Positions 1-64,000 of a stretch of DNA of 64,000 nt are shown in pieces (within the stretch, counting starts at the first letter, position 1; each line of letters begins with the position of its first letter). The notes under the pieces were generated by a model that saw only the letters and a list, made by a program, of their open reading frames with translations, did no database searches and was not told the origin of the DNA. The stretch lies in the NCBI RefSeq assembly GCF_041154505.1, contig NZ_AP028672.1:4938501-5002500 (forward strand), in the 5' to 3' direction. A program made the position numbers and the translations under genes. This DNA comes from Acidovorax sp. A79. Its GTDB lineage: Bacteria; Pseudomonadota; Gammaproteobacteria; Burkholderiales; Burkholderiaceae_C.

Positions 1-335
1 GCCACCGCGACATCCAGGCGGTGCAGAACTGGGTGCTGGAGCATCTTGCGGAGCCCATGCCGCTGGCGGCCCTGGCGGCACGCGCGGCGATGAGCGAGCG
101 GCATTTCCGGCGCGTGTTCACGCAGGAGACGGGGCAGACCCCCTCGGCCTTCGTGGAGTCCGCGCGGCTGGAAGGAGCGCGGCGCCTGCTCGAGTCGCAG
201 GCCGGGCTGCCGCTCAAGACCGTGGCCGCGCGCATGGGCATGGGTTCGGAGCAGGCCTTGCGGCATCTATTCGTGCGCCACCTGGGGATCACGCCGCTGG
301 CGTACCGGGAGCGGTTCAGCAGGGCGGGCGGCTAG
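1..335 (+). CDS. AraC-family transcriptional regulator, C-terminal part (5' end outside the window)
   Basis: The frame is open from the left edge, so only the last 110 or so residues are seen and the true start lies upstream. They form an AraC/XylS DNA-binding domain with two helix-turn-helix units: the first around 'LAARAAMSERHFRRVFTQE' and the second around 'VAARMGMGSEQALRHLFVRH'. The closing 'GITPLAYRERF' is the usual end of this domain. A C-terminal AraC domain with this wording is common in GlxA-like regulators that carry an amidase-like sensor domain, but the sensor part cannot be seen. The gene converges on the carboxymuconolactone-decarboxylase-like gene; no terminator is obvious in the 57 bp between them. 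Confidence 0.85.
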   Translation, partial: HRDIQAVQNWVLEHLAEPMPLAALAARAAMSERHFRRVFTQETGQTPSAFVESARLEGARRLLESQAGLPLKTVAARMGMGSEQALRHLFVRHLGITPLAYRERFSRAGG

Positions 336-392
336 TGGCCGCCGGGCGGGCAGCCCCGCCGTAGCGCGCCCCGCATCCGGCGTGGCCCACGC

Positions 393-794
393 TCATGCAG
401 CAGCCTGTGCCGTGCTGCGCGGCGGTGCCGCGAAAACCTCGCGCGCGGCGGCCAGCCCGTTGAGCGCCGCGGGAAAGCCGGCGTACACCGCCATCTGCAT
501 GATGACCTCGACGATTTCCTCGCGCGTGACGCCCACGTTCAGCGCCGCCTGCAGGTGCACCTTGAGCTGCGGCGTGGCGTTGCCCATGGCGGTGAGCGCC
601 GCGACGACGGCGATCTCGCGGCTTCTGAGGTCCAGGCCGGGGCGTGAATAGATGTCGCCGAAGGGAAACTCGATCAGGTAGCGGGCAAAGTCCGGTGCGA
701 TGCCGGCGAGGCTGTCGATGACCTGTTCGCCAGCCTCACCGTCGATTTCGCGGAGTTTGGCCAGCCCTTGTTCGTAGCGTGTGCGGTGGTGCAT
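393..794 (-). CDS. Carboxymuconolactone decarboxylase family protein
   Basis: The protein has about 133 residues from the ATG at 794; an in-frame ATG at 809 would add five. The core (residues 50-115) carries the family pattern with '[17 protein letters not shown]', a histidine near 80 and '[27 protein letters not shown]' split over two helices. It lacks the CxxC pair of AhpD-type peroxidase partners, so it belongs with the CMD/PcaC-like side. Such proteins act as small cytoplasmic oligomers; the substrate cannot be read from sequence, and a role in aromatic-ring degradation is not supported by neighbours. It is co-directional with, and overlaps by about 59 bp, the upstream MerR gene, so the two are probably co-transcribed and MerR-controlled. 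Confidence 0.82.
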
Positions 795-1197
795 GGAGGG
801 TGCTTTCATCAGGGGTGGATGCGGTGTCCAGGGAAACCTCGACCGCCCGGTAGTGCGCGATCTTGGCCTGCAGCACCTGGGCCGACTGCTGCATCGCCGC
901 GATGGCGGCCTGCACGTCGTTCAGGTGCGCTTGCAGCATCGCGCGCCGTTGCGGCACCGTGGCATCCCCTTCGCCGCGAAGCCTGGCGAAGGCCTGCATC
1001 TGCCCGATGGGCATGCGGGTCTCGCGCAGGCGCAGCAGGAACCCTATCCACTCCATGTCCGCTGCCGCATAGCGGCGCTGGCCGCCCGCCGCGCGGGCCA
1101 CTGGTGCGATCAGCCCCGCGCGCTCGTAGTAGCGCAGGGTGTGCGCCGTCAAACCCGTGCGCCGTGCGACATCGTTGATGGTGAGGTGGGATTCCAT
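736..1197 (-). CDS. MerR-family transcriptional regulator
   Basis: The 153-residue product starts '[20 protein letters not shown]' and continues with the MerR winged helix ('[10 protein letters not shown]', 'GGQRRY') and a long dimerisation helix ending near residue 120. No cysteines are present in the effector-binding tail, so it is not a metal or SoxR-type iron-sulfur sensor. A longer frame upstream to 1395 exists but encodes low-complexity Pro/Ala sequence over the tandem repeat and promoter and is rejected. The start at 1197 sits about one nucleotide after the predicted transcription start of a MerR-type promoter (1205-1235), so the mRNA looks leaderless. The gene overlaps the downstream CMD-family gene, its likely target. 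Confidence 0.85.
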
Positions 1198-1204
1198 GAA
1201 AGCG

Positions 1205-1235
1205 ATCCTAAAAGTTCGAGTGCACTCCAAGTCAA
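1205..1235 (-). promoter_or_regulatory. MerR-type promoter with 19-bp spacer and palindromic operator
   Basis: On the minus strand a -35 box TTGACT (1230-1235) and a -10 box TAGGAT (1205-1210) are separated by exactly 19 bp, the stretched spacing typical of promoters activated by MerR proteins. The spacer holds the perfect palindrome GAGTGCACTC (1218-1227). The predicted transcription start falls at about 1198, directly before the ATG at 1197. The site is therefore expected to be autoregulated by the adjacent MerR gene and to drive the CMD-family gene as well. Confidence 0.8.
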
Positions 1236-1291
1236 GGGGCATCTTGCGCCGACGTGCGCAGGAGGGGCCCGCGCACCCTGCGGCGGGGCGC

Positions 1292-1345
1292 GGGGCCTGG
1301 GGCCTGGGGCCTGGGGCCTGGGGCCTGGGGCCTGGGGCCTGGGCC
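1292..1345. repeat. Seven tandem copies of the heptamer GGGGCCT
   Basis: Seven exact copies run from 1292 to 1340, followed by a partial eighth (GGGCC). On the plus strand this gives seven evenly spaced G4 runs (eight runs counting the last GGG), which could form a G-quadruplex. It lies between the gltA terminator and the MerR promoter and is not in a credible gene. Copy number at such arrays commonly varies by slippage. Confidence 0.95.
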
Positions 1346-1381
1346 GCGAGGGGCGGCCCCGGCGTTTGCGCACAGGCAAAG

Positions 1382-1405
1382 AAAAAGCCCGCCAATGGCG
1401 GGCTT
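1382..1405 (-). terminator. Rho-independent terminator after gltA
   Basis: An 8-bp inverted repeat (AGCCCGCC at 1386-1393 with GGCGGGCT at 1397-1404) is followed, reading on the minus strand, by a run of T residues. It lies about 75 bp after the gltA stop codon and closes the sdh-gltA transcript. Confidence 0.8.
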
Positions 1406-1479
1406 GGGGGTTGTCGCGGATTGGCGCCCCAGGGGGCGCCGCGCCGCCAGCCAGCCGTGGACGGCTGGCGCGCGGCCGA

Positions 1480-2790
1480 TCAGCGCTTGGACAGGGGCGG
1501 TACGTCGCGGCGTTCGGAGCCGGTGAACAGCTGGCGGGGGCGGCCGATCTTGTACTCGGGGTCACCGATCATTTCGTTGAGCTGGGCGATCCAGCCCACG
1601 GTGCGGGCCAGCGCGAAGATGCCGGTGAACAGGTTCACGGGGATGCCGATCGCGCGCTGCACGATGCCGGAGTAGAAGTCCACGTTCGGGTAGAGCTTGC
1701 GCTGCACGAAGTAGTCGTCTTCCAGGGCGATCTTTTCCAGTTCCTTGGCCAGCTTGAACAGCGGGTCTTTTTCCAGGCCCAGCTCGGCCAGCACTTCATT
1801 GCAAGTCTCTTGCATGAGCTTGGCGCGCGGGTCGTAGTTCTTGTACACGCGGTGGCCAAAACCCATGAGCTTGACGCCGGAGTTCTTGTCCTTGACCTGC
1901 TTGATGAACTCGCCGATCTTTTCCACGCCGCCCTGGGCCTGGATGTCGTACAGCATGTTCAGCGCGGCTTCGTTGGCGCCGCCGTGGGCGGGGCCCCAGA
2001 GGCATGCCACGCCGGCGGCGATGGCCGCGAACGGGTTGGTGCCCGACGAGCCGCACAGGCGCACGGTCGAGGTCGAGGCGTTCTGCTCGTGGTCTGCGTG
2101 CAGGATGAAGATGCGGTCCAGCGCGCGTTCCAGCACGGGGTTGACCTTGTACTCTTCGCAGGGCGTGCCGAACATCATGCGCAGGAAGTTGCCTGCGTAG
2201 GAGAGGTTGTTCTGCGGGTACATGTAGGGCTGGCCCATGCCGTACTTGTAGGCCATGGCCACCAGCGTGGGCATCTTGGCGATCAGGCGGATGGCGGCGA
2301 TCTCACGGTGCTGCGGATTGTTGATGTCCGTGCTGTCGTGGTAGAAGGCCGACAGGGCGCCCACCAGGCCGGTCAGCACCGCCATGGGGTGCGCGTCGCG
2401 GCGGAAGCCCCGCAGGAAGAACTGCATCTGCTCGTTGACCATGGTGTGGTTGGTCACACGGCTGGTGAAGTCGGTCTTCTGCGCTTCGTTGGGCAGGTCA
2501 CCGTACAGCAGCAGGTGGCAGGTTTCCAGGAAGTCGCAGTTCTGGGCCAGCTGCTCAATGGGGTAGCCGCGGTACAGCAGTTCGCCCTTGTCGCCATCGA
2601 TGTACGTGATGGCCGACTGGGTCGCTGCCGTCGACAGGAAGCCCGGGTCATAGGTGAACATGCCCGTCTGCGCATACAGCTTGCGGATGTCGATGACATC
2701 CGGGCCGATGCTGCCCTGGTAGACCGGCAGGTCCACGCTGGGGCTGCCGTTGCTGAAGGACAGGGTGGCTTTGTTGTCAGCTAGCTTCAT
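1480..2790 (-). CDS. gltA: Citrate synthase (type II, hexameric class)
   Basis: The 436-residue protein condenses acetyl-CoA and oxaloacetate to citrate, the entry step of the TCA cycle. Catalytic residues are in place: His269 in '[10 protein letters not shown]', His313 in 'MGFGHRVYK' and Asp371 in 'NVDFYSG'; the '[10 protein letters not shown]' block is also typical. Length and N-terminus match the NADH-sensitive Gram-negative type. A good ribosome-binding site (AAGGAAAG) precedes the ATG at 2790. It is the last gene of sdhC-sdhD-sdhA-sdhB-sdhE-gltA, 63 bp after sdhE, and ends at a clear terminator. Co-transcription with succinate dehydrogenase couples expression of several TCA steps. Confidence 0.97.
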
Positions 2791-2853
2791 TGTTACTTTC
2801 CTTGGGTAGGTTGCCGATAATGATCCGGTCTTGGGGCATGCACCTTGGCCGCG

Positions 2854-3183
2854 TCAGGCGTGGAAAGCCGTCATCGCGCCACCGCTTTGTCTCAGCATGC
2901 CGAGCACTTCGCGCGCTTCTTCTGTGTCTTGTTCGCCCTGCGGCTCGCGCCGCCGCAGCAGCAGGTCCAGCAGGTCGTTGTCCGCCAGGTCCATGAGCGC
3001 GCGCAGGCCCTGCGCATGGCGCTGGGTGAGCGTGGGCTCGTAGCGGGCAAAGAACTGTTCGATGAACAAGTCGTTTTCAAGCAGGCCGCGCCGGCAGCGC
3101 CAGTGCAGCTTGCTCAATTCGCGCTCGTCCAGCAGCGGCGAGCCCGCTGCTGGCGCGATGGATGGAGTGGACAGGATTTCCAT
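2854..3183 (-). CDS. sdhE: FAD assembly factor SdhE
   Basis: A small protein of 109 residues that helps attach FAD covalently to SdhA. The hallmark motif is present as 'RCRRGLLENDLF' (the RGxxE motif), followed by the helical bundle 'LMDLADNDLLDLLLRRREPQ'. A longer frame reaches 3486 but overlaps sdhB out of frame; the ATG at 3183 is chosen because it falls just after the sdhB stop (30 bp) and gives a protein close to family size, with a slightly longer N-terminus. Its place between sdhB and gltA fits its role. Confidence 0.93.
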   Translation of the reverse strand: MEILSTPSIAPAAGSPLLDERELSKLHWRCRRGLLENDLFIEQFFARYEPTLTQRHAQGLRALMDLADNDLLDLLLRRREPQGEQDTEEAREVLGMLRQSGGAMTAFHA

Positions 3184-3212
3184 GGACTGGCGTCTGGGAG
3201 GGGGGGGCCAGG

Positions 3213-3917
3213 TCAGATGGCGCGGCGCACCATCAGTTCCTTGATCTTGCCGATGGCCTTCGTGGGGTTCAGGCCCTTGGGGCACACGTCCACGCAGTTC
3301 ATGATGGTGTGGCAGCGGAACAGGCGGTACGGGTCTTCCAGGTTGTCCAGGCGCTCGCCGGTCGCGTCGTCGCGGCTGTCGGCGATGAAGCGGTAGGCCT
3401 GCAGCAGGCCGGCGGGTCCCACGAACTTGTCGGGGTTCCACCAGAAGCTGGGGCAGCTCGTGGAGCAGCTGGCGCACAGGATGCACTCGTACAGGCCGTT
3501 GAGCTCTTCGCGCTCTTCAGGCGACTGCAGGCGCTCGCGGTCGGGGGCCAGTTCTTCGTTGATCAGGTAGGGCTTGATCGAGTTGTACTGCTTGAAGAAC
3601 TGCGTCATGTCCACGATCAGGTCGCGGATCACGGGCAGGCCCGCCAAAGGCTTCAGGACGATGGTGCCCTTGAGCGTGTTCATGTTGGTCAGGCAGGCCA
3701 GGCCGTTCTTGCCGTTGATATTCATGGCATCCGAGCCGCAGACGCCTTCGCGGCACGAGCGGCGGAACGACAGGGAGGGATCCTGTTCCTTGAGCTTGAC
3801 CAGTGCGTCCAGCAGCATGCGTTCGTGGCCGTCGAGTTCGATCTCGATGGTCTGCATGTAGGGCTTGGCGTCCTTGTCCGGGTCGTAGCGGTAGATTTGG
3901 AATGTGCGCTTTTGCAT
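3213..3917 (-). CDS. sdhB: Succinate dehydrogenase iron-sulfur subunit
   Basis: The 234-residue subunit carries electrons from FAD to quinone in complex II. The [2Fe-2S] ligands are Cys55, Cys60, Asp63 and Cys75 in 'CREGVCGSD' and 'NGLAC', the same Cys/Asp pattern as in E. coli. The [4Fe-4S] and [3Fe-4S] ligands are in '[11 protein letters not shown]' (145-155) and '[11 protein letters not shown]' (202-212). The residues after the second block, '[13 protein letters not shown]', line the quinone site. It follows sdhA by 25 bp. Confidence 0.97.
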
Positions 3918-3942
3918 GTTTCTTCTCTCGTGGGGCTACTGT

Positions 3943-5751
3943 TTAGAACGTACGGACCTTGGGGGGCACGCTGTCCACCGTCAGGGGCTTGAGGTTGACA
4001 GGCTTGTAGTCGAGGCGGCTGCCTTCGCTGTACCACAGGGTGTGTTTCATCCACTCCTTGTCGTTGCGGCCCAGCGGGAACTCTGCGTGGTCGGCAGGGT
4101 GCTCGTAGTCGTACACGGTGTGGGCGCCACGGCATTCCTTGCGGGCAGCGGCCGAGACCATCGTGGCCTGCGCCACTTCGATCAGGTTGTCCACTTCCAG
4201 CGCTTCGATGCGCGCGGTGTTGAACACCTTGGACTTGTCCTTCAGGGTCACGCTGCCGACGCGGCTGCGGATCTCGGCGATCTTCTTGACGCCTTCGTCC
4301 ATGCTGACCTGGGTGCGGAACACGCCGGCATGCTGCTGCATGGTGGCGCGGATGTCGCCCGCCAGGTTCTGCGCGTAGATGCCTTCGTTCGATTGGTCGA
4401 GCTGGTTCAGGCGCTCCAGCGTGCGGTCGGCCGCATCCTTGGGCAGGGGCTTGTGTTCCTTGTTCTTGTTGTTGAACTCGACGATGTGGCGGCCGGCGGC
4501 CTTGCCGAACACCAGCAGGTCCAGCAGCGAGTTGGTGCCCAGGCGGTTGGCGCCGTGCACCGACACGCAGGCGCATTCGCCCACGGCGTACAGGCCATTG
4601 ACCACTTCGTTGTGGATGCCATTGGCCTGGCGCACCACCTGGCCGTTGATGTTGGTGGGCACGCCACCCATCTGGTAGTGGATGGTGGGCACCACGGGGA
4701 TCGGCTCCTTGGTGATGTCCACGTTGGCGAAGTTGACGCCGATCTCGTACACCGATGGCAGGCGCTTGTGGATGGTGTCCGCGCCCAGGTGATCGAGCTT
4801 GAGCAGCACATAGTCCTTGTTGGGACCGCAGCCACGGCCTTCCTTGATTTCCTGGTCCATCGAGCGGGACACGAAGTCGCGCGGGGCAAGGTCCTTCAAG
4901 GTGGGCGCGTAGCGCTCCATGAAGCGTTCGCCATTGCTGTTGAGCAGGATGGCGCCTTCGCCGCGGCAGCCTTCGGTCAGAAGCACGCCGGCGCCAGCCA
5001 CGCCGGTGGGGTGGAACTGCCAGAACTCCATGTCCTGCAGCGCGATGCCGGCGCGTGCCGCCATGCCCAGGCCGTCACCGGTGTTGATGAAGGCATTGGT
5101 CGAGGCGGCGAAGATACGGCCCGCACCGCCGGTGGCCAGTAGCACGGTCTTGGCTTCCAGGATGTACAGGTCGCCGGTTTCCATTTCCAGGGCGGTGACG
5201 CCCACCACGTCGCCGTCGGCGTCGCGGATCAGGTCCAGGGCCATCCATTCGACGAAGAAATTGGTCTTGGCCTTCACGTTCTGCTGGTACAGCGTGTGCA
5301 GCATGGCGTGGCCGGTGCGGTCGGCGGCGGCGCAGGCGCGCTGCACGGGCTTTTCACCGTAGTTGGCCGTGTGGCCGCCGAAGGGGCGCTGGTAGATCGT
5401 GCCGTCGGGGTTGCGGTCGAATGGCATGCCGAAGTGTTCCAGCTCGTACACCACCTTGGGGGCTTCGCGGCACATGAACTCGATGGCGTCCTGGTCGCCC
5501 AGCCAATCGGAGCCCTTGATGGTGTCGTAGAAGTGGTAGTGCCAGTTGTCCTCGGACATGTTGCCCAGCGAGGCGCTCACGCCGCCCTGTGCCGCCACGG
5601 TGTGCGAACGGGTGGGGAACACCTTGGACAGCGAGGCCACGTTCAGGCCTGCGCGGGAGAGTTCAAGCGCGGCACGCATGCCGGAGCCGCCTGCGCCGAC
5701 GATGACGACGTCGAACTTGCGCTTGGTGATGTTAGCGTTGGTGTAGCTCAT
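3943..5751 (-). CDS. sdhA: Succinate dehydrogenase flavoprotein subunit
   Basis: The 602-residue catalytic subunit oxidises succinate to fumarate. The dinucleotide-binding motif 'VIVGAGGSGMRAALELS' is at 17-33, and His50 in 'RSHTVAAQGG' is the residue to which FAD is covalently bound. The substrate-site segments 'QFHPTG', 'GCRGEGAILLN' and 'HGANRLGTNSLLDLLVFG' are intact. The protein is soluble and anchored through SdhB, SdhC and SdhD. It sits between sdhD and sdhB with gaps of about 25 bp, as expected for one operon. Confidence 0.97.
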   Translation of the reverse strand: MSYTNANITKRKFDVVIVGAGGSGMRAALELSRAGLNVASLSKVFPTRSHTVAAQGGVSASLGNMSEDNWHYHFYDTIKGSDWLGDQDAIEFMCREAPKVVYELEHFGMPFDRNPDGTIYQRPFGGHTANYGEKPVQRACAAADRTGHAMLHTLYQQNVKAKTNFFVEWMALDLIRDADGDVVGVTALEMETGDLYILEAKTVLLATGGAGRIFAASTNAFINTGDGLGMAARAGIALQDMEFWQFHPTGVAGAGVLLTEGCRGEGAILLNSNGERFMERYAPTLKDLAPRDFVSRSMDQEIKEGRGCGPNKDYVLLKLDHLGADTIHKRLPSVYEIGVNFANVDITKEPIPVVPTIHYQMGGVPTNINGQVVRQANGIHNEVVNGLYAVGECACVSVHGANRLGTNSLLDLLVFGKAAGRHIVEFNNKNKEHKPLPKDAADRTLERLNQLDQSNEGIYAQNLAGDIRATMQQHAGVFRTQVSMDEGVKKIAEIRSRVGSVTLKDKSKVFNTARIEALEVDNLIEVAQATMVSAAARKECRGAHTVYDYEHPADHAEFPLGRNDKEWMKHTLWYSEGSRLDYKPVNLKPLTVDSVPPKVRTF

Positions 5752-5776
5752 TATTTTTTGCCTTCAGTCGGGGGAT

Positions 5777-6142
5777 TCAGAGACGCCACAGAACCTGGAT
5801 ACCCCAGCCAGCACAGCCGACCAGCCAGACGATGCTGAACACCTGCAGCGCCAGGCGCAGGCCCACGGGCTTGATGTAGTCCATCAGGACTTCACGCAGG
5901 CCGATCCACGCGTGCCAGGCCAGCGCAATGATCACGGAGAAGGTCAGCACCTTCATCCACTGGGCCGAGAAGATGCCGGCCCACTTGTCGTAGCCGATGG
6001 GGCCCTTGGAGAAGATGACCTGGGCCAGCAGGGCCAGGGTGAACAGGGCCATCAGGACCGCCGTGACGCGCTGGCTGAGCCAGTCGCGCAGGCCATAGTG
6101 GGCGCCGACGACGACGCGCTTGGAACCGTAATTGACGGACAT
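5777..6142 (-). CDS. sdhD: Succinate dehydrogenase membrane anchor subunit
   Basis: The 121-residue protein has three hydrophobic segments (about 20-45, 55-85 and 97-119). The 'HAWIGLREVLMDY' block after the second segment is the conserved region near heme b and the quinone site. With SdhC it anchors complex II in the cytoplasmic membrane. It lies between sdhC and sdhA in the operon. Confidence 0.93.
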   Translation of the reverse strand: MSVNYGSKRVVVGAHYGLRDWLSQRVTAVLMALFTLALLAQVIFSKGPIGYDKWAGIFSAQWMKVLTFSVIIALAWHAWIGLREVLMDYIKPVGLRLALQVFSIVWLVGCAGWGIQVLWRL

Positions 6143-6207
6143 GGAGATTTCCTATCGTTTTCGGCGGGCACTGCCTGGCAGCAGCCACCGTTTCATGGGT
6201 TGATCGA

Positions 6208-6642
6208 TCAGTACAGGCCGAAGAGCTTGGCGCCCAGCACCAGGGCCAGGGCGATGCTGATCGCGAGCACGGTCAGGGCCGAGGTCTTGCCGAATTCCTT
6301 GTTCACCGCGCTGTGGCTCACATCCATCCACAGGTGGCGCAGGCCGGCGGTGAAATGGTGCAGGTACGACCAGATCAGGGCCAGGGCCACCAGTTTGATG
6401 AACCAGCCGGGCACGAAGCCGATGCCGATGCTGAACGCCGAGGTGAATTTGGCGAACGAGATTTCGGACGACACCGAGGTGTCGAACATCCAGATGATGA
6501 AAGGCAGCAGCAGGAACATGATCAGCCCGCTGCCGCGGTGCAGGATCGAAACCCACGCTGCAGGCGTCATGCGGTAGGTGGTCAGGTCCTTGAAGGCATT
6601 GATGTTGCGGAATTCAGGCCGTTTCTTGGCGAGTTCTGTCAT
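6208..6642 (-). CDS. sdhC: Succinate dehydrogenase cytochrome b556 subunit
   Basis: The 144-residue first gene of the operon. It has the SdhC signature 'SILHRGSGLIMFLLLPF' near residue 35-50 and a second conserved block 'SYLHHFTAGLRHLWMD' whose histidines include the probable heme ligand. Three membrane segments are visible. The short plain N-terminus 'MTELAKKRPEFRNIN' fits betaproteobacterial homologues. Confidence 0.94.
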   Translation of the reverse strand: MTELAKKRPEFRNINAFKDLTTYRMTPAAWVSILHRGSGLIMFLLLPFIIWMFDTSVSSEISFAKFTSAFSIGIGFVPGWFIKLVALALIWSYLHHFTAGLRHLWMDVSHSAVNKEFGKTSALTVLAISIALALVLGAKLFGLY

Positions 6643-6776
6643 GTTGTGTGCTTTCGTGGATGTAACTGCTTTGTAATTTGAAGATGCAAAGAACGCAAAA
6701 TTCTATTGCAACGCAACAAGCATGGGTTTGTCGCAGGTGGAATGTTCGACGTTTCCGCTCAGGTGCCAGGGTGGTG
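6643..6776 (-). promoter_or_regulatory. Leader and probable promoter region of the sdh-gltA operon
   Basis: This 134-bp gap between the GntR gene and sdhC must hold the operon promoter. The stretch 6670-6720 is much more AT-rich than its surroundings and contains a good -10 candidate TAGAAT (6700-6705, minus strand), but no convincing -35 box is seen 16-18 bp upstream of it. No copy of the TCTTATATAAGA palindrome found upstream of mdh is present here. Confidence 0.4.
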
Positions 6777-7565
6777 TCAGCTCAGTTCGTTACGGTAGTG
6801 GTGGGTGTCGGTGAGGTAGAGGCCCCGCCGTAACTCCATGGGAACGTCGTTGTAGGTGTAGGCGATGCGCTCCACGCTCAGCAGCGGCGTGGCCTGCGGG
6901 ATCTGCAGCATGGCCGCCTGGTCGGCGTCGGGCAGCACGGCGCGTATTTTCTCCTCGGCGCGCACCATGCGCACGCCAAAGTCGAGCTCGAACATCGCGT
7001 AGGTGGGCCCCTGGTAGCTGGCGAGCTGGTCAGTCGTCAGCCCTTTGAAAGCCTGGCCCGGCAGCCAGATGTCCTCCAGGATGGTGGGGACGCCCGCAAA
7101 CGACAGGATCCGGCGGGCCTGGATCACCGGGTCGGCGCTGCGCAGGGCCAGCGCCCGCGCCACGTCCGCGCTGGCGCGCACGCGCCGGCAGTCCACCACC
7201 TGGCGCTGGGCGCGGCCTTCCACGCGGGCATCGCCCGTGTCGGGCATGAGCTTCAGGAAGCGGTATTGCACATGCTGCTCGGCATGGGTGGCCACGAAAG
7301 TGCCCTTGCCCTGGCGGCGCATCACGAGGTTTTCGGCCGCCAGCTCGTCGATGGCCTTGCGCACCGTGCCCTGGCTGACCCGAAAGCGCGCGGCCAGGTC
7401 CATCTCGCTCGGAATGGACTCGCCGGGCTTCCATTCACCCTGCTGAAGGCTTTGCAGGATGAGACCCTTGATCTGCTGGTACAGGGGGCTGAACGCGGGC
7501 GTGGCAGAGCCTGCGCCCGCCGAAGGCTGTGCAGGGGTGTCGGCGTTGAGCGGAAGCGAGGACAT
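6777..7565 (-). CDS. GntR-family transcriptional regulator (HutC/UTRA type)
   Basis: About 262 residues from the ATG at 7565; an in-frame ATG at 7625 is less likely because it would eat into the operator region. Residues 25-95 are a GntR winged helix ('YQQIKGLILQSLQQGEWKPG', 'IPSEMDLAARFRVSQGTVRK', 'RRQGKGTFVA'). The remaining part is a UTRA ligand-binding domain, ending 'ELRRGLYLTDTHHYRNELS'. It lies between the sdh-gltA operon and the divergent mdh gene, and a perfect palindrome sits just upstream of it and of the mdh promoter. The simplest inference is that it controls TCA-cycle genes in response to a small metabolite; the ligand cannot be predicted. Confidence 0.88.
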   Translation of the reverse strand: MSSLPLNADTPAQPSAGAGSATPAFSPLYQQIKGLILQSLQQGEWKPGESIPSEMDLAARFRVSQGTVRKAIDELAAENLVMRRQGKGTFVATHAEQHVQYRFLKLMPDTGDARVEGRAQRQVVDCRRVRASADVARALALRSADPVIQARRILSFAGVPTILEDIWLPGQAFKGLTTDQLASYQGPTYAMFELDFGVRMVRAEEKIRAVLPDADQAAMLQIPQATPLLSVERIAYTYNDVPMELRRGLYLTDTHHYRNELS

Positions 7566-7630
7566 GGCGATCAGAAAAATGGCGCGCTGCGCACGGGGGG
7601 TGTGCGAGCTTGTTCCAGTCTTCAATCATA

Positions 7631-7650
7631 TCTTATATAAGACATAAGAC
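7631..7650. promoter_or_regulatory. Probable GntR operator: palindrome TCTTATATAAGA plus an extra half-site
   Basis: The perfect 12-bp palindrome TCTTATATAAGA occupies 7631-7642. Its right arm ATAAGAC (7637-7643) is repeated directly afterwards at 7644-7650, giving a 7-bp direct repeat. It lies 3 bp upstream of the mdh -35 box and about 65 bp from the GntR start, so one bound regulator could affect both genes. AT-rich palindromes of this kind are usual for HutC-type GntR proteins; assignment to the adjacent regulator is inferred from position. Confidence 0.65.
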
Positions 7651-7653
7651 AAA

Positions 7654-7683
7654 TTGACCGGGGTGCCCAATCGGCGGTACACT
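7654..7683 (+). promoter_or_regulatory. Probable mdh promoter
   Basis: A -35 box TTGACC (7654-7659) and a -10 box TACACT (7678-7683) are separated by 18 bp. Transcription would start near 7690, giving a leader of about 90 nt before the mdh ATG. The predicted GntR operator ends just upstream of the -35 box. Confidence 0.6.
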
Positions 7684-7779
7684 CCAAGGCTGTTTTGCGG
7701 GGCACGGGCTGCTGGTAACAGGCGCTGGTGCTTGCGTTGCACACACACCTGTTTTCCTCACTTCCCTGGAGTTTTCACC

Positions 7780-8766
7780 ATGAGCAAGAAGCCTGTTCGC
7801 GTAGCCGTCACCGGTGCCGCTGGTCAAATCGGTTACGCACTGCTGTTCCGTATCGCCTCCGGCGAAATGCTGGGCAAGGACCAGCCGGTCATCCTGCAAT
7901 TGCTCGAAGTCCCTGTCGAAGGTCCCCAGAAGGCGCTCAAGGGCGTGATGATGGAACTGGACGACTGCGCATTCCCGCTGCTGGTGGAAATGACCGCCCA
8001 CAGCGACCCCATGACCGCCTTCAAGGACGCCGACTACGCCCTGCTGGTGGGTTCGCGCCCTCGCGGCCCCGGCATGGAGCGTGCCGAGCTGCTGGCCGTC
8101 AACGGCGCCATCTTCACGGCCCAGGGCAAGGCCCTGAACGCCGTGGCCTCGCGCAACGTGAAGGTGCTGGTCGTCGGCAACCCCGCCAACACCAACGCCT
8201 ACATCGCCATGAAGTCGGCACCTGACCTGCCGCGCAAGAACTTCACCGCCATGCTGCGCCTGGACCACAACCGCGCCGCCAGCCAGATCGCCGCCAAGAC
8301 GGGCAAGGCAGTGGCCGACATCGAGAAGCTGACCGTCTGGGGCAACCACTCGCCCACGATGTACGCCGACTACCGTTTCGCCACCATCAACGGCGAAAGC
8401 GTCGCCAAGATGATCAACGACCAGGAATGGAACGCCAACACCTTCCTGCCCACCGTGGGCAAGCGCGGCGCCGCCATCATCGAAGCGCGCGGCCTGTCGT
8501 CGGCTGCCTCGGCCGCCAACGCCGCCATCGACCACATGCGCGACTGGGCCCTGGGCACCAACGGCAAGTGGGTCACCATGGGCATCCCCTCGGACGGCCA
8601 GTACGGCATCCCCAAGGACACCATGTTCGGCTTCCCCGTCACCTGCGAAAACGGCGAGTACAAGATCGTTGAAGGCCTGGAGATCGACGCCTTCTCGCAA
8701 GAACGCATCGACAAGACCCTGGCCGAACTGCAAGGCGAGCAGGACGGCGTGAAGCACCTGCTGTAA
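7780..8766 (+). CDS. mdh: Malate dehydrogenase (NAD-dependent)
   Basis: The 328-residue protein oxidises malate to oxaloacetate, the step before citrate synthase. It starts '[20 protein letters not shown]' with the NAD-binding glycine motif; the frame is open further upstream to 7654 but that part covers the promoter. A ribosome-binding site (CTGGAG) lies 8 bp before the ATG. The segments '[15 protein letters not shown]', '[10 protein letters not shown]' and 'LRLDHNRA' are the substrate-binding arginines and catalytic-site region, and '[12 protein letters not shown]' holds the catalytic histidine. The length and sequence are of the longer, cytosolic-type MDH common in betaproteobacteria. Confidence 0.96.
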
Positions 8767-8779
8767 ACCAGGGTCCACC

Positions 8780-9847
8780 ATGCAGCCGACGCCACAGGCA
8801 TCGGGCCTTCGGGCCGCCCCCGTCCCTGCGCAGGGGCAGGGCGCTGCGCTGCCCCATCCGCGCGATGTGCTGCTGGGCGCCCAGGCGCAGACCGGCTTCC
8901 TGCCGGTCTGCGACCACTACAGCGGCGTGGAAGCGCGCATGCGCAAGAGCCTGCAACTGCAGGCCGACCTGGCCCGAGAGTTCGGCACCTGCGTCTTCGA
9001 CGTGACCCTCGATTGCGAGGACGGCGCTCCGATCGGCCTGGAGGCCGAGCATGCCCGCCTGGTCGCCAGCCTCGCCCTGGGCGCTGCGGACGGGGCGCGC
9101 GTGGCGGCCCGGGTTCATGCGGTGGACCACCCGGCATTCGCCAACGATGTCGCCACGATTGCGGGCACGGCGGGCCACAGGCTCTGCCACATCATGGTGC
9201 CCAAGGTGGAGTCCGTGGACGATGTCCTGCGGGTGGAACGGGCGCTGGAGCAGGCATCCGCCGCCCAGGTGCCCATCCATGTCCTGATCGAGTCGCCCGC
9301 TGCGGTCCATCGCGCCTTCGAGATTGCCGCCCACCCGCGCGTGCAGAGCCTGAGCTTCGGGCTCATGGACTTTGTGTCCGCCCATGGAGGGGCGATCCCT
9401 GCGGCAGGCATGACCTCCTCGGGGCAGTTCTCGCACCCGCTTGTCGTGCGCGCCAAGCTGGAGATTGCCGCGGCCTGCCACGCGCACGGCAAGGTGCCGT
9501 CGCACTGCGTGGTGACCGAATTCACCGATACCACGGCCATGCAGGGCGCAGCCAGCCGGGCGGCGCGCGAGCTGGGCTACACCCGGATGTGGAGCATCCA
9601 CCCGGCGCAGATACGTCCCATCCTGCAGGCATTTGCGCCGCAGCAGGATGACATCGAAATTGCTGCAAAAATAATAGCTACTGCCGCAGATTCCGACTGG
9701 GCTCCAATCAGTTTTGACGATACCTTGCATGACCGTGCCAGCTACCGTTTCTACTGGCAAGTCCTTGAGCGCGCCCACCGCACCGGGCGTGCGCTTCCTC
9801 CCGCCGTGCGCCATTGGTTTGACGCCCCGGCCTCCGTTCCGTCGTGA
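8780..9847 (+). CDS. HpcH/HpaI aldolase / citrate lyase beta-like (CitE-like) protein
   Basis: The 355-residue protein follows mdh by 13 bp and is probably co-transcribed. It is a TIM-barrel CoA-ester lyase: the Mg-binding 'LDCEDGAP', the arginine in 'ARVHAV', the glutamate in 'PKVES' and the 'SIHPAQI' block are all present. Substrates of this family include citryl-, malyl- and methylmalyl-CoA; which applies here is not known, and CitD/CitF partners of true citrate lyase are absent. Codons about 275-315 are unlike the rest: the DNA at 9655-9720 is AT-richer and resembles the dispersed repeat found between genes elsewhere in the window, so the C-terminal part may contain an incorporated repeat. 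Confidence 0.85.
9655..9720 (+). repeat. Repeat-like segment inside the CitE-like gene
   Basis: The stretch contains 'aaaaataatagcta', a degenerate core, and ends 'ccaatcagttttgac', following the order of the intergenic elements at 26571 and 38770 (tagctat-like start, core, ggccaa-tttgac-like end). It is in frame and free of stops. Resemblance is partial and judged by eye. Confidence 0.45.
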
Positions 9848-9879
9848 ACATTCCTGACTGCTTCCCCGCAGGACCTTCC

Positions 9880-10494
9880 ATGAAATCCTTCATCGCCTCC
9901 GCCCTCATGCTGCTGGCCCCAGCCTTCGTGATGGCGCAAACGCCGGCCAAGCCCGAGGCCAAGCCCGGGACCAAGGCCGCCGCGAAGCCGGCCGCCAAGT
10001 CCGAAGCGAAAACCGCCAAGACGGCGGACAAGGCCCCCGCCAAGAAGGCCACCGTGGCCAAGAGCGAGGCGACCAGCAGCCGCACGCAGCTCAAGAGCGC
10101 CACCAACCAGGTGGCCACCGGCATCATCGCCGCAGAGGCGGCCCTTTCCCCCGAGGAGCTGGCCATCGCCGACCGCGTGCACGTGGGCCGCATTCCCTGC
10201 GAGCTGGGCGCATTCGTCACGGTGACGGCCGACCCAGCCACGCCAGGGCACTTCCATGTGGAAGGCAAGGGCTTCAAGTACTTCATGTCGCCCGTGGCCA
10301 CGACCACCGGCACGGTGCGCCTGGAAGACCAGAAGGGCGGCGCGGTCTGGCTGCAGATCGCCAACAAGTCCATGCTGATGAACCAGAAGCTCGGCCAGCG
10401 CCTGGCCGATGAGTGCATGAGCCCGCAGCAGCTGGTGGTGGCCGAGGCCATCAAGAAGAACCCGCCCGTGAGCGTGCTGGAACCCCTGAAATAA
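9880..10494 (+). CDS. Secreted hypothetical protein with Lys/Ala/Pro-rich linker
   Basis: The 204-residue product starts with a clear signal peptide, '[19 protein letters not shown]', probably cleaved before Gln20. Residues 22-70 are a low-complexity linker of KPEAK/AAKPAAK type, reminiscent of histone-like or periplasmic tether sequences. The C-terminal 110 residues form a compact domain beginning '[20 protein letters not shown]' with a second cysteine near residue 184, so one disulfide is possible in the periplasm. No catalytic motif was recognised. An ATG at 9844 overlapping the previous gene is in frame but would bury the signal peptide. It ends at a small hairpin with a T-run. Confidence 0.75.
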
Positions 10495-10498
10495 GCGC

Positions 10499-10517
10499 GG
10501 GCCTGGCAGGCCTTTTT
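10499..10517 (+). terminator. Possible terminator after the secreted hypothetical gene
   Basis: A short GGCCT/AGGCC stem (10500-10504 with 10508-10512) is followed by five T residues. The stem is only 5 bp, so termination may be partial and acnB may still be read from upstream. Confidence 0.5.
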
Positions 10518-10618
10518 GCAAAGAACGAACGACGAACACGATTGCGCGTGCAGGCGTGGCGGCCATGGGGGCCGCCTGCACCGCGCGCCGCCCCACTTTA
10601 GAACGCAACCGGAGAAAA

Positions 10619-13207
10619 ATGATGTTGAAAGCCTACCGTGACCATGTGGCCGAGCGCGCCGCGCTGGGCATCCCGCCCTTGCCGCTGACCGCCAAGCAGA
10701 CCGGCGAGCTGATCGAGCTGCTCAAGAACCCGCCCGCTGGCGAAGAAGCCACGCTGGTGGACCTGATCACGCACCGCGTGCCTGCCGGTGTGGACGACGC
10801 CGCCAAGGTCAAGGCCAGCTACCTGGCCGCCGTGGCCCACGGTACCGAAGTCTGCACGCTGATCGGCCGCGAGCGCGCCACGCAGCTCCTGGGCACCATG
10901 CTGGGCGGCTACAACCTCACCCCCCTGATCGACCTGCTGGACGACGCGGCCGTGGCCTCCGTCGCCGCCGAAGCGCTCAAGAAGACGCTCTTGATGTTCG
11001 ACCAGTTCCATGACGTCAAGGAAAAGGCCGACAAGGGCAACACCTTCGCCAAGTCCGTGCTGCAAAGCTGGGCCGACGCCGAGTGGTTCACCAGCCGCCC
11101 CGAAGTGCCCCAGAGCATCAAGCTCACCGTGCTCAAGGTCACCGGCGAAACCAACACCGACGACCTGTCGCCCGCGCCCGACGCCTGGAGCCGCCCCGAC
11201 ATTCCGCTGCATGCGCTGGCCATGCTCAAGAACAAGCGCGACGGCATCACGCCCGAAGAAGACAGCAAGCGCGGCCCCATCAAGTTCATCGAAGACCTGC
11301 GTGCCCGTGGCAACCTGGTGGCCTACGTCGGCGACGTGGTCGGCACCGGCTCCAGCCGCAAGTCGGCCACCAACAGCGTGCTGTGGTTCACGGGCGAAGA
11401 CATCCCGTTCGTGCCCAACAAGCGCTTTGGCGGCGTGTGCCTGGGCAGCAAGATCGCTCCCATCTTCTACAACACCATGGAAGATGCCGGCGCACTGCCC
11501 ATCGAGCTCGATGTGAGCCAGATGAACATGGGCGACGAGATCGAGCTGTTGCCCTACGCCGGCAAGGCATTGAAGGACGGCCAGGTCATCGCCGAGTTCA
11601 CCGTCAAGAGCGAAGTGCTGTTCGACGAAGTGCGCGCCGGTGGCCGCATTCCCCTGATCATCGGCCGCGGCCTCACCGCCAAGGCCCGCGAGGCCCTGGG
11701 CCTGGCGCCTTCCACGCTGTTCCGCCTGCCCCAGGTGCCTGCCGCCACCGGCAAGGGCTTCACGCTGGCGCAGAAGATGGTCGGCCGCGCCTGCGGCCTG
11801 CCCGAAGGCCTGGGCGTGGTGCCCGGCACGTACTGCGAACCGCGCATGACCTCGGTCGGCTCGCAGGACACCACCGGCCCCATGACCCGCGACGAACTGA
11901 AGGACCTGGCCTGCCTGGGCTTCAGCTCCGACCTGGTGATGCAGTCCTTCTGCCACACGGCTGCCTACCCCAAGCCCGTGGACGTGAAGATGCACCACGA
12001 GCTGCCCGACTTCATCAGCACGCGCGGCGGCATCTCGCTCAAGCCCGGCGACGGCATCATCCACAGCTGGCTCAACCGCATGCTGCTGCCCGACACCGTG
12101 GGCACCGGCGGCGACTCGCACACGCGCTTCCCCATCGGCATCAGCTTCCCCGCCGGCTCAGGCCTGGTGGCGTTCGCTGCCGCCACGGGCGTGATGCCCC
12201 TCGATATGCCTGAATCGGTGCTGGTGCGCTTCAAGGGCAAGATGCAGCCCGGCGTCACGCTGCGCGATCTGGTGCATGCGATCCCCCTGTACGCCATCAA
12301 GGCCGGTCTGCTGACCGTGGCCAAGCAGGGCAAGAAGAACATCTTCTCGGGCCGGATCCTGGAAATCGAAGGTCTGCCGGACATGAAGGTCGAGCAGGCG
12401 TTCGAGCTGTCCGACGCATCGGCCGAGCGCTCTGCCGCCGGCTGCACGGTGCGCCTGAACAAGGAGCCCGTGATCGAGTACATCAACTCGAACATCGTGC
12501 TGCTCAAGAACATGATCGCCCAGGGCTATGCCGACGCACGCACCATCGGCCGCCGCATCAAGGCCATGGAAGCCTGGCTGGCCAATCCCCAGCTGCTCGA
12601 ACCCGATGACAACGCCGACTACGCCGCCGTGATCGAGATCGACCTGGCCGAGATCACCGAACCCATCGTCTGCTGCCCCAACGACCCCGACGACGCCAAG
12701 ACGCTGTCGGACGTGGCCGGCGCCGCGATCGACGAAGTGTTCATCGGCTCGTGCATGACCAACATCGGCCACTTCCGCGCGGCCTCCAAGCTGCTCGAAG
12801 GCAAGAAGGACATCCCCGTCAAGCTGTGGATGGCACCGCCCACGAAGATGGACGCGCACCAGCTCACCGAAGAAGGCCACTACGGCGTGTTCGGCGCGGC
12901 CGGCGCCCGCATGGAAATGCCTGGCTGCTCGCTGTGCATGGGCAACCAGGCCCAGGTGAAGGAAGGCGCCACCGTGATGTCCACCAGCACCCGCAACTTC
13001 CCCAACCGCCTGGGCAAGAACACCAACGTCTACCTGGGCTCGGCCGAACTCTCGGCCATCTGCTCCAAGCTGGGCCGCATTCCTTCCAAGGAAGAGTACC
13101 TGGCCGACATCGGTGTCATCAACCAGAACGGCGACAAGATCTACCAATACCTGAACTTCGACAAGATCGCCGAGTTCAAGGAAGTGGCAGACGGCGTGGC
13201 CGCCTGA
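10619..13207 (+). CDS. acnB: Aconitate hydratase B / 2-methylisocitrate dehydratase
   Basis: About 862 residues from the ATG at 10619 (a second ATG follows immediately). Aconitase B interconverts citrate and isocitrate with a [4Fe-4S] cluster and also acts in the methylcitrate cycle. The N-terminal helical repeat domain peculiar to AcnB is present ('[20 protein letters not shown]'), followed by the swivel domain and the cluster domains with 'GSCMTN' and 'CSLCMGN' as ligand regions. Length equals the E. coli protein. A GGAG ribosome-binding site precedes the start, and a strong terminator follows. It completes a local block of TCA genes with gltA, sdh and mdh. Confidence 0.96.
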
Positions 13208-13236
13208 TTGTTTCCCTCCGGGGAGTGATCCACTGC

Positions 13237-13263
13237 AAAAAGCGGCCTGCGGGCCGCTTTTTT
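13237..13263 (+). terminator. Rho-independent terminator after acnB
   Basis: A 7-bp GC-rich stem (AGCGGCC 13241-13247 with GGCCGCT 13252-13258) is flanked by an A-run and a T-run, 30 bp after the acnB stop. Confidence 0.85.
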
Positions 13264-13398
13264 CATGGCGTTGCGGGTGCGCCGCGCCACGCGCTTGCCA
13301 CGCCGTGGCCATGGTCCAGACATTTTTTGTCATGCAAATGTCATGATGGGGTCGCATGCTTGCCGCATAACAACAACAAAAGAAATGGAGGTACATCC

Positions 13399-15990
13399 AT
13401 GGCAAGAGGGACAACCGGCAAGGCCGGCACGTTCGGCGCGCGCCTGGCGGTGCTGCTGCTCAGCGCCGCCTTCGCCCTGGGCTTTGGCCTGGGTGGTTAC
13501 TTCGTCGGGCTCAAGCCGCTGGCCCTGACCCTGCGGGCAGCGTGGGCGGTGCGCGGCTGGCAGCCCGTGCAGGCCCAGGTGCTCGCGGCCGACCTCGCGC
13601 GCCACAGCGACGGCGACGGCACCACCTGGCAGGTGCGGGCCCGCTACCGCTATGAATTCGCGGGGCGGCCATACGAAGGCTCCCGCGTCGGGCTCGATCC
13701 CACGGAGACGGCCGACAACATCGGCGACTGGCACCAGCGCTGGCACACGCAGCTGCAAGGCGCCCAGGCCCGCGGCGCGCGCATCACCATCATGGTCGAC
13801 CCGCGCGAACCCTCGCGTTCCCTCATCGACCCCTCCATCCGCTGGGCCCTGCTGATGTTCCGCCTGCCCTTTGCCCTGGTGTTCACTGCGGTGGGGCTGG
13901 GCGCGGCCTGGGTCTTCCTGGCCACCCTGCCAGGACTGGGCACGTCCAGGGAGCCGCAGGGGCAGGGCGGTGGCCGCCCGGGGCCGCAGGCCGGGGTTTC
14001 TGCCATCCCCTTGCCCAAGGGCTCTGCCGGCAGCCCGCTGGGCGCCGTCTGGTTCTTCACCTTTTTCTGGTGTGGCATTTCCTTTCCCATGGCCGGCATG
14101 TTGTGGACCAACCCGCAGTCGCCCTGGTTCGCCAAGGCCTTCATCGGCCTGTTCGTGCTGGTCGGAATGGCCCTGCTGGCCCTTGCGGTGCGACAGACCC
14201 ACATGGCCTGGCGCTATGCGGGCGCGACCCTTGTCCTGCTGCCGTCAGCACCGCGTGCAGGGCATCCGCTCGAAGTGACCCTGCTGCTCCCCGGGCGCGC
14301 CGCCGCCTACCAGCAGGGGCACAGCCTGCAACTGCGCCTGGCCCAGTACCGGGTGGACGAGTCGAGCTCCGGTTCGCCCGAGCGGTGCGTGGAGTCGTTC
14401 ACCGAAGCCGCGCGCATGCAGCACACGTCCGATGGCGGGTTGCGGCTGGTGGCACGCTTCGAGGTACCGCCCGATGCGCCCCCGCACGGCAGCCAGCGCT
14501 CGGGAGAGCGCGTGGACTGGCGCGTGGAACTGCTGCACAACCCGGACGGCGCCGTCGAGCTGACTTACGACCTTCCCGTGCAGGCCGCACCCCGCACCTT
14601 CGGTGGGGACGAACTGCCGGATCGTTTTGACCGGCGTGCCGCCTGGCAGCAGGAGGTTCCCATCGTGCCCCTGGGCGAGCAGGAAGAGGAAGAAGAAGGC
14701 TCCCGGCCTCTGCCCGCTTCGGTCACGCTGCGGGAAACCCCGCAGGCCTGGCACTACGAATTCGCCCAGGGCGGCTGGCGCTGGGCCGCGGGCCTGGTGC
14801 TGGCCGCGCTGTTGCTGGAGTCGGCCATCCATGGCCGGCTGGGCCCGCAGGGGCTGATGCTGCCCCGTGGGTTCTTTGCCGCCGGCGCGTGGATGGCCTT
14901 GGCCGCCTTTGCCCTGCATGCGACCACCCGCCACTGGACCCTGACCGTGCAGGACGGCGGCATCACCGCGCGCCGCCACTCCTGGCTCTGGTCGCGCGCC
15001 GACACGGTGCCGGGCGCTGCCAGCCGCACCCTGGTGCACAAGCTGCTGCACTCCACGGGCAGCGGCGGCAGCGAGCACCGCTACCACGCGGTGTACGCGC
15101 GCGGTGCGGGCGGTGCGCTGGTGCGCCTGACCCCGGGCCTGGCAGGCGAGGCGGCGGCCACGGCCCTGGGGCAATCGCTGGGCCAGGCGTGGGCGCACCG
15201 GCGGGGCCGTTTCGCCGCCGGCATGCAGCGGCCCGCGCGGGCGCAGCATTCCCGCCCGGCCTGGGGGGCACTGCTGGTGCTGGCCCTGCTGGGCTGGTGG
15301 ATCGTGGGGCCCCAGGCTGGCCGCACCGTGGGCCGCGTTGTGGGGGCCGAGGCTTCCGCTTCGGCTGCAACCGCGCCGGCCGTGCCGTATTCCCTCGCGG
15401 AGGGTCGCTTGCTCGATGCACAGAATGCCGGCGACGCCCCTGCGCTGCGGGACGCGCTGTCCGCCGGGGCGAATCCCGACCTGCTCGCGCCCAATGGTTC
15501 CTCGGTGCTCATGCTGGCGGCCCACCGTGGCCAGCTCGAGCACATCGAGGCGCTGCTGGGCGCGGGTGCCCAGCCCGACCTGCGCCAGACGCGCAAGGAC
15601 AGCGAGCGGGGCGACACAGCCCTGCTGCGTGCCTTCTACGGCGGCCATCTGGCGGCGGCACGGCGCCTGGTGCAGGCAGGTGCCAGCCTCTCGGCCCGCA
15701 ACCGCTGGGACTGGGGGCCCGTGCACATGGCCGCGCAGGGCGGCTGCATCCCATGCCTCGAATGGCTGGATGCGCAAGGCCAGCCGCTCGACGAACCCGC
15801 GCCCGCCAGCCGGGGCGAGACCCCCGCGATGCTGGCCGCAGGCCGGGGCCGCGTGGAGGCGCTGCAATGGTTCGCCGACCGTGGCATCGACCTTGCGCGC
15901 ACGGACGCCCACGGCAAGACCGCGCTGGACTGGGCACGCTTCAAGCAACAGGCCGAGGCCGAGCGGTGGCTGATGGGGCGTGTGCGCTAG
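13399..15990 (+). CDS. Membrane protein with DUF3592-like N-terminus and C-terminal ankyrin repeats
   Basis: The 863-residue protein starts at ATG 13399, 8 bp after a strong GGAGG. Residues 15-38 are a membrane segment, 60-140 a soluble DUF3592-like beta domain ('VRARYRYEFAGRPYEGSRVG', 'VDPREPSRSLIDPSIRW'), and 148-178 a second membrane segment; further segments lie near 215-265, 460-505 and 620. The last 190 residues form about five ankyrin repeats ('NGSSVLMLAAHRGQLEHIEA', 'DTALLRAFYGGHLAAARRLV', 'ETPAMLAAGRGRVEALQWFA'). The ankyrin part most likely faces one side of the inner membrane as a protein-binding platform. No enzyme motif is visible. A second, stand-alone ankyrin gene lies at 54868. 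Confidence 0.8.
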   Translation: MARGTTGKAGTFGARLAVLLLSAAFALGFGLGGYFVGLKPLALTLRAAWAVRGWQPVQAQVLAADLARHSDGDGTTWQVRARYRYEFAGRPYEGSRVGLDPTETADNIGDWHQRWHTQLQGAQARGARITIMVDPREPSRSLIDPSIRWALLMFRLPFALVFTAVGLGAAWVFLATLPGLGTSREPQGQGGGRPGPQAGVSAIPLPKGSAGSPLGAVWFFTFFWCGISFPMAGMLWTNPQSPWFAKAFIGLFVLVGMALLALAVRQTHMAWRYAGATLVLLPSAPRAGHPLEVTLLLPGRAAAYQQGHSLQLRLAQYRVDESSSGSPERCVESFTEAARMQHTSDGGLRLVARFEVPPDAPPHGSQRSGERVDWRVELLHNPDGAVELTYDLPVQAAPRTFGGDELPDRFDRRAAWQQEVPIVPLGEQEEEEEGSRPLPASVTLRETPQAWHYEFAQGGWRWAAGLVLAALLLESAIHGRLGPQGLMLPRGFFAAGAWMALAAFALHATTRHWTLTVQDGGITARRHSWLWSRADTVPGAASRTLVHKLLHSTGSGGSEHRYHAVYARGAGGALVRLTPGLAGEAAATALGQSLGQAWAHRRGRFAAGMQRPARAQHSRPAWGALLVLALLGWWIVGPQAGRTVGRVVGAEASASAATAPAVPYSLAEGRLLDAQNAGDAPALRDALSAGANPDLLAPNGSSVLMLAAHRGQLEHIEALLGAGAQPDLRQTRKDSERGDTALLRAFYGGHLAAARRLVQAGASLSARNRWDWGPVHMAAQGGCIPCLEWLDAQGQPLDEPAPASRGETPAMLAAGRGRVEALQWFADRGIDLARTDAHGKTALDWARFKQQAEAERWLMGRVR

Positions 15991-16115
15991 GCGCGGCTGG
16001 CCGCGCTCCGTGAAGCGGTTCCGGCCAGGGCGCCGCACTGCGGGCGGTGCGAGGCGCACGGCAGGGCGCAGCAGCGGCGCGAGAAGGGTTTCGTCGGCCG
16101 CCGCTCCAAGGCTTT

Positions 16116-17006
16116 TCAGCCCAGCGCCGGCAGCAAATGCTGCACCAGCTGCTGCGCATGCTGCGGCAATTCGTCGAGCTCGCGCAGGCACAGCACCAGT
16201 TGCCGGTCCGCCCAGGCATCGGTCAGGCGCACGGCCTTCACGTGCTGCGCCCGGCTGTGGCGTGCGGCTGCCGCGCGGGGAATGATGCCCACGCCCACGC
16301 CCAGCCCCACGAGCTGGCACACCGCCTCGAACTGGCGCAGCCGCACGCGGTAGCGCAGCCGCCGCCCCTGGCGCTGTGCCTGGCGCACCACCAGGGCCTG
16401 CAGCGCGCTGCCCTCGGCCAGGCCAACGAAGTCCAGGTGCGCGACGTCGGCCAGCGCCACGCTGCGTTGCGCGGCCAGTGCGTGCCCCTGGGGCACCACC
16501 AGCACCAGCGGGTCGGGCCGCAGCACCCGCGTGGACAGGCCTTCGAGGTCCACCGCGTCGGACACCAGGCCCATGTCGCACAGCCCGGCGCGCACCGCAT
16601 CGGCCACCTCCTGGCTGGAGCGCTCCTCCACGTCCACCGAAATGCGCGGGTGCCGCGCCAGAAAGCCTGCCATGGCCCGCGGCAGGTACTCGCTCAGCGC
16701 CGAGCTGTTGCACAGCACGCGCACATGGCCCGCCAGGCCCGCGCCATATTCGCCCAGGTCGCCGCGCAGGTGCTCCATCTGCTGCAGCACCAGCCGCGCG
16801 TGGTGCAGCAGCGTGTGGCCCGCGGGCGTGGGCTGCACGCCGCGTTGTTCGCGCAGCAGCAGGGGCACGCCCAGCGCGTCTTCCATGCCGCGTATGCGCT
16901 CGCTGGCCGAGGCCAGCGCCATGTGGCTGCGTTCTGCGCCCCCCGTGATGGTGCCTGCTTCGTGCACGTGCACGAAGAGACGCAGGTCGGTGAGGTCAAA
17001 GCGCAT
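16116..17006 (-). CDS. LysR-family transcriptional regulator
   Basis: The 296-residue protein starts 'MRFDLTDLRLFVHVHEAGTI' and has the LysR helix-turn-helix in the first 65 residues, with the usual 'LLLREQRGVQPTPAGH' after it. The rest is a periplasmic-binding-protein-like effector domain. The ATG at 17006 is preferred over 17096 because it gives the standard N-terminus. It is divergent from a TauE/SafE permease gene, which is therefore its most likely target. It converges on the DUF3592-ankyrin gene. Confidence 0.9.
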   Translation of the reverse strand: MRFDLTDLRLFVHVHEAGTITGGAERSHMALASASERIRGMEDALGVPLLLREQRGVQPTPAGHTLLHHARLVLQQMEHLRGDLGEYGAGLAGHVRVLCNSSALSEYLPRAMAGFLARHPRISVDVEERSSQEVADAVRAGLCDMGLVSDAVDLEGLSTRVLRPDPLVLVVPQGHALAAQRSVALADVAHLDFVGLAEGSALQALVVRQAQRQGRRLRYRVRLRQFEAVCQLVGLGVGVGIIPRAAAARHSRAQHVKAVRLTDAWADRQLVLCLRELDELPQHAQQLVQHLLPALG

Positions 17007-17200
17007 GGGGCAAACGTACCACATGGCAGGCTTCGGCCGCGCCTGAGGCGGGCTACGCGGCTTCCGCATTTCCAGGGGCGGGGCCATCCGAAACAATGGC
17101 CTTTGGCACTGCGTTGCTGGACATGCGGCGGGTGGGTTTCGGACCAGGGGATACCGATGGAACTTGTGATGAATCAGCCGCCTTCCGGGGCGGGGCGCTC

Positions 17201-17995
17201 ATGAACGGGGTTGCCGAGCTGTGGGGCCACGGCATTGCGCCGGGCTGGCTGGCGGGGGCGGCCGCCATTTTCTGGCTGGCCGGCACGGTCAAGGGCGTGG
17301 TGGGGCTGGGCTTGCCCACGGTGGCGATGGCCCTCTTGGCCATGCTGGTTCCGCCGGCCCAGGCGGCGGCGTTGCTGGTGGTGCCTTCGCTGGTCACCAA
17401 TGTCTGGCAGATGCGCCCCTGGCCCGCCGTGTGGCCGCTGGTGCGGCGCCTGGGCGGCATGCAATGCGGAATCTGCCTGGGCACCTGGCTGTGCGCCTGG
17501 TGGCTGGGGGCGCCCGCGGGCCCTGGGTCGCGCTTGGCGCTGGGGCTGGCCCTCGCGCTGTACGGCGCCTGGGGCTTGACGGGGACGCGGCGCGTGCTGC
17601 CCCTGCCGGCCCAGGGCTGGCAGGGCCCCCTGGTGGGGTTCGCGACCGGTGCCATCGCCGCCGCCACGGGTGTTTTCGTGGTGCCCGCCGTGCCCTATCT
17701 GCAGGCGCTGGGCCTGCAGCGCGATGCGCTGGTGCAGGCCATGGGGCTGAGTTTCACGGTCTCCACACTCGCGCTGGCCGCCGGCCTGGCATTCAACGCG
17801 AGCTATCCCATGGCGACCGTGGGGCTGTCGGTCGTGATGCTGCTGCCTGCGCTGGCGGGCATGGCGTGTGGGCAGCGGCTGCGGGCCCGGATGTCACCCG
17901 TGTGGTTTCGGCGCAGCCTCATGCTGGGCCTGCTGGCCCTGGGCGTGGCCATGGTGGTGGACGTGCTGGCATGGCATGGTTTTGCGTCGCGCTAG
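17201..17995 (+). CDS. Sulfite exporter TauE/SafE family membrane permease
   Basis: About 264 residues from the ATG at 17201 ('MNGVAELWGHGIAPGWLAGA'); an upstream ATG at 17096 would add 35 polar residues and is less likely. Seven or eight membrane segments are visible, with the family pattern 'GTVKGVVGLGLPTVAMALLA' near the start and a repeat-like half 'GFATGAIAAATGVFVVPAVP' in the middle. Family members export sulfoacetate, sulfite or other organic anions; the substrate is unknown. It pairs with the divergent LysR gene. Confidence 0.85.
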   Translation: MNGVAELWGHGIAPGWLAGAAAIFWLAGTVKGVVGLGLPTVAMALLAMLVPPAQAAALLVVPSLVTNVWQMRPWPAVWPLVRRLGGMQCGICLGTWLCAWWLGAPAGPGSRLALGLALALYGAWGLTGTRRVLPLPAQGWQGPLVGFATGAIAAATGVFVVPAVPYLQALGLQRDALVQAMGLSFTVSTLALAAGLAFNASYPMATVGLSVVMLLPALAGMACGQRLRARMSPVWFRRSLMLGLLALGVAMVVDVLAWHGFASR

Positions 17996-18034
17996 GGCGC
18001 TGCGCGGGGCGCTGTTTCCTCGCCCGCCCGCCCG

Positions 18035-18586
18035 TTACCGGACCTGCTTTTTCTCCAGCTTGCGGGTGAGGGTGCGGCGGTGCATGCCCAGGCGCCTTGC
18101 CGCTTCCGAGAGATTGAAGCCGGTTTCGGCCAGCACTTCGTTGATGCGCTCCCATTCCAGGGTCTTGATGGAGCTGGACCGGTTCGTCAGCTCCACGTCG
18201 GTGTTGCCCGCCTTGAGCCCGAAGGCGGCCTCGATGTCGTCGGTATTGGACGGCTTGGCGAGGTAGTGGCATGCGCCCAGCTTCACGGCCTCCACCGCCG
18301 TGGCGATGCTGGCAAAGCCTGTGAGCACCACGATGAGCATGGCCTCGCTGGCCGCATGCAGCTTCTGCACGCAGACCAGGCCCGAGGCTTCGCCCTTGAG
18401 CTTGAGGTCCACCACCGCATAGCCGGGCGTGTGCTGTGCGAGCAGGGTTTCGACCTCGGGAAGGCCCGTGGCCTGCAGCACGCGGTAGCCGCGCCGCTCG
18501 AACGAGCGCGCCAGCGTGCGGGCAAAGGCCTCGTCGTCTTCCACGATCAGCAACAGGCGTTCTTCTTTTTCTGTGTCGGTATCCAT
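18035..18586 (-). CDS. Response regulator of the RegA/ActR/PrrA type
   Basis: The 183-residue protein has a receiver domain with the acidic pocket 'IVEDDEA' (14-20), the phospho-acceptor Asp60 in 'YAVVDLKLKG' and Lys111 in 'YLAKPSN'. The C-terminal end 'NLSEAARRLGMHRRTLTRKL' is a Fis-type helix-turn-helix, nearly the sequence seen in RegA proteins. It is 8 bp downstream of the sensor gene. RegA proteins switch many energy-metabolism genes; here the pair sits directly behind the cyo oxidase genes. The gene name regA/actR is plausible but not certain. Confidence 0.85.
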   Translation of the reverse strand: MDTDTEKEERLLLIVEDDEAFARTLARSFERRGYRVLQATGLPEVETLLAQHTPGYAVVDLKLKGEASGLVCVQKLHAASEAMLIVVLTGFASIATAVEAVKLGACHYLAKPSNTDDIEAAFGLKAGNTDVELTNRSSSIKTLEWERINEVLAETGFNLSEAARRLGMHRRTLTRKLEKKQVR

Positions 18587-18594
18587 GATGCGCG

Positions 18595-19920
18595 TCAGGC
18601 TCCAGGCAAGGCGATCGCTGCCAGCGGCAGCTCTATGGTGACTTCGGCACCCCCTTCGGGGCGGTTGTGCGCCGTGACGCTGCCGCCCAGCGTGCGTGCC
18701 ACGTTGAGCACGAGGTACAGGCCCAGCCCGCCCCCGGGGCGCTCCTTGGTGGACTGGTAGGGGGTTCCCAGCCTTGCCAGCATGCCCGGCGCAAAACCGG
18801 GCCCTGCGTCGGTGACGGTGATGCGCAGCGCATCGGCGCTGCGCGTGATGGCCAGGCGCACCCATGCCGGCGAGGCGTCGCGCGCATTGTCGAGCACATT
18901 GAAAACCATCTGCTGGAGCGTGGTGTCCGACACCATGAGCGTGTCGGCGCCGAAGTCGTTGTCGTACACGAACCGCGGCATCGACCGCGTGCTGCGCCAT
19001 TCCTCTGCCAGGGCATCGACGAAGGTGCGCACGGTGGTCTGCACCGACGCTTCCCCGCGGGTCTCCCCGGCCGAGAGCAGGATGCCGCTCACGATGCTCT
19101 TGCAGCGCTGCACCTGGGCCTGCATCTCGCCGATGTCTTCCTGCAGCGGTTCATGGGCCGCCAGGCGCTCATCGCGTCGCCAGTCGCCCAGGATCACGGC
19201 CAGGGTGGACAGCGGGGTGCCCAGCTCGTGCGCGGCGCCCGAGGCCAGCAGCCCCATGCGCACGATGTGTTCCTCTTCCACGCGGCGCCGGCGCGCGGCC
19301 GCCAGGCGCGCATCGCGCTCGCGCAGGTTCAGGCTGATGCGCGTGATGAAGACGACGACCAGGGTGGCATTGAGCGCGAAGCAGACCAGCAGCCCGATCA
19401 CGTACAGGCTGGACAGGCCCTGGTGCAGGTCCTGCGGCAGCTCCAGGGGCAGGTGGTAGACGGCCAGCAAGCCGAAGCACAGCAGCGTGGTGATCACGAT
19501 GGACCAGATGTAGGCGCCGCGCAGCAGCACGGCCCCCAGCGTGATCTGCAGCAGGTACAGAAACACGAACGGGTTGCTGGTGCCGCCGCTCAGGTAGAGC
19601 TGTACCGTGAGCACGGCGACGTCGATCAGCAGCGCCAGGAAAAGCTCCACGTTGCGCACCACCACGGGGCCCATGCGCAGGCGCAGCAGGCTGGCCACGT
19701 TGAAAAGCGCAAGGCATCCCACCACCAGCAGCATTTCGCGCTGCGGCAGCACCAGGCCCAGGCTGTAGTGCGCCATCTCGATGGTGAACACCTGTCCGAC
19801 CACGGCGATCCAGCGCAGCTGGATCAGCTGCTGGAGGTTCTTGATGCCCGCCGCGGCATCGGCCGAGCGGGCATTGCGCTGCGGCAGGGCGGTGGCGGCG
19901 TCAGGGCGAAGGGGGTTCAT
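18595..19920 (-). CDS. Redox-sensing histidine kinase of the RegB/PrrB type
   Basis: About 441 residues from ATG 19920, which overlaps the end of the SURF1 gene by 20 bp. Residues 35-195 hold six membrane segments. Within them 'GGTSNPF' (112-118) matches the conserved GGxxNPF quinone-binding motif of RegB. The phospho-acceptor is His231 in 'SGAAHELGTPLSTL', and Cys273 in 'VQRCKSIV' occupies the position of the redox-active cysteine of RegB. ATPase boxes 'NVLDNARDA', 'DAGPGF' and 'GGGLGL' follow. The protein should sense ubiquinone redox state and phosphorylate the downstream regulator. Confidence 0.88.
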   Translation of the reverse strand: MNPLRPDAATALPQRNARSADAAAGIKNLQQLIQLRWIAVVGQVFTIEMAHYSLGLVLPQREMLLVVGCLALFNVASLLRLRMGPVVVRNVELFLALLIDVAVLTVQLYLSGGTSNPFVFLYLLQITLGAVLLRGAYIWSIVITTLLCFGLLAVYHLPLELPQDLHQGLSSLYVIGLLVCFALNATLVVVFITRISLNLRERDARLAAARRRRVEEEHIVRMGLLASGAAHELGTPLSTLAVILGDWRRDERLAAHEPLQEDIGEMQAQVQRCKSIVSGILLSAGETRGEASVQTTVRTFVDALAEEWRSTRSMPRFVYDNDFGADTLMVSDTTLQQMVFNVLDNARDASPAWVRLAITRSADALRITVTDAGPGFAPGMLARLGTPYQSTKERPGGGLGLYLVLNVARTLGGSVTAHNRPEGGAEVTIELPLAAIALPGA

Positions 19921-20716
19921 CGGTGGTCGTGGGGCGGCGGGAAGGGCCATGCCGGCGGCGTTCATAGCGTGCCACATACCAGCCGGCGCCCGCAACCATG
20001 AGCGCGAGCCCGTACCAGGTCGCCGCGTACACCAGATGGCTGTTGGAAAAACGGATCACCGTCATGCCCGGGCGGGGCCAGGTCTGCACGGAAGGCGCGC
20101 CGCCAGCGGCGGGCAGGCCCGCATCCACGAAGAAGGGCGCGGCGCGGGGCAGCCCCAGTGCCTGGCTGATGGCGGCCACGTCGCGCGAGTGCCAGCGTTG
20201 CTGCGCGGGATCATTGGTCCGCAGAAAACCGCCGCCAGGCTCCGAGATCCTCAGCAGTCCTTCCACGGTGGCCACGGGCCGGGGTGGCTGCGCCCCTCCC
20301 GTGAGCCACTGGTTGCGCTGCGCCTGCGGTACAAAACCGCGGTTCACGAGCACCTGCGTGCCGTCGTCCAGCTGCAGCGGGGCCATGACCCAGAAGCCCG
20401 CGCCCAGCTCTGTCACCGCCTGGGTGAGGACCGTCTTGTCTGCCAGCCACCGGCCCTGCAGGGTGACGGCAAGGTATTCGTGGTCTGCCGCGTTGACCCG
20501 GGGCCACTGGCTGGCCGGTGGCGCCGCCACGGGAGCCGCATGCACCCGGTGCTCCACGCGCTCCATGAGCGCGAGCTTCCACGCGCGGCGCTGGACCTGC
20601 CACGTGCCCAGGGCGGCAAATGCCGAGAACAGGGCGATGCCCACGAGCACGAGGGCCGCTTGGCGGAGCCGCCGCTGGGCGAAGGGCGCGTGCGCGGGGG
20701 AGGGCTCTGGCGTCAA
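19901..20716 (-). CDS. SURF1-family oxidase assembly protein
   Basis: The 271-residue protein has an N-terminal membrane segment (about 20-38), the conserved 'FAALGTWQVQRRAWKLALME', a periplasmic domain with 'LVNRGFVP' and a second membrane segment near 235-252 followed by 'RYERRRH'. SURF1 proteins assist heme delivery and assembly of heme-copper oxidases. It follows cyoD by 4 bp and overlaps the sensor kinase, so it is part of the same operon and probably serves the cyo oxidase. No cyoE homologue is seen beside it. Confidence 0.9.
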   Translation of the reverse strand: MTPEPSPAHAPFAQRRLRQAALVLVGIALFSAFAALGTWQVQRRAWKLALMERVEHRVHAAPVAAPPASQWPRVNAADHEYLAVTLQGRWLADKTVLTQAVTELGAGFWVMAPLQLDDGTQVLVNRGFVPQAQRNQWLTGGAQPPRPVATVEGLLRISEPGGGFLRTNDPAQQRWHSRDVAAISQALGLPRAAPFFVDAGLPAAGGAPSVQTWPRPGMTVIRFSNSHLVYAATWYGLALMVAGAGWYVARYERRRHGPSRRPTTTDEPPSP

Positions 20717-20720
20717 GGTG

Positions 20721-21140
20721 TCAGGGCGTCGAATGCCCCGGCGCTTCGTGCGCCGGCGGCGTGGGAGTGGGGTGCGCGGGCATCATGTTGGCATTCATGT
20801 GGAACATGACCCACAGCGTGCCGCTGATGGCGATGGCCACGAATACCACGGTGAAGATGGTGGACAAGAGGGTCCATCCTCCCTCGACCTTGCCGTTCAT
20901 GTGCAGGAAATACACCATGTGCACCAGGATCTGCACCACGGCGAAGGCGCCCAGCACCAGCACGGCGGTGTTGCGGTCGGCGATCACCTTGGCCATGACC
21001 AGCCAGAAGGGGATGGCCGTGAGAACGACCGACAGCACGAAGCCGATCGTGTAGTCGCGCAGGCTGCTGTGCGGCCCCACCTCATGGGGGTGATCGCCGT
21101 GGCCGTGGGCATCGTGTGCGTGTGTGTGTTGCGCGCTCAT
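20721..21140 (-). CDS. cyoD: Cytochrome o ubiquinol oxidase subunit IV
   Basis: The 139-residue protein has three membrane segments (about 38-58, 65-86 and 98-120) with the typical 'GFVLSVVLTAIPFWLVM' and 'FLHMNGKVEGGW'. It is longer than the E. coli protein by about 30 residues: the N-terminus up to residue 25 is histidine-rich ('MSAQHTHAHDAHGHGDHPHE') and there is a Pro/His-rich C-terminal tail. The histidine-rich end could bind metal, but that is only a suggestion. The start at 21140 is preferred over 21224, which would run into cyoC. Confidence 0.92.
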   Translation of the reverse strand: MSAQHTHAHDAHGHGDHPHEVGPHSSLRDYTIGFVLSVVLTAIPFWLVMAKVIADRNTAVLVLGAFAVVQILVHMVYFLHMNGKVEGGWTLLSTIFTVVFVAIAISGTLWVMFHMNANMMPAHPTPTPPAHEAPGHSTP

Positions 21141-21142
21141 GG

Positions 21143-21787
21143 TTACAGCACCCCCATCAGGTACACAAAGGTGAAGACGCCGATCCAGACCACGTCCAGA
21201 AAGTGCCAGAACATCGACAGGCACATCAGGCGGCGCTTGTTTTCATGGATCAGGCCATGCTTGCCGATCTGCACCATCAGCACCACCAGCCATACGAGGC
21301 CGAAGGTCACGTGCAGGCCGTGGGTGCCCACCAGCGTGAAGAAGGCCGACAGGAAGGCGCTGCGCTGGGGCGTGGCGCCCTGGTGGATCAGGTGGGCGAA
21401 CTCATAGAGTTCGAGGCCCAGGAAGCACAGGCCGAAGAAGCCCGTCACGGCCAGCCACAGCAGCGTGCCCTTGGCGTCGCCCAGCTGCTTGCGCAGCATG
21501 GCGAAGCCGAAGGTGATGGACGACAGCAGCAGGAAGGCCGTGTTGATGGCCACCAGCGTCAGGTCGAACAGCTGCGCGCCGGTGGGGCCGGCCGCGTAGC
21601 TGCGGCCGAGCACGCCGTAGGTGGCGAACAGGGCGGCGAAGATGAGGCAGTCGCTCATCAGGTAGAGCCAGAAGCCCAGGGCCGTGCCGTTCTCGGGATG
21701 GGGCTCGTGCGCCAGGTGGTAGTCGCGCGGCGCGAGCGCCGCGCTGGCGGCGCCTGCCGCGCCGGGGGTGTATCGGATATCAGACAT
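21143..21787 (-). CDS. cyoC: Cytochrome o ubiquinol oxidase subunit III
   Basis: The 214-residue subunit has five membrane segments and the conserved '[20 protein letters not shown]' and '[14 protein letters not shown]' of oxidase subunit III. It overlaps the end of cyoB by 8 bp and is 2 bp upstream of cyoD, which fits translational coupling. Confidence 0.95.
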
Positions 21788-23786
21788 GGCTGGCACGCAG
21801 TTGTTGGGTGCGGTGGTTTTCCGTCTTGGCCACGGTGGAGGCCGGGATGTGGAAGTCGCGCTGGTAGTTGAACGTGTGGATGATGGCCGCCAGGACCACG
21901 GCCGCGAACGACACGCCCGCGAGCAGCCACATGTGCCAGATCAATGCGAAGCCCAGCACCAGGGACAGGGCCGAGATCACGGCGCCCGATCCGGTATTGG
22001 CAGGCATGTGGATGGGCTGGAAACCGGCGAGGGGACGCCGGTAGCCATGCTTCTTCATGTCCCACCACGCGTCGATCTCGTGCACCACGGGCGTGAATGC
22101 GAAGTTGTAGTCGGGCGGGGGCGAGGACGTGGCCCATTCCAGCGTGCGCGCGTCCCACGGGTCGCCCGTGTGGTCGCGCAGCTCTTCGCGCTTCAGGTAG
22201 CTCACCACGATCTGGATCAGGAAGCAGGCAATGCCGGCCGCGATCATGGCCGCGCCGACGGCTGCGATCACGAACCAGATCTGCAGGGACGGGTCTTCGA
22301 AATGGTTGGCACGGCGCGTGACACCCATCAGGCCCAGCACGTACAGCGGGCCGAACGCCACCCAGAAGCCCACCACCCACAGCCAGAAGGAGCGCACGCC
22401 CCAGGTGCGGTCCAGCTTGTAGCCGAAGGCCTTGGGGTACCAGTAGTTGATGCCCGCGAACAGGCCGAACAGCACGCCCCCGATGATCACGTTGTGGAAG
22501 TGGGCGATCAGGAACAGGCTGTTGTGCAGCACGAAGTCGGCCGGTGGCACGGCCAGCAGCACGCCGGTCATGCCGCCGATGGCGAACGTCACCATGAAGG
22601 CCACGGTCCACATCATGGGCAGCTCGAAGCGGATGCGGCCCTTGTACATGGTGAACAGCCAGTTGAAGATCTTCGCGCCCGTGGGGATCGAGATGATCAT
22701 CGTCGTGATGCCGAAGAACGTGTTCACGCTCGCTCCCGAGCCCATGGTGAAGAAGTGGTGCAGCCACACCAGGTACGACAGGATGGTGATCACCACCGTG
22801 GCATACACCATGGAGGTGTAGCCGAACAGGCGCTTCCTGCAGAACGTGGCCACCACTTCGGAGAAGATGCCGAAGCACGGCAGGATCAGGATGTACACCT
22901 CGGGGTGGCCCCAGATCCAGATCAGGTTCACGTACAGCATGGCGTTGCCGCCCAGGTCGTTCGTGAAGAAGTTGGTGCCGGCATAGCGGTCCAGCGACAT
23001 CAGCACGAGCGCGGCCGTGAGCACCGGGAACGAGGCCACGATCAGCGCGTTGGTGCACAGGGCCGTCCAGGTGAAGACGGGCATCCTCATCAGGTTCATC
23101 CCCGGCGCGCGCATCTTGATGATGGTGACGATCAGGTTGATGCCCGAGAGCGTGGTGCCCACCCCCGCGATCTGCAGCGCCCAGATGTAGTAGTCCAGCC
23201 CCACGCCGGGGTCCTGCGCGCCGAGGTTGGACAGGGCCAGCCAGCCGGAGGTGGAGAACTCGCCCAGGAACAGCGACACCATCACCAGCACGGCGCCGGC
23301 CGTGGTCATCCAGAAGCTGAAGTTGTTGAGGAACGGGAACGACACGTCGCGTGCGCCGATCTGCAGCGGCACGAGGTAGTTCATCAGGCCCGTGACCAGC
23401 GGCATGGCCACGAAGAAGATCATGATCACGCCGTGGGCTGTGAAGATCTGGTCGTAGTGGTGCGGCGGCAGGTAGCCCATGTTGTCGCCAAAGGCCATGG
23501 CCTGCTGCAGGCGCATCATCACGGCGTCGGCAAAGCCGCGCAGCAGCATCACCACGCCCAGGATCATGTACATGATCCCGATCTTCTTGTGGTCGATGCT
23601 GCAGATCCAGTCGCGCCACAGGGTGCCCCACAGGCTGAACCTGGTGATGGCGGCCATCACGGCCAGCCCACCCAGCACGGTGGCGACAAAGGTCCAGAGC
23701 ACGATGGGCTCGTGCGCCATCGGTATGGAATCCCAGGTGATGCGGCCCAGGGCCCAGTGGGGTGCGGTAACAGGTGAGGAGGACAT
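21780..23786 (-). CDS. cyoB: Cytochrome o ubiquinol oxidase subunit I
   Basis: The 668-residue catalytic subunit holds heme b, heme o and CuB and pumps protons while reducing oxygen. The CuB ligand region '[12 protein letters not shown]' includes the His-Tyr pair, '[11 protein letters not shown]' gives the next two histidines, and '[12 protein letters not shown]' binds the hemes. The length and the '[15 protein letters not shown]' N-terminus match the bo3 type. It follows cyoA by about 58 bp. Confidence 0.97.
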
Positions 23787-23844
23787 GGCGGTCAGTCTTC
23801 TTGGGCGTGGGCGCCGGCGGCCGGCAGGGCAGGGCTGGGGCGGG

Positions 23845-24906
23845 TCATTGGGCGGCGGTGCTGCGGGTGGAAATGGCGTGGCGCGACTCGAGGGCGGCCA
23901 CCACCTGGGCGGCGTTCTGCGAGGTGCACACGTCCTGCGGCAGGTTCAGGCCCATGGCGCGCACGTAGGCATCGCCACCGTTCTCGTCGATGGCCATCAT
24001 GTGGTGCATGCACATCTTGCCGTCCTCGACGCAGCGGTTGAGCACCTTGTCGTACAGGCCTTCTTCCACGCTGGCAAAGCGCTGCACGGGGTCGCGTTCG
24101 CTGGGCTTGGCCAGGGCCATGTAGGCCTGGCGGGTCAGGGGCTTGCCCTCGGACCGGGCCCTGGCGACCCACTGCTCGAAGTCGCCCTGGACCAGGCCGT
24201 GGAACTTGAAGGTCATGCCCGAAAAGCCCGAGCCGCTGTAGTGCGACGCCATGCCGTGGAACACGCCGGGCTGGTTGATCACGGCGTTCAGCTCGGTCTG
24301 CATGCCGGGCATCGCGTAGATCATGCCGGCGAGGTCGGGCACGTAGAACGCGTTCATGGTGGACGTGGCCGTGAGCTTCAGGAGAATGGGCCGGTCCACC
24401 GGCGCCGCCAGTTCATTGACCGTGGCGATGCCCAACTCGGGATACAGGAACAGCCACTTCCAGTCCATGGCCACCACCTGCACTTCCATGGGGGTGGATT
24501 GCGTGTCCAGGGGCTTGGTGGCCGAGATGCGGTCCAGCGGACGGTAGGGGTCGAGCTTGTGCGTGCCGATCCAGGTCAGAGCGCCCAGGGCGATGATGAT
24601 CATGAGCGGCACCGTCCAGATCACCAGCTCCAGGGTGGTGGAATGGTGCCAGTCGGGGTCGTAGTCTTCCTCGGTGTTGGCGGTGTTGTTCTGGCGGTAC
24701 TTCCAGGCAAACCACAGGGTGAGGGCGATCACCGGCACGATGATGATGAGCATCAGCAAGGTGGCCTGGATGACCATGTGGCCCTGCTGGGCAGCGATGT
24801 CGCCCGCCGGGTTGAGGACCACCGCCTTGCTGCAGCCGGCCAGGCCGCCCAGGGCAGTAGCGGCGGCGAGCCAGGCAGGCCCGCGAAAGTGAGGAAGTTT
24901 GAACAT
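23845..24906 (-). CDS. cyoA: Cytochrome o ubiquinol oxidase subunit II
   Basis: The 353-residue protein starts with a lipoprotein signal ending 'LGGLAGC', so Cys25 is probably lipidated. Two membrane segments follow (about 43-65 and 88-110) and then a periplasmic cupredoxin domain. The CuA ligands of cytochrome c oxidases are missing ('[13 protein letters not shown]' replaces the Cys-rich loop), as expected for a quinol oxidase. The frame is open far upstream but the lipoprotein start at 24906 is clear. It is the first gene of cyoABCD-SURF1-sensor-regulator. Confidence 0.95.
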
Positions 24907-25218
24907 GTGAAAGGCGCTACCAAGGCGTTGATTCGAGGGTAAACGCGGATGTCGGGGTACCGCAGAATGTAATATCGCTAGCTTTTTTGTCCATTGGACA
25001 TTTTGTCCAGGGTCAAAGGTTGTTGCTCCCATCCGGGGCATGGGGGCAGAGCCGGCGTTGTCCTGCACGGCGCCCTGGCCCAGGCGTACTTGTCCCGGGG
25101 CAGGCTTGCGGGTAAAACCTAGGTACCCGGTGCCTTTGCGGGCAGCGCGATCACTGAAAATCAGGCGGACGAGCCCAGCCGTCCTGGTTTTTTCCGACAA
25201 CGACAAGGAGTCCTGTTC
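24907..25218. other. Divergent intergenic region between cyoA and the MFS gene
   Basis: This 312-bp gap carries the control signals of two divergent genes. It contains the palindrome at 24988-25000 and an extra half-site, described separately. The half next to the MFS gene (25020-25200) shows no strong palindrome. No RNA gene or small open frame with a ribosome-binding site was recognised. Confidence 0.5.
24988..25016 (-). promoter_or_regulatory. Palindromic operator candidate upstream of cyoA
   Basis: The 13-bp palindrome TGTCCATTGGACA lies at 24988-25000 and a third half-site TGTCCA follows at 25004-25009. On the minus strand the TGGACA arm can serve as a -35 box with TACATT as -10, 16 bp apart; a TTGACC (25011-25016) is an alternative -35. 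A protein bound to the palindrome would overlap the -35 element, which suggests repression. The regulator is unknown; it does not resemble an FNR site. Confidence 0.5.
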
Positions 25219-26559
25219 ATGAGCAGCCCCGCCTCTGCCACCTACCCCGCGGCCGGCTTCGAAGAAAGCCCAGCCTCTCTCTCCCGGGCGGACACGCATG
25301 AAGATGTCACTCCCAGCGAAATTGCCGTGGGCGTGATCATCGGGCGGTCGTCCGAGTATTTCGACTTCTTCGTTTTCGGGATCGCCTGCGTGCTGGTGTT
25401 CCCGTCGTTCCTGTTTCCCTTCATGTCGCGCCTGGATGGCACGCTCGCCGCCTTTGCGCTGCTGGCCGTGGCGTTCGTGGTGCGGCCCTTGGGCACGGCC
25501 ATTTCCATGGCCATCCAGCGGCGCTGGGGCCGGGGCACGAAGCTGACCATCGCGCTGTTCCTGCTGGGGGTGTGCACGGTGGCCATGGCCTTCCTGCCGG
25601 GTTACAAGGACGTGGGCATGACCGCCATCGTGGCGCTGCTGATCCTGCGCATCGGCCAGGGGCTGGCGCTCGGCGGCTCGTGGGACGGCCTGCCGTCGCT
25701 GCTGGCGATGTCCGCCCCCCGGCACCGCCGGGGCTGGTACGCCATGATCGGGCAGCTGGGCGCGCCGCTGGGCTTTGTCTTGGCCGCGGGCCTGTTTGCC
25801 TATCTGTACAGCAGCCTCACCGTCGAGGAATTCCTGGCCTGGGGCTGGCGCTATCCGTTCTTCGTGGCGTTCGCGGTGAACGTGGTGGCCTTGTTCGCCC
25901 GCCTGCGCCTCGTGGTGGGCCAGTCGTACGCCGAACTGCTGCAGGAGCGCGAACTGCAACCCGTGCCCGTGAGCCGCGTGGTGCGCGACGAAGGCAGCAA
26001 TGTGCTTTTGGGTGCTTTCGCCGCGCTGGCGAGTTTTGCGCTGTTCCATCTGGTCACGGTGTTCCCGCTGTCGTGGATCACGCTGTACTCGGAACAACCC
26101 GTCACGCAGATTCTGGGGGTGCAGATCGTGGGCGCCTTCCTGGCGGCGGGGGCCATCATGGTGTCGGGCTGGCTGTCGGACCACCTGGGCCGCCGCAAGC
26201 TGCTGGGCGGCATGGCGGTGATGATTGGCGTGTTCAGCTTCATGGCGCCGGTGTTGCTCAACTCCGGCGAGGTGGGCAGCACCATGTTCCTGCTGCTGGG
26301 CTTCGTGCTGCTGGGCCTGTCGTACGGCCAGGCTTCTGGCACGGTGACTGCCAATTTCTCGCCCCAGTACCGCTACACGGGCGCCGCCTTGTCGGCCGAC
26401 CTGGCCTGGATCATTGGCGCCGCCTTCGCGCCCCTCGTGGCCCTGTACCTGTCCTCCCAATTCGGGCTGCTGGCGGTGACGGTGTATTTGCTGTCCGGCG
26501 TGGCCTGCACATTGGGTGCCCTCAATCTGAACCGCCGCATGGAGCGGCGCGACCGGTAG
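25219..26559 (+). CDS. MFS transporter, metabolite:H+ symporter-like
   Basis: The 446-residue protein has twelve membrane segments. The segment 'SSEYFDFFVFGIA' after a 45-residue cytoplasmic N-terminus, the 'AFVVRPLGTAISMAI' loop and 'GWLSDHLGRRKLLG' between helices are the pattern of the MHS subgroup, whose members carry organic acids, osmolytes and other metabolites. A GGAG ribosome-binding site precedes ATG 25219. It diverges from cyoA and ends at a shared terminator facing tolA. Substrate not predictable. Confidence 0.85.
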   Translation: MSSPASATYPAAGFEESPASLSRADTHEDVTPSEIAVGVIIGRSSEYFDFFVFGIACVLVFPSFLFPFMSRLDGTLAAFALLAVAFVVRPLGTAISMAIQRRWGRGTKLTIALFLLGVCTVAMAFLPGYKDVGMTAIVALLILRIGQGLALGGSWDGLPSLLAMSAPRHRRGWYAMIGQLGAPLGFVLAAGLFAYLYSSLTVEEFLAWGWRYPFFVAFAVNVVALFARLRLVVGQSYAELLQERELQPVPVSRVVRDEGSNVLLGAFAALASFALFHLVTVFPLSWITLYSEQPVTQILGVQIVGAFLAAGAIMVSGWLSDHLGRRKLLGGMAVMIGVFSFMAPVLLNSGEVGSTMFLLLGFVLLGLSYGQASGTVTANFSPQYRYTGAALSADLAWIIGAAFAPLVALYLSSQFGLLAVTVYLLSGVACTLGALNLNRRMERRDR

Positions 26560-26570
26560 CAACGGCGGGT

Positions 26571-26628
26571 ATTTTGCTATCGAATAGATAGCTTCTGGCG
26601 CTTACTCATCAAGCGCTGGAGGTCAAAA
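26571..26628. repeat. Dispersed intergenic repeat, family A
   Basis: The element reads 'attttgctatcgaatagata', then 'gcttctggcgcttactcat', 'caagcgctggaggtcaaaa'. It is AT-richer than its flanks and holds an inverted repeat around GCGCTT/AAGCGC. Related copies lie at 38770, 42812, 53140 and 62008, with fragments at 34024 and 9655. It sits just after the MFS stop codon and before the terminator. Confidence 0.75.
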
Positions 26629-26635
26629 AGCAAAA

Positions 26636-26668
26636 GAAAAAGCGCCCGGAAGTACCGGGCGCTTTGTT
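26636..26668. terminator. Bidirectional terminator between the MFS gene and tolA
   Basis: A 9-bp perfect stem (AGCGCCCGG 26641-26649 with CCGGGCGCT 26655-26663) is flanked by A-rich sequence on the left and T-rich on the right, so it can end transcription from both convergent genes. Confidence 0.88.
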
Positions 26669-26676
26669 TTGGGGAC

Positions 26677-27642
26677 TCAGTCCTGCGGCCTGAAACCGAT
26701 GGTCAGGGAAGGCGGCACGCGTCCATCCACGTCGCGCGGCAGGGTCTCGGTCTTGTCCAGCGCGCGCAGCACGGCTTCGTCCCAGGCCTTGTTGCCGCTG
26801 GACTGCACGAGGCGCTTGCCGACGATGGTGCCATCGGGCGACAGGCGCACCTCCACCTCCGCGCGCGGGTTGCCCGAGATCGCATCGGGGTACACGATGT
26901 TGGGCTTGACCTTGGCCGCCACCTTGCCGCCGTAGCTGCCCGAGGGGCCGGCGCTGCGCTGCGCGGTGCCGGTGGCATTTTCGCTGCCGGTGGCGCCCGC
27001 CAGGCCCTGCATGCGCCGCAGGTTGTCCTCGCGCTGCTTGGCCAGCTGCTTTTCCTCGGCCTCTGTCCTGCGCTTGGTGGCTTCTTCCGCCTTGCGCTTG
27101 TCTTCGGCCAGCTTCTTTTGCTTGTCCTGCTCGGCCTTCTTCTGCTCGGCCAGCTGCTTTTCACGCTGCTCTTTTTCCTTTTCCTTTTGCAGGCGTTCCT
27201 TCTTCTCCTGCTCCAGGCGGTCGCGGCGCTCGTCTTCCTTGCGTTCACGTTCGCGCTTTTCACGCTCCTGCTGCTGTTCGCGGGCCTTTTTTTCCTGTTC
27301 CAGGCGCTTCTTTTCACGCTCGATGGCGATGTCGGCCTCGCGCGTGTCCGGCGGTTCCACCGCGCGGGGCGGTGGCGGTGGTGGCGGCGGCGTGGGGGTG
27401 CGGACTTCGGGGGGAGCGGGCGGCGGTGGCGGGGGCTCCACGGCACGGGGCGCGGCCTGCTGGGGCACGGCGGCCCAGAGCTCGGCCTCCACCGCGGGCT
27501 GGTCGGCGCTGCTCTTCCAGTTCACGCCCCAGGTCAGCGCGCCGATCAGCACCGCGTGCACCAGCACCGCCAGCGTGATGGCGCGCAGGCGTGCCGGCGG
27601 GCGGGGCGGGGCAAACTGGTCGCGGTCGGTGTGGGCGTGCAT
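26677..27642 (-). CDS. tolA: Cell-envelope integrity protein TolA
   Basis: The 321-residue protein has one membrane segment (about 20-42), a proline-rich stretch (75-100), a long Lys/Glu/Arg-rich helix (105-215) of the KKAEQDKQKK kind, and a TonB/TolA-type C-terminal domain ('EVEVRLSPDGTIVGKRLVQS', 'LPRDVDGRVPPSLTIGF'). TolA bridges the inner membrane to Pal at the outer membrane and, with TolQR, maintains the envelope at division. It follows tolR by 31 bp and is the last gene before the terminator; tolB and pal are not adjacent. Confidence 0.92.
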   Translation of the reverse strand: MHAHTDRDQFAPPRPPARLRAITLAVLVHAVLIGALTWGVNWKSSADQPAVEAELWAAVPQQAAPRAVEPPPPPPAPPEVRTPTPPPPPPPPRAVEPPDTREADIAIEREKKRLEQEKKAREQQQEREKRERERKEDERRDRLEQEKKERLQKEKEKEQREKQLAEQKKAEQDKQKKLAEDKRKAEEATKRRTEAEEKQLAKQREDNLRRMQGLAGATGSENATGTAQRSAGPSGSYGGKVAAKVKPNIVYPDAISGNPRAEVEVRLSPDGTIVGKRLVQSSGNKAWDEAVLRALDKTETLPRDVDGRVPPSLTIGFRPQD

Positions 27643-27673
27643 GGGCGGTGAGAGTGCGGAGCGCGGTTTCGGT

Positions 27674-28102
27674 TCAGCCGCCCTGCTTGACGGACAGGCC
27701 CACCCGTTGCACGCCCGCCTTCTGCAGGGCGTCCATCGCCTTCACCACGTTTTCGTACTGCACACCCTTGTCGGCGCTGATGACCACCGCGCTCGCGCTG
27801 TCCGCGCCCTGGGCCTTCTGCCAGCGGCTGGCGGCATCGCCGATCTCGCGCTGGCTCAGGCTGCGCGTGGCCTCGGGGGTCTTGAACTGGAGCGAGCCGT
27901 CCTTGTTGACGATGACCTGGGCCACCACCTTGGGCATGTTCTTGCCCTTGCCCACGCTGGGCACGTCGACCACGCCGGGCGTGAGCATGGGGGCCGTCAC
28001 CATGAAGATGATGAGCAGCACCAGCATCACGTCGATGAACGGGACCATGTTGATCTCGTTGATGGTGCGGCGGCCTCGGCCGCGGGATGCCATGGCGGGC
28101 AT
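27674..28102 (-). CDS. tolR: Tol-Pal system protein TolR
   Basis: The 142-residue protein has a single membrane segment 'VPFIDVMLVLLIIFMVTAPM' with the essential aspartate, and a periplasmic ExbD/TolR domain ending 'GVQRVGLSVKQGG'. It forms the ion-driven motor with TolQ. It lies 18 bp after tolQ. Confidence 0.94.
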   Translation of the reverse strand: MPAMASRGRGRRTINEINMVPFIDVMLVLLIIFMVTAPMLTPGVVDVPSVGKGKNMPKVVAQVIVNKDGSLQFKTPEATRSLSQREIGDAASRWQKAQGADSASAVVISADKGVQYENVVKAMDALQKAGVQRVGLSVKQGG

Positions 28103-28120
28103 GGTGTGGCGCTCCTGCGG

Positions 28121-28834
28121 TTAGTGGCCGGAGGCCGATGGGGCGGGGGCCGCCGGGTGCGCGCCCAGGTTGCGCTGCAGGATGTTGGAGAACTCCTCGA
28201 TGAAGGTCTCCTGGTGCGTGGCCACGCGGTCGATGTCGCGCGCGAAGCGGTTGTAGGCGATCACGGCCGGGATGGCGGCGAACAGGCCGATGGCGGTGGC
28301 CACCAGGGCTTCGGCGATGCCCGGCGCCACGGTGGCCAGCGTGACCTGCTCCATGCCGGCGAAGCCGGTGAACGCATGCATGATGCCCCACACCGTGCCG
28401 AACAGGCCCACGTACGGCGAGACCGAGCCCACCGAGGCCAGGAACGACAGGCTGGATTCGACCACGTCCATCTCGCGCTGGAAGCTCGCGCGCATGGCGC
28501 GGCGTGCGCCGTCGAGCAGGGTGCCGGGGTCCACGATGCGGCGCTCGCGCAGCTTCTGGTACTCGCGCATGCCGCTGGCGAAGATGCGTTCCATGGGGCC
28601 GGCCTGCTTGGCGTTCTGCGCGGCGCTGGCGTACAGGTCGTTGAGGCTGGTGCCCGACCAGAACTCGCGTTCGAAGTCGTCGTTGAGCGTCTTCACGCGC
28701 TTCAAGGAAAACAGCTTGCGGAAGATGGCCGCCCAGCTGGCGACCGACACGCCCAGGAGCAGCAGCATCACGAGTTGCACCACCCAGCTGGCGTGCAGCA
28801 CCAGGGAGATGATGGACATGTTTTGGGAGTTCAT
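28121..28834 (-). CDS. tolQ: Tol-Pal system protein TolQ
   Basis: The 237-residue protein has three membrane segments, of which the second and third ('FLASVGSVSPYVGLFGTVWG' and 'LVATAIGLFAAIPAVIAYNR') form the proton path of the TolQ/ExbB/MotA family. Its ATG at 28834 overlaps the stop of the upstream gene (ATGA), which points to translational coupling. Confidence 0.95.
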   Translation of the reverse strand: MNSQNMSIISLVLHASWVVQLVMLLLLGVSVASWAAIFRKLFSLKRVKTLNDDFEREFWSGTSLNDLYASAAQNAKQAGPMERIFASGMREYQKLRERRIVDPGTLLDGARRAMRASFQREMDVVESSLSFLASVGSVSPYVGLFGTVWGIMHAFTGFAGMEQVTLATVAPGIAEALVATAIGLFAAIPAVIAYNRFARDIDRVATHQETFIEEFSNILQRNLGAHPAAPAPSASGH

Positions 28835-29250
28835 GGTGAGAGTTGTTCCAGGAGGGTGCTCGGTATTCTTGCAGGGCGCATCGTCGCGGCATCGACCCAT
28901 CCGATGCGGATGGTGCCTTCGGTCAGCAACAGGGGAGGCTGTTCGGTCATCTGCTCTGGTTTCAGGAGCGCCTGCTGCACTATTGTCAACGATGCGCGGC
29001 CTGGGGCCTGCAGGGCGGCGGTAACAATCAGTTCATCGTCCAGCCGGGCGGGCCGGTGGTAGCGCAGCTGCGCATCGGTTACGACAAACATGCCGCCGGT
29101 TTGTTCCCGCAATCGCTGCTGGCCCACGCCCAGCGAGCGCAGCCATTCGGTCCGGGCGCGCTCGAAGAACTTGAGGTAGTTGGCATAGAACACGATGCCG
29201 CCGGCATCGGTGTCCTCCCAGTAGACGCGGATGGGGAACTCAAAGCCCAT
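28831..29250 (-). CDS. ybgC: Tol-Pal-associated acyl-CoA thioesterase
   Basis: The 139-residue protein is a hotdog-fold thioesterase with the family motif 'WEDTDAGGIVFYANYL' holding the catalytic aspartate. The standard place of ybgC is directly before tolQ, as here. The ATG at 29250 gives the normal N-terminus 'MGFEFPIRVYWEDTD'; a longer frame to 29361 would overlap the aminotransferase gene. Confidence 0.94.
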   Translation of the reverse strand: MGFEFPIRVYWEDTDAGGIVFYANYLKFFERARTEWLRSLGVGQQRLREQTGGMFVVTDAQLRYHRPARLDDELIVTAALQAPGRASLTIVQQALLKPEQMTEQPPLLLTEGTIRIGWVDAATMRPARIPSTLLEQLSP

Positions 29251-29254
29251 GGTG

Positions 29255-30439
29255 TCACCCGAGGAGCCTGCGCAGCCGTTCCACCGATTCCTGCAGCTGG
29301 GCCATGGAGTTCGCGGTGGAGAAGCGGATGAAGCGCTCGGGCTCTGCCGTGCCGAAGTCACGCCCCGGCGTCACCGCGATGTGGGCGCGGCGCATCAGCT
29401 CAAACGCGAAGTCCCAGCTGCCGTTCACGCCCAGGCGCTGTGCGGCCTGCGTGCAGTCGGCCCAGGCGTAGAAGGCGCCGTCGGGCATCACGGGCACGGA
29501 AAGGCCCAGCGATTGCAGCGCGGGGATGAAGAAGTCGCGCCGGGCCTTGAACTCGGCGCGGCGGCGTTCGTACTCGGCGATGCTCTCGGACTCGAAGCAC
29601 GCCAGCGCGGCATGCTGCGACACGGTGCTCGCGCAGATGAACAGGTTTTGCGCGAGGCGCTCGACCACGGGCACCATGGCCTCGGGGACCACCATCCAGC
29701 CCAGGCGCCAGCCCGTCATGTTGAAGTACTTGCTGAAGCTGTTGATGCTGATGATGTTGTCGTCGATGGCCAGGGCCGTGTGGCCAAACTCTTCCTCGTA
29801 CGACAGGCCCAGGTAGATCTCGTCGATCAGGGTGATGCCATCGTGCGCGCGCACCACGTCGTGGATGCGGCGCAGCTCGCCGGGGGCGATGGAGGTGCCC
29901 GTGGGATTCGATGGCGATGCGAGCAGGACACCCCGGGTTTTTTCGCCCCAGGCGGCGCGCACCTTGTCGGCGCTGAGCTGGTAACGCTCGGCGGCCGTGG
30001 TGGGCACGAGCACGGCCTTGCCCTCGGCCGCGCTCACGAAGTGGCGGTTGCACGGGTAGCTGGGATCGGGCATCAGGATCTCGTCGCCCGATTCGATGAG
30101 CGCCAGGCACGCCAGCTGCAGCGCGGCCGAGGCGCCGGCCGTCACCACGATGCGGCGCGCGGGCACGTTCACGCCAAAGCGGCCCTGGTACCAGCCGCTG
30201 ATGCGTTCGCGCAGCGCATCCAGGCCGAGGGCGTTGGTGTACTGGGTCGCGCCGCCGTGCACGGCGCGCATCGCGGCCTCCTGCACCAGCGGCGGCGCTG
30301 TGAAGTCCGGCTCGCCGATGTTCAGGAAGATCATCGGCTCGCGCGTGCCCGCCACTTCGCGCGCCAGGGCCTGCGCGGCCTTGGCCACCTCCATCACATA
30401 GAACGGTTCGATGCGCTCGGCGCGCGTGGAAAACTTCAT
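29255..30439 (-). CDS. PLP-dependent aminotransferase, class I/II
   Basis: The 394-residue protein is a fold-type I aminotransferase. The PLP lysine is in 'SINSFSKYFNMTGWRLGW' and the phosphate-binding 'AGASAALQLAC' and 'NPTGTSI' segments are present. It is close to aspartate/alanine-type enzymes used for amino acid synthesis, but the amino donor cannot be told. It ends only 4 bp before the ybgC start, so it may be transcribed with ybgC-tolQRA. Confidence 0.9.
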   Translation of the reverse strand: MKFSTRAERIEPFYVMEVAKAAQALAREVAGTREPMIFLNIGEPDFTAPPLVQEAAMRAVHGGATQYTNALGLDALRERISGWYQGRFGVNVPARRIVVTAGASAALQLACLALIESGDEILMPDPSYPCNRHFVSAAEGKAVLVPTTAAERYQLSADKVRAAWGEKTRGVLLASPSNPTGTSIAPGELRRIHDVVRAHDGITLIDEIYLGLSYEEEFGHTALAIDDNIISINSFSKYFNMTGWRLGWMVVPEAMVPVVERLAQNLFICASTVSQHAALACFESESIAEYERRRAEFKARRDFFIPALQSLGLSVPVMPDGAFYAWADCTQAAQRLGVNGSWDFAFELMRRAHIAVTPGRDFGTAEPERFIRFSTANSMAQLQESVERLRRLLG

Positions 30440-30551
30440 GGAAAGGCGTCCTGCCCGTGCTGGCCGGGTGTCGTTTGAAATGGAAGGGGGAATGGGGGCG
30501 CGCCCGCCGCCGCTCCGTGGCGGCCCGGCGCGCCCGGGAGCTCAGGCGCCG

Positions 30552-31121
30552 TCAGCGGATGCCCCGGATGGGGGGGGCGGTGGGGGCGGCCGCCGCGCCG
30601 CCAGCCTTGTCCGCCGCCACTTCCAGCGCGCGCAGCTGGGGGGCCAGGCCGTTGAGCACGGCATTCACATACTTGTGGCCGTCGGTTCCGCCAAATTCCT
30701 TGGCCAGTTCGATGCACTCGTTGAGCACCACGCGCCAGGGCACGTCCAGGCAGTGCTGGAACTCGTACACGCCGATCCACATCGTGGCGTGCTCGATGGG
30801 CGAGATTTCGGCCATCTTGCGGTCCAGCAGCGGGGTGATGAGCAGGTCCATGTCGGCGGCGGTGGCGATGCAGCCGTGCAGCAGGGCGTCGTAGTGCACC
30901 GAGTCCGCCTTGTGAAAACCGGCCAGGTCGCGCGTGAACGCGTCGATGGCGTGGGCGTCGTTGCCGCCCACCAAGTGCTGGTAGAGCGCCTGCAGCGCGA
31001 ACTCGCGCGCGCGGCTGCGGTTGGACTTGGAGGCGGCCTTGCGCGTGCCCGTGGACTTGAGCCCGGTGCGGCCCTGCTTGGGAGGGCGCGCCGAGGAGGG
31101 CGTGGGGGTGTTTTCGCTCAT
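30552..31121 (-). CDS. nusB: Transcription antitermination factor NusB
   Basis: The 189-residue protein carries the NusB RNA-binding fold: '[16 protein letters not shown]' at the N-terminal arginine-rich site and '[20 protein letters not shown]' followed by '[10 protein letters not shown]'. It is longer than E. coli NusB because of a basic 35-residue N-terminal extension and an Ala/Pro C-terminal tail. The start overlaps the ribH stop (ATGA). NusB acts with NusE in antitermination on rRNA operons; the ribH-nusB order is widely conserved. Confidence 0.95.
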
Positions 31122-31582
31122 GACAGGTCGTCCAGCAGGTTGGCCATTTCCACCGCCACGCGGGCTGCATCGGTGCCCTTTTCGGTCTGGCGGGCCACCG
31201 CCTGATCGAGGTTCTCGGTGGTGATGATGGCGTTGGCAATCGGGATCTGGTAGTCCAGCGACAGGCGCGTGACGCCCGCGCCGGATTCGTTGGCCACCAG
31301 TTCGAAGTGATAGGTTTCACCGCGGATGATGCAGCCCAGGGCGATCAGCGCGTCGTACTCATCGCTTTCGGCCATGGCCTGCAGGGCCACGGGCACCTCG
31401 AGGGCGCCGGGCACGAGCACGTGCCGGATGTTCTTTTCCTGCACGCCCAGGTTCAGAAGCTCGGCACGGCAGGCCGCGGCCAGGGTATTGGTGATGCTTT
31501 CGTTGAAGCGGGCCTGCACGATGCCGATGTGCAGCTTCTTGCCGTCCAGCTTGTCCGCTGTTCCTTTTTCTGCGCCAAACAT
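31118..31582 (-). CDS. ribH: 6,7-dimethyl-8-ribityllumazine synthase
   Basis: The 154-residue protein catalyses the next-to-last step of riboflavin synthesis. Conserved segments 'ARFNESIT', '[14 protein letters not shown]' and '[18 protein letters not shown]' are complete. The ATG at 31582 gives family length; a longer frame to 31687 overlaps the upstream gene. It follows the RibBX-type gene by 5 bp. Confidence 0.96.
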
Positions 31583-31587
31583 GTTTT

Positions 31588-32709
31588 TTACTCTTTCGGA
31601 ATGAAGCCGGTGATTTCGAGGCCGTAGCCCATCATGCTGGGCATGCGGCGTGGCTGGCCCATGAGCGCCATCTTGTGCACGCCGCATTCACGCAGGATCT
31701 GCGCGCCCACGCCGTAGGTGCGCAGGTCCATGCGGCCGCGCTCGGGGGCCTGCGCCGCGCGGGCCGTGCCCTCGAACTGCGAGAGCAGCTGGCCGGCGGT
31801 CTCGCCGCAGTTGAGCAGCACCGCCACGCCCTTGCCCTGTTCGGACAGGTATTGCAGGCTGGTGTCCAGGCTCCACGAGTGCATGGAGCGGTTGACTTCC
31901 AGTGCGTCCAGCACCGACAGCGGTTCGTGCACGCGCACGGGCACCACGTCGTCGGCGCCCCACTGTCCCTTGACGAGGGCCAGGTGCACGGCCTGGCTGG
32001 GCTTGTCGCGGAAGGCGTGGGCGGTGAAGGCGCCAAAGGCCGTCTGCAGCACGCGCGTGCCCACCTTCTCGACCAGCGATTCGGTGCGGCTGCGGTGCTC
32101 GATCAGGTCGGCGATGGTGCCGATCTTCAGGCCGTGCTCGGCAGCGAAGAGCTGCAGGTCGGGCAGGCGGGCCATGGTGCCGTCGTCCTTCATGATCTCG
32201 CAGATCACGGCGGCGGGGCTGCAGCCGGCCATCACGGCCAGGTCGCAGCCGGCCTCGGTGTGGCCCGCGCGCATGAGCACGCCGCCTTCGACGGCCTGCA
32301 GCGGGAAGATGTGGCCGGGCTGCACCAGGTCGGCGGCCACGGCGTTGGGGGCCACGGCGGCCTGCACGGTGCGGGCGCGGTCGGCGGCCGAGATGCCGGT
32401 GGTCACGCCCTCGGCCGCCTCGATCGATACGGTGAAGGCCGTGCCCATCTTGGTGCCGTTGCTGGCCACCATGGGCGGCAGGCGCAGGCGTTCGCAGCGT
32501 TCGCGCGAGAGCGTGAGGCAGATCAGGCCCCGGCCGAAGCGGGCCATGAAGTTGATGGCCTCGGCCGTCACATGGTCGGCGGCGAGGACAAGGTCGCCTT
32601 CGTTTTCGCGGTCTTCTTCATCCACGAGGATGACGATGCGGCCGGCGCGCATCTCGGCCACGATGTCCTCGACGGGCGAGATCGGCACGGGAGTGAGGGG
32701 GGAGTTCAT
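31588..32709 (-). CDS. ribBX: 3,4-dihydroxy-2-butanone-4-phosphate synthase with degenerate GTP cyclohydrolase II-like domain (RibBX type)
   Basis: The 373-residue protein has an intact RibB domain (residues 10-210) with '[15 protein letters not shown]' and '[14 protein letters not shown]', so it should make the four-carbon precursor of riboflavin. The C-terminal half aligns in outline with GTP cyclohydrolase II ('[13 protein letters not shown]', '[11 protein letters not shown]') but lacks the zinc-binding cysteine block: where RibA has a Cys-x10-Cys-x-Cys motif, this protein reads '[18 protein letters not shown]'. The EGRG motif is also missing. This is the RibBX variant known from Proteobacteria; a separate ribA is expected elsewhere. 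No FMN riboswitch is seen upstream. Confidence 0.88.
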
Positions 32710-33022
32710 GGAAGGCTGGGCTTTCTGAGGGGACCGCTGGCGGTGGTGCCGCAGCGCAGGTCCCCGTGGCCGGAGGCCGCCACGCTGTGCGCACCCCCAA
32801 GAAACCGCCCAAAGAACATGCGATGCGGCGCTGCCGCTCGTCAAAGGGGCATATTGCCCCAGAAGGATGGGATTTTAGTGCACCGGGCCGCGCCGTGCCC
32901 GGTGGGGCGCCCCGGGGCTGATGCAAATCAGTTCCTCGTGGGTTGGGCAGGCTCCCCAGACGGGGGCGCCCCTTGCCGGCGCCGCCCTGCCGTCGGGCGG
33001 TGCGGCGCGGCTGCGGGGGGCT
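32710..33022. other. Intergenic region upstream of the RibBX gene
   Basis: This 313-bp gap between the RibBX start and the ferredoxin stop contains a small hairpin (GGGGCA 32846-32851 with TGCCCC 32855-32860) and a possible -35 TTGACG (32839-32844, minus strand) without a good -10. The conserved blocks of an FMN riboswitch were looked for and not found. Nothing else was recognised. Confidence 0.5.
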
Positions 33023-33322
33023 TCAGACCATGCTGCCCTGCAGCACCACGTCCGATGTGGGATAGGCCACGCAGGGCAGCACGCAGCCTTCGTCTTTTTC
33101 TTCGGCCGTGAGGCCCGGCCATTCGATGGCGTAGCGCACGGTGCCCTCGGCCAGCTGGCCCATGCAGGTGCGGCAGGTGCCGTTGCGGCAGGAGCTGGGC
33201 CAGTCGATGCCGCCCTGTTCCAGCGACAGCAGCAGCGGCTGCTCGGGCCAGGCGTCGCATTGCTGGCCGCCGGGCTCTACCGTGGCGATGAAGAAGGGCG
33301 CGGTGTTGGGTGGGGTGCTCAT
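33023..33322 (-). CDS. [2Fe-2S] ferredoxin, plant type
   Basis: The 99-residue protein has the CX4CX2C...C cluster motif: Cys45, Cys50 and Cys53 in 'SSCRNGTCRTCMGQL' and Cys84 in 'CVLPC'. It is a small cytoplasmic electron carrier; its partner is not identifiable here. Its ATG at 33322 overlaps the stop of the DUF938 gene (ATGA), so the two are translated as a pair. Confidence 0.9.
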   Translation of the reverse strand: MSTPPNTAPFFIATVEPGGQQCDAWPEQPLLLSLEQGGIDWPSSCRNGTCRTCMGQLAEGTVRYAIEWPGLTAEEKDEGCVLPCVAYPTSDVVLQGSMV

Positions 33323-33984
33323 GGGTGGTGCGTGGTGTCGGGGCGGGCGTCGGGGGCGGGGGTGGCGCGGGTCCACACCAGCAGGAGGTTGTTGGCGGGC
33401 ATCGCATGGCGGGCCGCCAGCCGCAGCCCGGCCCCGGCCGCAACGGCGGCCACGTCGTCGATGCGGCGGATGCCCCAGGCGGCGTCCTGGGCGCGCAGGC
33501 TGGCGTCAAACGCCAGGTTGCCCGCGGCGGTGGGCACGCCGTCTTCCAGGTACGGGCCGTAGGTGACCAGCAGGCCGCCTGGCGCCAGGTGGCGGGCCGC
33601 ACCGCGCATCAGGCCCGCGCAGCACGCCCAGGGCGCGATGTGCAGCATGTTGGCGCAGTAGATCAGGTCGAACGGCTGGCTGAACGCCGGGCCATCGGCG
33701 GGCCAGGCGGGCTGGAGCACGTCGAGCGCCACGGGTGTGCGCACGTTGCGCGCGCCCGTGTGCGCGGCCCAGCCGGCGATGGCGCCGAAGTGCGTTCCCT
33801 GCAGGTCGGTGGGCTGCCAGCTCCAGCCGGGCAGGGCGGCGGCAAAGTGCGCCGCGTGCTGGCCCGTGCCACTGGCGATCTCCAGTGCCGCGCCTTCCGG
33901 CGCCAGCAGGGACTGCAGCACCGCCAGGATGGGGCCCTGGTTGCGTTCGGCGGCGGGACTGTGCGGGAGCGGAGGGTGGGACAT
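33319..33984 (-). CDS. DUF938 SAM-dependent methyltransferase-like protein
   Basis: The 221-residue protein has the SAM-binding motif I 'ALEIASGTGQHAAHFA' near residue 34, and 'DLIYCANMLHIAPW' and 'LLVTYGPYLEDG' as later motifs, the pattern of the DUF938 family. Activity and substrate are not known. It is the first gene of a pair with the ferredoxin and lies next to the 108-bp repeat array. Confidence 0.85.
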   Translation of the reverse strand: MSHPPLPHSPAAERNQGPILAVLQSLLAPEGAALEIASGTGQHAAHFAAALPGWSWQPTDLQGTHFGAIAGWAAHTGARNVRTPVALDVLQPAWPADGPAFSQPFDLIYCANMLHIAPWACCAGLMRGAARHLAPGGLLVTYGPYLEDGVPTAAGNLAFDASLRAQDAAWGIRRIDDVAAVAAGAGLRLAARHAMPANNLLLVWTRATPAPDARPDTTHHP

Positions 33985-34023
33985 GGGATGATTTTGCTCA
34001 TGCGCGCTGGACTGGCGGGCGCT

Positions 34024-34049
34024 GGTTGCTATTAAAAATGTAGCTATGC
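34024..34049. repeat. Fragment of dispersed repeat family A
   Basis: The sequence 'ggttgctattaaaaatgtag' followed by 'ctatgc' matches the AT-rich end of the family A elements (compare 26571). It lies between the DUF938 start and the 108-bp repeat array. Confidence 0.45.
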
Positions 34050-34103
34050 AGGGGGCGCCGATGGGAACTGTATCGCAGCCGGCGCGTGGCGGGGCAGTGC
34101 CTG

Positions 34104-34211
34104 TTTTTTAAGCGGTGCAAGGATATTCCTTGTAAATCAGGCACTTACCCCCGCCATACAAGGCTTGTCCAGGGTTATCCACATGATTGTCCAGTGCGGG
34201 CAGGGATAACC
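34104..34211 (+). repeat. 108-bp repeat unit 1 with consensus DnaA box
   Basis: The first of three gap-free 108-bp direct repeats. It holds TTATCCACA (34175-34183), the consensus DnaA box, inside an inverted pair GGTTATCC ... GGATAACC that spans the last 38 bp. By hand count it is identical to unit 2 at 88 of 108 positions. No protein-coding frame is convincing on either strand. Confidence 0.9.
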
Positions 34212-34276
34212 GGGGCGGACTGGGGGGTGGCAAGGGGCTGGGCGCGGTGCGCGGAATCCCTGGGCGTGGTTGCCGC

Positions 34277-34384
34277 TTTTTTGGGCAATGCAAGGATATT
34301 TCTTATAAATCAATCACTTAAGGATGTCATACAAGACTTCTCCAAACTTATCCACATGATTGTCCAGTGCGGGCTGGGATAACC
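34277..34384 (+). repeat. 108-bp repeat unit 2 with consensus DnaA box
   Basis: Second unit, 65 bp after unit 1. TTATCCACA is at 34348-34356. The 3' third (ttatccacatgattgtccag through ggataacc) is almost unchanged, while the 5' part differs more, which suggests selection or recent exchange on the DnaA-box end. Confidence 0.9.
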
Positions 34385-34410
34385 GGAGCCAGTGCGGGAT
34401 CGATTGCCTA

Positions 34411-34518
34411 AAAAAGAGGCGTCGCAGGCCTTGGCCTTATGAATCAAGCACTTGGCGCTGCCATACAGGACTTGCCAAAACTTATCCACATGATTGTCCA
34501 GCGCTGGCAGGGATAACC
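34411..34518 (+). repeat. 108-bp repeat unit 3 with consensus DnaA box
   Basis: Third unit, 26 bp after unit 2 and just downstream of the DUF427 stop codon. TTATCCACA is at 34482-34490. Its 5' third is the most diverged (an A-run replaces the T-run), but it still aligns without gaps over 108 bp. Confidence 0.85.
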
Positions 34519-34530
34519 CTGGCCTCCTGG

Positions 34531-34812
34531 TCAGGCGGCGACCTTCACGCCCTTCCAGAACGCCACGCGGCCCCGGATTTCTTCGGCCTCGGGCTTGGGA
34601 TCGGCATAGAACCAGGCGGCGTCGGTGTTCATCTCGCCGTTGACCAGCAGCGACAGGTAGCTGGCCTGGCCCTTCCAGTGGCAGGTGGTCTTGTGGTTGC
34701 TGAAGGTGAAGAACTCGCGCTTGAGCGCGCTTTCGGGAAAGTAGTGGTTGCCTTCGACCACCACGGTGTCGTCGCTCTCGGCGACGACCACGCCGTTCCA
34801 GACTGCTTTCAT
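34531..34812 (-). CDS. DUF427 domain protein
   Basis: The 93-residue protein is a complete DUF427 domain: 'MKAVWNGVVVAESDDTVVVE' at the start, 'YFPESALKREFF', and 'TTCHWKGQASY' in the middle with the conserved Cys-His-Trp-Lys-Gly. Its function is unknown. The ATG at 34812 is preceded by AAGGAAAT. Its stop codon is 12 bp from the 108-bp repeat array. Confidence 0.88.
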   Translation of the reverse strand: MKAVWNGVVVAESDDTVVVEGNHYFPESALKREFFTFSNHKTTCHWKGQASYLSLLVNGEMNTDAAWFYADPKPEAEEIRGRVAFWKGVKVAA

Positions 34813-34932
34813 GGTATTTCCTTTCAATTGAATGCCGCGCAGCGCTTGACGGACAAGCGGTGACCGCGATGAATGTGCGAGCAATGGCCCCACGGGCCTT
34901 GCGGGGCGGCCCGCGCTGGCCAGAATGCGGGC

Positions 34933-35841
34933 ATGAGCACCTTACCCGATTATTCCCAGGGGGCCGCCTGCGTGCGCGGCCAGTACGTTCCCATTGGCGA
35001 CGCGGCAATTCCGCTGACCGACTGGGGGTTTCTGCGCTCCGACGCCACCTACGACGTGGTCACCGTCTGGGACGGCGCATTCTTCCGGCTCGACGCGCAC
35101 CTGGAGCGGTTCCTGGCCAGCTGTGCGCGCCTGCGGCTCGACCCGGGACGCTCGCCCGCCGAGATCGCGGCGGTGCTGGAGCAGTGCGTGCGCCTGTCGG
35201 GCCTGCGCGATGCGTATGTGGAGATGATCGTCACGCGCGGCCAGCCGCCCTGGGGTTCGCGCGACCCGCGCCAGGCCGTGAACCAGTTCTACGCGTTCGC
35301 CGTGCCCTATGTGTGGATCGCCAACGAGGCGCAGCGCGAGCGGGGCCTGAACCTCATCGTGAGCGACGTGCAGCGCATCCCCGCCAGCAGCGTGGACCCG
35401 CGCGTCAAGAACTACCACTGGAACGACCTCACCATGGGGCTCCTGGGGGCGCTGGACGCCGGGGGCGACACCGTCGTGCTCACCGACGGAGCAGGCCATG
35501 TGGTCGAAGGCCCGGGCTTCAACGTGTTCTGCGTGGATGCGCAGGGCACCATCGCCACGCCCGCCCAGGGCATGCTCGAAGGCATCACGCGCCGCACGGT
35601 CCTCGAGATGGCGGCGTCGCTGGGCCTGCCGCTGCAGGCGCGGGCCTTGCCGGCCGCCGAACTGCGCGGTGCGCGCGAGGTGTTCCTGTCCACCTCGGGC
35701 GGGGGTGTGCTGCCTGTCACCCGGGTGGACGGGCGGCCGGTGGGCGATGGCGCCGTGGGGCCGGTGGTGCGCCAGCTGGTGCGGACCTACTGGGACTGGC
35801 ACCGCGATCCACGCTACAGCCAGCCCGTGCGCTATGCATGA
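34933..35841 (+). CDS. Aminotransferase class IV (branched-chain aminotransferase or D-amino acid aminotransferase-like)
   Basis: The 302-residue protein is a fold-type IV PLP enzyme. The PLP lysine is Lys159 in 'RVKNYHWND', and 'VVEGPGFNVFCVD' and 'EGITRRTVLEMA' are the usual cofactor-binding segments. The strand 'DWGFLRSDATYDVVTVWDG' is typical of the N-terminal domain. Candidate activities are branched-chain, D-alanine or aminodeoxychorismate-type reactions; the sequence does not decide. The ATG at 34933 is taken over 34873 because it gives the usual short N-terminus. Confidence 0.87.
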   Translation: MSTLPDYSQGAACVRGQYVPIGDAAIPLTDWGFLRSDATYDVVTVWDGAFFRLDAHLERFLASCARLRLDPGRSPAEIAAVLEQCVRLSGLRDAYVEMIVTRGQPPWGSRDPRQAVNQFYAFAVPYVWIANEAQRERGLNLIVSDVQRIPASSVDPRVKNYHWNDLTMGLLGALDAGGDTVVLTDGAGHVVEGPGFNVFCVDAQGTIATPAQGMLEGITRRTVLEMAASLGLPLQARALPAAELRGAREVFLSTSGGGVLPVTRVDGRPVGDGAVGPVVRQLVRTYWDWHRDPRYSQPVRYA

Positions 35842-35885
35842 AGCGGCGCCCCCCTGAGCGGCGCCGTTGCTTCCCCCTTTTTTCC
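35842..35885 (+). terminator. Possible terminator after the class IV aminotransferase
   Basis: Two GGCGCC-containing blocks form an imperfect hairpin (AAGCGGCGCC with GGCGCCGTTGCTT) and are followed by CCCCC and a run of six T. It also shares 'cccctgagcgg' with the family B repeat after gshA. The remaining gap to 36131 shows no other feature. Confidence 0.5.
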
Positions 35886-36131
35886 GCGCTGTGCACGGCA
35901 AGAGAGGCGCTGCCAGCGCACGCACGCCAAGGCCGCCGGGGCGCCCGCGGGCCCTGGTGCGGCGTCTGCAGGCCCGGGCCGTGCCTGCGGCATGCGTGGC
36001 GCGCGGGCGCCATGGGCCCCTGGCCCCGAGTCGCCTGCGCAACCATGCTCGCGTGCCGCGTGGCTTACAGTGCCACGCGCGGCGCGCGTGCGCCAGCCAA
36101 CTTTTTCACAGACACAACAGGAGAACCTTGC

Positions 36132-37040
36132 ATGGACATCGAATTCAAGGGCCGCGTGGCCATCGTGACGGGGGCGGGCGGGGGCCTGGGCCGCCAGCAT
36201 GCACTGGCCCTGGCGGCGCGGGGCGCCAAGGTGCTGGTCAATGACCTGGGCGGCGCGGTGGACGGCAAGGGTGGTTCGGTGGGCGCGGCGCAGGCCGTGG
36301 TCGACGAGATCATCGCGGCCGGCGGCGAGGCGATCGCCAACGGCGCCTCGGTCACCGACTACGCGGCCGTGCAGGCCATGGTGCAGCAGGCCATCGACGC
36401 CTGGGGCCGGGTGGACATCCTGGTGAACAACGCCGGCATCCTGCGCGACAAGTCGTTTTCCAAGATGGAGATGGACGACTTCCGCCTGGTGGTGGACGTG
36501 CACCTGATGGGCGCCGCCCACTGCTGCAAGGCCGTGTGGCCGCACATGGTGGCCCAGCAGTACGGCCGCATCGTGATGACCACGTCGTCCACGGGCCTGT
36601 ACGGCAACTTCGGCCAGGCCAACTACGGCGCGGCCAAGCTGGCGCAGGTGGGGCTGATGCAGACTCTGTCCATCGAGGGGGCCAAATACCACATCCACGT
36701 GAACGCCCTGGCACCCACGGCCGCCACGCGCATGACCGAGGGCCTGATGCCCCAGGAGGTGCTGGACGCCCTGAAGCCCGAGGCCGTGGTGCCCGCCATG
36801 CTGGTGCTGGCGCACGAGAGTGCGCCCACGCGCACCATCCTGTGCGCGGGCGCGGGCACGTTCGAGGCCGCGCACATCACGCTCACGCAGGGCATCCACT
36901 TGGGGCTGGGCGCCGACGTTCCCGAGCAGCTGGCGGCCCGCCTGGCCGAAGCGACGGGGCGCGCGGGCGAACAAGTACCACAAAGTGGCGCGGCGCAGGG
37001 AACCAATGAAGTGAGCAAGGCCATGGCGGCGAGGGTTTAA
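36132..37040 (+). CDS. SDR-family oxidoreductase, multifunctional-enzyme type 2-like
   Basis: The 302-residue protein is a classical short-chain dehydrogenase: cofactor motif 'TGAGGGLGRQHA' (13-24), 'VNNAGILRDKSF' (98-109), catalytic Ser152/153, Tyr165 and Lys169 in 'YGAAKLA'. The 'RDKSFSKM' wording matches the 3-hydroxyacyl-CoA dehydrogenase part of peroxisomal-type multifunctional enzymes, so beta-oxidation is a reasonable guess. An AGGAGA site precedes ATG 36132. Confidence 0.88.
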   Translation: MDIEFKGRVAIVTGAGGGLGRQHALALAARGAKVLVNDLGGAVDGKGGSVGAAQAVVDEIIAAGGEAIANGASVTDYAAVQAMVQQAIDAWGRVDILVNNAGILRDKSFSKMEMDDFRLVVDVHLMGAAHCCKAVWPHMVAQQYGRIVMTTSSTGLYGNFGQANYGAAKLAQVGLMQTLSIEGAKYHIHVNALAPTAATRMTEGLMPQEVLDALKPEAVVPAMLVLAHESAPTRTILCAGAGTFEAAHITLTQGIHLGLGADVPEQLAARLAEATGRAGEQVPQSGAAQGTNEVSKAMAARV

Positions 37041-37111
37041 GCCAGGTCCATACGCGCAATCCTGCTCCGTGCTAAGTTCCGGGCCGACAGAAGACGGATC
37101 GGTATAAACAT

Positions 37112-38641
37112 ATGAGCAAATTGCACGAGAGACTGGCCGCCTACCCGGCGCAGGCCCTGGGAGGGATTCGCCGCGGCATTGAAAAGGAGGGGCTGCGGGT
37201 GCTGCCCCACGATGGCCTGGCCCTCACGCCGCACCCGCTGGCGCTGGGCTCGGCCCTCACGCACCCCCTGATCACCACCGACTACAGCGAGTCCCAGCTC
37301 GAACTCATCACCGGCGCCCACAAGGGTGTCCAGCAGTGCCTGGATGAGCTGACCGAGGTGCACCAGTTCGTGCACCACACCCTGAAGAACAGCGGCGGCG
37401 AGCTGCTGTGGGCGTCCAGCATGCCCTGCGGGTTGCCCACCGACGAGACCATTCCCATCGGGCGCTACGGCGGCTCCAACATCGGGCGCGCCAAGAGCGT
37501 GTACCGCATGGGCCTGGGCCACCGCTATGGCCGGCGCATGCAGACCATCTCGGGCATCCACTACAACTGGTCGCTGCCGGGCGTGGACAGCGAGCAGTAT
37601 TTCTCGCTGATCCGCAACTTCCGCCGCCATGCCTTCGTGCTGCTGTACCTGTTCGGCGCCTCGCCCGCGCTGTGCCCGTGTTTCGTGGAAGGGCGCGAAC
37701 ACCGCCTGCAGCAGATGGAGGGCGGCAGCGCGCTGTACCTGCCGCACGCCACCTCGCTGCGCATGGGGCGCCTGGGTTACCAGAGCGACGCCCAGGCCAC
37801 GCTGGCCGTGAGCTACAACGGCCTCACGGGCTACGCCAACTCGCTGCACGAAGCACTCACCAAGCCGTACCCGGCCTACGAAACCGTGGGCGTGCGCAAC
37901 CCGGGTGGCGACTACAACCAGCTGGGCACCAGCCTGCTGCAGATCGAGAACGAGTTCTACGGCACCATCCGCCCCAAGCGCACCGTGCGCACGGGCGAGC
38001 GCCCGCTGCACGCGCTGCGTGAACGCGGTGTCGAATACGTCGAGGTGCGCCTGATGGACCTGGACCCGTTCGTGCCCGTGGGCATCACGGCGCCCACCAT
38101 GCGGCTCCTGGACGTGTTCTTGCTGCACTGCCTGCTGTCCGACAGCCCGCCCGACACGCCCGAAGAGATCGCCGAACTCAAGCAGAACCAGCACCTCACG
38201 GCCGAGCGGGGCCGCGAGCCCGGCTTGCGGCTCTCGCGCAACGGCCAGAGCGTGCCCCTGACCGAATGGGGCGCCGAGGTGCTGGCCGCGTGCGAGCCCC
38301 TGGCCGCCGCGCTGGATGCCACCCACGGCACCCAGGATTACAGCGCCGCGCTGCGCGACGCCCGAGCGCTGATGTCCGCTCCCGGGCGCACGCCATCGGC
38401 CCGCGTGCTCGACAGCATCGTGCAGGAGCACCACCACAGCTTCGAAGCCTTTGCCCGCCAGCAGTCCATCGCCGCGCGCGACGCCTTGCTGGGCCTGCCC
38501 TGGACGGCTGAGCAGCAGGCGCGCTACCTGGCCATGGCCGACGAGTCGATCGCGGCGCAGAAGGCCATCGAGGCGGCGGACACGCTGCCGTTCGAGGCCT
38601 GGCGCGAGCAGTACATGTCGGTGAAGGAATTGACCCCCTGA
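37112..38641 (+). CDS. gshA: Glutamate-cysteine ligase
   Basis: The 509-residue protein makes gamma-glutamylcysteine, the first step of glutathione synthesis. It contains 'GIEKEGLRV', 'LITTDYSESQLELITG', 'SGIHYNWSLP' and 'LQIENEFYG', the ATP- and substrate-binding segments of the proteobacterial GshA family, and its length is close to the E. coli enzyme. The ATG at 37112 has only a weak ribosome-binding site. The stop codon lies within a family B repeat. Confidence 0.95.
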   Translation: MSKLHERLAAYPAQALGGIRRGIEKEGLRVLPHDGLALTPHPLALGSALTHPLITTDYSESQLELITGAHKGVQQCLDELTEVHQFVHHTLKNSGGELLWASSMPCGLPTDETIPIGRYGGSNIGRAKSVYRMGLGHRYGRRMQTISGIHYNWSLPGVDSEQYFSLIRNFRRHAFVLLYLFGASPALCPCFVEGREHRLQQMEGGSALYLPHATSLRMGRLGYQSDAQATLAVSYNGLTGYANSLHEALTKPYPAYETVGVRNPGGDYNQLGTSLLQIENEFYGTIRPKRTVRTGERPLHALRERGVEYVEVRLMDLDPFVPVGITAPTMRLLDVFLLHCLLSDSPPDTPEEIAELKQNQHLTAERGREPGLRLSRNGQSVPLTEWGAEVLAACEPLAAALDATHGTQDYSAALRDARALMSAPGRTPSARVLDSIVQEHHHSFEAFARQQSIAARDALLGLPWTAEQQARYLAMADESIAAQKAIEAADTLPFEAWREQYMSVKELTP

Positions 38642-38716
38642 GCGGCTGAGCCGCTTCCCCCAAGGGGGACGCCACCGGTGGCCTGGCAGAGCCAGTTCCA
38701 CGGTGGCACTGGCCTT
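38636..38716 (+). repeat. Dispersed repeat, family B, overlapping the gshA stop codon
   Basis: The element begins 'ccctgagcggctgagccgct' with a hairpin (AGCGGC/GCCGCT), continues 'tcccccaaggggga' (a second hairpin) and then imperfect palindromes around 'gccaccggtggc'. The gshA stop TGA is inside it. A related piece is visible at 35855, and a second variant at 56870. Confidence 0.6.
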
Positions 38717-38769
38717 GGGCAGCGCCAGTTTTAGGCGACGTCTGCTACAAGGCAGAGTTGTTCGGTACT

Positions 38770-38834
38770 CTGAATTTGATAGCTTCCAGCGTTTATTCAT
38801 CAAGCGCTAGAGGCCAATTTGGCTTGAAATTCAG
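38770..38834. repeat. Dispersed repeat family A with 8-bp terminal inverted repeats
   Basis: The element is bounded by CTGAATTT (38770-38777) and AAATTCAG (38827-38834), a perfect inverted pair, and carries the shared core 'gatagcttccagcg ... caagcgctagaggcc'. Its right end overlaps the stop codon of the oxidoreductase-like gene at 38831. Size and ends resemble a very small mobile or REP-like element. Confidence 0.75.
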
Positions 38835-39061
38835 CCCTCCAGCCGCAGCAGCGCCTCTTGCCGCCAGTACTCGGCGGCGTCCAGAAACCCCTCCCACACG
38901 CAGCCATTGCAGCCGCGCCCGCAGCAGGTGGTGGGCTCGGGAGGCGGGTTGCGCAGGGTGATGCCCGCGTCCGTGGCGCGCTGCTGCAGCCACTGGAACA
39001 TCCGCTGCGCGGAGGCACCGTCCACAGCGCGGGCCGGGATGGTGGCGGTGTTCGATGTCAT
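38831..39061 (-). CDS. Oxidoreductase-like domain protein (small Cys-rich)
   Basis: The 76-residue protein ends with the pattern of the eukaryotic/bacterial 'oxidoreductase-like' N-terminal family: 'PPEPTTCCGRGCNGCVWEGF' followed by 'EYWRQEALLRL'. Four cysteines within this stretch suggest metal binding. Its function is unknown. The start overlaps the stop of the next gene by 4 bp (ATGA), and its own stop codon is inside a family A repeat. Confidence 0.8.
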   Translation of the reverse strand: MTSNTATIPARAVDGASAQRMFQWLQQRATDAGITLRNPPPEPTTCCGRGCNGCVWEGFLDAAEYWRQEALLRLEG

Positions 39062-39309
39062 CGTGGGCGGCGCCCGGCCCGGGCGCGCCGCATGCCGTAC
39101 TGCGCCACGAACGCGATGCCCAGCACCAGCGCGAACCAGCCCACCAGGGCCGCCTGGCTCATGAGATCGCGCACGCTGGTGGAGCGCGCCACATGGGGCG
39201 CCAGCAGGATGACCAGGCCGATCAGGGCGCAGGTCACGCCCTTGAACAGCACTTCCTTGTCGGCCTTGCTGGCGGTGGGCTTGGAGGGCGACGGAGTGGG
39301 CAGCGGCAT
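39058..39309 (-). CDS. Small membrane protein
   Basis: The 83-residue protein has a Pro/Ser/Lys-rich N-terminus and two membrane segments ('VTCALIGLVILLAPHVA' and 'AALVGWFALVLGIAFVA') with a basic C-terminal tail, giving an in-out-in arrangement. No family was recognised. It is translationally coupled to the Cys-rich gene and divergent from ylqF. Confidence 0.72.
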   Translation of the reverse strand: MPLPTPSPSKPTASKADKEVLFKGVTCALIGLVILLAPHVARSTSVRDLMSQAALVGWFALVLGIAFVAQYGMRRARAGRRPR

Positions 39310-39413
39310 GGTGGGCAGGGCGGCGCAAAAACGCGCCAGATCATGAAAAGATGAGACCGCGATTATCCTTGCCACCCTTGGATTGATTCAAATACAGAAG
39401 AAAGTACCCCCGC

Positions 39414-40382
39414 ATGGCCATCCAGTGGTTCCCCGGTCACATGCACCTGACCCGCAAAGCCATCACCGAACGCATCAAGGACATTGACGTGGTGATCGAG
39501 GTGCTGGACGCGCGCCTGCCCGGCTCCAGCGCCAACCCGCTGCTGGCCGAGATCACGGGCCACAAGCCCACGCTCAAGGTGCTCAACAAGCAGGACGTGG
39601 CCGACCCGGCCCGCACGGCCTTGTGGGTGGACTGGTACAACGCCCAGAGCGACACGCGCGCCTTGCCGCTCGATGCGTCCGACCCGGCCCCCACGCGCAA
39701 GCTCATCGACGCCTGCCACCTGCTCTCGCCCAACCGGGGCGGCATGGCCAAGCCCATGCGCGTGCTCATCTGCGGCGTGCCCAACGTGGGCAAGTCCACG
39801 CTGATCAACACCCTCTCCAACAAGCGCCAGGCCAAGACCGGCGACGAGGCCGGCATCACCAAGCTGGAGCAGCGCATCACGCTGGCCGACGACTTCTACC
39901 TGTGGGACACGCCCGGCATGCTGTGGCCGCGCATCATCGTGCCCGAAAGCGGCTACAACCTGGCCGCCAGCGGCGCGGTAGGCCGCAATGCCTTCGACGA
40001 GGAACTGGTGGCGCTGGAGCTGCTGCGCCGCCTGCAGCAGCACTACGCCCCGCTGCTGGAGGCACGCTACAAGCTGGGCCTGCCAGCCGGCGCCATGGCC
40101 ACGATGCAGGACGACGAACTGCTCGAGGCCATCGGCCGCAAGCGCGGCGCCATGCTGGGCGGCGGCCGCGTGAACCTGCAAAAGACGGCCGAGATCGTGA
40201 TGACCGATTTCCGCACCGCGATCCTGGGCCGCATCACGCTGGAAACCCCGCAGGAGTTCGAGGCCTGGCGGGCCGCCGGGCTGGCCGAGGACGCCAGGCG
40301 CCAGGCCCGCAAGGACGCGCGCGCCAAGGCCAAGGGCAAGGGTTCGGGCGTGCGCGAACCGGCGTCCGGCGACGCCGAGTAG
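39414..40382 (+). CDS. ylqF: Ribosome biogenesis GTPase YlqF/RbgA
   Basis: The 322-residue protein is a circularly permuted GTPase: the G4 motif NKQD (58-61) comes before G1 'GVPNVGKSTLIN' (121-132) and G3 DTPG (165-168). The N-terminus 'MAIQWFPGHMHLTRKAI' is characteristic of YlqF, which acts in late assembly of the 50S subunit. The C-terminal end is rich in Lys and Arg. Confidence 0.94.
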   Translation: MAIQWFPGHMHLTRKAITERIKDIDVVIEVLDARLPGSSANPLLAEITGHKPTLKVLNKQDVADPARTALWVDWYNAQSDTRALPLDASDPAPTRKLIDACHLLSPNRGGMAKPMRVLICGVPNVGKSTLINTLSNKRQAKTGDEAGITKLEQRITLADDFYLWDTPGMLWPRIIVPESGYNLAASGAVGRNAFDEELVALELLRRLQQHYAPLLEARYKLGLPAGAMATMQDDELLEAIGRKRGAMLGGGRVNLQKTAEIVMTDFRTAILGRITLETPQEFEAWRAAGLAEDARRQARKDARAKAKGKGSGVREPASGDAE

Positions 40383-40505
40383 GCCCCGCGCCCCAGGGCC
40401 ACGGGCGCCGGCCAGGGTATCCCGGGCCGTGGGCGCGCACGGCAGGCTCGGTGGCCGCAGGGTATCGCGTTACCATGCCAGCCTGGCTGTTACCGCCTGA
40501 AACCA

Positions 40506-42803
40506 ATGCCCGCTGCTGTCCCTTCCTCGCCTTCCGAACGAGACGATGCCACCACCGAGCAATTGGTGCGGGCGGGCTCCTGGACGGTCATGGTCACGGG
40601 CACCGTCATCGCCGCCCTGCTGCTGCTGGACCGGCCCCTGTCGTGGACCCACGTGCTGCTCAACCTGGGCGCGGGCGCGATGGGGGGCGTGGCGGTGCTG
40701 CTGGGGCGCCTGCGGCGCTGGCACCAGGCGGCACTGGTGCTGATCTGGGGCGTCTGGGGCGTGGTCGCCATCGTGGCCGCGACCAACGGGGGCCTGCGGG
40801 GCCCCAACCTGCTCAACTTTCCCGTGCTGATCGTGTTCGCCGGCTGGATCCTCGGCGCGCGGCCCACCCTGGTGCTGACCGGTGCCACGGGCGTGCTGTT
40901 CCTGTTCTTCGTCTGGGCCGACCTGCGGGGCTGGCTGCCCGCGGCGCGCTACGGCAACCGGCTGGCCTATGTCGCCTACCTGAGCGGAATCCTGGCGGTC
41001 ACGGCGGCGGCCACCCTGCTGTCGCGCCGCAGCTATCTGCGCCGCGTGCAGGAGGCACAGCGCACCGCCGTGAACCTGGCCACCATCGATGCCGAGCTGC
41101 GCAAGCTGCAGCGCGCGGTGGAGCAAAGCCCCGAGAGCATTGTCATCACCGACCTGCAGGGGCGCGTCGAATACGTCAACGCCGCCTTCCTCGCGCGCAC
41201 CGGGTATGCGCGCGGCGAAGTGCTGGGCCAGCCCTCCGCGCTGGTGTCCAGCAACGGCATGGCGCCCGCCCAGCGCCAGGGGCTGCGCGACACGCTGGCG
41301 CGCGGCGAGAACTGGGCGGGCGAGCAGCTCAACCGCCGCAAGGACGGTGCCGAGATCGCCGAGGCCGTGGTGGTGGCGCCGATCCGCCAGCCCGACGGGC
41401 ACATCAGCCACTACGTGGAGCTCAAGCAGGATGTCACCGAGCGCAAGCACGCGGCGCAGGAGATCCACCGCCTGGCGCACTTCGACAGCCTCACCAGCCT
41501 GCCCAACCGCTTCACGCTGGTGGAGCGGCTGTCCGCGCTGCAGGGGCGCCCGGGCCGGGCGCCCAGCACCCAGCATGCGCTGCTGCTGCTCGACCTGGAC
41601 CGTTTCACCACCTTCAACGATGCGCGCGGCAGCGAGATGGGCGACCGCCTGCTGTGCGCGGTGGCGCTGCGCCTGTCCGAGATCCTGCCCCCCCAGGGCC
41701 TGCTCGTGCGCGTGGCGGGCGATGAATTTGCCGTGGTGCTGCATGGCCTGGGCGCGGACGCCTCGCTCGCGGGCCGGCATGCGCTGGCCTTCGCGGAAAA
41801 ACTGCAGTCGGCGCTGCTGCGGCCGCTGCGCCTGCAGGACAACGATGCCGAGGAGGCGCAACTGGGCGCCAGCGTGGGCATCACGCTCTACCCGCAGAGC
41901 GCCAACGACGTCGCGCACGACGCCCTGCGCCGCGCGGGCACCGCGCTGCACCGCGCCAAGCAGGCGGGCGGCGGGCGCGCGGCCTTCTTCGAGCAGGGCA
42001 TGGGCGAGGCGGCCGAGCAGCGCTTTCGCGTGGAGCGCGAGCTGCGCCAGGCCATCGGGGCGGACGAGCTGCGCCTGTACCTGCAGTCGCAGGTGGACGT
42101 GCAGGGCCAGCTCACCGGCGCCGAGGTGCTGGTGCGCTGGCAGCATCCGCGCGACGGCCTGGTGCCGCCAGGCGTCTTCATCCCCGTGGCCGAGGAATCG
42201 GACCTCATCGTGAGCCTGGGCAACTGGGTGCTCACGCACGCCTGCGCGCTGCTGGCGGGGCCGGTGTTCCAGGAGCGCCGCCTGCGGCTGTCGGTCAACC
42301 TGAGCGCGCGGCAGTTCCGGCAGGCGGGTTTCGTGCCGCAGCTGCGCGCGGTGCTGGCGGCCACGGGCGCCGACCCGCGGCTGTTGACGCTGGAGGTGAC
42401 CGAGGGCCTGGTGATCGATGATTTCGATGACGCCGTGGCCAAGATGGGGCAGCTCGCGGCGCTGGGGGTGGACATGTCGCTGGACGACTTCGGCACGGGC
42501 TACTCGTCGCTGGCCTATCTCAAGCGCCTGCCCATCCAGGAGATCAAGATCGACCGCTCCTTCGTGCGCGACGCGCCCACCAATGCCGACGATGGCGTGC
42601 TGGTGGAGGGCATCCTGGCGGTGGCCCGCCACTTCGGCCTGCGCGTGGTGGCCGAGGGCGTGGAGACCCGCGACCAGGCCGAGTTCCTGAGCCAGCGCGC
42701 GCCCGACATCGTGTACCAGGGCTACCTGTTCGGCCGCCCCGAGCCCGATACCGACTGGCTGGCCCGCACGGCGCGGGCCGACGCCCCGACCACCCGGAAC
42801 TGA
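40506..42803 (+). CDS. Membrane-bound GGDEF-EAL protein with PAS domain
   Basis: The 765-residue protein has five or six membrane segments (residues 25-180), a PAS domain (about 200-320, 'EQSPESIVITDLQGRVEYVN'), a GGDEF domain with the active-site variant AGDEF in 'RVAGDEFAVVL', and an EAL domain. The EAL motif reads EVL in 'GAEVLVRWQHP', and the other catalytic blocks 'NLSARQF', 'LDDFGTGYSSL' and 'VAEGVET' are intact. Phosphodiesterase activity is therefore likely and cyclase activity possible, with c-di-GMP as substrate. The signal sensed is unknown. It converges on a tiny gene with a 17-bp hairpin between. Confidence 0.93.
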   Translation: MPAAVPSSPSERDDATTEQLVRAGSWTVMVTGTVIAALLLLDRPLSWTHVLLNLGAGAMGGVAVLLGRLRRWHQAALVLIWGVWGVVAIVAATNGGLRGPNLLNFPVLIVFAGWILGARPTLVLTGATGVLFLFFVWADLRGWLPAARYGNRLAYVAYLSGILAVTAAATLLSRRSYLRRVQEAQRTAVNLATIDAELRKLQRAVEQSPESIVITDLQGRVEYVNAAFLARTGYARGEVLGQPSALVSSNGMAPAQRQGLRDTLARGENWAGEQLNRRKDGAEIAEAVVVAPIRQPDGHISHYVELKQDVTERKHAAQEIHRLAHFDSLTSLPNRFTLVERLSALQGRPGRAPSTQHALLLLDLDRFTTFNDARGSEMGDRLLCAVALRLSEILPPQGLLVRVAGDEFAVVLHGLGADASLAGRHALAFAEKLQSALLRPLRLQDNDAEEAQLGASVGITLYPQSANDVAHDALRRAGTALHRAKQAGGGRAAFFEQGMGEAAEQRFRVERELRQAIGADELRLYLQSQVDVQGQLTGAEVLVRWQHPRDGLVPPGVFIPVAEESDLIVSLGNWVLTHACALLAGPVFQERRLRLSVNLSARQFRQAGFVPQLRAVLAATGADPRLLTLEVTEGLVIDDFDDAVAKMGQLAALGVDMSLDDFGTGYSSLAYLKRLPIQEIKIDRSFVRDAPTNADDGVLVEGILAVARHFGLRVVAEGVETRDQAEFLSQRAPDIVYQGYLFGRPEPDTDWLARTARADAPTTRN

Positions 42804-42811
42804 TACGCAAG

Positions 42812-42875
42812 GTTCAAATGAAAATAGCTGCCAGCGCTTGATGGCAAAGCGCTGGCAGCTATTGATGTGATAGCA
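42812..42875. repeat. Family A repeat with a perfect 17-bp inverted repeat
   Basis: AATAGCTGCCAGCGCTT (42823-42839) pairs exactly with its complement at 42847-42863 around a 7-nt loop. It lies between two convergent genes and may also act as a transcription barrier, although it lacks a T-run. The words 'tagct', 'agcgcttgatgg' and 'tgatagcaa' link it to the other family A copies. Confidence 0.85.
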
Positions 42876-42906
42876 AGAAGGTGGTGGGCGCGTGCGCGCC
42901 ACCGCG

Positions 42907-43050
42907 TTACTTGTTCTTTTCCTTGCCACGCGGAATGACGGAGGTCACCGGTGGCATGGGGCGGTCAGAACCGCCGCTTTCCTTGGGCAGCGAAGTGTCC
43001 TTCTTGGGTTTCTTCGCCATCTTGTTGCTGCGTTGTTCGCCTTTTGCCAT
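42907..43050 (-). CDS. Small basic hypothetical protein
   Basis: The 47-residue product starts 'MAKGEQRSNKMAKKPKKDTS' and ends in a Lys-rich tail 'PRGKEKNK'. The ATG at 43050 is followed by a coding-like sequence rich in Lys, Ser and Pro, without hydrophobic segments. A ribosome-binding site (AGGAGG) lies 7 bp before it. The composition suggests a nucleic-acid- or ribosome-associated peptide, but this is only a guess. Confidence 0.65.
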   Translation of the reverse strand: MAKGEQRSNKMAKKPKKDTSLPKESGGSDRPMPPVTSVIPRGKEKNK

Positions 43051-43136
43051 AGGGCCTCCTGTAAGGGTCTCGGAATGGGACCGTGCCGGCATGGTACGTC
43101 ACAAACGGGGTGCGTTCGCGGCCACCTTCGCGGTGC

Positions 43137-43586
43137 TCATGCAGGCACGGCGGCCGTGGCCTCGATTTCTACGAGCATGCCGTCAAGCGCCAGCCGGGAC
43201 ACGGGGATCAGGGTGCAGGCCGGTGCCGCCCCGTCGGGCCACAGGCTGCGCACCGCCTGGCTGAACAGGGCCAGCCGCTGTTCGGTGTGGTCCACGACCA
43301 GCACGGTGAGCTTGGCCACATCGTGCACGCTGGCCCCTGCCCCGACCAGTGCCATGCGCAGGTTGGTGAACGCCTGCCGCAACTGCTCGCCAAAGTCGGC
43401 GGAAAGCTGTCCCGCCGCGTTTTCGCCGCCCTGGCCCGCCACGTAGACGGTGCGCGCCTGGGCAGGCGCCACCACCACGTGGGTGTAGCCGTTGGCGCGC
43501 GGGTCGTACAGGCCGGGCGGGTTGAGGAAGCGGAGCTTGGAGGCGGCCGTGGCGGGGCGCAGGGTCGTCGCGGAATCAGGGCGCAT
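43137..43586 (-). CDS. RidA/YjgF-family protein
   Basis: The 149-residue protein shows the RidA trimer fold: '[12 protein letters not shown]', '[20 protein letters not shown]' and '[20 protein letters not shown]' with the conserved arginine near the C-terminus. RidA proteins deaminate reactive enamine/imine intermediates; others in the family have different or unknown roles. The start at 43586 gives a 20-residue N-terminal extension. A SoxR-type promoter lies about 105 bp upstream, so the gene is probably induced by redox-active compounds. Confidence 0.85.
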
Positions 43587-43692
43587 GGTGCAGGAGTCCA
43601 GAGGTGGGTGGTGGAGTGAAGCCAAAGGTGGAATGGCCAGGGAAACCAGGGCGGCCGCCGTGGGCTCGGCGGCTTCTCCGGTTTCATGGGCT

Positions 43693-43723
43693 AGTATCAA
43701 ACCTCAAGTTAAATTGAGGTCAA
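43693..43723 (-). promoter_or_regulatory. SoxR-type promoter and SoxR box
   Basis: The palindrome CCTCAAGTTAAATTGAGG (43702-43719) matches the well-known SoxR-binding sequence with one base off perfect symmetry. On the minus strand it lies in the spacer of TTGACC (43718-43723) and GATACT (43693-43698), which are exactly 19 bp apart as in SoxR-activated promoters. Transcription would run into the RidA gene. soxR itself is divergent. Confidence 0.9.
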
Positions 43724-43755
43724 ATGCCGTGGAGAAAAACCCTGCAGGAGTTGTT

Positions 43756-44265
43756 GTGAAGCCAGGCAAGCGCGTCGTCCCCATCGTCCCCCTCGCCCCC
43801 GGTGTGCAGGGCGCCCCCGTTCCCGACGTGCCGGTGCACGAACAGTCCGAGCTGTCGGTGGGCGAGGTCGCCAGCCGCAGCGGCCTGGCCGTCTCCGCGC
43901 TGCATTTCTACGAGTCGCGCGGGCTCATCGCCAGCGTGCGCAATGCGGGCAACCAGCGGCGCTACCCGCGCTCCGTGCTGCGCCGCGTGGCGGTGATCAA
44001 GGTGGCGCAGCGCATGGGCGTGCCCCTGGCCGCCATCGCCGATGCCTTGCAGGCCCTGCCCGCCGGGCGCACCCCCACGGTGGCGGACTGGCGCCGCCTG
44101 TCGGCCCGCTGGCGCGACGACCTGGACGAGCGCATCCGCACGCTGACGGCATTGCGCGACCAGCTCGACGGCTGCATTGGCTGTGGCTGCCTGTCGCTCA
44201 AGGTCTGCCCGCTGCGCAATGCGCACGACACGCTGGCGCAGGAAGGGCCCGGGCCGCATTTTTGA
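43756..44265 (+). CDS. soxR: Redox-sensitive transcriptional activator SoxR
   Basis: The 169-residue protein has a MerR-type helix-turn-helix ('[20 protein letters not shown]', '[20 protein letters not shown]') and the [2Fe-2S] cluster site Cys140, Cys143, Cys145 and Cys151 in '[12 protein letters not shown]', the exact CX2CXCX5C of SoxR. The GTG at 43756 is chosen because AGGAG lies 5 bp upstream; it gives a 30-residue extension before the usual SoxR start. No soxS homologue is nearby, which fits the general rule outside enteric bacteria that SoxR acts directly on target genes such as the divergent RidA gene. Confidence 0.93.
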
Positions 44266-44488
44266 GCGCAGGTGCGTGATTTGCTGCGCCTGCCGGCGCG
44301 TGGTGAGCGGGTGGCGTCGCTTGTGCCCGTGGTCAGCAACAAGCCTCGAAGGCAGTGGCTGCCGCAGGTTGGTGGAAAAGGGGCTGCCATGCGGTGATTG
44401 CTGCAGGCGGATGGGGTGCGAGGGCAGAATGGGGCCAGGAGCGGACGCTCGATACACTCCCGCCCACTCCACAAGGCATCTGATCTCA

Positions 44489-44851
44489 ATGACCATCGCA
44501 CTTAGCACCGTAATCATCTATGCGAAGGACATGCATCGCACCGCCCGGTTTTACAGTGAGAACTTTGGCTACGAGACAAGTGGCGAAATCAGTGAGGGAC
44601 TTATCGAACTTCGCCCGATTGCCGGCGGCGCCGAGATACTGATCCATCAGGCCGCCAAAAGTCTTAGGCTTGGCTCCGCCGCCATCAAGATGTCATTTGC
44701 GGTGACTGATGTGCAAAAGTTCGTCGCGGCCGCCAAGGCAACGGGCGTTGTCTTCGGGGCCATCCATCAAGCAAACGGCTACGCATTCGCCAACACAAAA
44801 GATCCAGACGGGAACTCGGTCAGCGTTTCAAGCCGCAAGTTTCGCGACTGA
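44489..44851 (+). CDS. VOC-family (glyoxalase/bleomycin resistance-like) protein
   Basis: The 120-residue protein has the paired beta-alpha-beta-beta-beta modules of the VOC fold: 'TVIIYAKDMHRTARFYSENF' opens the first and 'DPDGNSVSV' closes the second. Possible metal ligands are few, so a binding or unknown enzymatic role is as likely as glyoxalase activity. Base composition here is visibly lower in GC than the flanking genes, a sign of later arrival. The 223 bp between soxR and this gene show nothing recognisable. Confidence 0.8.
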   Translation: MTIALSTVIIYAKDMHRTARFYSENFGYETSGEISEGLIELRPIAGGAEILIHQAAKSLRLGSAAIKMSFAVTDVQKFVAAAKATGVVFGAIHQANGYAFANTKDPDGNSVSVSSRKFRD

Positions 44852-45156
44852 CCGAGTTGGGGCCCGAGGCCGCCGCTGGACGAAACCACCCCAAAGCTGG
44901 CGTTGATTCACTGCCCGCTGGCTTGCGGCCCAAACTGCGCTGTCCAGGTGTCCGGCGCCTGCCTACTGGCAAGCTATAGTTTGCCGAGGTGATGCCTGCC
45001 GGGCTTGTCGGAAATTTGATATGTGTGCTTTTGAACAGCGCACTGACCGCAAGCCCCATCTGCAAGCCACTTCCAGGAGGAATCAGTGTCCAGAATATTC
45101 CGCAAGGTGCAGTCTATCCCGCAAGTTTTGCGGGATACATCACGCTAGACCGCACT
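44852..45156. other. Intergenic region between the VOC and GNAT genes
   Basis: The 305 bp have the same lower-GC character as the flanking two genes. A hairpin-like 'cgcaagttttgcg' lies near 45120, and 'aggagg' at 45078 precedes no obvious long frame; an in-frame extension of the GNAT gene to 44989 exists but looks non-coding. Nothing else was recognised. Confidence 0.4.
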
Positions 45157-45717
45157 ATGAGCCACTTCCCGGAGCTCGAGACTCGGAATCTCTTTTTGCG
45201 GGAGATCGTTGACACTGATGCTGAAGATCTTTTGAGCATTCATGGCGACGCCCAGCACATGAAGTGGTTTGGATCGGATCCCTTGACAGACATCGACGGG
45301 GCGAGAGGTCTGGTCCAGACGTTTGCGAAATGGCGTGAGGAACCTGCGTCCGGCACCCGCTGGGGCATACAGCTAAGAAGCGTCCCCGGCCTGATTGGAA
45401 CTTGCGGCCTGTTCCGCTGGAACCGAAACTGGCGAATGTGCGTGGTGGGCTATGAAATCTCTCCGCTGCACCAGGGACGCGGCTACATGAAAGAGGCATT
45501 GGCTTCGGTTCTCGCTTGGGGATTCGGAGAGATGGAGTTGAACCGTGTAGAAGCACAGGTGCATCCCGACAATCGAGCCTCCTTGGCCGTGCTCGGAAGG
45601 CTTGGCTTTGTGGAGGAAGGGCGCCTCAGAGAGGTTGGGTATTGGGCGGGGTCCCATCATGACCTGATGCTGCACTCGCTTCTGAAGCGGGATTGGAGGA
45701 GCGGCGGTGCGGCCTGA
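45157..45717 (+). CDS. GNAT-family acetyltransferase (RimJ/RimL-like)
   Basis: The 186-residue protein starts 'MSHFPELETRNLFLREIVDT' and has the RimJ/RimL pattern: 'GTCGLFRWNRN', 'YEISPLHQGRGYMKEAL' with the acetyl-CoA pyrophosphate loop, and 'EAQVHPDNRASLAVLGRLGF' near the end. Such enzymes acetylate N-termini of proteins or small molecules. It lies in the lower-GC patch with the VOC gene. Confidence 0.85.
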   Translation: MSHFPELETRNLFLREIVDTDAEDLLSIHGDAQHMKWFGSDPLTDIDGARGLVQTFAKWREEPASGTRWGIQLRSVPGLIGTCGLFRWNRNWRMCVVGYEISPLHQGRGYMKEALASVLAWGFGEMELNRVEAQVHPDNRASLAVLGRLGFVEEGRLREVGYWAGSHHDLMLHSLLKRDWRSGGAA

Positions 45718-45765
45718 CAGGCCGGTCAACTCCGAGGTTGAGCACCCTGTCGTCCCAGGATGGGG

Positions 45766-46011
45766 TCAAGAATGGACGAAGGTCAGGACGGCGAGAAGCA
45801 CCACCCCGGCCACAAAGAGGAGTCCGTCGAGCAGCAGGACGCTGCGGACAGCAAGACCAGGAACTCGGCTGGCGAACTCTCGCAATTGATCGGCGACCGC
45901 ATGGCCGCGCGGAAGCACCGCCGCGGCGGCAAGAAGGCCCGCGACGACCAGAACGGCCAGCAGCAGCGCTGCAGCCAGGTACCCAAGCAGAAAGCCAAAC
46001 GCATTCATCAT
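45766..46011 (-). CDS. Small two-helix membrane protein
   Basis: The 81-residue product has two strongly hydrophobic segments: 'FLLGYLAAALLLAVLVVAG' with 'LLAAAAVLP' and, after 'GHAVADQLREFASRVPG', 'SVLLLDGLLFVAGVVLLAVL'. The ATG at 46011 (or 46008) lies 37 bp after the stop of the large upstream gene, so the two are likely co-transcribed. No family recognised. Confidence 0.68.
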   Translation of the reverse strand: MMNAFGFLLGYLAAALLLAVLVVAGLLAAAAVLPRGHAVADQLREFASRVPGLAVRSVLLLDGLLFVAGVVLLAVLTFVHS

Positions 46012-46048
46012 GGTGCCCCCGGCGCCTCGCATGCTATTGCCACATCGG

Positions 46049-49000
46049 CTACCAGCATAACGGCGCCGCCTCGCCACGCCAGAATATCCACCGCCGCGTC
46101 TCCGCATACGGCGAGGTGCCGATGGAGTAGGGGTCCATGCCTGTCTCCAGGCGCTCCAGTTGCACCAGATAGCCGCCGTAGCTGGCCGCCCACAGCGTGC
46201 TGCCGTCGGGCGACGCCTCCATGGCGCTGATGGTGCTGCCGATGTGGTGGCGCCACAGCGGGCGGCCGTCGTCCCCGAGGGCGTGCAGGTAGCCGTCGGC
46301 ATCGCCCAGCACCACGATGCCGGGCAGGGTGGCCGAGGCGTACACGCGGCAGCGTTCGTCCAGTGGCGGGGCGTCTTCGTCGCCCGCAGCCCCTTGCGGC
46401 GGCCCTCCGAGGGGGACGGAGCGGGTGCCGCCCCCGTACAGGTGGCACGAGTTGGCGAACAGGCGCGTGCCATCGTGCGAGAAGGTGGCGTGGTGCGGGT
46501 AGGACGACAGCGTTTCGTATTCGGCCACCACGTTGCCCCGTGCATCGAGCAGGATGTGCTGGCTGTCCTGGTCGCCCACCGCGATGTGGCGCTCGTCCGG
46601 CGACAGGGCCATGTGCAGCATGTCGAGCGCCAGCACCGTGACCTCTGTGCCATCTACCCATTCTTCCTGCTGGTTCTTGGGCCAGGTGTAGGGGCCATCC
46701 TCGTCGAAGGTCTGGGGGTGCAGGCGCTGTACGCCGGGGCTCCCCTGACTGCCCTGGCTGGCCAGCAGGTAGATGCCCGTGGGGTTGCGCAGCAGCACGC
46801 GCTGGCCGTCGTTGAAGGGGATCAGCTCGTCGCAGCGCTGGCCCGGCGGGCCTGCCGACACCGGCACCTGGGGCGGCAGCCCTTCGTTGCCCTGGGGCAG
46901 TGCAAACCGGGCGATCACCGGGCCGTCGAATCCGTCGTGGGTGGTGATGTGCTGGCCGTCGCTCCGGGCAAAGCAGCGCCGGTTGGGCGAGCGGCCCAGG
47001 CCGTGCAGCGCGGGCAAGGGGGTGCGCCTCACGCCCTGCAGTTCCACCCAATGGGCGGCATCGTCGTAGGGCGCGCCGATGCGCGCCAGCACGCGGCCAT
47101 CGCCCAGCGCGAACACCGGGCCGATGAAGCTGCCTGCATCGGCGGCGTGGCGCACGAAGGCGTCGGGCGCGAACGCGAAGCGCCGGCGAAAGCGTCCGGC
47201 CAGATCCTCGTCGGCGTGGGTGTGGACCACGCGCGCCAGCTGCAGCACCGTGGCGGCAGCCGCCTTGCGCGGGTCGGAGGGCAGGTGGCTGTCTTCCTCG
47301 GTATCGCCTTCGCCGTCACGGTCGCCGTCTGCCGGGTTGCCGCCGTGGCCTGTCTGCGCCTCGGCCGCATCCAGGGCGCGCTGGTGGGCGCGGATGGCGG
47401 CCACATAGCCTTGTCCGTCGGCCTGCCACTGGCCGGACAGGGCCATCAGCTCGGCGGGGAAGACCGCCGCATCGGGGGCATCAGGCGCCAGCGGCGGCGC
47501 GGCCAGCAGGTGCACGGCCGCCGCGATGCGCTGGGCCTCGGCCTGGCGGGCCTGTTCCTGTTCGTGGCGCGCGCGCACACGGGTCTCCACCCCGCCCGCG
47601 AAGCGCAGCAGCCGCGCGATGTGGTCGGCCGCGCTGCGGGGCAAGGGGGCGCGGGCATCGCTCTGGCGCTGTGCGTAGGTGAACTCCACCACGGCGGGCC
47701 CGTCCAGCGCGGGCTCCACATTGATCTGGTAGGCGCTGTGGGCGTTGTCTTCTTCGTCGCCGGGGGCGTCTTCGCCGTTTTCCCAGCTGAGCTTGAAGGC
47801 GCGGCCCCAGGGCTCGCCGCCGTGCATGCAGGGCTGGCGCGCGCCCACCCACACGTCGCCTTCCCACCAGCCGTTGCGGTCGCTGTCCCACCAGTCGTTG
47901 TAGCGCTCGGTGAACATGGGCAGGCTGGTGAAGTCCTCGATGCGTTCTGCGGTCAGCGCGGCCACCAGGCGCTGGTGCAGCGGGTAGCGGGCGCGGTGCT
48001 GGCCCACGGCCTTGCGCAGGTAGTCCAGCACGCCACGCCAGGCCTGCGTGCAGGCCCGCCAAGCCTCGGGGGCGGTGTCGGGGGCCAGGGGCAGCCACTC
48101 GCCGGGCTCGCCTTCGCGGTAGGCGCGGTACACCAGCGTGGGCTGCGCGGTGGTCGGCACCTTGCGGCCCAGGACGGCGGCGGCCAGGCGTGCCAGCAGC
48201 CCCTGGCGCTCGGGCACCTGCGACACCGACAGGTAGAAGTCCCAGGTCTTCCACACGGTGATGAACACGTTGTCATCGCGCTGGTCGCCCTCCGCGTCCA
48301 CATGCCGCTGGCACAGCGAAAAATCGGTCTGCCGGAACCATCCCGTGGTCGTGTGCTCCTTGGGGCCGATCACCGGCGTGTGTGTTGCGGCGAGGATGTT
48401 GCGCACGCTGACCGCTTCATCGGCGAACAGGCCCGCCTCCAGGGGCAGGGCGGCATGGATGTCGTCGCTACTGCGCGTGGTGCTTTCGCCCGCGCGCACG
48501 GCGGCCACTACGCTGGGCCGGTCGAGCATGCAGCCGATGCCGTTCTCGCCATCGTCCGTGCCGTCATGGAACACGGGCGGGAACACGATGCCCGCGATCT
48601 CGCTGGAGAACTCCGCCCGGTGCGGTATGCCGCGCACCTCGTCCATGAGGAACTCCACCTGCTCGGGCCCGGTGATGTCCACGGGATAGGCATCCGTGAA
48701 CAGCGCCACCCGGGCCTGCAGGCCGCCCCGCACGGTGAGGCCGCCATGGCGGCCGTCGCCCCAGAGCAGGTCGGCCACCCGCAGCGCGCCCTGCACATGC
48801 AGCCGCTGGCCACCCACCACGGTGTTGCGCAGGCTCGCATCGCCCAGCACGGCCAGGTGGGCGGCGCCCCCGGTGCCGTCGCAGGTGAGCGCGCCGTCAA
48901 TCTGCAGGCACCCCTCGATCAGGACCAGAAAGGGCTGGCCCGCGAGGGCGGGATGGGCCGGGTGCGCGCCGCCACCCTGCAGCAGCGTCCGCAGAGGGCT

Positions 49001-49183
49001 GCCGCTGGCCAGGGGCGCATCCAGGTGCAGCGCGGTCAGCTGCACATCGCCCGCGATGCAGAGCACGGTTTCGGCGGCCAGGGCGGCCGGGTCTTGCGCC
49101 AGGCGCCCGGCGATCCAGCTGTCGGCGGGCAGACGGTCGGCCACATCGGCCAGCGTACAGAGTCGGGCGGGGGGCATGTGCAT
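46049..49183 (-). CDS. Large protein with bactofilin-like beta-helix N-terminus and beta-propeller-like C-terminus
   Basis: About 1044 residues from ATG 49183 (ATGs at 49177 and 49213 are possible). No signal peptide or membrane segment is seen, so it should be cytoplasmic. Residues 40-180 show short hydrophobic beta turns with glycines ('FLVLIEGCLQIDGALTCDGT', 'AHLAVLGDASLRNTVVGGQR') that recall polymer-forming bactofilin-like or other right-handed beta-helix proteins. The middle (200-560) has an unfamiliar domain with conserved-looking Trp motifs ('FITVWKTWDFYLSV', 'YNDWWDSDRNGWWEGDVWVG'). An acidic Gly/Asp linker near 650 precedes a C-terminal propeller of WD40/PQQ type ('HMALSPDERHIAVGDQDSQH', 'FSHDGTRLFANS', 'EASPDGSTLWAASYGGYLV'). 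Function unknown. Confidence 0.72.
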   Translation of the reverse strand: MHMPPARLCTLADVADRLPADSWIAGRLAQDPAALAAETVLCIAGDVQLTALHLDAPLASGSPLRTLLQGGGAHPAHPALAGQPFLVLIEGCLQIDGALTCDGTGGAAHLAVLGDASLRNTVVGGQRLHVQGALRVADLLWGDGRHGGLTVRGGLQARVALFTDAYPVDITGPEQVEFLMDEVRGIPHRAEFSSEIAGIVFPPVFHDGTDDGENGIGCMLDRPSVVAAVRAGESTTRSSDDIHAALPLEAGLFADEAVSVRNILAATHTPVIGPKEHTTTGWFRQTDFSLCQRHVDAEGDQRDDNVFITVWKTWDFYLSVSQVPERQGLLARLAAAVLGRKVPTTAQPTLVYRAYREGEPGEWLPLAPDTAPEAWRACTQAWRGVLDYLRKAVGQHRARYPLHQRLVAALTAERIEDFTSLPMFTERYNDWWDSDRNGWWEGDVWVGARQPCMHGGEPWGRAFKLSWENGEDAPGDEEDNAHSAYQINVEPALDGPAVVEFTYAQRQSDARAPLPRSAADHIARLLRFAGGVETRVRARHEQEQARQAEAQRIAAAVHLLAAPPLAPDAPDAAVFPAELMALSGQWQADGQGYVAAIRAHQRALDAAEAQTGHGGNPADGDRDGEGDTEEDSHLPSDPRKAAAATVLQLARVVHTHADEDLAGRFRRRFAFAPDAFVRHAADAGSFIGPVFALGDGRVLARIGAPYDDAAHWVELQGVRRTPLPALHGLGRSPNRRCFARSDGQHITTHDGFDGPVIARFALPQGNEGLPPQVPVSAGPPGQRCDELIPFNDGQRVLLRNPTGIYLLASQGSQGSPGVQRLHPQTFDEDGPYTWPKNQQEEWVDGTEVTVLALDMLHMALSPDERHIAVGDQDSQHILLDARGNVVAEYETLSSYPHHATFSHDGTRLFANSCHLYGGGTRSVPLGGPPQGAAGDEDAPPLDERCRVYASATLPGIVVLGDADGYLHALGDDGRPLWRHHIGSTISAMEASPDGSTLWAASYGGYLVQLERLETGMDPYSIGTSPYAETRRWIFWRGEAAPLCW

Positions 49184-49282
49184 CGGTGCGGGAGGAGGGC
49201 GTCCGGCGGGCATCGTACACCGCGCCCTGCACGGTTCCTGCTTTGCGCGGACAATCATGTGTTGTCTTATCAATGGACCGCC

Positions 49283-50224
49283 ATGACACAGAATCCCCCC
49301 GCCTTCGAAGTGCTGCCGCGCGACCTGTCCGCCTACCGCCAGGGCAACGTGGGCATCGACTACGTGCACCGTTTCGAATCTGGCCAGCCCGGCCCCCATG
49401 TGCTCATCAATGCGCTCACGCACGGCAACGAGATTTGCGGCATGGTCGCCGCCACGCACCTGCTGGACACGGGCGTGCGCCCGCGCATCGGCACCCTGAC
49501 CATCAGCTTCGCGAACGTGGCGGCGTACGAGTCGTTCGACCAGGCGCGCCCCTTCGAAAGCCGCCAGCTCGTGCACAACCTCAACCGCATCTGGTCGGCC
49601 GGCGAGCTCGACGGCACGGACGAGAGCCCCGAGCTGCTGCGCGCGCGCGCCCTGCGCCCCGTGGTGGCCGCGGCGGACCACATCCTCGACATCCATTCGA
49701 CCAGCCAGGACGTGGAGCCCTTCTGGGTGTACCCGGCCTACCCGCGCAACGCGGACGTGGCGCTGGCCCTGGGACGCCCGCCCGTGCACCTGGTCATGCC
49801 CAGCGGGCTGGGGTCGGGGACGCCGCTCATCCAGCACGGCCGCCATGGGCTGGCCGACAGCCAGGGGGTGGCGCTGGTGGTGGAATGCGGCCAGCATTTC
49901 CTGCAGTCGGCGGCCGACATGGCGACGGCGGTGGCACTGGATTTCCTGGCGCACTTCGGCCTGATCGAGGCAGCTGCGGGCCGGCCCGTGCCCGGTCCCC
50001 AGCGCCGCTACGAGCTGCTGGAGACCTGCATGGTGCGCACGCCCGGTTTCCGGTTCACACGGCCGGTGCAGGGGTTCGAGGTGTTCGCGAAGGACGAACT
50101 CATCGCCACCGATGGTCCGCACGAGATCCGCGCGCTCTGTGATGACTGCACGGTGCTGATGCCCACGCGCGAACCTATCGTGGGCCGCGAGGCGGTGTAC
50201 CTCACGCGGCCTCTCGCGGTCTGA
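49283..50224 (+). CDS. Succinylglutamate desuccinylase / aspartoacylase family protein
   Basis: The 313-residue protein is an M14-like zinc deacylase. The zinc ligands are in 'LTHGNEICGM' (His and Glu) and 'DIHSTSQDVEPFW' (His), and the general base Glu is in 'VVECGQH'. Members remove acyl groups from amino acids such as N-acetylaspartate or succinylglutamate; no arginine-degradation genes are nearby to point to AstE. It is divergent from the 1044-residue protein gene with 99 bp between. Confidence 0.85.
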   Translation: MTQNPPAFEVLPRDLSAYRQGNVGIDYVHRFESGQPGPHVLINALTHGNEICGMVAATHLLDTGVRPRIGTLTISFANVAAYESFDQARPFESRQLVHNLNRIWSAGELDGTDESPELLRARALRPVVAAADHILDIHSTSQDVEPFWVYPAYPRNADVALALGRPPVHLVMPSGLGSGTPLIQHGRHGLADSQGVALVVECGQHFLQSAADMATAVALDFLAHFGLIEAAAGRPVPGPQRRYELLETCMVRTPGFRFTRPVQGFEVFAKDELIATDGPHEIRALCDDCTVLMPTREPIVGREAVYLTRPLAV

Positions 50225-50248
50225 GGGTCTTCGGGCACCCCCGCCAGC

Positions 50249-50788
50249 TCAGAACGATGAGCCGGGCTGCGCGAGAAAAGCGGTTTCCTGCGCGGTGGAG
50301 CCGCGCCCCAGCACGGCGTTGCGGTGCGGATACCGGCCAAAGCGCGCGATGATGTCGCGGTGGCGCAGCTCGAACCGCAGGTTGTCTTCCAGGCCGGGCT
50401 GGTCGAACAGCGCCATCGCCTGCGCGTGGATGGTGCTCGACTCGCTGTGCATGTAGGGCATGTACGCAAAGGCGCGCTGGGCGGTGGGCAGGTCCCGGTC
50501 ATGCCGGCCGGCCACCAGTTCCTGGGCGAGCGCCAGCGCCTGCGCGTCCTGTGCGAACGCCAGGGGCGAGCCGCGGTGGATGTTGCGGGAAAACTGATCG
50601 AGCACCAGGATTTCCGCCAGGCGCCCGCGCGCCGTGCTGCGCCACGTCCACAGCTCGCAAAGGCGCGCGGCCTCCCAGGTGGCGCCGAAGCGTTCGCGGA
50701 TGGTGGCGTCCAGTGCATCTTCCTGGGCGAAGTGTTGCGCGGGCGTGAGTTCTTCGAACCAGAAATGAAGGACGTCTTCAGCTTGCAT
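50249..50788 (-). CDS. DUF924 family protein
   Basis: The 179-residue helical protein starts 'MQAEDVLHFWFEELTPAQHF' and contains 'ILVLDQFSRNIHRGSPLAFA' and 'YMPYMHSES', the DUF924 hallmarks, in a TPR-like all-helical arrangement. Function unknown. The ATG at 50788 is followed by the standard N-terminus; a longer frame upstream is non-coding-like. It converges on the aspartoacylase-like gene. Confidence 0.87.
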   Translation of the reverse strand: MQAEDVLHFWFEELTPAQHFAQEDALDATIRERFGATWEAARLCELWTWRSTARGRLAEILVLDQFSRNIHRGSPLAFAQDAQALALAQELVAGRHDRDLPTAQRAFAYMPYMHSESSTIHAQAMALFDQPGLEDNLRFELRHRDIIARFGRYPHRNAVLGRGSTAQETAFLAQPGSSF

Positions 50789-50912
50789 GGGGCGTTCTCT
50801 GGATGAAATGGGCAGCAGGCGCCGGAGCGTGGTGCCTGGGATGCTATGGATGCAATGCGCGCATGTTCGCCGCAGGCCTGGCAGGGAGGGTGCCTTGCAG
50901 TCGATGGCTTGC

Positions 50913-51140
50913 TTACTTGCCTGTTTCCTTGTCCAGGCGGATCTTGCCATCCCGCACGTACTGGTTGAACTGGTCGCGGGGAATGGCGGCCGAACCCACG
51001 GCGTCATTGTCGGCCGTCCAGCTCAGGGTGGTGCTGTCCTTGGCGGGCTCGATTTCCACGGGGCCCTTGGGTATGGTGAGCGGCGCGCCGTCACCCGGGG
51101 TGTAGGTAACGTGGCCTGCGATGGTGGCGTGCTGTGTCAT
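50913..51140 (-). CDS. Small hypothetical protein
   Basis: The 75-residue product starts 'MTQHATIAGHVTYTPGDGAP' and contains 'STTLSWTADNDAVGSAAIPR' and 'QFNQYVRDGKIRLD'. It is polar, likely beta-rich, and soluble. A GGAGATCG sequence precedes the start at 51140. No family was recognised. Confidence 0.65.
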   Translation of the reverse strand: MTQHATIAGHVTYTPGDGAPLTIPKGPVEIEPAKDSTTLSWTADNDAVGSAAIPRDQFNQYVRDGKIRLDKETGK

Positions 51141-51282
51141 GCGATCTCCTTTGGCGGGGTACTGCCGCAATACTGGTCGCTTCATTGGACCGCCAAGCGC
51201 GCCGCCGCGCTGTAAGACCATGCCGTGCATCGGCGCGGGCCGTGGCCCAGATCCACCCATCCCGGACCCCTCGTGCCCGGTG

Positions 51283-52200
51283 TCAGGGCGGCAGCACGGC
51301 CTGCGTGCGTTCCTGCCGCACCAGGTACAGCCCGCTGCCGATGATGATGGCGCCGCCCAGCAGCGTGGAATAGCCCGGCACGGTCTGCCACAGCACCCAG
51401 TCCAGGCCCATGCCCCAGGCCAGCGCCGTGTATTCAAACGGCGCCACCACCGATGCCTGCCCGTGCCGGAACGCCTCGGTGATCGCCAGCTGGCCCAGGA
51501 AGCCCGTGACCGCCAGGCCCGCCACCAGCGGCCAGTGCGCTTGCGCCACACCCACCCAGCGGGGCCAGGCCAGCGCCCCCGCGCCCAGCGCCAGGAAGGC
51601 CGTGGTCCAGAACACCAGGCTGGCGCTGGAATCCGTGCGGCTGAGCACGCGGCCCGTGATGGCCGACACGGCGTACCCGCACGCCGCCCCCAGCACGGCC
51701 AGCGCGCCCAGGGTGAAGAAGGCCTCCTGGCTCGGCCGCAGGGCCACGACGACGCCCACCATGCCCAGCGCGATCGCTACCCAGTGCGCGGCGCGCACCT
51801 TCTCGCGCAGCACCACGGTCGACAGCGCCGTGATCAGCAGCGGTGCGATGAAAAACAGCGTGTAGGCCTCGGCCAGGCCCAGTTCCTTGAGCGCATAGGT
51901 GAACAGGCCCAGCATGGTCACGTTGAGCACGCCGCGCAGCAGGTGAAGGGGCCAGCGCACCTGGAGCAGGCGGCCCGCCTCGCCGCGCCACAGCACATAC
52001 AGCGCCACCAGCGGCAGCGCCGCCCAGCCGCGCAGCGCCGCCACCTGCATGGCCGGGTAGCTGGCCGACAGGGTCTTGAGCAGTGCGTCCATCAGGGAGA
52101 AAAAGCCTACGGCCGCCACCATGGCGACGATGCCGCGCAGGTTGCCCGTGGCCGCCGTGTGCGCCGCCGTGGGCGCGCGGGGGTTGCCGGCCTGCGTCAT
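51283..52200 (-). CDS. EamA/DMT-family transporter
   Basis: The 305-residue protein has ten membrane segments in two five-helix repeats, each with the EamA pattern ('LRGWAALPLVALYVLWRGEA' in the first, 'PFEYTALAWGMGLDWVLWQT' in the second). Members export amino acids or other metabolites; substrate unknown. The ATG at 52200 gives the expected short N-terminus. Confidence 0.88.
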   Translation of the reverse strand: MTQAGNPRAPTAAHTAATGNLRGIVAMVAAVGFFSLMDALLKTLSASYPAMQVAALRGWAALPLVALYVLWRGEAGRLLQVRWPLHLLRGVLNVTMLGLFTYALKELGLAEAYTLFFIAPLLITALSTVVLREKVRAAHWVAIALGMVGVVVALRPSQEAFFTLGALAVLGAACGYAVSAITGRVLSRTDSSASLVFWTTAFLALGAGALAWPRWVGVAQAHWPLVAGLAVTGFLGQLAITEAFRHGQASVVAPFEYTALAWGMGLDWVLWQTVPGYSTLLGGAIIIGSGLYLVRQERTQAVLPP

Positions 52201-52399
52201 GGGCGGGCCGCCAGGTGGGAGCGGCGCGCGCGAGGTGCGGGCGCCGGGCTGCGGCAGGGCGGGGGAAAAGGCTGCGCGGGTGGGGTGTGCATGTGCGATG
52301 CCGGCGGCATGCTGGTGGCGCCGCGGGCCCAGGTGGCTGAGGGCCAAAAAGTGTAGCGCACGCGCGGTGCCGGAAATGGCTGGCCCGGGCTGCGCCCGC

Positions 52400-52912
52400 T
52401 CAGTCCGGCTTGTGCTGCGGCCGGGTGCTGGCGCGCGCCATGCGGTCGTGCACCAGCGGCACGGCCCACAGCACCAGCAGCGCCAGCAGCGTGCTGAGCA
52501 CGGCCGTGGTCTCCCGCCCCAGGCCCGCCGCGACCCCGATGGCGGCCGTGAGCCAGATGCCGGCGGCGGTGGTCAGGCCCCTGACCTGGTTTTCGGCGTC
52601 GCCCTTGAGGATGGTGCCCGCGCCCAGGAAGCCCACGCCCGCGATGATGCCCTGCAGCACCCGGCTGTTGTCCGCGGGCGCGATGCCGGCCTGCTGCGCG
52701 ACCAGCACGAAGAGCGCGGCGCCCATGGCCACCAGCATGTGGGTGCGCACGCCGGCCGCCTTGCCCGCGTGCTCGCGCTCCCATCCAAGCAGCCCGCCCA
52801 GCACCGCGGCCACCGTCAGCCGCACGACGATGCGCGTGGCCTGCGCGGCGTCGGAGACGTCCGAAAACTCGGACGCCACGGCGGCGGCGATCTCCTGCCA
52901 GAGGTCAGCCAT
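52400..52912 (-). CDS. MgtC/SapB family membrane protein
   Basis: The 170-residue protein has four or five membrane segments with the MgtC signature 'LGGLLGWEREHAGKAAGVRT' in the N-terminal half and 'GIIAGVGFLGAGTILKG' later. The C-terminal soluble domain of MgtC proper is absent, so it is of the shorter SapB-like type, whose role is less clear (Mg2+ or membrane homeostasis). Confidence 0.88.
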   Translation of the reverse strand: MADLWQEIAAAVASEFSDVSDAAQATRIVVRLTVAAVLGGLLGWEREHAGKAAGVRTHMLVAMGAALFVLVAQQAGIAPADNSRVLQGIIAGVGFLGAGTILKGDAENQVRGLTTAAGIWLTAAIGVAAGLGRETTAVLSTLLALLVLWAVPLVHDRMARASTRPQHKPD

Positions 52913-53375
52913 GGGGCGTGCCCCGGTGGCCGGTGGCGGGACGGGCGCTTGCCGCCGCGCGGCGGTGGCTGGAGGTGCGGAGTGTTGGCATGGTGGGCAG
53001 GCAGGTGGTGCGGCAGCGATGGTGCTGGTTCACGACTGTGCCGCCCGCGCCAGGCCGTGCCTACCGGCGGCGGGCGGGCCCGGGGGTAGGACGGTGCCGA
53101 CGCGACGCCTGGCCACGCCATGGTGGCGGCCACTGAAATGAGGATGAAAATGCCATGAAGCGCTTGATGGAAAAGCGCCAATAGCTATGAAAATAGTAGT
53201 AAATGGCGTGGCGATGAACGGACCTTGGACCCCCGCCCGGAACCGGCGCCGTCCCTGTGCCACGGGCCGCTTGCACGCAAGGGTGGCGCGTGTCACGATT
53301 TGCTCCGGGCCCCCCACGCCACCGTTTGCCCGGGCCGCCGCCACGGGGCAGGCGCGGCCCAGTGAGGAGTTCGCC
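52913..53375. other. Intergenic region between the MgtC-like and NAD(P)H oxidoreductase genes
   Basis: This 463-bp region is mostly high-GC sequence without a credible frame. It contains a family A repeat at 53140-53206. 'GAGGAG' near 53363 is the ribosome-binding site of the downstream gene. No promoter boxes could be assigned with confidence. Confidence 0.5.
53140..53206. repeat. Dispersed repeat, family A
   Basis: Contains 'agcgcttgatggaaaagcgc' (an inverted repeat) and 'caatagctatgaaaatagta', the same words as the copies at 42812 and 26571, in an AT-rich block amid GC-rich DNA. Confidence 0.7.
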
Positions 53376-53966
53376 ATGACCCCGCAGCGCATTGTTCTGA
53401 TCCAGGGACATCCCGACGCGAGCGCGCCGCACCTGTGCCATGCCTTGGCGCAGGCCTATGCCCGGGGGGCCGCTGGCGCTGGCCACGAGGTGCGGCAGAT
53501 CGACGTGGCCGCCATCGACTTCGCGCTGCTGCGCAGCCAGCATGAGTGGGAACTGGGCCTGCTGCCCGCCAGGCTCAGGCCCGCCCAGGACGCCATCAGC
53601 TGGGCTCGGCACATCGTGCTGTTCTTTCCGCTGTGGCTGGGCGACATGCCGGCCCTGCTCAAGGGTTTTCTGGAGCAGGTGGCGCGGCCCGGCTTCGCGT
53701 TCACCACCGAGGGCAGCAACCCGTTCGGCCGCAAGGGGCTCACGGGCCGCAGCGCGCGGGTGGTGGTGACCATGGGCATGCCCGCGATGGTCTACCGGTG
53801 GTATTTCCGCGCGCACAGCGTGAAGTCGCTGGAGCGCAACATCCTGGGTTTCGTGGGCATTGCGCCGGTGCATGAAACGCTGGTGGGCAGCGTGGAGCAG
53901 TTGGGCGAGGACGGCGTGGCCAAGTGGACGGCGCGCATGCAGGCGCTCGGCGCCAAGGCGGGGTAG
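53376..53966 (+). CDS. NAD(P)H dehydrogenase (quinone)-like flavoprotein
   Basis: The 196-residue protein has a flavodoxin-like fold: 'IVLIQGHPDASAPHLCHALA' binds FMN or FAD phosphate and 'FFPLWLGDMPALLKGFLEQV' is the helix found in NQO/KefF-type oxidoreductases. It should reduce quinones or serve as a flavin donor in the cytoplasm. Confidence 0.87.
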   Translation: MTPQRIVLIQGHPDASAPHLCHALAQAYARGAAGAGHEVRQIDVAAIDFALLRSQHEWELGLLPARLRPAQDAISWARHIVLFFPLWLGDMPALLKGFLEQVARPGFAFTTEGSNPFGRKGLTGRSARVVVTMGMPAMVYRWYFRAHSVKSLERNILGFVGIAPVHETLVGSVEQLGEDGVAKWTARMQALGAKAG

Positions 53967-53975
53967 GCGGGGCCC

Positions 53976-54758
53976 TCAGTCCTGCCACGGCAACCGCGCC
54001 AGCAGGCGCTGCCAGTCTGCCGTGGGGCCCGTGGCCTGCGCGCCGTCCCCGGTACCCGGCGCGGGGCCCGCGCCGCCCTGCGGGGCCACGGGCCATGGCA
54101 GCCCGCTTTCGAACGTCATGGCCAGGCCCGTTGCCGGGTGCGGCACCGTGAGCTGCCAGGCGTGCAGCCACAGCCGCTGCTGGCCCAGCCGCTCGGCCCA
54201 CCAGCGGTTGAGCGGGCCCTTGCCGTGCGTGGCGTCGCCGATGATCGGATGGGCCAGGTGCTTGAGGTGGCGGCGGATCTGGTGGCGCCGGCCCGTGGTG
54301 GGCACGGCCTCGACCAGCGAGGCGCGCGTGGCGGCGAAGCGGGGGTCGCTGGCCTCGGGCAGCGTGAGCCGCGCCAGGCGCCGAAAGCGCGTGTGCGCCT
54401 CCTGCACGGCCGTATCGGCCGGCGCGTCGTCGGGCCGGAGCGCGTGGTCCACCGCGACGGCCTCGGGCGCCCAGCCGCGCACCATGGCCAGGTAGCGCTT
54501 GTGCGTGGCCTGCTGCTCGAAGGCCTGCGACAGCGCGCGCGCCGCATCGCTGTGCAGCGCCATCACCAGCACGCCGCAGGTGCCCTTGTCGAGCCGGTGC
54601 ACGGGGAACACATGCTGGCCCAGCTGGTCGCGCAGCACCTGCATCACGAAGCGCGTTTCGCCGGCATCGAGCCCCGTGCGGTGCACCAGCCAGCCGGCCG
54701 GCTTGTAGACGGCCACCAGGTGCTCGTCGCGCCAGAGGATGTGCAGGGGAGGGTGCAT
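53976..54758 (-). CDS. truC: RluA-family pseudouridine synthase, TruC-like
   Basis: The 260-residue protein has the catalytic Asp57 in 'PVHRLDKGTCGVLVMAL' and 'TGRRHQIRRHLKHLAHPIIG' followed by 'DATHGKGPLNRWW', which fits TruC (tRNA position 65) better than RluA or RluC. No S4 domain is present. A C-terminal tail of about 45 residues is Gly/Pro-rich. The TruC assignment is likely but not certain. Confidence 0.82.
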   Translation of the reverse strand: MHPPLHILWRDEHLVAVYKPAGWLVHRTGLDAGETRFVMQVLRDQLGQHVFPVHRLDKGTCGVLVMALHSDAARALSQAFEQQATHKRYLAMVRGWAPEAVAVDHALRPDDAPADTAVQEAHTRFRRLARLTLPEASDPRFAATRASLVEAVPTTGRRHQIRRHLKHLAHPIIGDATHGKGPLNRWWAERLGQQRLWLHAWQLTVPHPATGLAMTFESGLPWPVAPQGGAGPAPGTGDGAQATGPTADWQRLLARLPWQD

Positions 54759-54867
54759 GGAAAGAAAAGTGGCCTGTGCCGCGGGCCGGGTAGGGAAGGC
54801 GCGCATTGTGCAGCACGCCGCGCGCTCTACACTGCGCCGATCCCGTTCATGCAAAGGATGCAGTGGT

Positions 54868-55203
54868 ATGTCGGCTGGAGACTGGAAGGACATGTACGCC
54901 GCCGCCGTGGCCGGCGATCTGGCGCTGGTGCGCTATCACATCGGTGCGGGCGTGAATCCCAACTACCAGCACCCCGAGATCCTGTGCACGCCCCTGGTGG
55001 CCAGCCTGATCCACGGGCATGCCGAGATCACGCGCTACCTGCTGGCCCACGGCGCCGACGCGGGGCTGAGGTCCGACTTCGACGACATGACGCCGCTGGA
55101 GGCCGCGCGCCGCCACGGGCGCACCGAGTTCGTGCCGCTGCTGCAGGCCCGGGGCGGCAAGGAAGAGCGCAAGCCGTTCTGGTGGCGCTGGCTGCCCATC
55201 TAG
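54868..55203 (+). CDS. Ankyrin-repeat protein
   Basis: The 111-residue protein has about three ankyrin units: 'MYAAAVAGDLALVRYHIGAG', 'LVASLIHGHAEITRYLLAHG' and 'TPLEAARRHGRTEFVPLLQA'. It has no signal peptide and ends in Trp-rich 'FWWRWLPI'. It is likely a cytoplasmic binding protein. The GTATG at 54866 gives the start; no clear ribosome-binding site. Confidence 0.8.
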   Translation: MSAGDWKDMYAAAVAGDLALVRYHIGAGVNPNYQHPEILCTPLVASLIHGHAEITRYLLAHGADAGLRSDFDDMTPLEAARRHGRTEFVPLLQARGGKEERKPFWWRWLPI

Positions 55204-55312
55204 CGTCGCCGGTCAGCCGCCGGCGGCGGCGAAGGGGCCCGCCGATCCGCGTGCGGCGGTCGCGGCCGGATGCCAGGACTGTCTGCCCGCCGCTGGCGGC
55301 CTTCCAAGGTCT

Positions 55313-55780
55313 TCAGGCAAGGCGTGCAGACTCCTTGGCCCGCATCTTGGCGGCGATGTATTCGCCGTGCGTGACATGCAGCAGGCCGGCCACCTTGCTG
55401 ATGGTGTGCATCTCGTTCTCGTCCAGGCGCGCGTCGGCGTACGCCACCTGCCACATGGCCTCGACCAGTTGCACCTTCTGCGGCTGTGTGAAGTGATCGT
55501 TCAGGCTGCCCGTGAAGCGTTGGTAGTCGTAGGCGCTGCGGGAGGTGTCGACGGCCAGCTCCAGCAGGCGATCCAGTTCATCGTCGGCCAGCGCGAACTT
55601 GCCGCGCAGGGCGGTGACCATGGCCGTGCGTTCGGCCGCATCCATGGCCGCGTCGAACCGCACCACCTCCACCAGCAGCACGGCAGCGGCCAGTTGCACG
55701 GCGTGGGCCTGCTCCTGGGCGGAAGGGGTTGCCGGGGGTTGCATCAGGCTGTCGAGCAGGTCTTTGAGTGTCTGGAACAT
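55313..55780 (-). CDS. TerB-family protein
   Basis: The 155-residue all-helical protein has the tellurite-resistance TerB pattern: 'AVLLVEVVRFDAAMDAAERT' and 'LVEAMWQVAYADARLDENEM' each carry acidic residues arranged for metal binding, joined by 'LLELAVDTSRSAYDYQRFTG'. Stand-alone TerB proteins occur without other ter genes; role unknown. Confidence 0.85.
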   Translation of the reverse strand: MFQTLKDLLDSLMQPPATPSAQEQAHAVQLAAAVLLVEVVRFDAAMDAAERTAMVTALRGKFALADDELDRLLELAVDTSRSAYDYQRFTGSLNDHFTQPQKVQLVEAMWQVAYADARLDENEMHTISKVAGLLHVTHGEYIAAKMRAKESARLA

Positions 55781-55936
55781 GGAGGGTGCTTTCGATGGGG
55801 CCGCGGCATGCAGGCATGGATGGATGGAGGTCGCACGGGCGGTCTTGGTTCCCCCGCCCTGGTGCGGCCGGGCGGACGGCCGCCGTGGCGATACAGTGCT
55901 CGCCCCCCGCCACCACCCCGGCGACAATTGGGGGCC

Positions 55937-56854
55937 ATGACGAAGAAAACCATACTCCCCCTGCAACTGCTGGTTGCCCCCGCCAAGAATGATCCCTCGC
56001 CCCTGGTCCTGTACCACGGGCGCTATTGCCCCGACGGCTTTGGCGCCGCGCTGGCCGCCTGGCTCTACTACGGCGACAGCGCCGAGTACGTGGGGCTGGA
56101 CCATGGCGATGTCAACACCGTGGACGACCTGCCGCCCGTCGCGGGCCGCGCGGTCTACATCCTTGATTTCTCCTTCTCGGCCGAGGTGCTGCGCGCCATC
56201 GACGAGCGCGCGGCCAAGCTGGTGATGCTGGACCACCACAAGAGCGCGGCCGAGAAGCTCACGGGCTTTGCCTGCCGCTGCGGCGTGGTGCATTTCGACA
56301 TGGGCAAGTCGGGCGCGCGCCTGGCGTGGGAGTTCTTCCACCCGCACGAACCCGTCCCGGCGCTGCTGCAGTACGTGGAAGACCGCGACATCTGGAAGTG
56401 GGAGTTCGCCGAGAGCGCGGGCTTCCTGTCGGCGCTCGACATGGAGGCGCAGACCTTCGAGCGCTGGCGCGAGATCGCATCCTTCACGCCGCAAGAGCTC
56501 ACGCTGTTCATGGCGCGGGGCGCGGCCATGGATGAAAAGTACCGCAAGCTCGCGGCCGACATCGCCGAGGGCGCGCAGCCGCTGGTCTTCAACGGCATCG
56601 AGGGCCTGATGGTGAACGCCCCCGGCATGTTCCACAGCCTGGTGGGCGACATGCTGTCGGCGAAGACGGGGACCTTCGCGCTGATGTGGAGCGCGGGCGC
56701 CAAGGGCGTGAAGGCCGGGCTGCGCGCGCAGCGCAATTTCGACTGCATCGCGCTGGCCGAGAGCATGGGCGGGGGCGGCCATGCGCAGGCCTGCGGTTTC
56801 AAGATGAAGGTGGAGCGCCTGCCCGAGCTGCTGACGGGCACCTTCAACGCCTGA
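55937..56854 (+). CDS. DHH-family phosphoesterase (DHHA1)
   Basis: The 305-residue protein carries the DHH motif 'LDHHKSA', a first acidic motif with Asp33 in 'YHGRYCPDGFGAALAAW', a third in 'YILDFSF', and the C-terminal DHHA1 'GGGGHAQACGF'. Such proteins cleave nanoRNA, cyclic dinucleotides or related phosphodiesters with Mn2+. The ATG at 55937 is preceded by GGGGG-like sequence; the frame upstream is not coding-like. Confidence 0.86.
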   Translation: MTKKTILPLQLLVAPAKNDPSPLVLYHGRYCPDGFGAALAAWLYYGDSAEYVGLDHGDVNTVDDLPPVAGRAVYILDFSFSAEVLRAIDERAAKLVMLDHHKSAAEKLTGFACRCGVVHFDMGKSGARLAWEFFHPHEPVPALLQYVEDRDIWKWEFAESAGFLSALDMEAQTFERWREIASFTPQELTLFMARGAAMDEKYRKLAADIAEGAQPLVFNGIEGLMVNAPGMFHSLVGDMLSAKTGTFALMWSAGAKGVKAGLRAQRNFDCIALAESMGGGGHAQACGFKMKVERLPELLTGTFNA

Positions 56855-56861
56855 GGCAGGG

Positions 56862-56990
56862 GCAAACGCAGCTGGGTCGCTTCGCGCCTTCCCCCTTCTC
56901 TCGAATGCTCCGCGATGCGGGAAGGGAAACGCAGCCAGTGCGGCGGGGCGGCCCTTGCACGGATCTCTCCCGGCCCAGGGCGGGCGTGCG
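56862..56990 (+). repeat. Dispersed repeat, family B variant, between the DHH and DUF1501 genes
   Basis: Contains 'tcgcttcgcgccttccccct', then 'tctctcgaatgctccgcga' and 'ggcggggcggcccttgcac', a type of sequence with alternating G- and C-rich arms that recurs in Acidovorax-like genomes after stop codons. It fills most of the 192-bp gap; the two genes converge. Confidence 0.5.
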
Positions 56991-57046
56991 CAAACGCCCT
57001 GCGCAGCTCTGGGGCATCGTCGGGCCAGTGCCATTGACCCCCGAGG

Positions 57047-58258
57047 CTACGCCAGTCGCAAGTCGGCCGCCTTTGCCCCCGGAAACACCCGTGCCACGGC
57101 GGCGGCGTTCAGCCCGTACATCCGCGCGAACAGCCCGCCTAGCACGCTGCGGTAGTCGTTGAGCACCGGGTAGTCGCGGTTCTGGAACAGCGTGGTGGCG
57201 CTCAGGGCCTGCTGCTCGCCCGCGATGCGCCCGCCATTCACGCCGCCGCCCAGCACCCAGAACACGGTGCCGTGGCCGTGGTCCGTGCCCCGGTTGCCGT
57301 TTTCTCGGAAGGTGCGGCCGAACTCGCTCACCACCACGACCACGGTGGATTTCCATGCGGGGCCCATTTCGTCGGCAAAGCCGGCCAGGCCCCGGCCCAG
57401 CTCCTCGAAGCGGTTGGCCAGCGCGCCCGTAGCCGCGCCCTGGGCCACATGGGTGTCCCAGCCGCCTACGTCCACAAAACCCAGCTGGTAGCGCGTCTGC
57501 ATCAGCCGCGCCATGCGCCGGGCCGTGCCCTCGAAGCCCTTGGTGCTGAGCGCGTTGCGGCTGGCGGCCTCCATCTCGCCCTGCATGGTGCGGGCCACTT
57601 CCTCGCGCGTGGCAAAACCCTCGGCCACGGGCGTGGCCAGCGGGGTGCCCCGGTACATGGATTCGATGAGCTGGGCCTGCCGCGCGTCCACGCCGCTGCG
57701 GCCCGCGACCGCGCTCAGCAGGGTGTTGGGCACGTCCACCGCGCCGCGCAGCACCAGGGGCAGGGTGCTGGTGAAGGCCATGGGCTGCGGCGTGGCTGCT
57801 GCGCCGGCCGCCGGAGCGGCGAGTTCGGCCACCAGCCGGTTCAGAAAGCCCGAGCGGTAGTCGCGCCGCCCGCCCACGGGCTGGCCCAGTTCCATGCTGT
57901 CCTGGGTGTCGAAGTGGCTGCGCGAGAGGTCGTCGGTGCCCGCGAAGGGTACGAAGGCCAGCTGGCTTTTCTGGTACAGCGGCAGCATGGAATCCGCGAG
58001 CGCGGGGTGCAGTCCCCAGTCGGGCGTGAGCGCCAGCGCGCCGCCGTCCTGCCCGGGGCGGGCGATGGCGATGTTCGGCCGCGTCTCGTAGTAGTAGCTG
58101 CTGGCCGTGGGCACGAGCAGGCTGGCGCAGTCGTAGCCGCCGCGCAGGAACACGAGCAGAAAGCGCACGTCCTGCGCGCGCGGGGCGGCCAGAACGCTTG
58201 CACTGGCGACGCCGAGCGCGCTGGCGCCCAGGGCCTGAAGAAGGTGTCTGCGTTGCAT
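57047..58258 (-). CDS. DUF1501 family protein with Tat signal
   Basis: The 403-residue protein starts 'MQRRHLLQALGASALGVASA', with a twin-arginine motif and an Ala-rich hydrophobic core, so it is probably exported folded by Tat. The DUF1501 pattern includes 'FLRGGYDCASLLVP', 'VDVGGWDTH', 'VVVVSEFGRTFREN' and 'TDHGHGTVFWVLGG', close to the sulfatase/phosphatase superfamily fold. It lies 10 bp after the DUF1800 gene, its usual partner. Function unknown. Confidence 0.88.
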   Translation of the reverse strand: MQRRHLLQALGASALGVASASVLAAPRAQDVRFLLVFLRGGYDCASLLVPTASSYYYETRPNIAIARPGQDGGALALTPDWGLHPALADSMLPLYQKSQLAFVPFAGTDDLSRSHFDTQDSMELGQPVGGRRDYRSGFLNRLVAELAAPAAGAAATPQPMAFTSTLPLVLRGAVDVPNTLLSAVAGRSGVDARQAQLIESMYRGTPLATPVAEGFATREEVARTMQGEMEAASRNALSTKGFEGTARRMARLMQTRYQLGFVDVGGWDTHVAQGAATGALANRFEELGRGLAGFADEMGPAWKSTVVVVVSEFGRTFRENGNRGTDHGHGTVFWVLGGGVNGGRIAGEQQALSATTLFQNRDYPVLNDYRSVLGGLFARMYGLNAAAVARVFPGAKAADLRLA

Positions 58259-58268
58259 GGTGTCCTCC

Positions 58269-59855
58269 TCATCCATGCATGAATTCGGGTGATGCGAGGA
58301 ACAGCAGGTTCCATTCGCGCGGCGACGCCGCCTGGGCCAGCGCGTTGCGCGTGGCGGTGGACCAGGCGGGCTGCAGGGCGCGCACGTAGGCGCTTTGCGC
58401 CAGCGGCGGGGGTGTGCGCTGCGGTGCCGCTGGCCCGGCCATCCCGTCCTCGCGCGGGGCGGGGGCCGTGGCGGCCCCGGCGCCGATGGCCCGGGCGATC
58501 TCGAAACGCGTGGACATCTGCCCGGAGCCCGACCACGCGGCCGCATCGAGCGGGTAGCCGTCGGGCGTGGCGCGGCCGTACAGGGGCTCGGCCAGGCGCT
58601 GCAGCCAGGCGAGCGCGGGCTCCGCGCCGGGCAGCACGGCGTCGCCATGCGCCAGGCGCAGGGCGGCCAGCACGTAGTGCACCGGGTCGCGGAAACGCTG
58701 GCCCAGCGATGCGCGAAATCCGGGGGCGTTGAAGAGTGCTTCCAGCACGGCGGCGATGTCGCCATCGGTGCGTTCGAAGGTGCGGGCCAGCGTCTGCAAA
58801 AGCGCGGGCGGCGGGTTGTCGCCCACCAGAAAGAGCGCGATCTTGCGCGTGACGAAGCGCGCGGTCGCGGGAGCGCGGGCCAGGCGGTCCAGCGCTTCGT
58901 CCACCTCGGCCAGGCCTTCGGCGCGCAAGGGCTGGCCCAGCAGCGTCTTGGGGTCCCAGTCGTGGCGCTGGGGGTTGAACTCAAACAGCCCCTGGCGCAC
59001 GTAATGGCGGCGCAGTGCGGGCTTCATGCGCGGCGGCTCTTCGCCGGGCGGGCGCAGCGATACGCCCACGCCGGTCAGCACGCGCGCCAGCTGCTGCACG
59101 TCCTGCTGGCTGTAGCCGCCGTCCACGCCCAGCGTGTGCAGCTCCATCAGCTCGCGCGCATAGTTTTCGTTGATGCGGCCGGCTGCGTTCTGCGCGTTGT
59201 CCAGGTAGCGCAGCATGGCCGGGTGGCGCGCGGTGGCGCCCAGCAGGTCGCGAAAGCGGCCCAGCGCATGGGGGCGCACGGCATGCTCCTCGTAGTCGCC
59301 CACCAGCGCGCGCAGGCTGCCCTTGCCCGCGAACACGTTGAAGTGGTTCATCCAGAACCAGGTCATCTTCTCGCGCAGCTGCGCGGGCGTGTACAGCGCG
59401 CGCAGCACGAAACGCTCGGCCGCCTCCTGCTGCAGGGCGCGCATGTCCTGCTGCCAGGCCTTGAGCGCGGCCTTGCGCGCGTCTTCGGTGGGCAGGGCCT
59501 TGGCGGCGCGGTGGCGTGCGTCCATTTCCAGGGCCAGCGCCTCGGCGGGCACGCGGGAGATGGTCATCGCGTCGATGTGGGCCTGGGCTTCGCGCGGCAG
59601 CGCGGCGGGCGGGGGGCGCAGCTGGGCGGCCAGACAGGCCTGCGCGCCCTGGGGGGCCAGCGCCTTCGCGCCCTGGGCGGTGCAGCCCCAGGTGATGCGG
59701 TCCAGCAGGCGGGCCAGGGTGGGCTCGTCGGCGGTGCTCCATGCCTCCATCCCCGTCGCGCAAGCCAGGCCGGGGAGCGCCCCGGCCGCCGCGCCCAGCA
59801 AGCCCGCGAGCACGGTGCGGCGGCGCAAGGGGGCGGGGCGTGGTGGCGAGGTCAT
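58269..59855 (-). CDS. DUF1800 family protein with Tat-like signal
   Basis: The 528-residue protein starts at ATG 59855 with 'MTSPPRPAPLRRRTVLAGLL', a Tat-type signal ending near residue 33; the ATG at 59894 would add 13 residues. The DUF1800 pattern includes 'LARLLDRITWGCTAQG', 'KMTWFWMNHFNVF', 'YLDNAQNAAGRINENYAREL' and 'MELHTLGVDGGYSQQDVQQL'. DUF1800 and DUF1501 genes occur as a pair in many bacteria. Confidence 0.87.
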   Translation of the reverse strand: MTSPPRPAPLRRRTVLAGLLGAAAGALPGLACATGMEAWSTADEPTLARLLDRITWGCTAQGAKALAPQGAQACLAAQLRPPPAALPREAQAHIDAMTISRVPAEALALEMDARHRAAKALPTEDARKAALKAWQQDMRALQQEAAERFVLRALYTPAQLREKMTWFWMNHFNVFAGKGSLRALVGDYEEHAVRPHALGRFRDLLGATARHPAMLRYLDNAQNAAGRINENYARELMELHTLGVDGGYSQQDVQQLARVLTGVGVSLRPPGEEPPRMKPALRRHYVRQGLFEFNPQRHDWDPKTLLGQPLRAEGLAEVDEALDRLARAPATARFVTRKIALFLVGDNPPPALLQTLARTFERTDGDIAAVLEALFNAPGFRASLGQRFRDPVHYVLAALRLAHGDAVLPGAEPALAWLQRLAEPLYGRATPDGYPLDAAAWSGSGQMSTRFEIARAIGAGAATAPAPREDGMAGPAAPQRTPPPLAQSAYVRALQPAWSTATRNALAQAASPREWNLLFLASPEFMHG

Positions 59856-59993
59856 GAAGAGGTTGGGCGGCAGGCCAAGTGCAAGTGGGCGCATGGTGCG
59901 CCGCCCCGCACCGCCGCGCAAGCCTGCGCGGCGGGTTTTACCTGCGCGACACAAACGGCCCGGAGGATGTGTCGATTGGTTTCCGCCCGCCTG

Positions 59994-61277
59994 CTACCGC
60001 GCGCCCGCGGGCGCAGCGCCGGTGGCCTGCGCGGCTTCCTCGAAGCGGTCCACCGTGCGCAGCGTCTTGAACGCCAGCATCCAGCCGCCCACCACGCCCA
60101 GCGTGCACAGGCCGCCCACCACGGCCGCCGGCACCACGCCCAGCCACGACGCGCTGGTGCCGGCGCGGAACTCGCCCAGTTCGTTGGACGAGCCGATGAA
60201 CAGCATGTTCACCGCGTTCACCCGCCCGCGCATGGTGTCGGGCGTGGAGAACTGCACCAGCGCGCCGCGGATGTACACGCTCACCATGTCGGCCGCGCCG
60301 GCCACCATCAGCGCCGCGAACGACAGCCAGAACCAGCTGGAGAGCGCGAACACCAGGTTGGCCGTGCCAAACACCGCCACGGCGATGAACATGGTGCGTC
60401 CCACATGGCGGTTGAAGGGGCGCATGCTCAGGTACAGCCCCGCGCCGACCTCGCCCACGGCCATGGCGCTGCGCAGCGCCCCCAGGCCCGCGGGGCCCAC
60501 GTGCAGCACCTCCTGTGCATAGATGGGCAGCAGGGCCACCACGCCGCCCAGCAGCACCGCGAACAGGTCCAGCGAAATGGTGCCCAGGATGATCGGCCGC
60601 GAGCGGATGAAGGTGATGCCCGCCCCGAAGCGTTCGAACATCGTCCCCTGCGTGGGCCCGGGCGCCGTGGCGTGCGCCACCACCACGCGCAGGAGCAGCG
60701 CCACGCCCAGCCCGAAGCAGGCGCAGCACACGGCGTAGGTCAGTTCGCCGCCGCCGAGCGCATACAGCAGCCCGCCCAGCAGCGGCCCGCCGATGCTGGC
60801 CACGCGCATGAGCATGCTGTTGGCCGCGATGGCCTGCGCGAGCTGGCCGCGCGGCACGATCTGCGGCAGCAGGCTCTGCATGGCCGGGCCCGAGAACGCG
60901 CGCGAGCAGCCGTACAGCACCAGCACCGCATAGATGCCCGCCACGCCGCTGGCCCCGTGGCCCGACAGCCACCACAGCAGGGCGCTGCACAGCCCGCCCA
61001 CGCTCCAGCTGATGGCCAGGATGCGCTTGCGCTCGAACCTGTCGATCAGGTCGCCCGCCGGCAGCAGCAGGCACAGCATGGGCAGGAACTGCGCCAGGCC
61101 CACATAGGCCAGCGCCAGCGGCTCGCGCGTGAGGTCGTACACCTGCCAGGCCACCACCACGGCCTGCACCTGCGTGGCCACGACGGCCACCACGCGGGCG
61201 ATCAGAAAGGAAACAAAACCGGAATGGCGGTAGACGCTGGCGGCGGGCGCCATGGGCGTGGACTCAGGGGTGGACAT
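59994..61277 (-). CDS. MFS transporter, EntS/drug-efflux-like
   Basis: The 427-residue protein has about eleven or twelve membrane segments. The pattern 'FSGPAMQSLLPQIVPRGQLA' with 'GGPLLGGLLYALGG' and 'GDLIDRFERKRILAIS' is that of the EntS-like subgroup of major facilitators. Substrates are unknown. The ATG at 61277 gives a 20-residue cytoplasmic start. Confidence 0.87.
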   Translation of the reverse strand: MSTPESTPMAPAASVYRHSGFVSFLIARVVAVVATQVQAVVVAWQVYDLTREPLALAYVGLAQFLPMLCLLLPAGDLIDRFERKRILAISWSVGGLCSALLWWLSGHGASGVAGIYAVLVLYGCSRAFSGPAMQSLLPQIVPRGQLAQAIAANSMLMRVASIGGPLLGGLLYALGGGELTYAVCCACFGLGVALLLRVVVAHATAPGPTQGTMFERFGAGITFIRSRPIILGTISLDLFAVLLGGVVALLPIYAQEVLHVGPAGLGALRSAMAVGEVGAGLYLSMRPFNRHVGRTMFIAVAVFGTANLVFALSSWFWLSFAALMVAGAADMVSVYIRGALVQFSTPDTMRGRVNAVNMLFIGSSNELGEFRAGTSASWLGVVPAAVVGGLCTLGVVGGWMLAFKTLRTVDRFEEAAQATGAAPAGAR

Positions 61278-61483
61278 GGGCGGGGGAGGGGTGACGGATC
61301 GGCCCGGTGCGGTGCAATGCGCCGCCAGGCCTGGTGCGAAGGACCCTGGATGCTACCGGTTGTGCGGCGCCGCCCGGGCCCGCGCCGCGCAAATCCCTCA
61401 AAGTGGCGCCGTGCTGGGCCGACCGCGCCGCCGCATCCTCCGCCGTGGCGAGCGTGCACCTTGCCCTGGGGGCGCGGAAGGCT

Positions 61484-61918
61484 TCAGCGGCCGTGCCGGT
61501 GCCGGTAGTCCCAGGGCGCCAGCGGGCGCCGCTGGGACCACAGGCCCGCGCCGCCGCCCCGCGCCTGCTGCTGCAGCGGCGCCAGGTGCGGGTGGCTGGC
61601 GGCGTAGGGCGTGTACACCCAGGCCAGGCCAGCCCGCACCTGGGCCGTGGCCACGTCGGTGCCTGCGCAGCGCACATTGGCCACCGTGCGGCCATAGCTG
61701 TCCCGGTCCACGGCCTGCAAGGTGGCGCGCTGCCTGAAGCACAGCCGTGCCAGGTTCTGGCGGGACTTCTGTCCGAAGGCCTGGCGCGACTCGGGTGCGT
61801 CGATGGCGGCCACGCGCACCTTGACCTGCCGGTAGGCGCCGGGCGTACCGCAGCGCGCGGTGAGGGTGTCGCCGTCGCTGATGGCGACGACCAGGCACAA
61901 AAGGGTGGCGAGCGGCAT
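61484..61918 (-). CDS. Thermonuclease-family (staphylococcal nuclease-like) protein
   Basis: The 144-residue protein has the nuclease fold with 'ISDGDTLTARC', 'RVAAIDAPESRQAFGQKSRQ' and 'DSYGRTVANV'; these hold the Ca2+-binding Asp, the catalytic Glu and both arginines. A hydrophobic start 'MPLATLLCLVVAIS' points to export, so it is probably a secreted or periplasmic DNase/RNase. A longer frame to 61984 is Pro-rich and unlikely. Confidence 0.88.
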   Translation of the reverse strand: MPLATLLCLVVAISDGDTLTARCGTPGAYRQVKVRVAAIDAPESRQAFGQKSRQNLARLCFRQRATLQAVDRDSYGRTVANVRCAGTDVATAQVRAGLAWVYTPYAASHPHLAPLQQQARGGGAGLWSQRRPLAPWDYRHRHGR

Positions 61919-62403
61919 GGATGGAGCGAAGCGGGGAAGCGGGTCGGGCCGAGGGGGCGGCGGCGGTGCGCACCCTCCTGCCACTTTGATGGACGGACTG
62001 GAGGGTGGCGCTTGATATTCAATGGATTCTAGCTATCAATAGTGTAGCTTTCCGGCACTCTGCTCCCACTCCGGTGGCGGCTGCGTGTGCGTCGTCTTTG
62101 CCCGTCCGGTGGCCGCTGTGGCGGGCACGCATCAACGCGCCACCGTTGAACCGCCGGGGCGGGGTTCAGGCAGGGTTTTGGGTGGTCATTGTGAGAAAAT
62201 GTTTCACCCATGGGGCCAGGGCCTGCGACCGTGATTCGGAATGCAAGCGCCCACCTGCGCGGCCGGGCCGGTGGGCGAGGGCGCAAGCCTGCCACGGCCG
62301 CCCTCCAGGCGGGGTGTGCGGCCCCGCTGTAGTGGCGTGCCCGCGCGGCCGCCATCCCCCGTCTCCGCAAGGCAAGAAATCACCGAAGAAAGAGCTTCCG
62401 ACC
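61919..62403. other. Intergenic region upstream of the collagen-like gene
   Basis: The 485-bp region has a family A repeat at 62008-62056 and an imperfect palindrome GTGAGAAAATGTTTCAC near 62192. The AGAAAGAG near 62389 could be the ribosome-binding site for the downstream gene. No other feature was recognised. Confidence 0.5.
62008..62056. repeat. Dispersed repeat, family A
   Basis: The block 'gcgcttgatattcaatggat' followed by 'tctagctatcaatagtgtag' shares words with the copies at 42812 and 53140. It is AT-rich and lies between two divergent genes. Confidence 0.65.
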
Positions 62404-64000
62404 ATGTCCTCCCCGCGCGTTCATGCCAGCCCGTTGTTCCTCAGCCTGCTTGCGGCCGCGATGTGGGGCCCTGCCGCGCAGGCGGCGGACGTCACGATCC
62501 GGCCGGCGGCGGGCTCGGGGTTTGCCGTCAAGGACGCCAGCGGAACGCAGATCCGCTTTCGCGTGGATGAGGGCGGCGCCATCGCCGCACCGGGGATCGG
62601 GGCTTCCCCGGCGGTGGCCAACCGGGTGTGCTACGGAGCGGCCGGCGTGCTCGGTCCGTGCCAGGCTTCGGCCGTGGGGGCCACGGGCGCCACCGGCCCC
62701 ACGGGGCCGACCGGACCCCAGGGGCCCGCGGGGGCCACCGGCGCCGCCGGCGGTGCGGGGCCTCAGGGGCTTCAGGGGCCTGTGGGGGCCACGGGGCCCG
62801 CAGGCGCGGCAGGAACCACGGGCACCGCAGGCCCCGCCGGTGCGACGGGGGCCCCCGGGGCGGCCGGCTCGTTTGCGGGCAGCTACATGGGTGCCTGGTC
62901 CGCGGCCACGGCCTATGCCTCCGGCACGCTGGTCAGCCAGGGCGGCTCGACCTACCTGCAGGTATCAGCTTCGGACTCGATCAACGCCGACCCTTCCGTG
63001 AGCCCCGCCGTCTGGGCGCTGGTGGCGCAGGCAGGCGCGGCTGGCGCCACGGGAGCGACGGGCGCCACCGGCTCCGCCGGCGTCGCAGGGGCGGCTGGCG
63101 CGGCCGGGCCAGCGGGTGCGGCCGGTCCCGCGGGAGCCACGGGCCCGGCCGGGGCCACCGGCGCGACGGGGGCCACTGGCGCCACGGGCGACCTAACGGG
63201 GGCCGTCCAGTTCGCGCCCGCCGTGCAGCAGGCTGCCACCACGTCCAGCGCGCTCGTCAACCTCAAGCTGGTCGGTGCCGCCACGCTGGGTTCGGCCGGC
63301 AATACGCCACTGCTGTCGCTGTCTGCCAGCGGCCTGTACCTGGATGGACAAAACCACGACAAGGAGCGTGTGCGTGTGGACAACGACGGCGCCATCCTGT
63401 CGGTGGGCGACTTTTCCAACGGCATGGGGGGCGCGCCGGCCGAAGGCCCGGGCACGCGGTTCCTGTGGTATCCGCAAAAAGCGTCCCTGCGCGCCGGGCA
63501 GATCGACGGCACCCAGTGGGACGACGCCAACATCGGCATGTATTCCACGGCGTTCGGCTACAACGCCAGGGCTTCGGGCGACTATGGCTTCGCCGTGGGG
63601 CAGGGTACGGTGGCTTCCAACGGCAACTCCGTGGCCATGGGGCTGTACAACGTCGCCTCCGGCTTCGCGTCGGTGGCGCTGGGGATGGGCGCGCATACCA
63701 ACGCGCGGCAAGGCTCGTTCGTTTTTGCCGACCGTTCGTTTTCCACCTTCTGCGACGGCGGCGTGTCCTGCTCGCCAGAAACCTACTTCCGCGCGGGGGT
63801 GAACAATTCCTTCAATGTGCGGGCCGCGGGCGGCGTGAACCTGTATACGAATGCCGCGGCCACCACCGGCCTGCGCATGAGCTATCTGTCCACCGGCGGG
63901 TCCAATTTCTACGGCAGCTTTGTGTGGACCGACCGCTCCAGCGATACCGCGATCACCCCGTCGGGCACGAACCAGGCCATCTTCCGGTCCTCGGGCGGCT
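62404..64000 (+). CDS. Secreted collagen-like surface protein with CBM-like and YadA-head-like parts (3' end outside the window)
   Basis: The frame stays open from ATG 62404 to the right edge, about 532 residues so far. A signal peptide ends near 'WGPAAQA' (residue 27). Residues 92-155 are collagen-like Gly-X-Y repeats ('[19 protein letters not shown]'), 160-209 are a carbohydrate-binding-like module ('[20 protein letters not shown]'), and 211-262 are a second collagen-like stretch. Later residues contain YadA-head-like repeats ('[20 protein letters not shown]', '[19 protein letters not shown]'). A trimeric surface fibre or phage-tail-like fibre is likely. A C-terminal intramolecular chaperone domain (peptidase S74 type) is expected beyond the window. 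Confidence 0.82.
62677..62868 (+). repeat. Collagen-like (Gly-X-Y) repeat tract 1
   Basis: Residues 92-155 of the surface protein, with glycine at almost every third position and Ala, Thr, Pro and Gln in the others. The DNA is built of short GGNGCNACN-like words and should be prone to length change. Confidence 0.85.
63034..63189 (+). repeat. Collagen-like (Gly-X-Y) repeat tract 2
   Basis: Residues 211-262 of the surface protein, again Gly-X-Y with GAT and GPAG units, separated from tract 1 by the CBM-like module. Confidence 0.85.

Follow-up and report, generated by a model that had tools for sequence, protein, structure and literature searches.

A triple array of IHF sites and DnaA-box cores with DARS-type geometry in Acidovorax sp. 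A79, a candidate DnaA control locus

DnaA is the protein that starts chromosome copying, and the chromosomal loci DARS and datA are known in detail from Escherichia coli and its close kin. In the MG1655 genome the DARS1 core of E. coli consists of a DnaA box, followed after 5 bp by a box in the opposite direction and, after 3 bp, by another that points the same way as the second; the DARS2 core is built alike. DARS2 also carries two IHF-like sites, 3 bp apart and with one mismatch each, on the box III side, which agree with the IBS1-2 IHF sites described for DARS2 in excerpts of PMC4245941. Excerpts of PMC5742627 give the same box spacing for DARS1 and DARS2, with box I opposite to boxes II and III, as a common DARS feature, and an excerpt of PMC10380432 holds the head-to-head box pair to be essential in DARS. 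As to distribution, the excerpted statements place the DARS2 core specifically in gammaproteobacteria (PMC4245941), DARS2 conservation in some beta or gammaproteobacteria (PMC5742627) and DARS-like sequences in many proteobacteria (PMC10380432). Because DARS2 is already granted to some betaproteobacteria in the excerpted part of PMC5742627, the array described here is not a new kind of site; no description of such an array in Burkholderiales was found in a licence-limited literature search.

The window, a stretch of 64,000 nucleotides of the Acidovorax sp. A79 genome, contains a tandem array that lies in the non-coding gap between a leftward ORF starting at 33984 and a leftward ORF ending at 34531 (ORF list). 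An earlier note on this DNA had proposed three gap-free repeat copies with a perfect DnaA box at the same place in each. A repeat search recovered exactly such copies, with units 2 and 3 showing 81% and 71% identity to unit 1, and their extent is better given as 119 nt than as the 108 bp first proposed. The units and the genes on either side are as follows.

33319..33984, minus strand: left neighbour gene, an ORF that we take to be a methyltransferase-like gene; homologue in 3 of 24 other-genus loci
34098..34216, plus strand: array unit 1 (repeat search; model R1 match of 104.9 bits)
34271..34389, plus strand: array unit 2 (repeat search; model R1 match of 100.3 bits)
34405..34523, plus strand: array unit 3 (repeat search; model R1 match of 95.6 bits)
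34531..34893, minus strand: right neighbour gene, an ORF that is presumably DUF427-like; homologue in 30 of 30 Acidovorax and 8 of 24 other-genus loci

The perfect box TTATCCACA occurs three times in the window, each time inside the array, against a shuffle expectation of 0.04. These are three of the 21 perfect DnaA boxes in the 5.87-Mb genome, where the control pattern, the box read backwards, occurs 10 times. No other copy of the unit or of its 20-bp core was found in this genome, the remaining matches being just 14 and 15 bases long; the scattering expected of an ordinary mobile repeat, named beforehand as an outcome that would speak against a DnaA locus, was thus not seen there. The window contains no tRNA or tmRNA. 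Across Acidovorax, 77 distinct units (from 82) align gap-free over 119 columns in alignment A1, and 37 columns are invariant; the units were picked by the pattern of an IHF site, 27 bp and a box, which in part accounts for the invariance of the columns concerned. The sequence-only model R1 found additional units lacking the IHF-box motif pair, one in locus L032 and three in L036. Unit-to-unit distances are nearly constant over 30 Acidovorax loci, at 172-173 bp (184 in two loci) and 134-135 bp; the distance of 286 in one locus arises because its middle unit has no box of the pattern used. Module number varies across loci, with 2, 3 or 4 in tandem. The sequence ATTGTCCAG adjoining the box, which is absent from the earlier note, is nearly invariant in genus units.

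The conserved stretch after the box consists of two further DnaA-like 9-mers, so that each unit reads 9(+)-3-9(+)-5-9(-): TTATCCACA, 3 bp, TTGTCCAGY, 5 bp and an inverted TTATCCC. The strong box occupies core position III.

34175..34183, plus strand: DnaA box, core position III, unit 1 (TTATCCACA; sequence match)
34187..34195, plus strand: DnaA-like site, position II, unit 1 (TTGTCCAGT), 3 bp after III
34201..34209, minus strand: inverted DnaA-like site, position I, unit 1 (TTATCCCTG), 5 bp after II
34348..34356, plus strand: DnaA box III, unit 2 (sequence match)
34360..34368, plus strand: DnaA-like site II, unit 2 (sequence match)
34374..34382, minus strand: inverted DnaA-like site I, unit 2 (sequence match)
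34482..34490, plus strand: DnaA box III, unit 3 (sequence match)
34494..34502, plus strand: DnaA-like site II, unit 3 (sequence match)
34508..34516, minus strand: inverted DnaA-like site I, unit 3 (sequence match)

The DARS core geometry, with gaps of 5 and 3 bp and box I opposite, is present in all three window units and in 77 of 77 distinct genus units. Box III is TTATCCACA in 73 and TTATGCACA in 4 of the 77, the unit-picking pattern having admitted just such boxes. Site II is TTGTCCAGT in 52 units, TTGTCCAGC in 24 and TTGTTCAGT in one, and fits TTGTCCAGY in 76 of 77; site I starts with TTATCC in 76, and the remaining unit has an N. In locus A, sites II and I match a mean of 5.0 and 5.1 of the 8 informative bases of the DnaA consensus, yet they are nearly invariant. 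The note had described box and downstream site as an inverted repeat. TTATCC and GGATAA are indeed kept as two inverted sites, but not as a hairpin stem: the outermost G-C pair occurs in just 37 of 77 units and is absent in 40, the four TTATGCACA boxes break one pair without compensation, and none of seven pairs shows a compensatory change. Because pairs are lost in this uncompensated way, the hairpin reading was dropped.

To relate this spacing to chance, 1.16 Mb of the same genome was scanned for a perfect box, taken as III or as II, accompanied by a tandem and an inverted partner, at a threshold of 18 of 24 informative bases. The DARS gaps (3, 5) gave four sites, while the other 230 of 231 gap combinations gave a mean of 0.11 and a maximum of 2, and 200 shuffles of the window yielded one DARS-geometry site in total. 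The four sites are the three array units and one of the two repeats of a second locus before priA, described below; the array units, being homologous, do not count as separate occurrences of the geometry. Partner offsets were also ranked around the boxes of several sets of loci. At five loci beside xseA in other families, the best two offsets of 24 boxes are -12 in the same direction and +14 inverted, which are those of E. coli DARS box II, and this pattern lends the DARS geometry support that is independent of the array. The same two offsets rank 2nd and 4th at the priA locus (40 boxes). Where III is the strong box, the expected offsets are +26 inverted and +12 same; these rank 4th and 5th of 148 in Acidovorax locus A (71 boxes), where -10 same, -44 inverted and -9 inverted outscore them, and 2nd and 4th in other genera of the family (38 boxes); in family f21 (5 boxes) +26 ranks first and +12 falls outside the best seven.

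A blind count of the gap between TTATCCACA and a downstream GGATAA, over distances of 3 to 33 bases, found 88 places in 250 family genomes: 26 with gap 8, 49 with gap 20 and 13 with all others. DARS geometry predicts gap 8 (II to I) and gap 20 (III to I), with which 75 of the 88 places agree; many gap-20 places are homologous arrays, and the gap-8 places are spread over 21 genomes. Outside this family (f1), with palindromic places on both strands counted once, the 102 matches listed include 33 with gap 8, 15 with gap 20, 13 with gap 9 and 9 with gap 21, and the gap-9/gap-21 class recurs in some other families. The backward-pattern control gave 0 places in family genomes and 5 among the order-genome matches listed.

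Each unit carries upstream of its core an IHF consensus site, which the note does not mention, and, farther out, a Fis-like element.

34099..34113, no strand assigned: Fis-like element, unit 1 (G-N13-C with an A/T-rich centre; resemblance only)
34135..34147, plus strand: IHF consensus site, unit 1 (WATCARNNNNTTR; pattern match), 40 bp upstream of the box
34155..34160, 34328-34333 and 34462-34467, plus strand: CATACA motif (A1 columns 58-63, each 90-100% conserved)
34272..34286, no strand assigned: Fis-like element, unit 2 (as unit 1; resemblance only)
34308..34320, plus strand: IHF consensus site, unit 2 (matches WATCAANNNNTTR; pattern match)
34406..34420, no strand assigned: Fis-like element, unit 3 (as unit 1; resemblance only)
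34442..34454, plus strand: IHF consensus site, unit 3 (matches WATCAANNNNTTR; pattern match)

The window has just one IHF consensus match besides these three, with 0.47 expected overall, and an IHF site followed after 27 bp by a perfect box is seen three times in the array and in 0 of 100 shuffles. When the spacing was retested free of the A1 pattern selection, in 30 loci of 30 Acidovorax genomes (two of one species), all 78 perfect boxes had the IHF consensus at exactly 40 bp upstream and at none of the other spacings from 30 to 50; the four TTATGCACA boxes carry it at 40 bp too. In Acidovorax the IHF site thus stands on the box III side of the core. The CATACA motif is nearly invariant in genus units and corresponds to no DnaA, IHF or Fis pattern that was applied. 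Where the IHF site begins, it shares bases with a weakly DnaA-like 9-mer in inverted orientation (TGATTTACA, TGATTCATA; minus strand, window positions 34131-34139 and 34438-34446), an offset that is among the best-scoring in locus A; judging by this overlap, DnaA and IHF could be set in competition. The 15-bp Fis-like element beyond the IHF site starts with G, ends with C and has an A/T-rich centre in all 77 genus units and all 49 gap-free other-genus units. The Fis pattern given in an excerpt of PMC4245941 matches 14 of 77 and 9 of 49 of these units, and a looser pattern 47 of 77 and 21 of 49. Searches by tblastn found no fis, ihfA or ihfB in 1.44 Mb of the A79 genome, overlaps included, and no fis in the locus sequences. 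A search with the E. coli Fis protein returned 1155 proteins; the 120 listed are all close relatives, and those named by organism are gammaproteobacteria.

Among the described sites, DARS2 (MG1655 core 2969135-2969169, with IHF-like sites up to 2969256) is the one whose component order the array follows. Both have three 9-mers with gaps of 5 and 3 bp in the same orientations, IHF on the box III side and an intergenic place; where DARS2 has a Fis site beyond IHF, the array has an element that resembles one. They differ in that DARS2 is one core and the Acidovorax array three tandem modules, in their surrounding genes, and in the gap from IHF to III, which is 27 bp in Acidovorax and 58 and 74 bp for the E. 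coli candidates, with one mismatch each. The strong box is III in the Acidovorax array, whereas it is II in E. coli DARS1 and DARS2. DARS1 (MG1655 813107-813141, between bioD and uvrB) has the core geometry in common with the array, and its relative distance from the origin, 0.66, is similar to the 0.59-0.71 of 8 of 12 Acidovorax chromosomes; unlike the array, with IHF in each of three units, it has one core and no IHF consensus.

The array is present in 42 of 47 Acidovorax genomes. Sequence matches occur in 43, of which G008 with its 26-bp match was left out, and the 42 include partial matches in G001 (83 bp) and G033 (53 bp at a contig edge). A DUF427 homologue adjoins the array in 30 of 30 Acidovorax loci, so synteny is kept in the loci checked. 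A search of the wider family gave matches to model R1 at an E value of 0.01 in 175 of 399 genomes and 79 of 141 genera, leaving 224 of 399 genomes without a match; model R2 matched 40 of 399 order genomes at an E value of 0.001, most of them weakly, and 359 had none. In loci extending about 1.5 kb to each side of the array, the most constant neighbour in other genera is a homologue of a ferredoxin-like gene (21 of 24 loci). Extra or alternative arrays stand beside a PcaR-type regulator and RND efflux genes (g19), DedA/thiamine-transport, YgiQ or LysR-type genes (g40), trpB/P-II (g73), acnB (f21), xseA in seven loci of f8 and f32 (xseA homologue confirmed) and, as a weak match, priA/hemE in f25. 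The occurrence of the module beside unrelated genes in various relatives indicates that it is not tied to one gene.

The remark in the note that no dnaA is nearby is borne out by a distance of 2.01 Mb between dnaA and the array. Measured from dnaA and given as a fraction of the half-chromosome, the place of the array is 0.587-0.705 for 8 of 12 Acidovorax chromosomes and 0.878-0.952 for the other 4 (four of the 12 values are 0.587, 0.878, 0.883 and 0.889); in 17 chromosomes of other genera the array is found at 0.60-0.94 of the arm. It stands clockwise of dnaA in three and counter-clockwise in five of eight chromosomes. Because the locus is inherited in synteny, this position is no proof of selection on distance. 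Computed in the same way from the E. coli oriC coordinate, E. coli DARS1 lies at 0.659, DARS2 at 0.412 and datA at 0.201. In one genome (G028:C1:848626, locus L023) the array lies at 0.95 of the arm with its unit strand against replication, an orientation that sets it apart from the seven other chromosomes compared for strand. Sampled GC skew in A79 switches sign near 2.8-3.05 Mb, with a cumulative minimum at about 3.02 Mb in the 300 kb examined; the array, at 4.97 Mb, is not at this switch. A region 67 kb from dnaA (L042 4200-5000; G000:C1:3028438-3028970), which holds two repeats with an AT-rich stretch, GTAGTAGTAG runs and three perfect DnaA boxes, lies near the lowest cumulative skew of those 300 kb, and by its sequence it is probably oriC. 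It adjoins a gene that is presumably rdgC-like; dnaA itself has a single upstream TTATCCACA.

The sequence and anatomy of the array, its geometry, conservation, uniqueness and position are direct observations, and they lead us to propose that it is probably (at roughly 0.62) a cis-acting, IHF-dependent DnaA control site of the DARS type, in which one module of IHF site plus core is tandemly repeated three times. We favour this reading because of the core geometry, the IHF site at 40 bp, its place on the box III side, the single genomic place and the genus-wide synteny. Of the functions that the note had offered, DnaA reactivation is the one that finds support, box geometry, IHF site and component order matching DARS2, while an origin remnant and small RNAs find none. 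From the E. coli systems we infer DnaA and IHF binding, ADP exchange and an effect on initiation. IHF would bind and sharply bend each unit upstream of the core. ADP-DnaA would occupy strong box III, and a neighbouring DnaA the weak tandem site II at a distance of 3 bp. After another 5 bp, on inverted site I, a further DnaA would face this neighbour head to head, the kind of contact by which DnaA is made to release ADP in E. coli. The freed apo-DnaA could then take up ATP, raising the initiation potential at oriC, and the three units would multiply the output of a late-replicated locus in the terminus-proximal part of the arm. Several observations count against the DARS reading: the matches at sites II and I are poor, the strong box stands at III rather than II, other offsets score better, and the array has a likeness to datA. 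More than half of the family genomes are unmatched by R1 and most order genomes by R2, and gaps of 9 and 21 occur in other families; ihfA, ihfB and fis were not found in 1.44 Mb, and the position is 0.88-0.95 in 4 of 12 chromosomes.

The likeness to datA, which in E. coli lies between glyY and queG, bears on a role opposite in sign, in which IHF bending between same-direction boxes would build an ATP-DnaA oligomer, ATP would be hydrolysed and initiation lowered. The perfect boxes of the array all point one way, an IHF site stands between successive ones and weak tandem sites follow them, as datA is described in an excerpt of PMC5742627. Compared with datA, however, the array has its IHF site on the opposite strand with respect to the boxes and at another spacing; datA is a single unit, and no datA function has been described for an inverted site such as the one conserved here at DARS spacing. 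E. coli datA is also close to oriC (0.20 of the arm), whereas the array is not origin-proximal, lying at 0.587-0.952 in 12 Acidovorax chromosomes, and the priA locus, at 0.19-0.25, suits a datA role better by position; we therefore regard inactivation by the array as unlikely. Pure titration, by which the array would soak up free DnaA and leave its nucleotide unchanged, could draw on a high-affinity cluster of three of the genome's 21 perfect boxes, and a section heading of PMC12371093 credits DARS1, DARS2 and datA with a large part of the titration power of E. coli. Titration needs neither a fixed IHF spacing nor an exactly spaced inverted partner, both of which the array conserves, and a late-replicated place is poorly suited to it, which makes it quite unlikely as the sole function.

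The array lies upstream of leftward genes, one neighbour, the ferredoxin-like gene, is constant in 21 of 24 other-genus loci, and DnaA and IHF might accordingly control the transcription of an adjacent gene. The methyltransferase gene is found in only 3 and the DUF427 gene in 8 of the 24 loci, the module stands beside unrelated genes elsewhere, and a scan for sigma-70-type promoters, which leaves other promoter types outside its scope, gave no such pattern. Because neighbours change while the array stays, regulation of a single neighbour is very unlikely. Tandem, conserved, non-coding units would also be expected of repeated small RNAs. A structured RNA was rejected, and we give it hardly any credence: Rfam gave no match, RNAalifold returned 6 pairs of which 0 covary, box substitutions break the putative stem uncompensated, and no promoter or terminator pattern was seen. 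Tandem perfect DnaA boxes could also mark the remnant of an origin, or a plasmid or mobile origin carried as a repeat. The array occupies a single genomic place, has 0 matches in 72,556 plasmid records and is accompanied by one and the same gene in 30 of 30 Acidovorax loci, and the chromosomal oriC is likely elsewhere, so that this explanation too is exceedingly improbable.

A second DnaA/IHF locus lies between nuoB and priA (L043 4405-4990; G000:C1:2359379-2360119). It has four consensus boxes in two repeats (TTATGCACA and TTATCCACA, twice), and in each repeat TTATCCACA is joined by weak partners with the DARS gaps and followed 39-41 bp downstream by an IHF site. Matches occur in 46 of 47 Acidovorax genomes, the match in G008 being just the last 48 query bases, toward priA; all four boxes are present in 19 of 20 loci, and the twentieth, at a contig end, shows three. 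Its place along the arm is 0.193-0.247 in 12 of 12 chromosomes, with a mean of 0.225. It makes a natural partner for the array and may act as the inactivating member. We tentatively suggest, as a possibility that is itself doubtful, a two-way DnaA nucleotide cycle through chromosomal loci in Burkholderiales, in which the origin-proximal priA locus (0.19-0.25, near the 0.20 of E. coli datA) would inactivate and the origin-distal triple array reactivate DnaA, module copy number (2, 3 or 4) would act as an evolvable gain control, and DARS cores would date to the ancestor of beta- and gammaproteobacteria.

DARS-like sites are hardly known in this group, and the array makes replication control testable there. 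If the DARS reading is true, DnaA reactivation at chromosomal sites would be a wider strategy than that of E. coli and its kin, and the natural series of two to four modules would allow dosage models of initiation timing to be tested. The rule TTATCCACA, 8 or 20 bases, GGATAA can serve to search for such loci in other bacteria. One family genome (L255; G108:C5:168783-168817) has two perfect boxes and an inverted TTATCCACT at the exact DARS spacing with no IHF consensus within 400 bp, and is in this respect DARS1-like. The xseA multi-core arrays (L139-L147 and L153; f8, f32) often have a full DnaA box as their upstream site, for example TTGTGCACA-3-TTATCCACA-5-inverted, and are nearer to E. coli DARS than the Acidovorax units are. 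At gap-8 places in many Burkholderiales, near-perfect head-to-head pairs of the form TTATCCACA-5 bp-TGTGGATAA are found (e.g. G285:C2:592434-592456).
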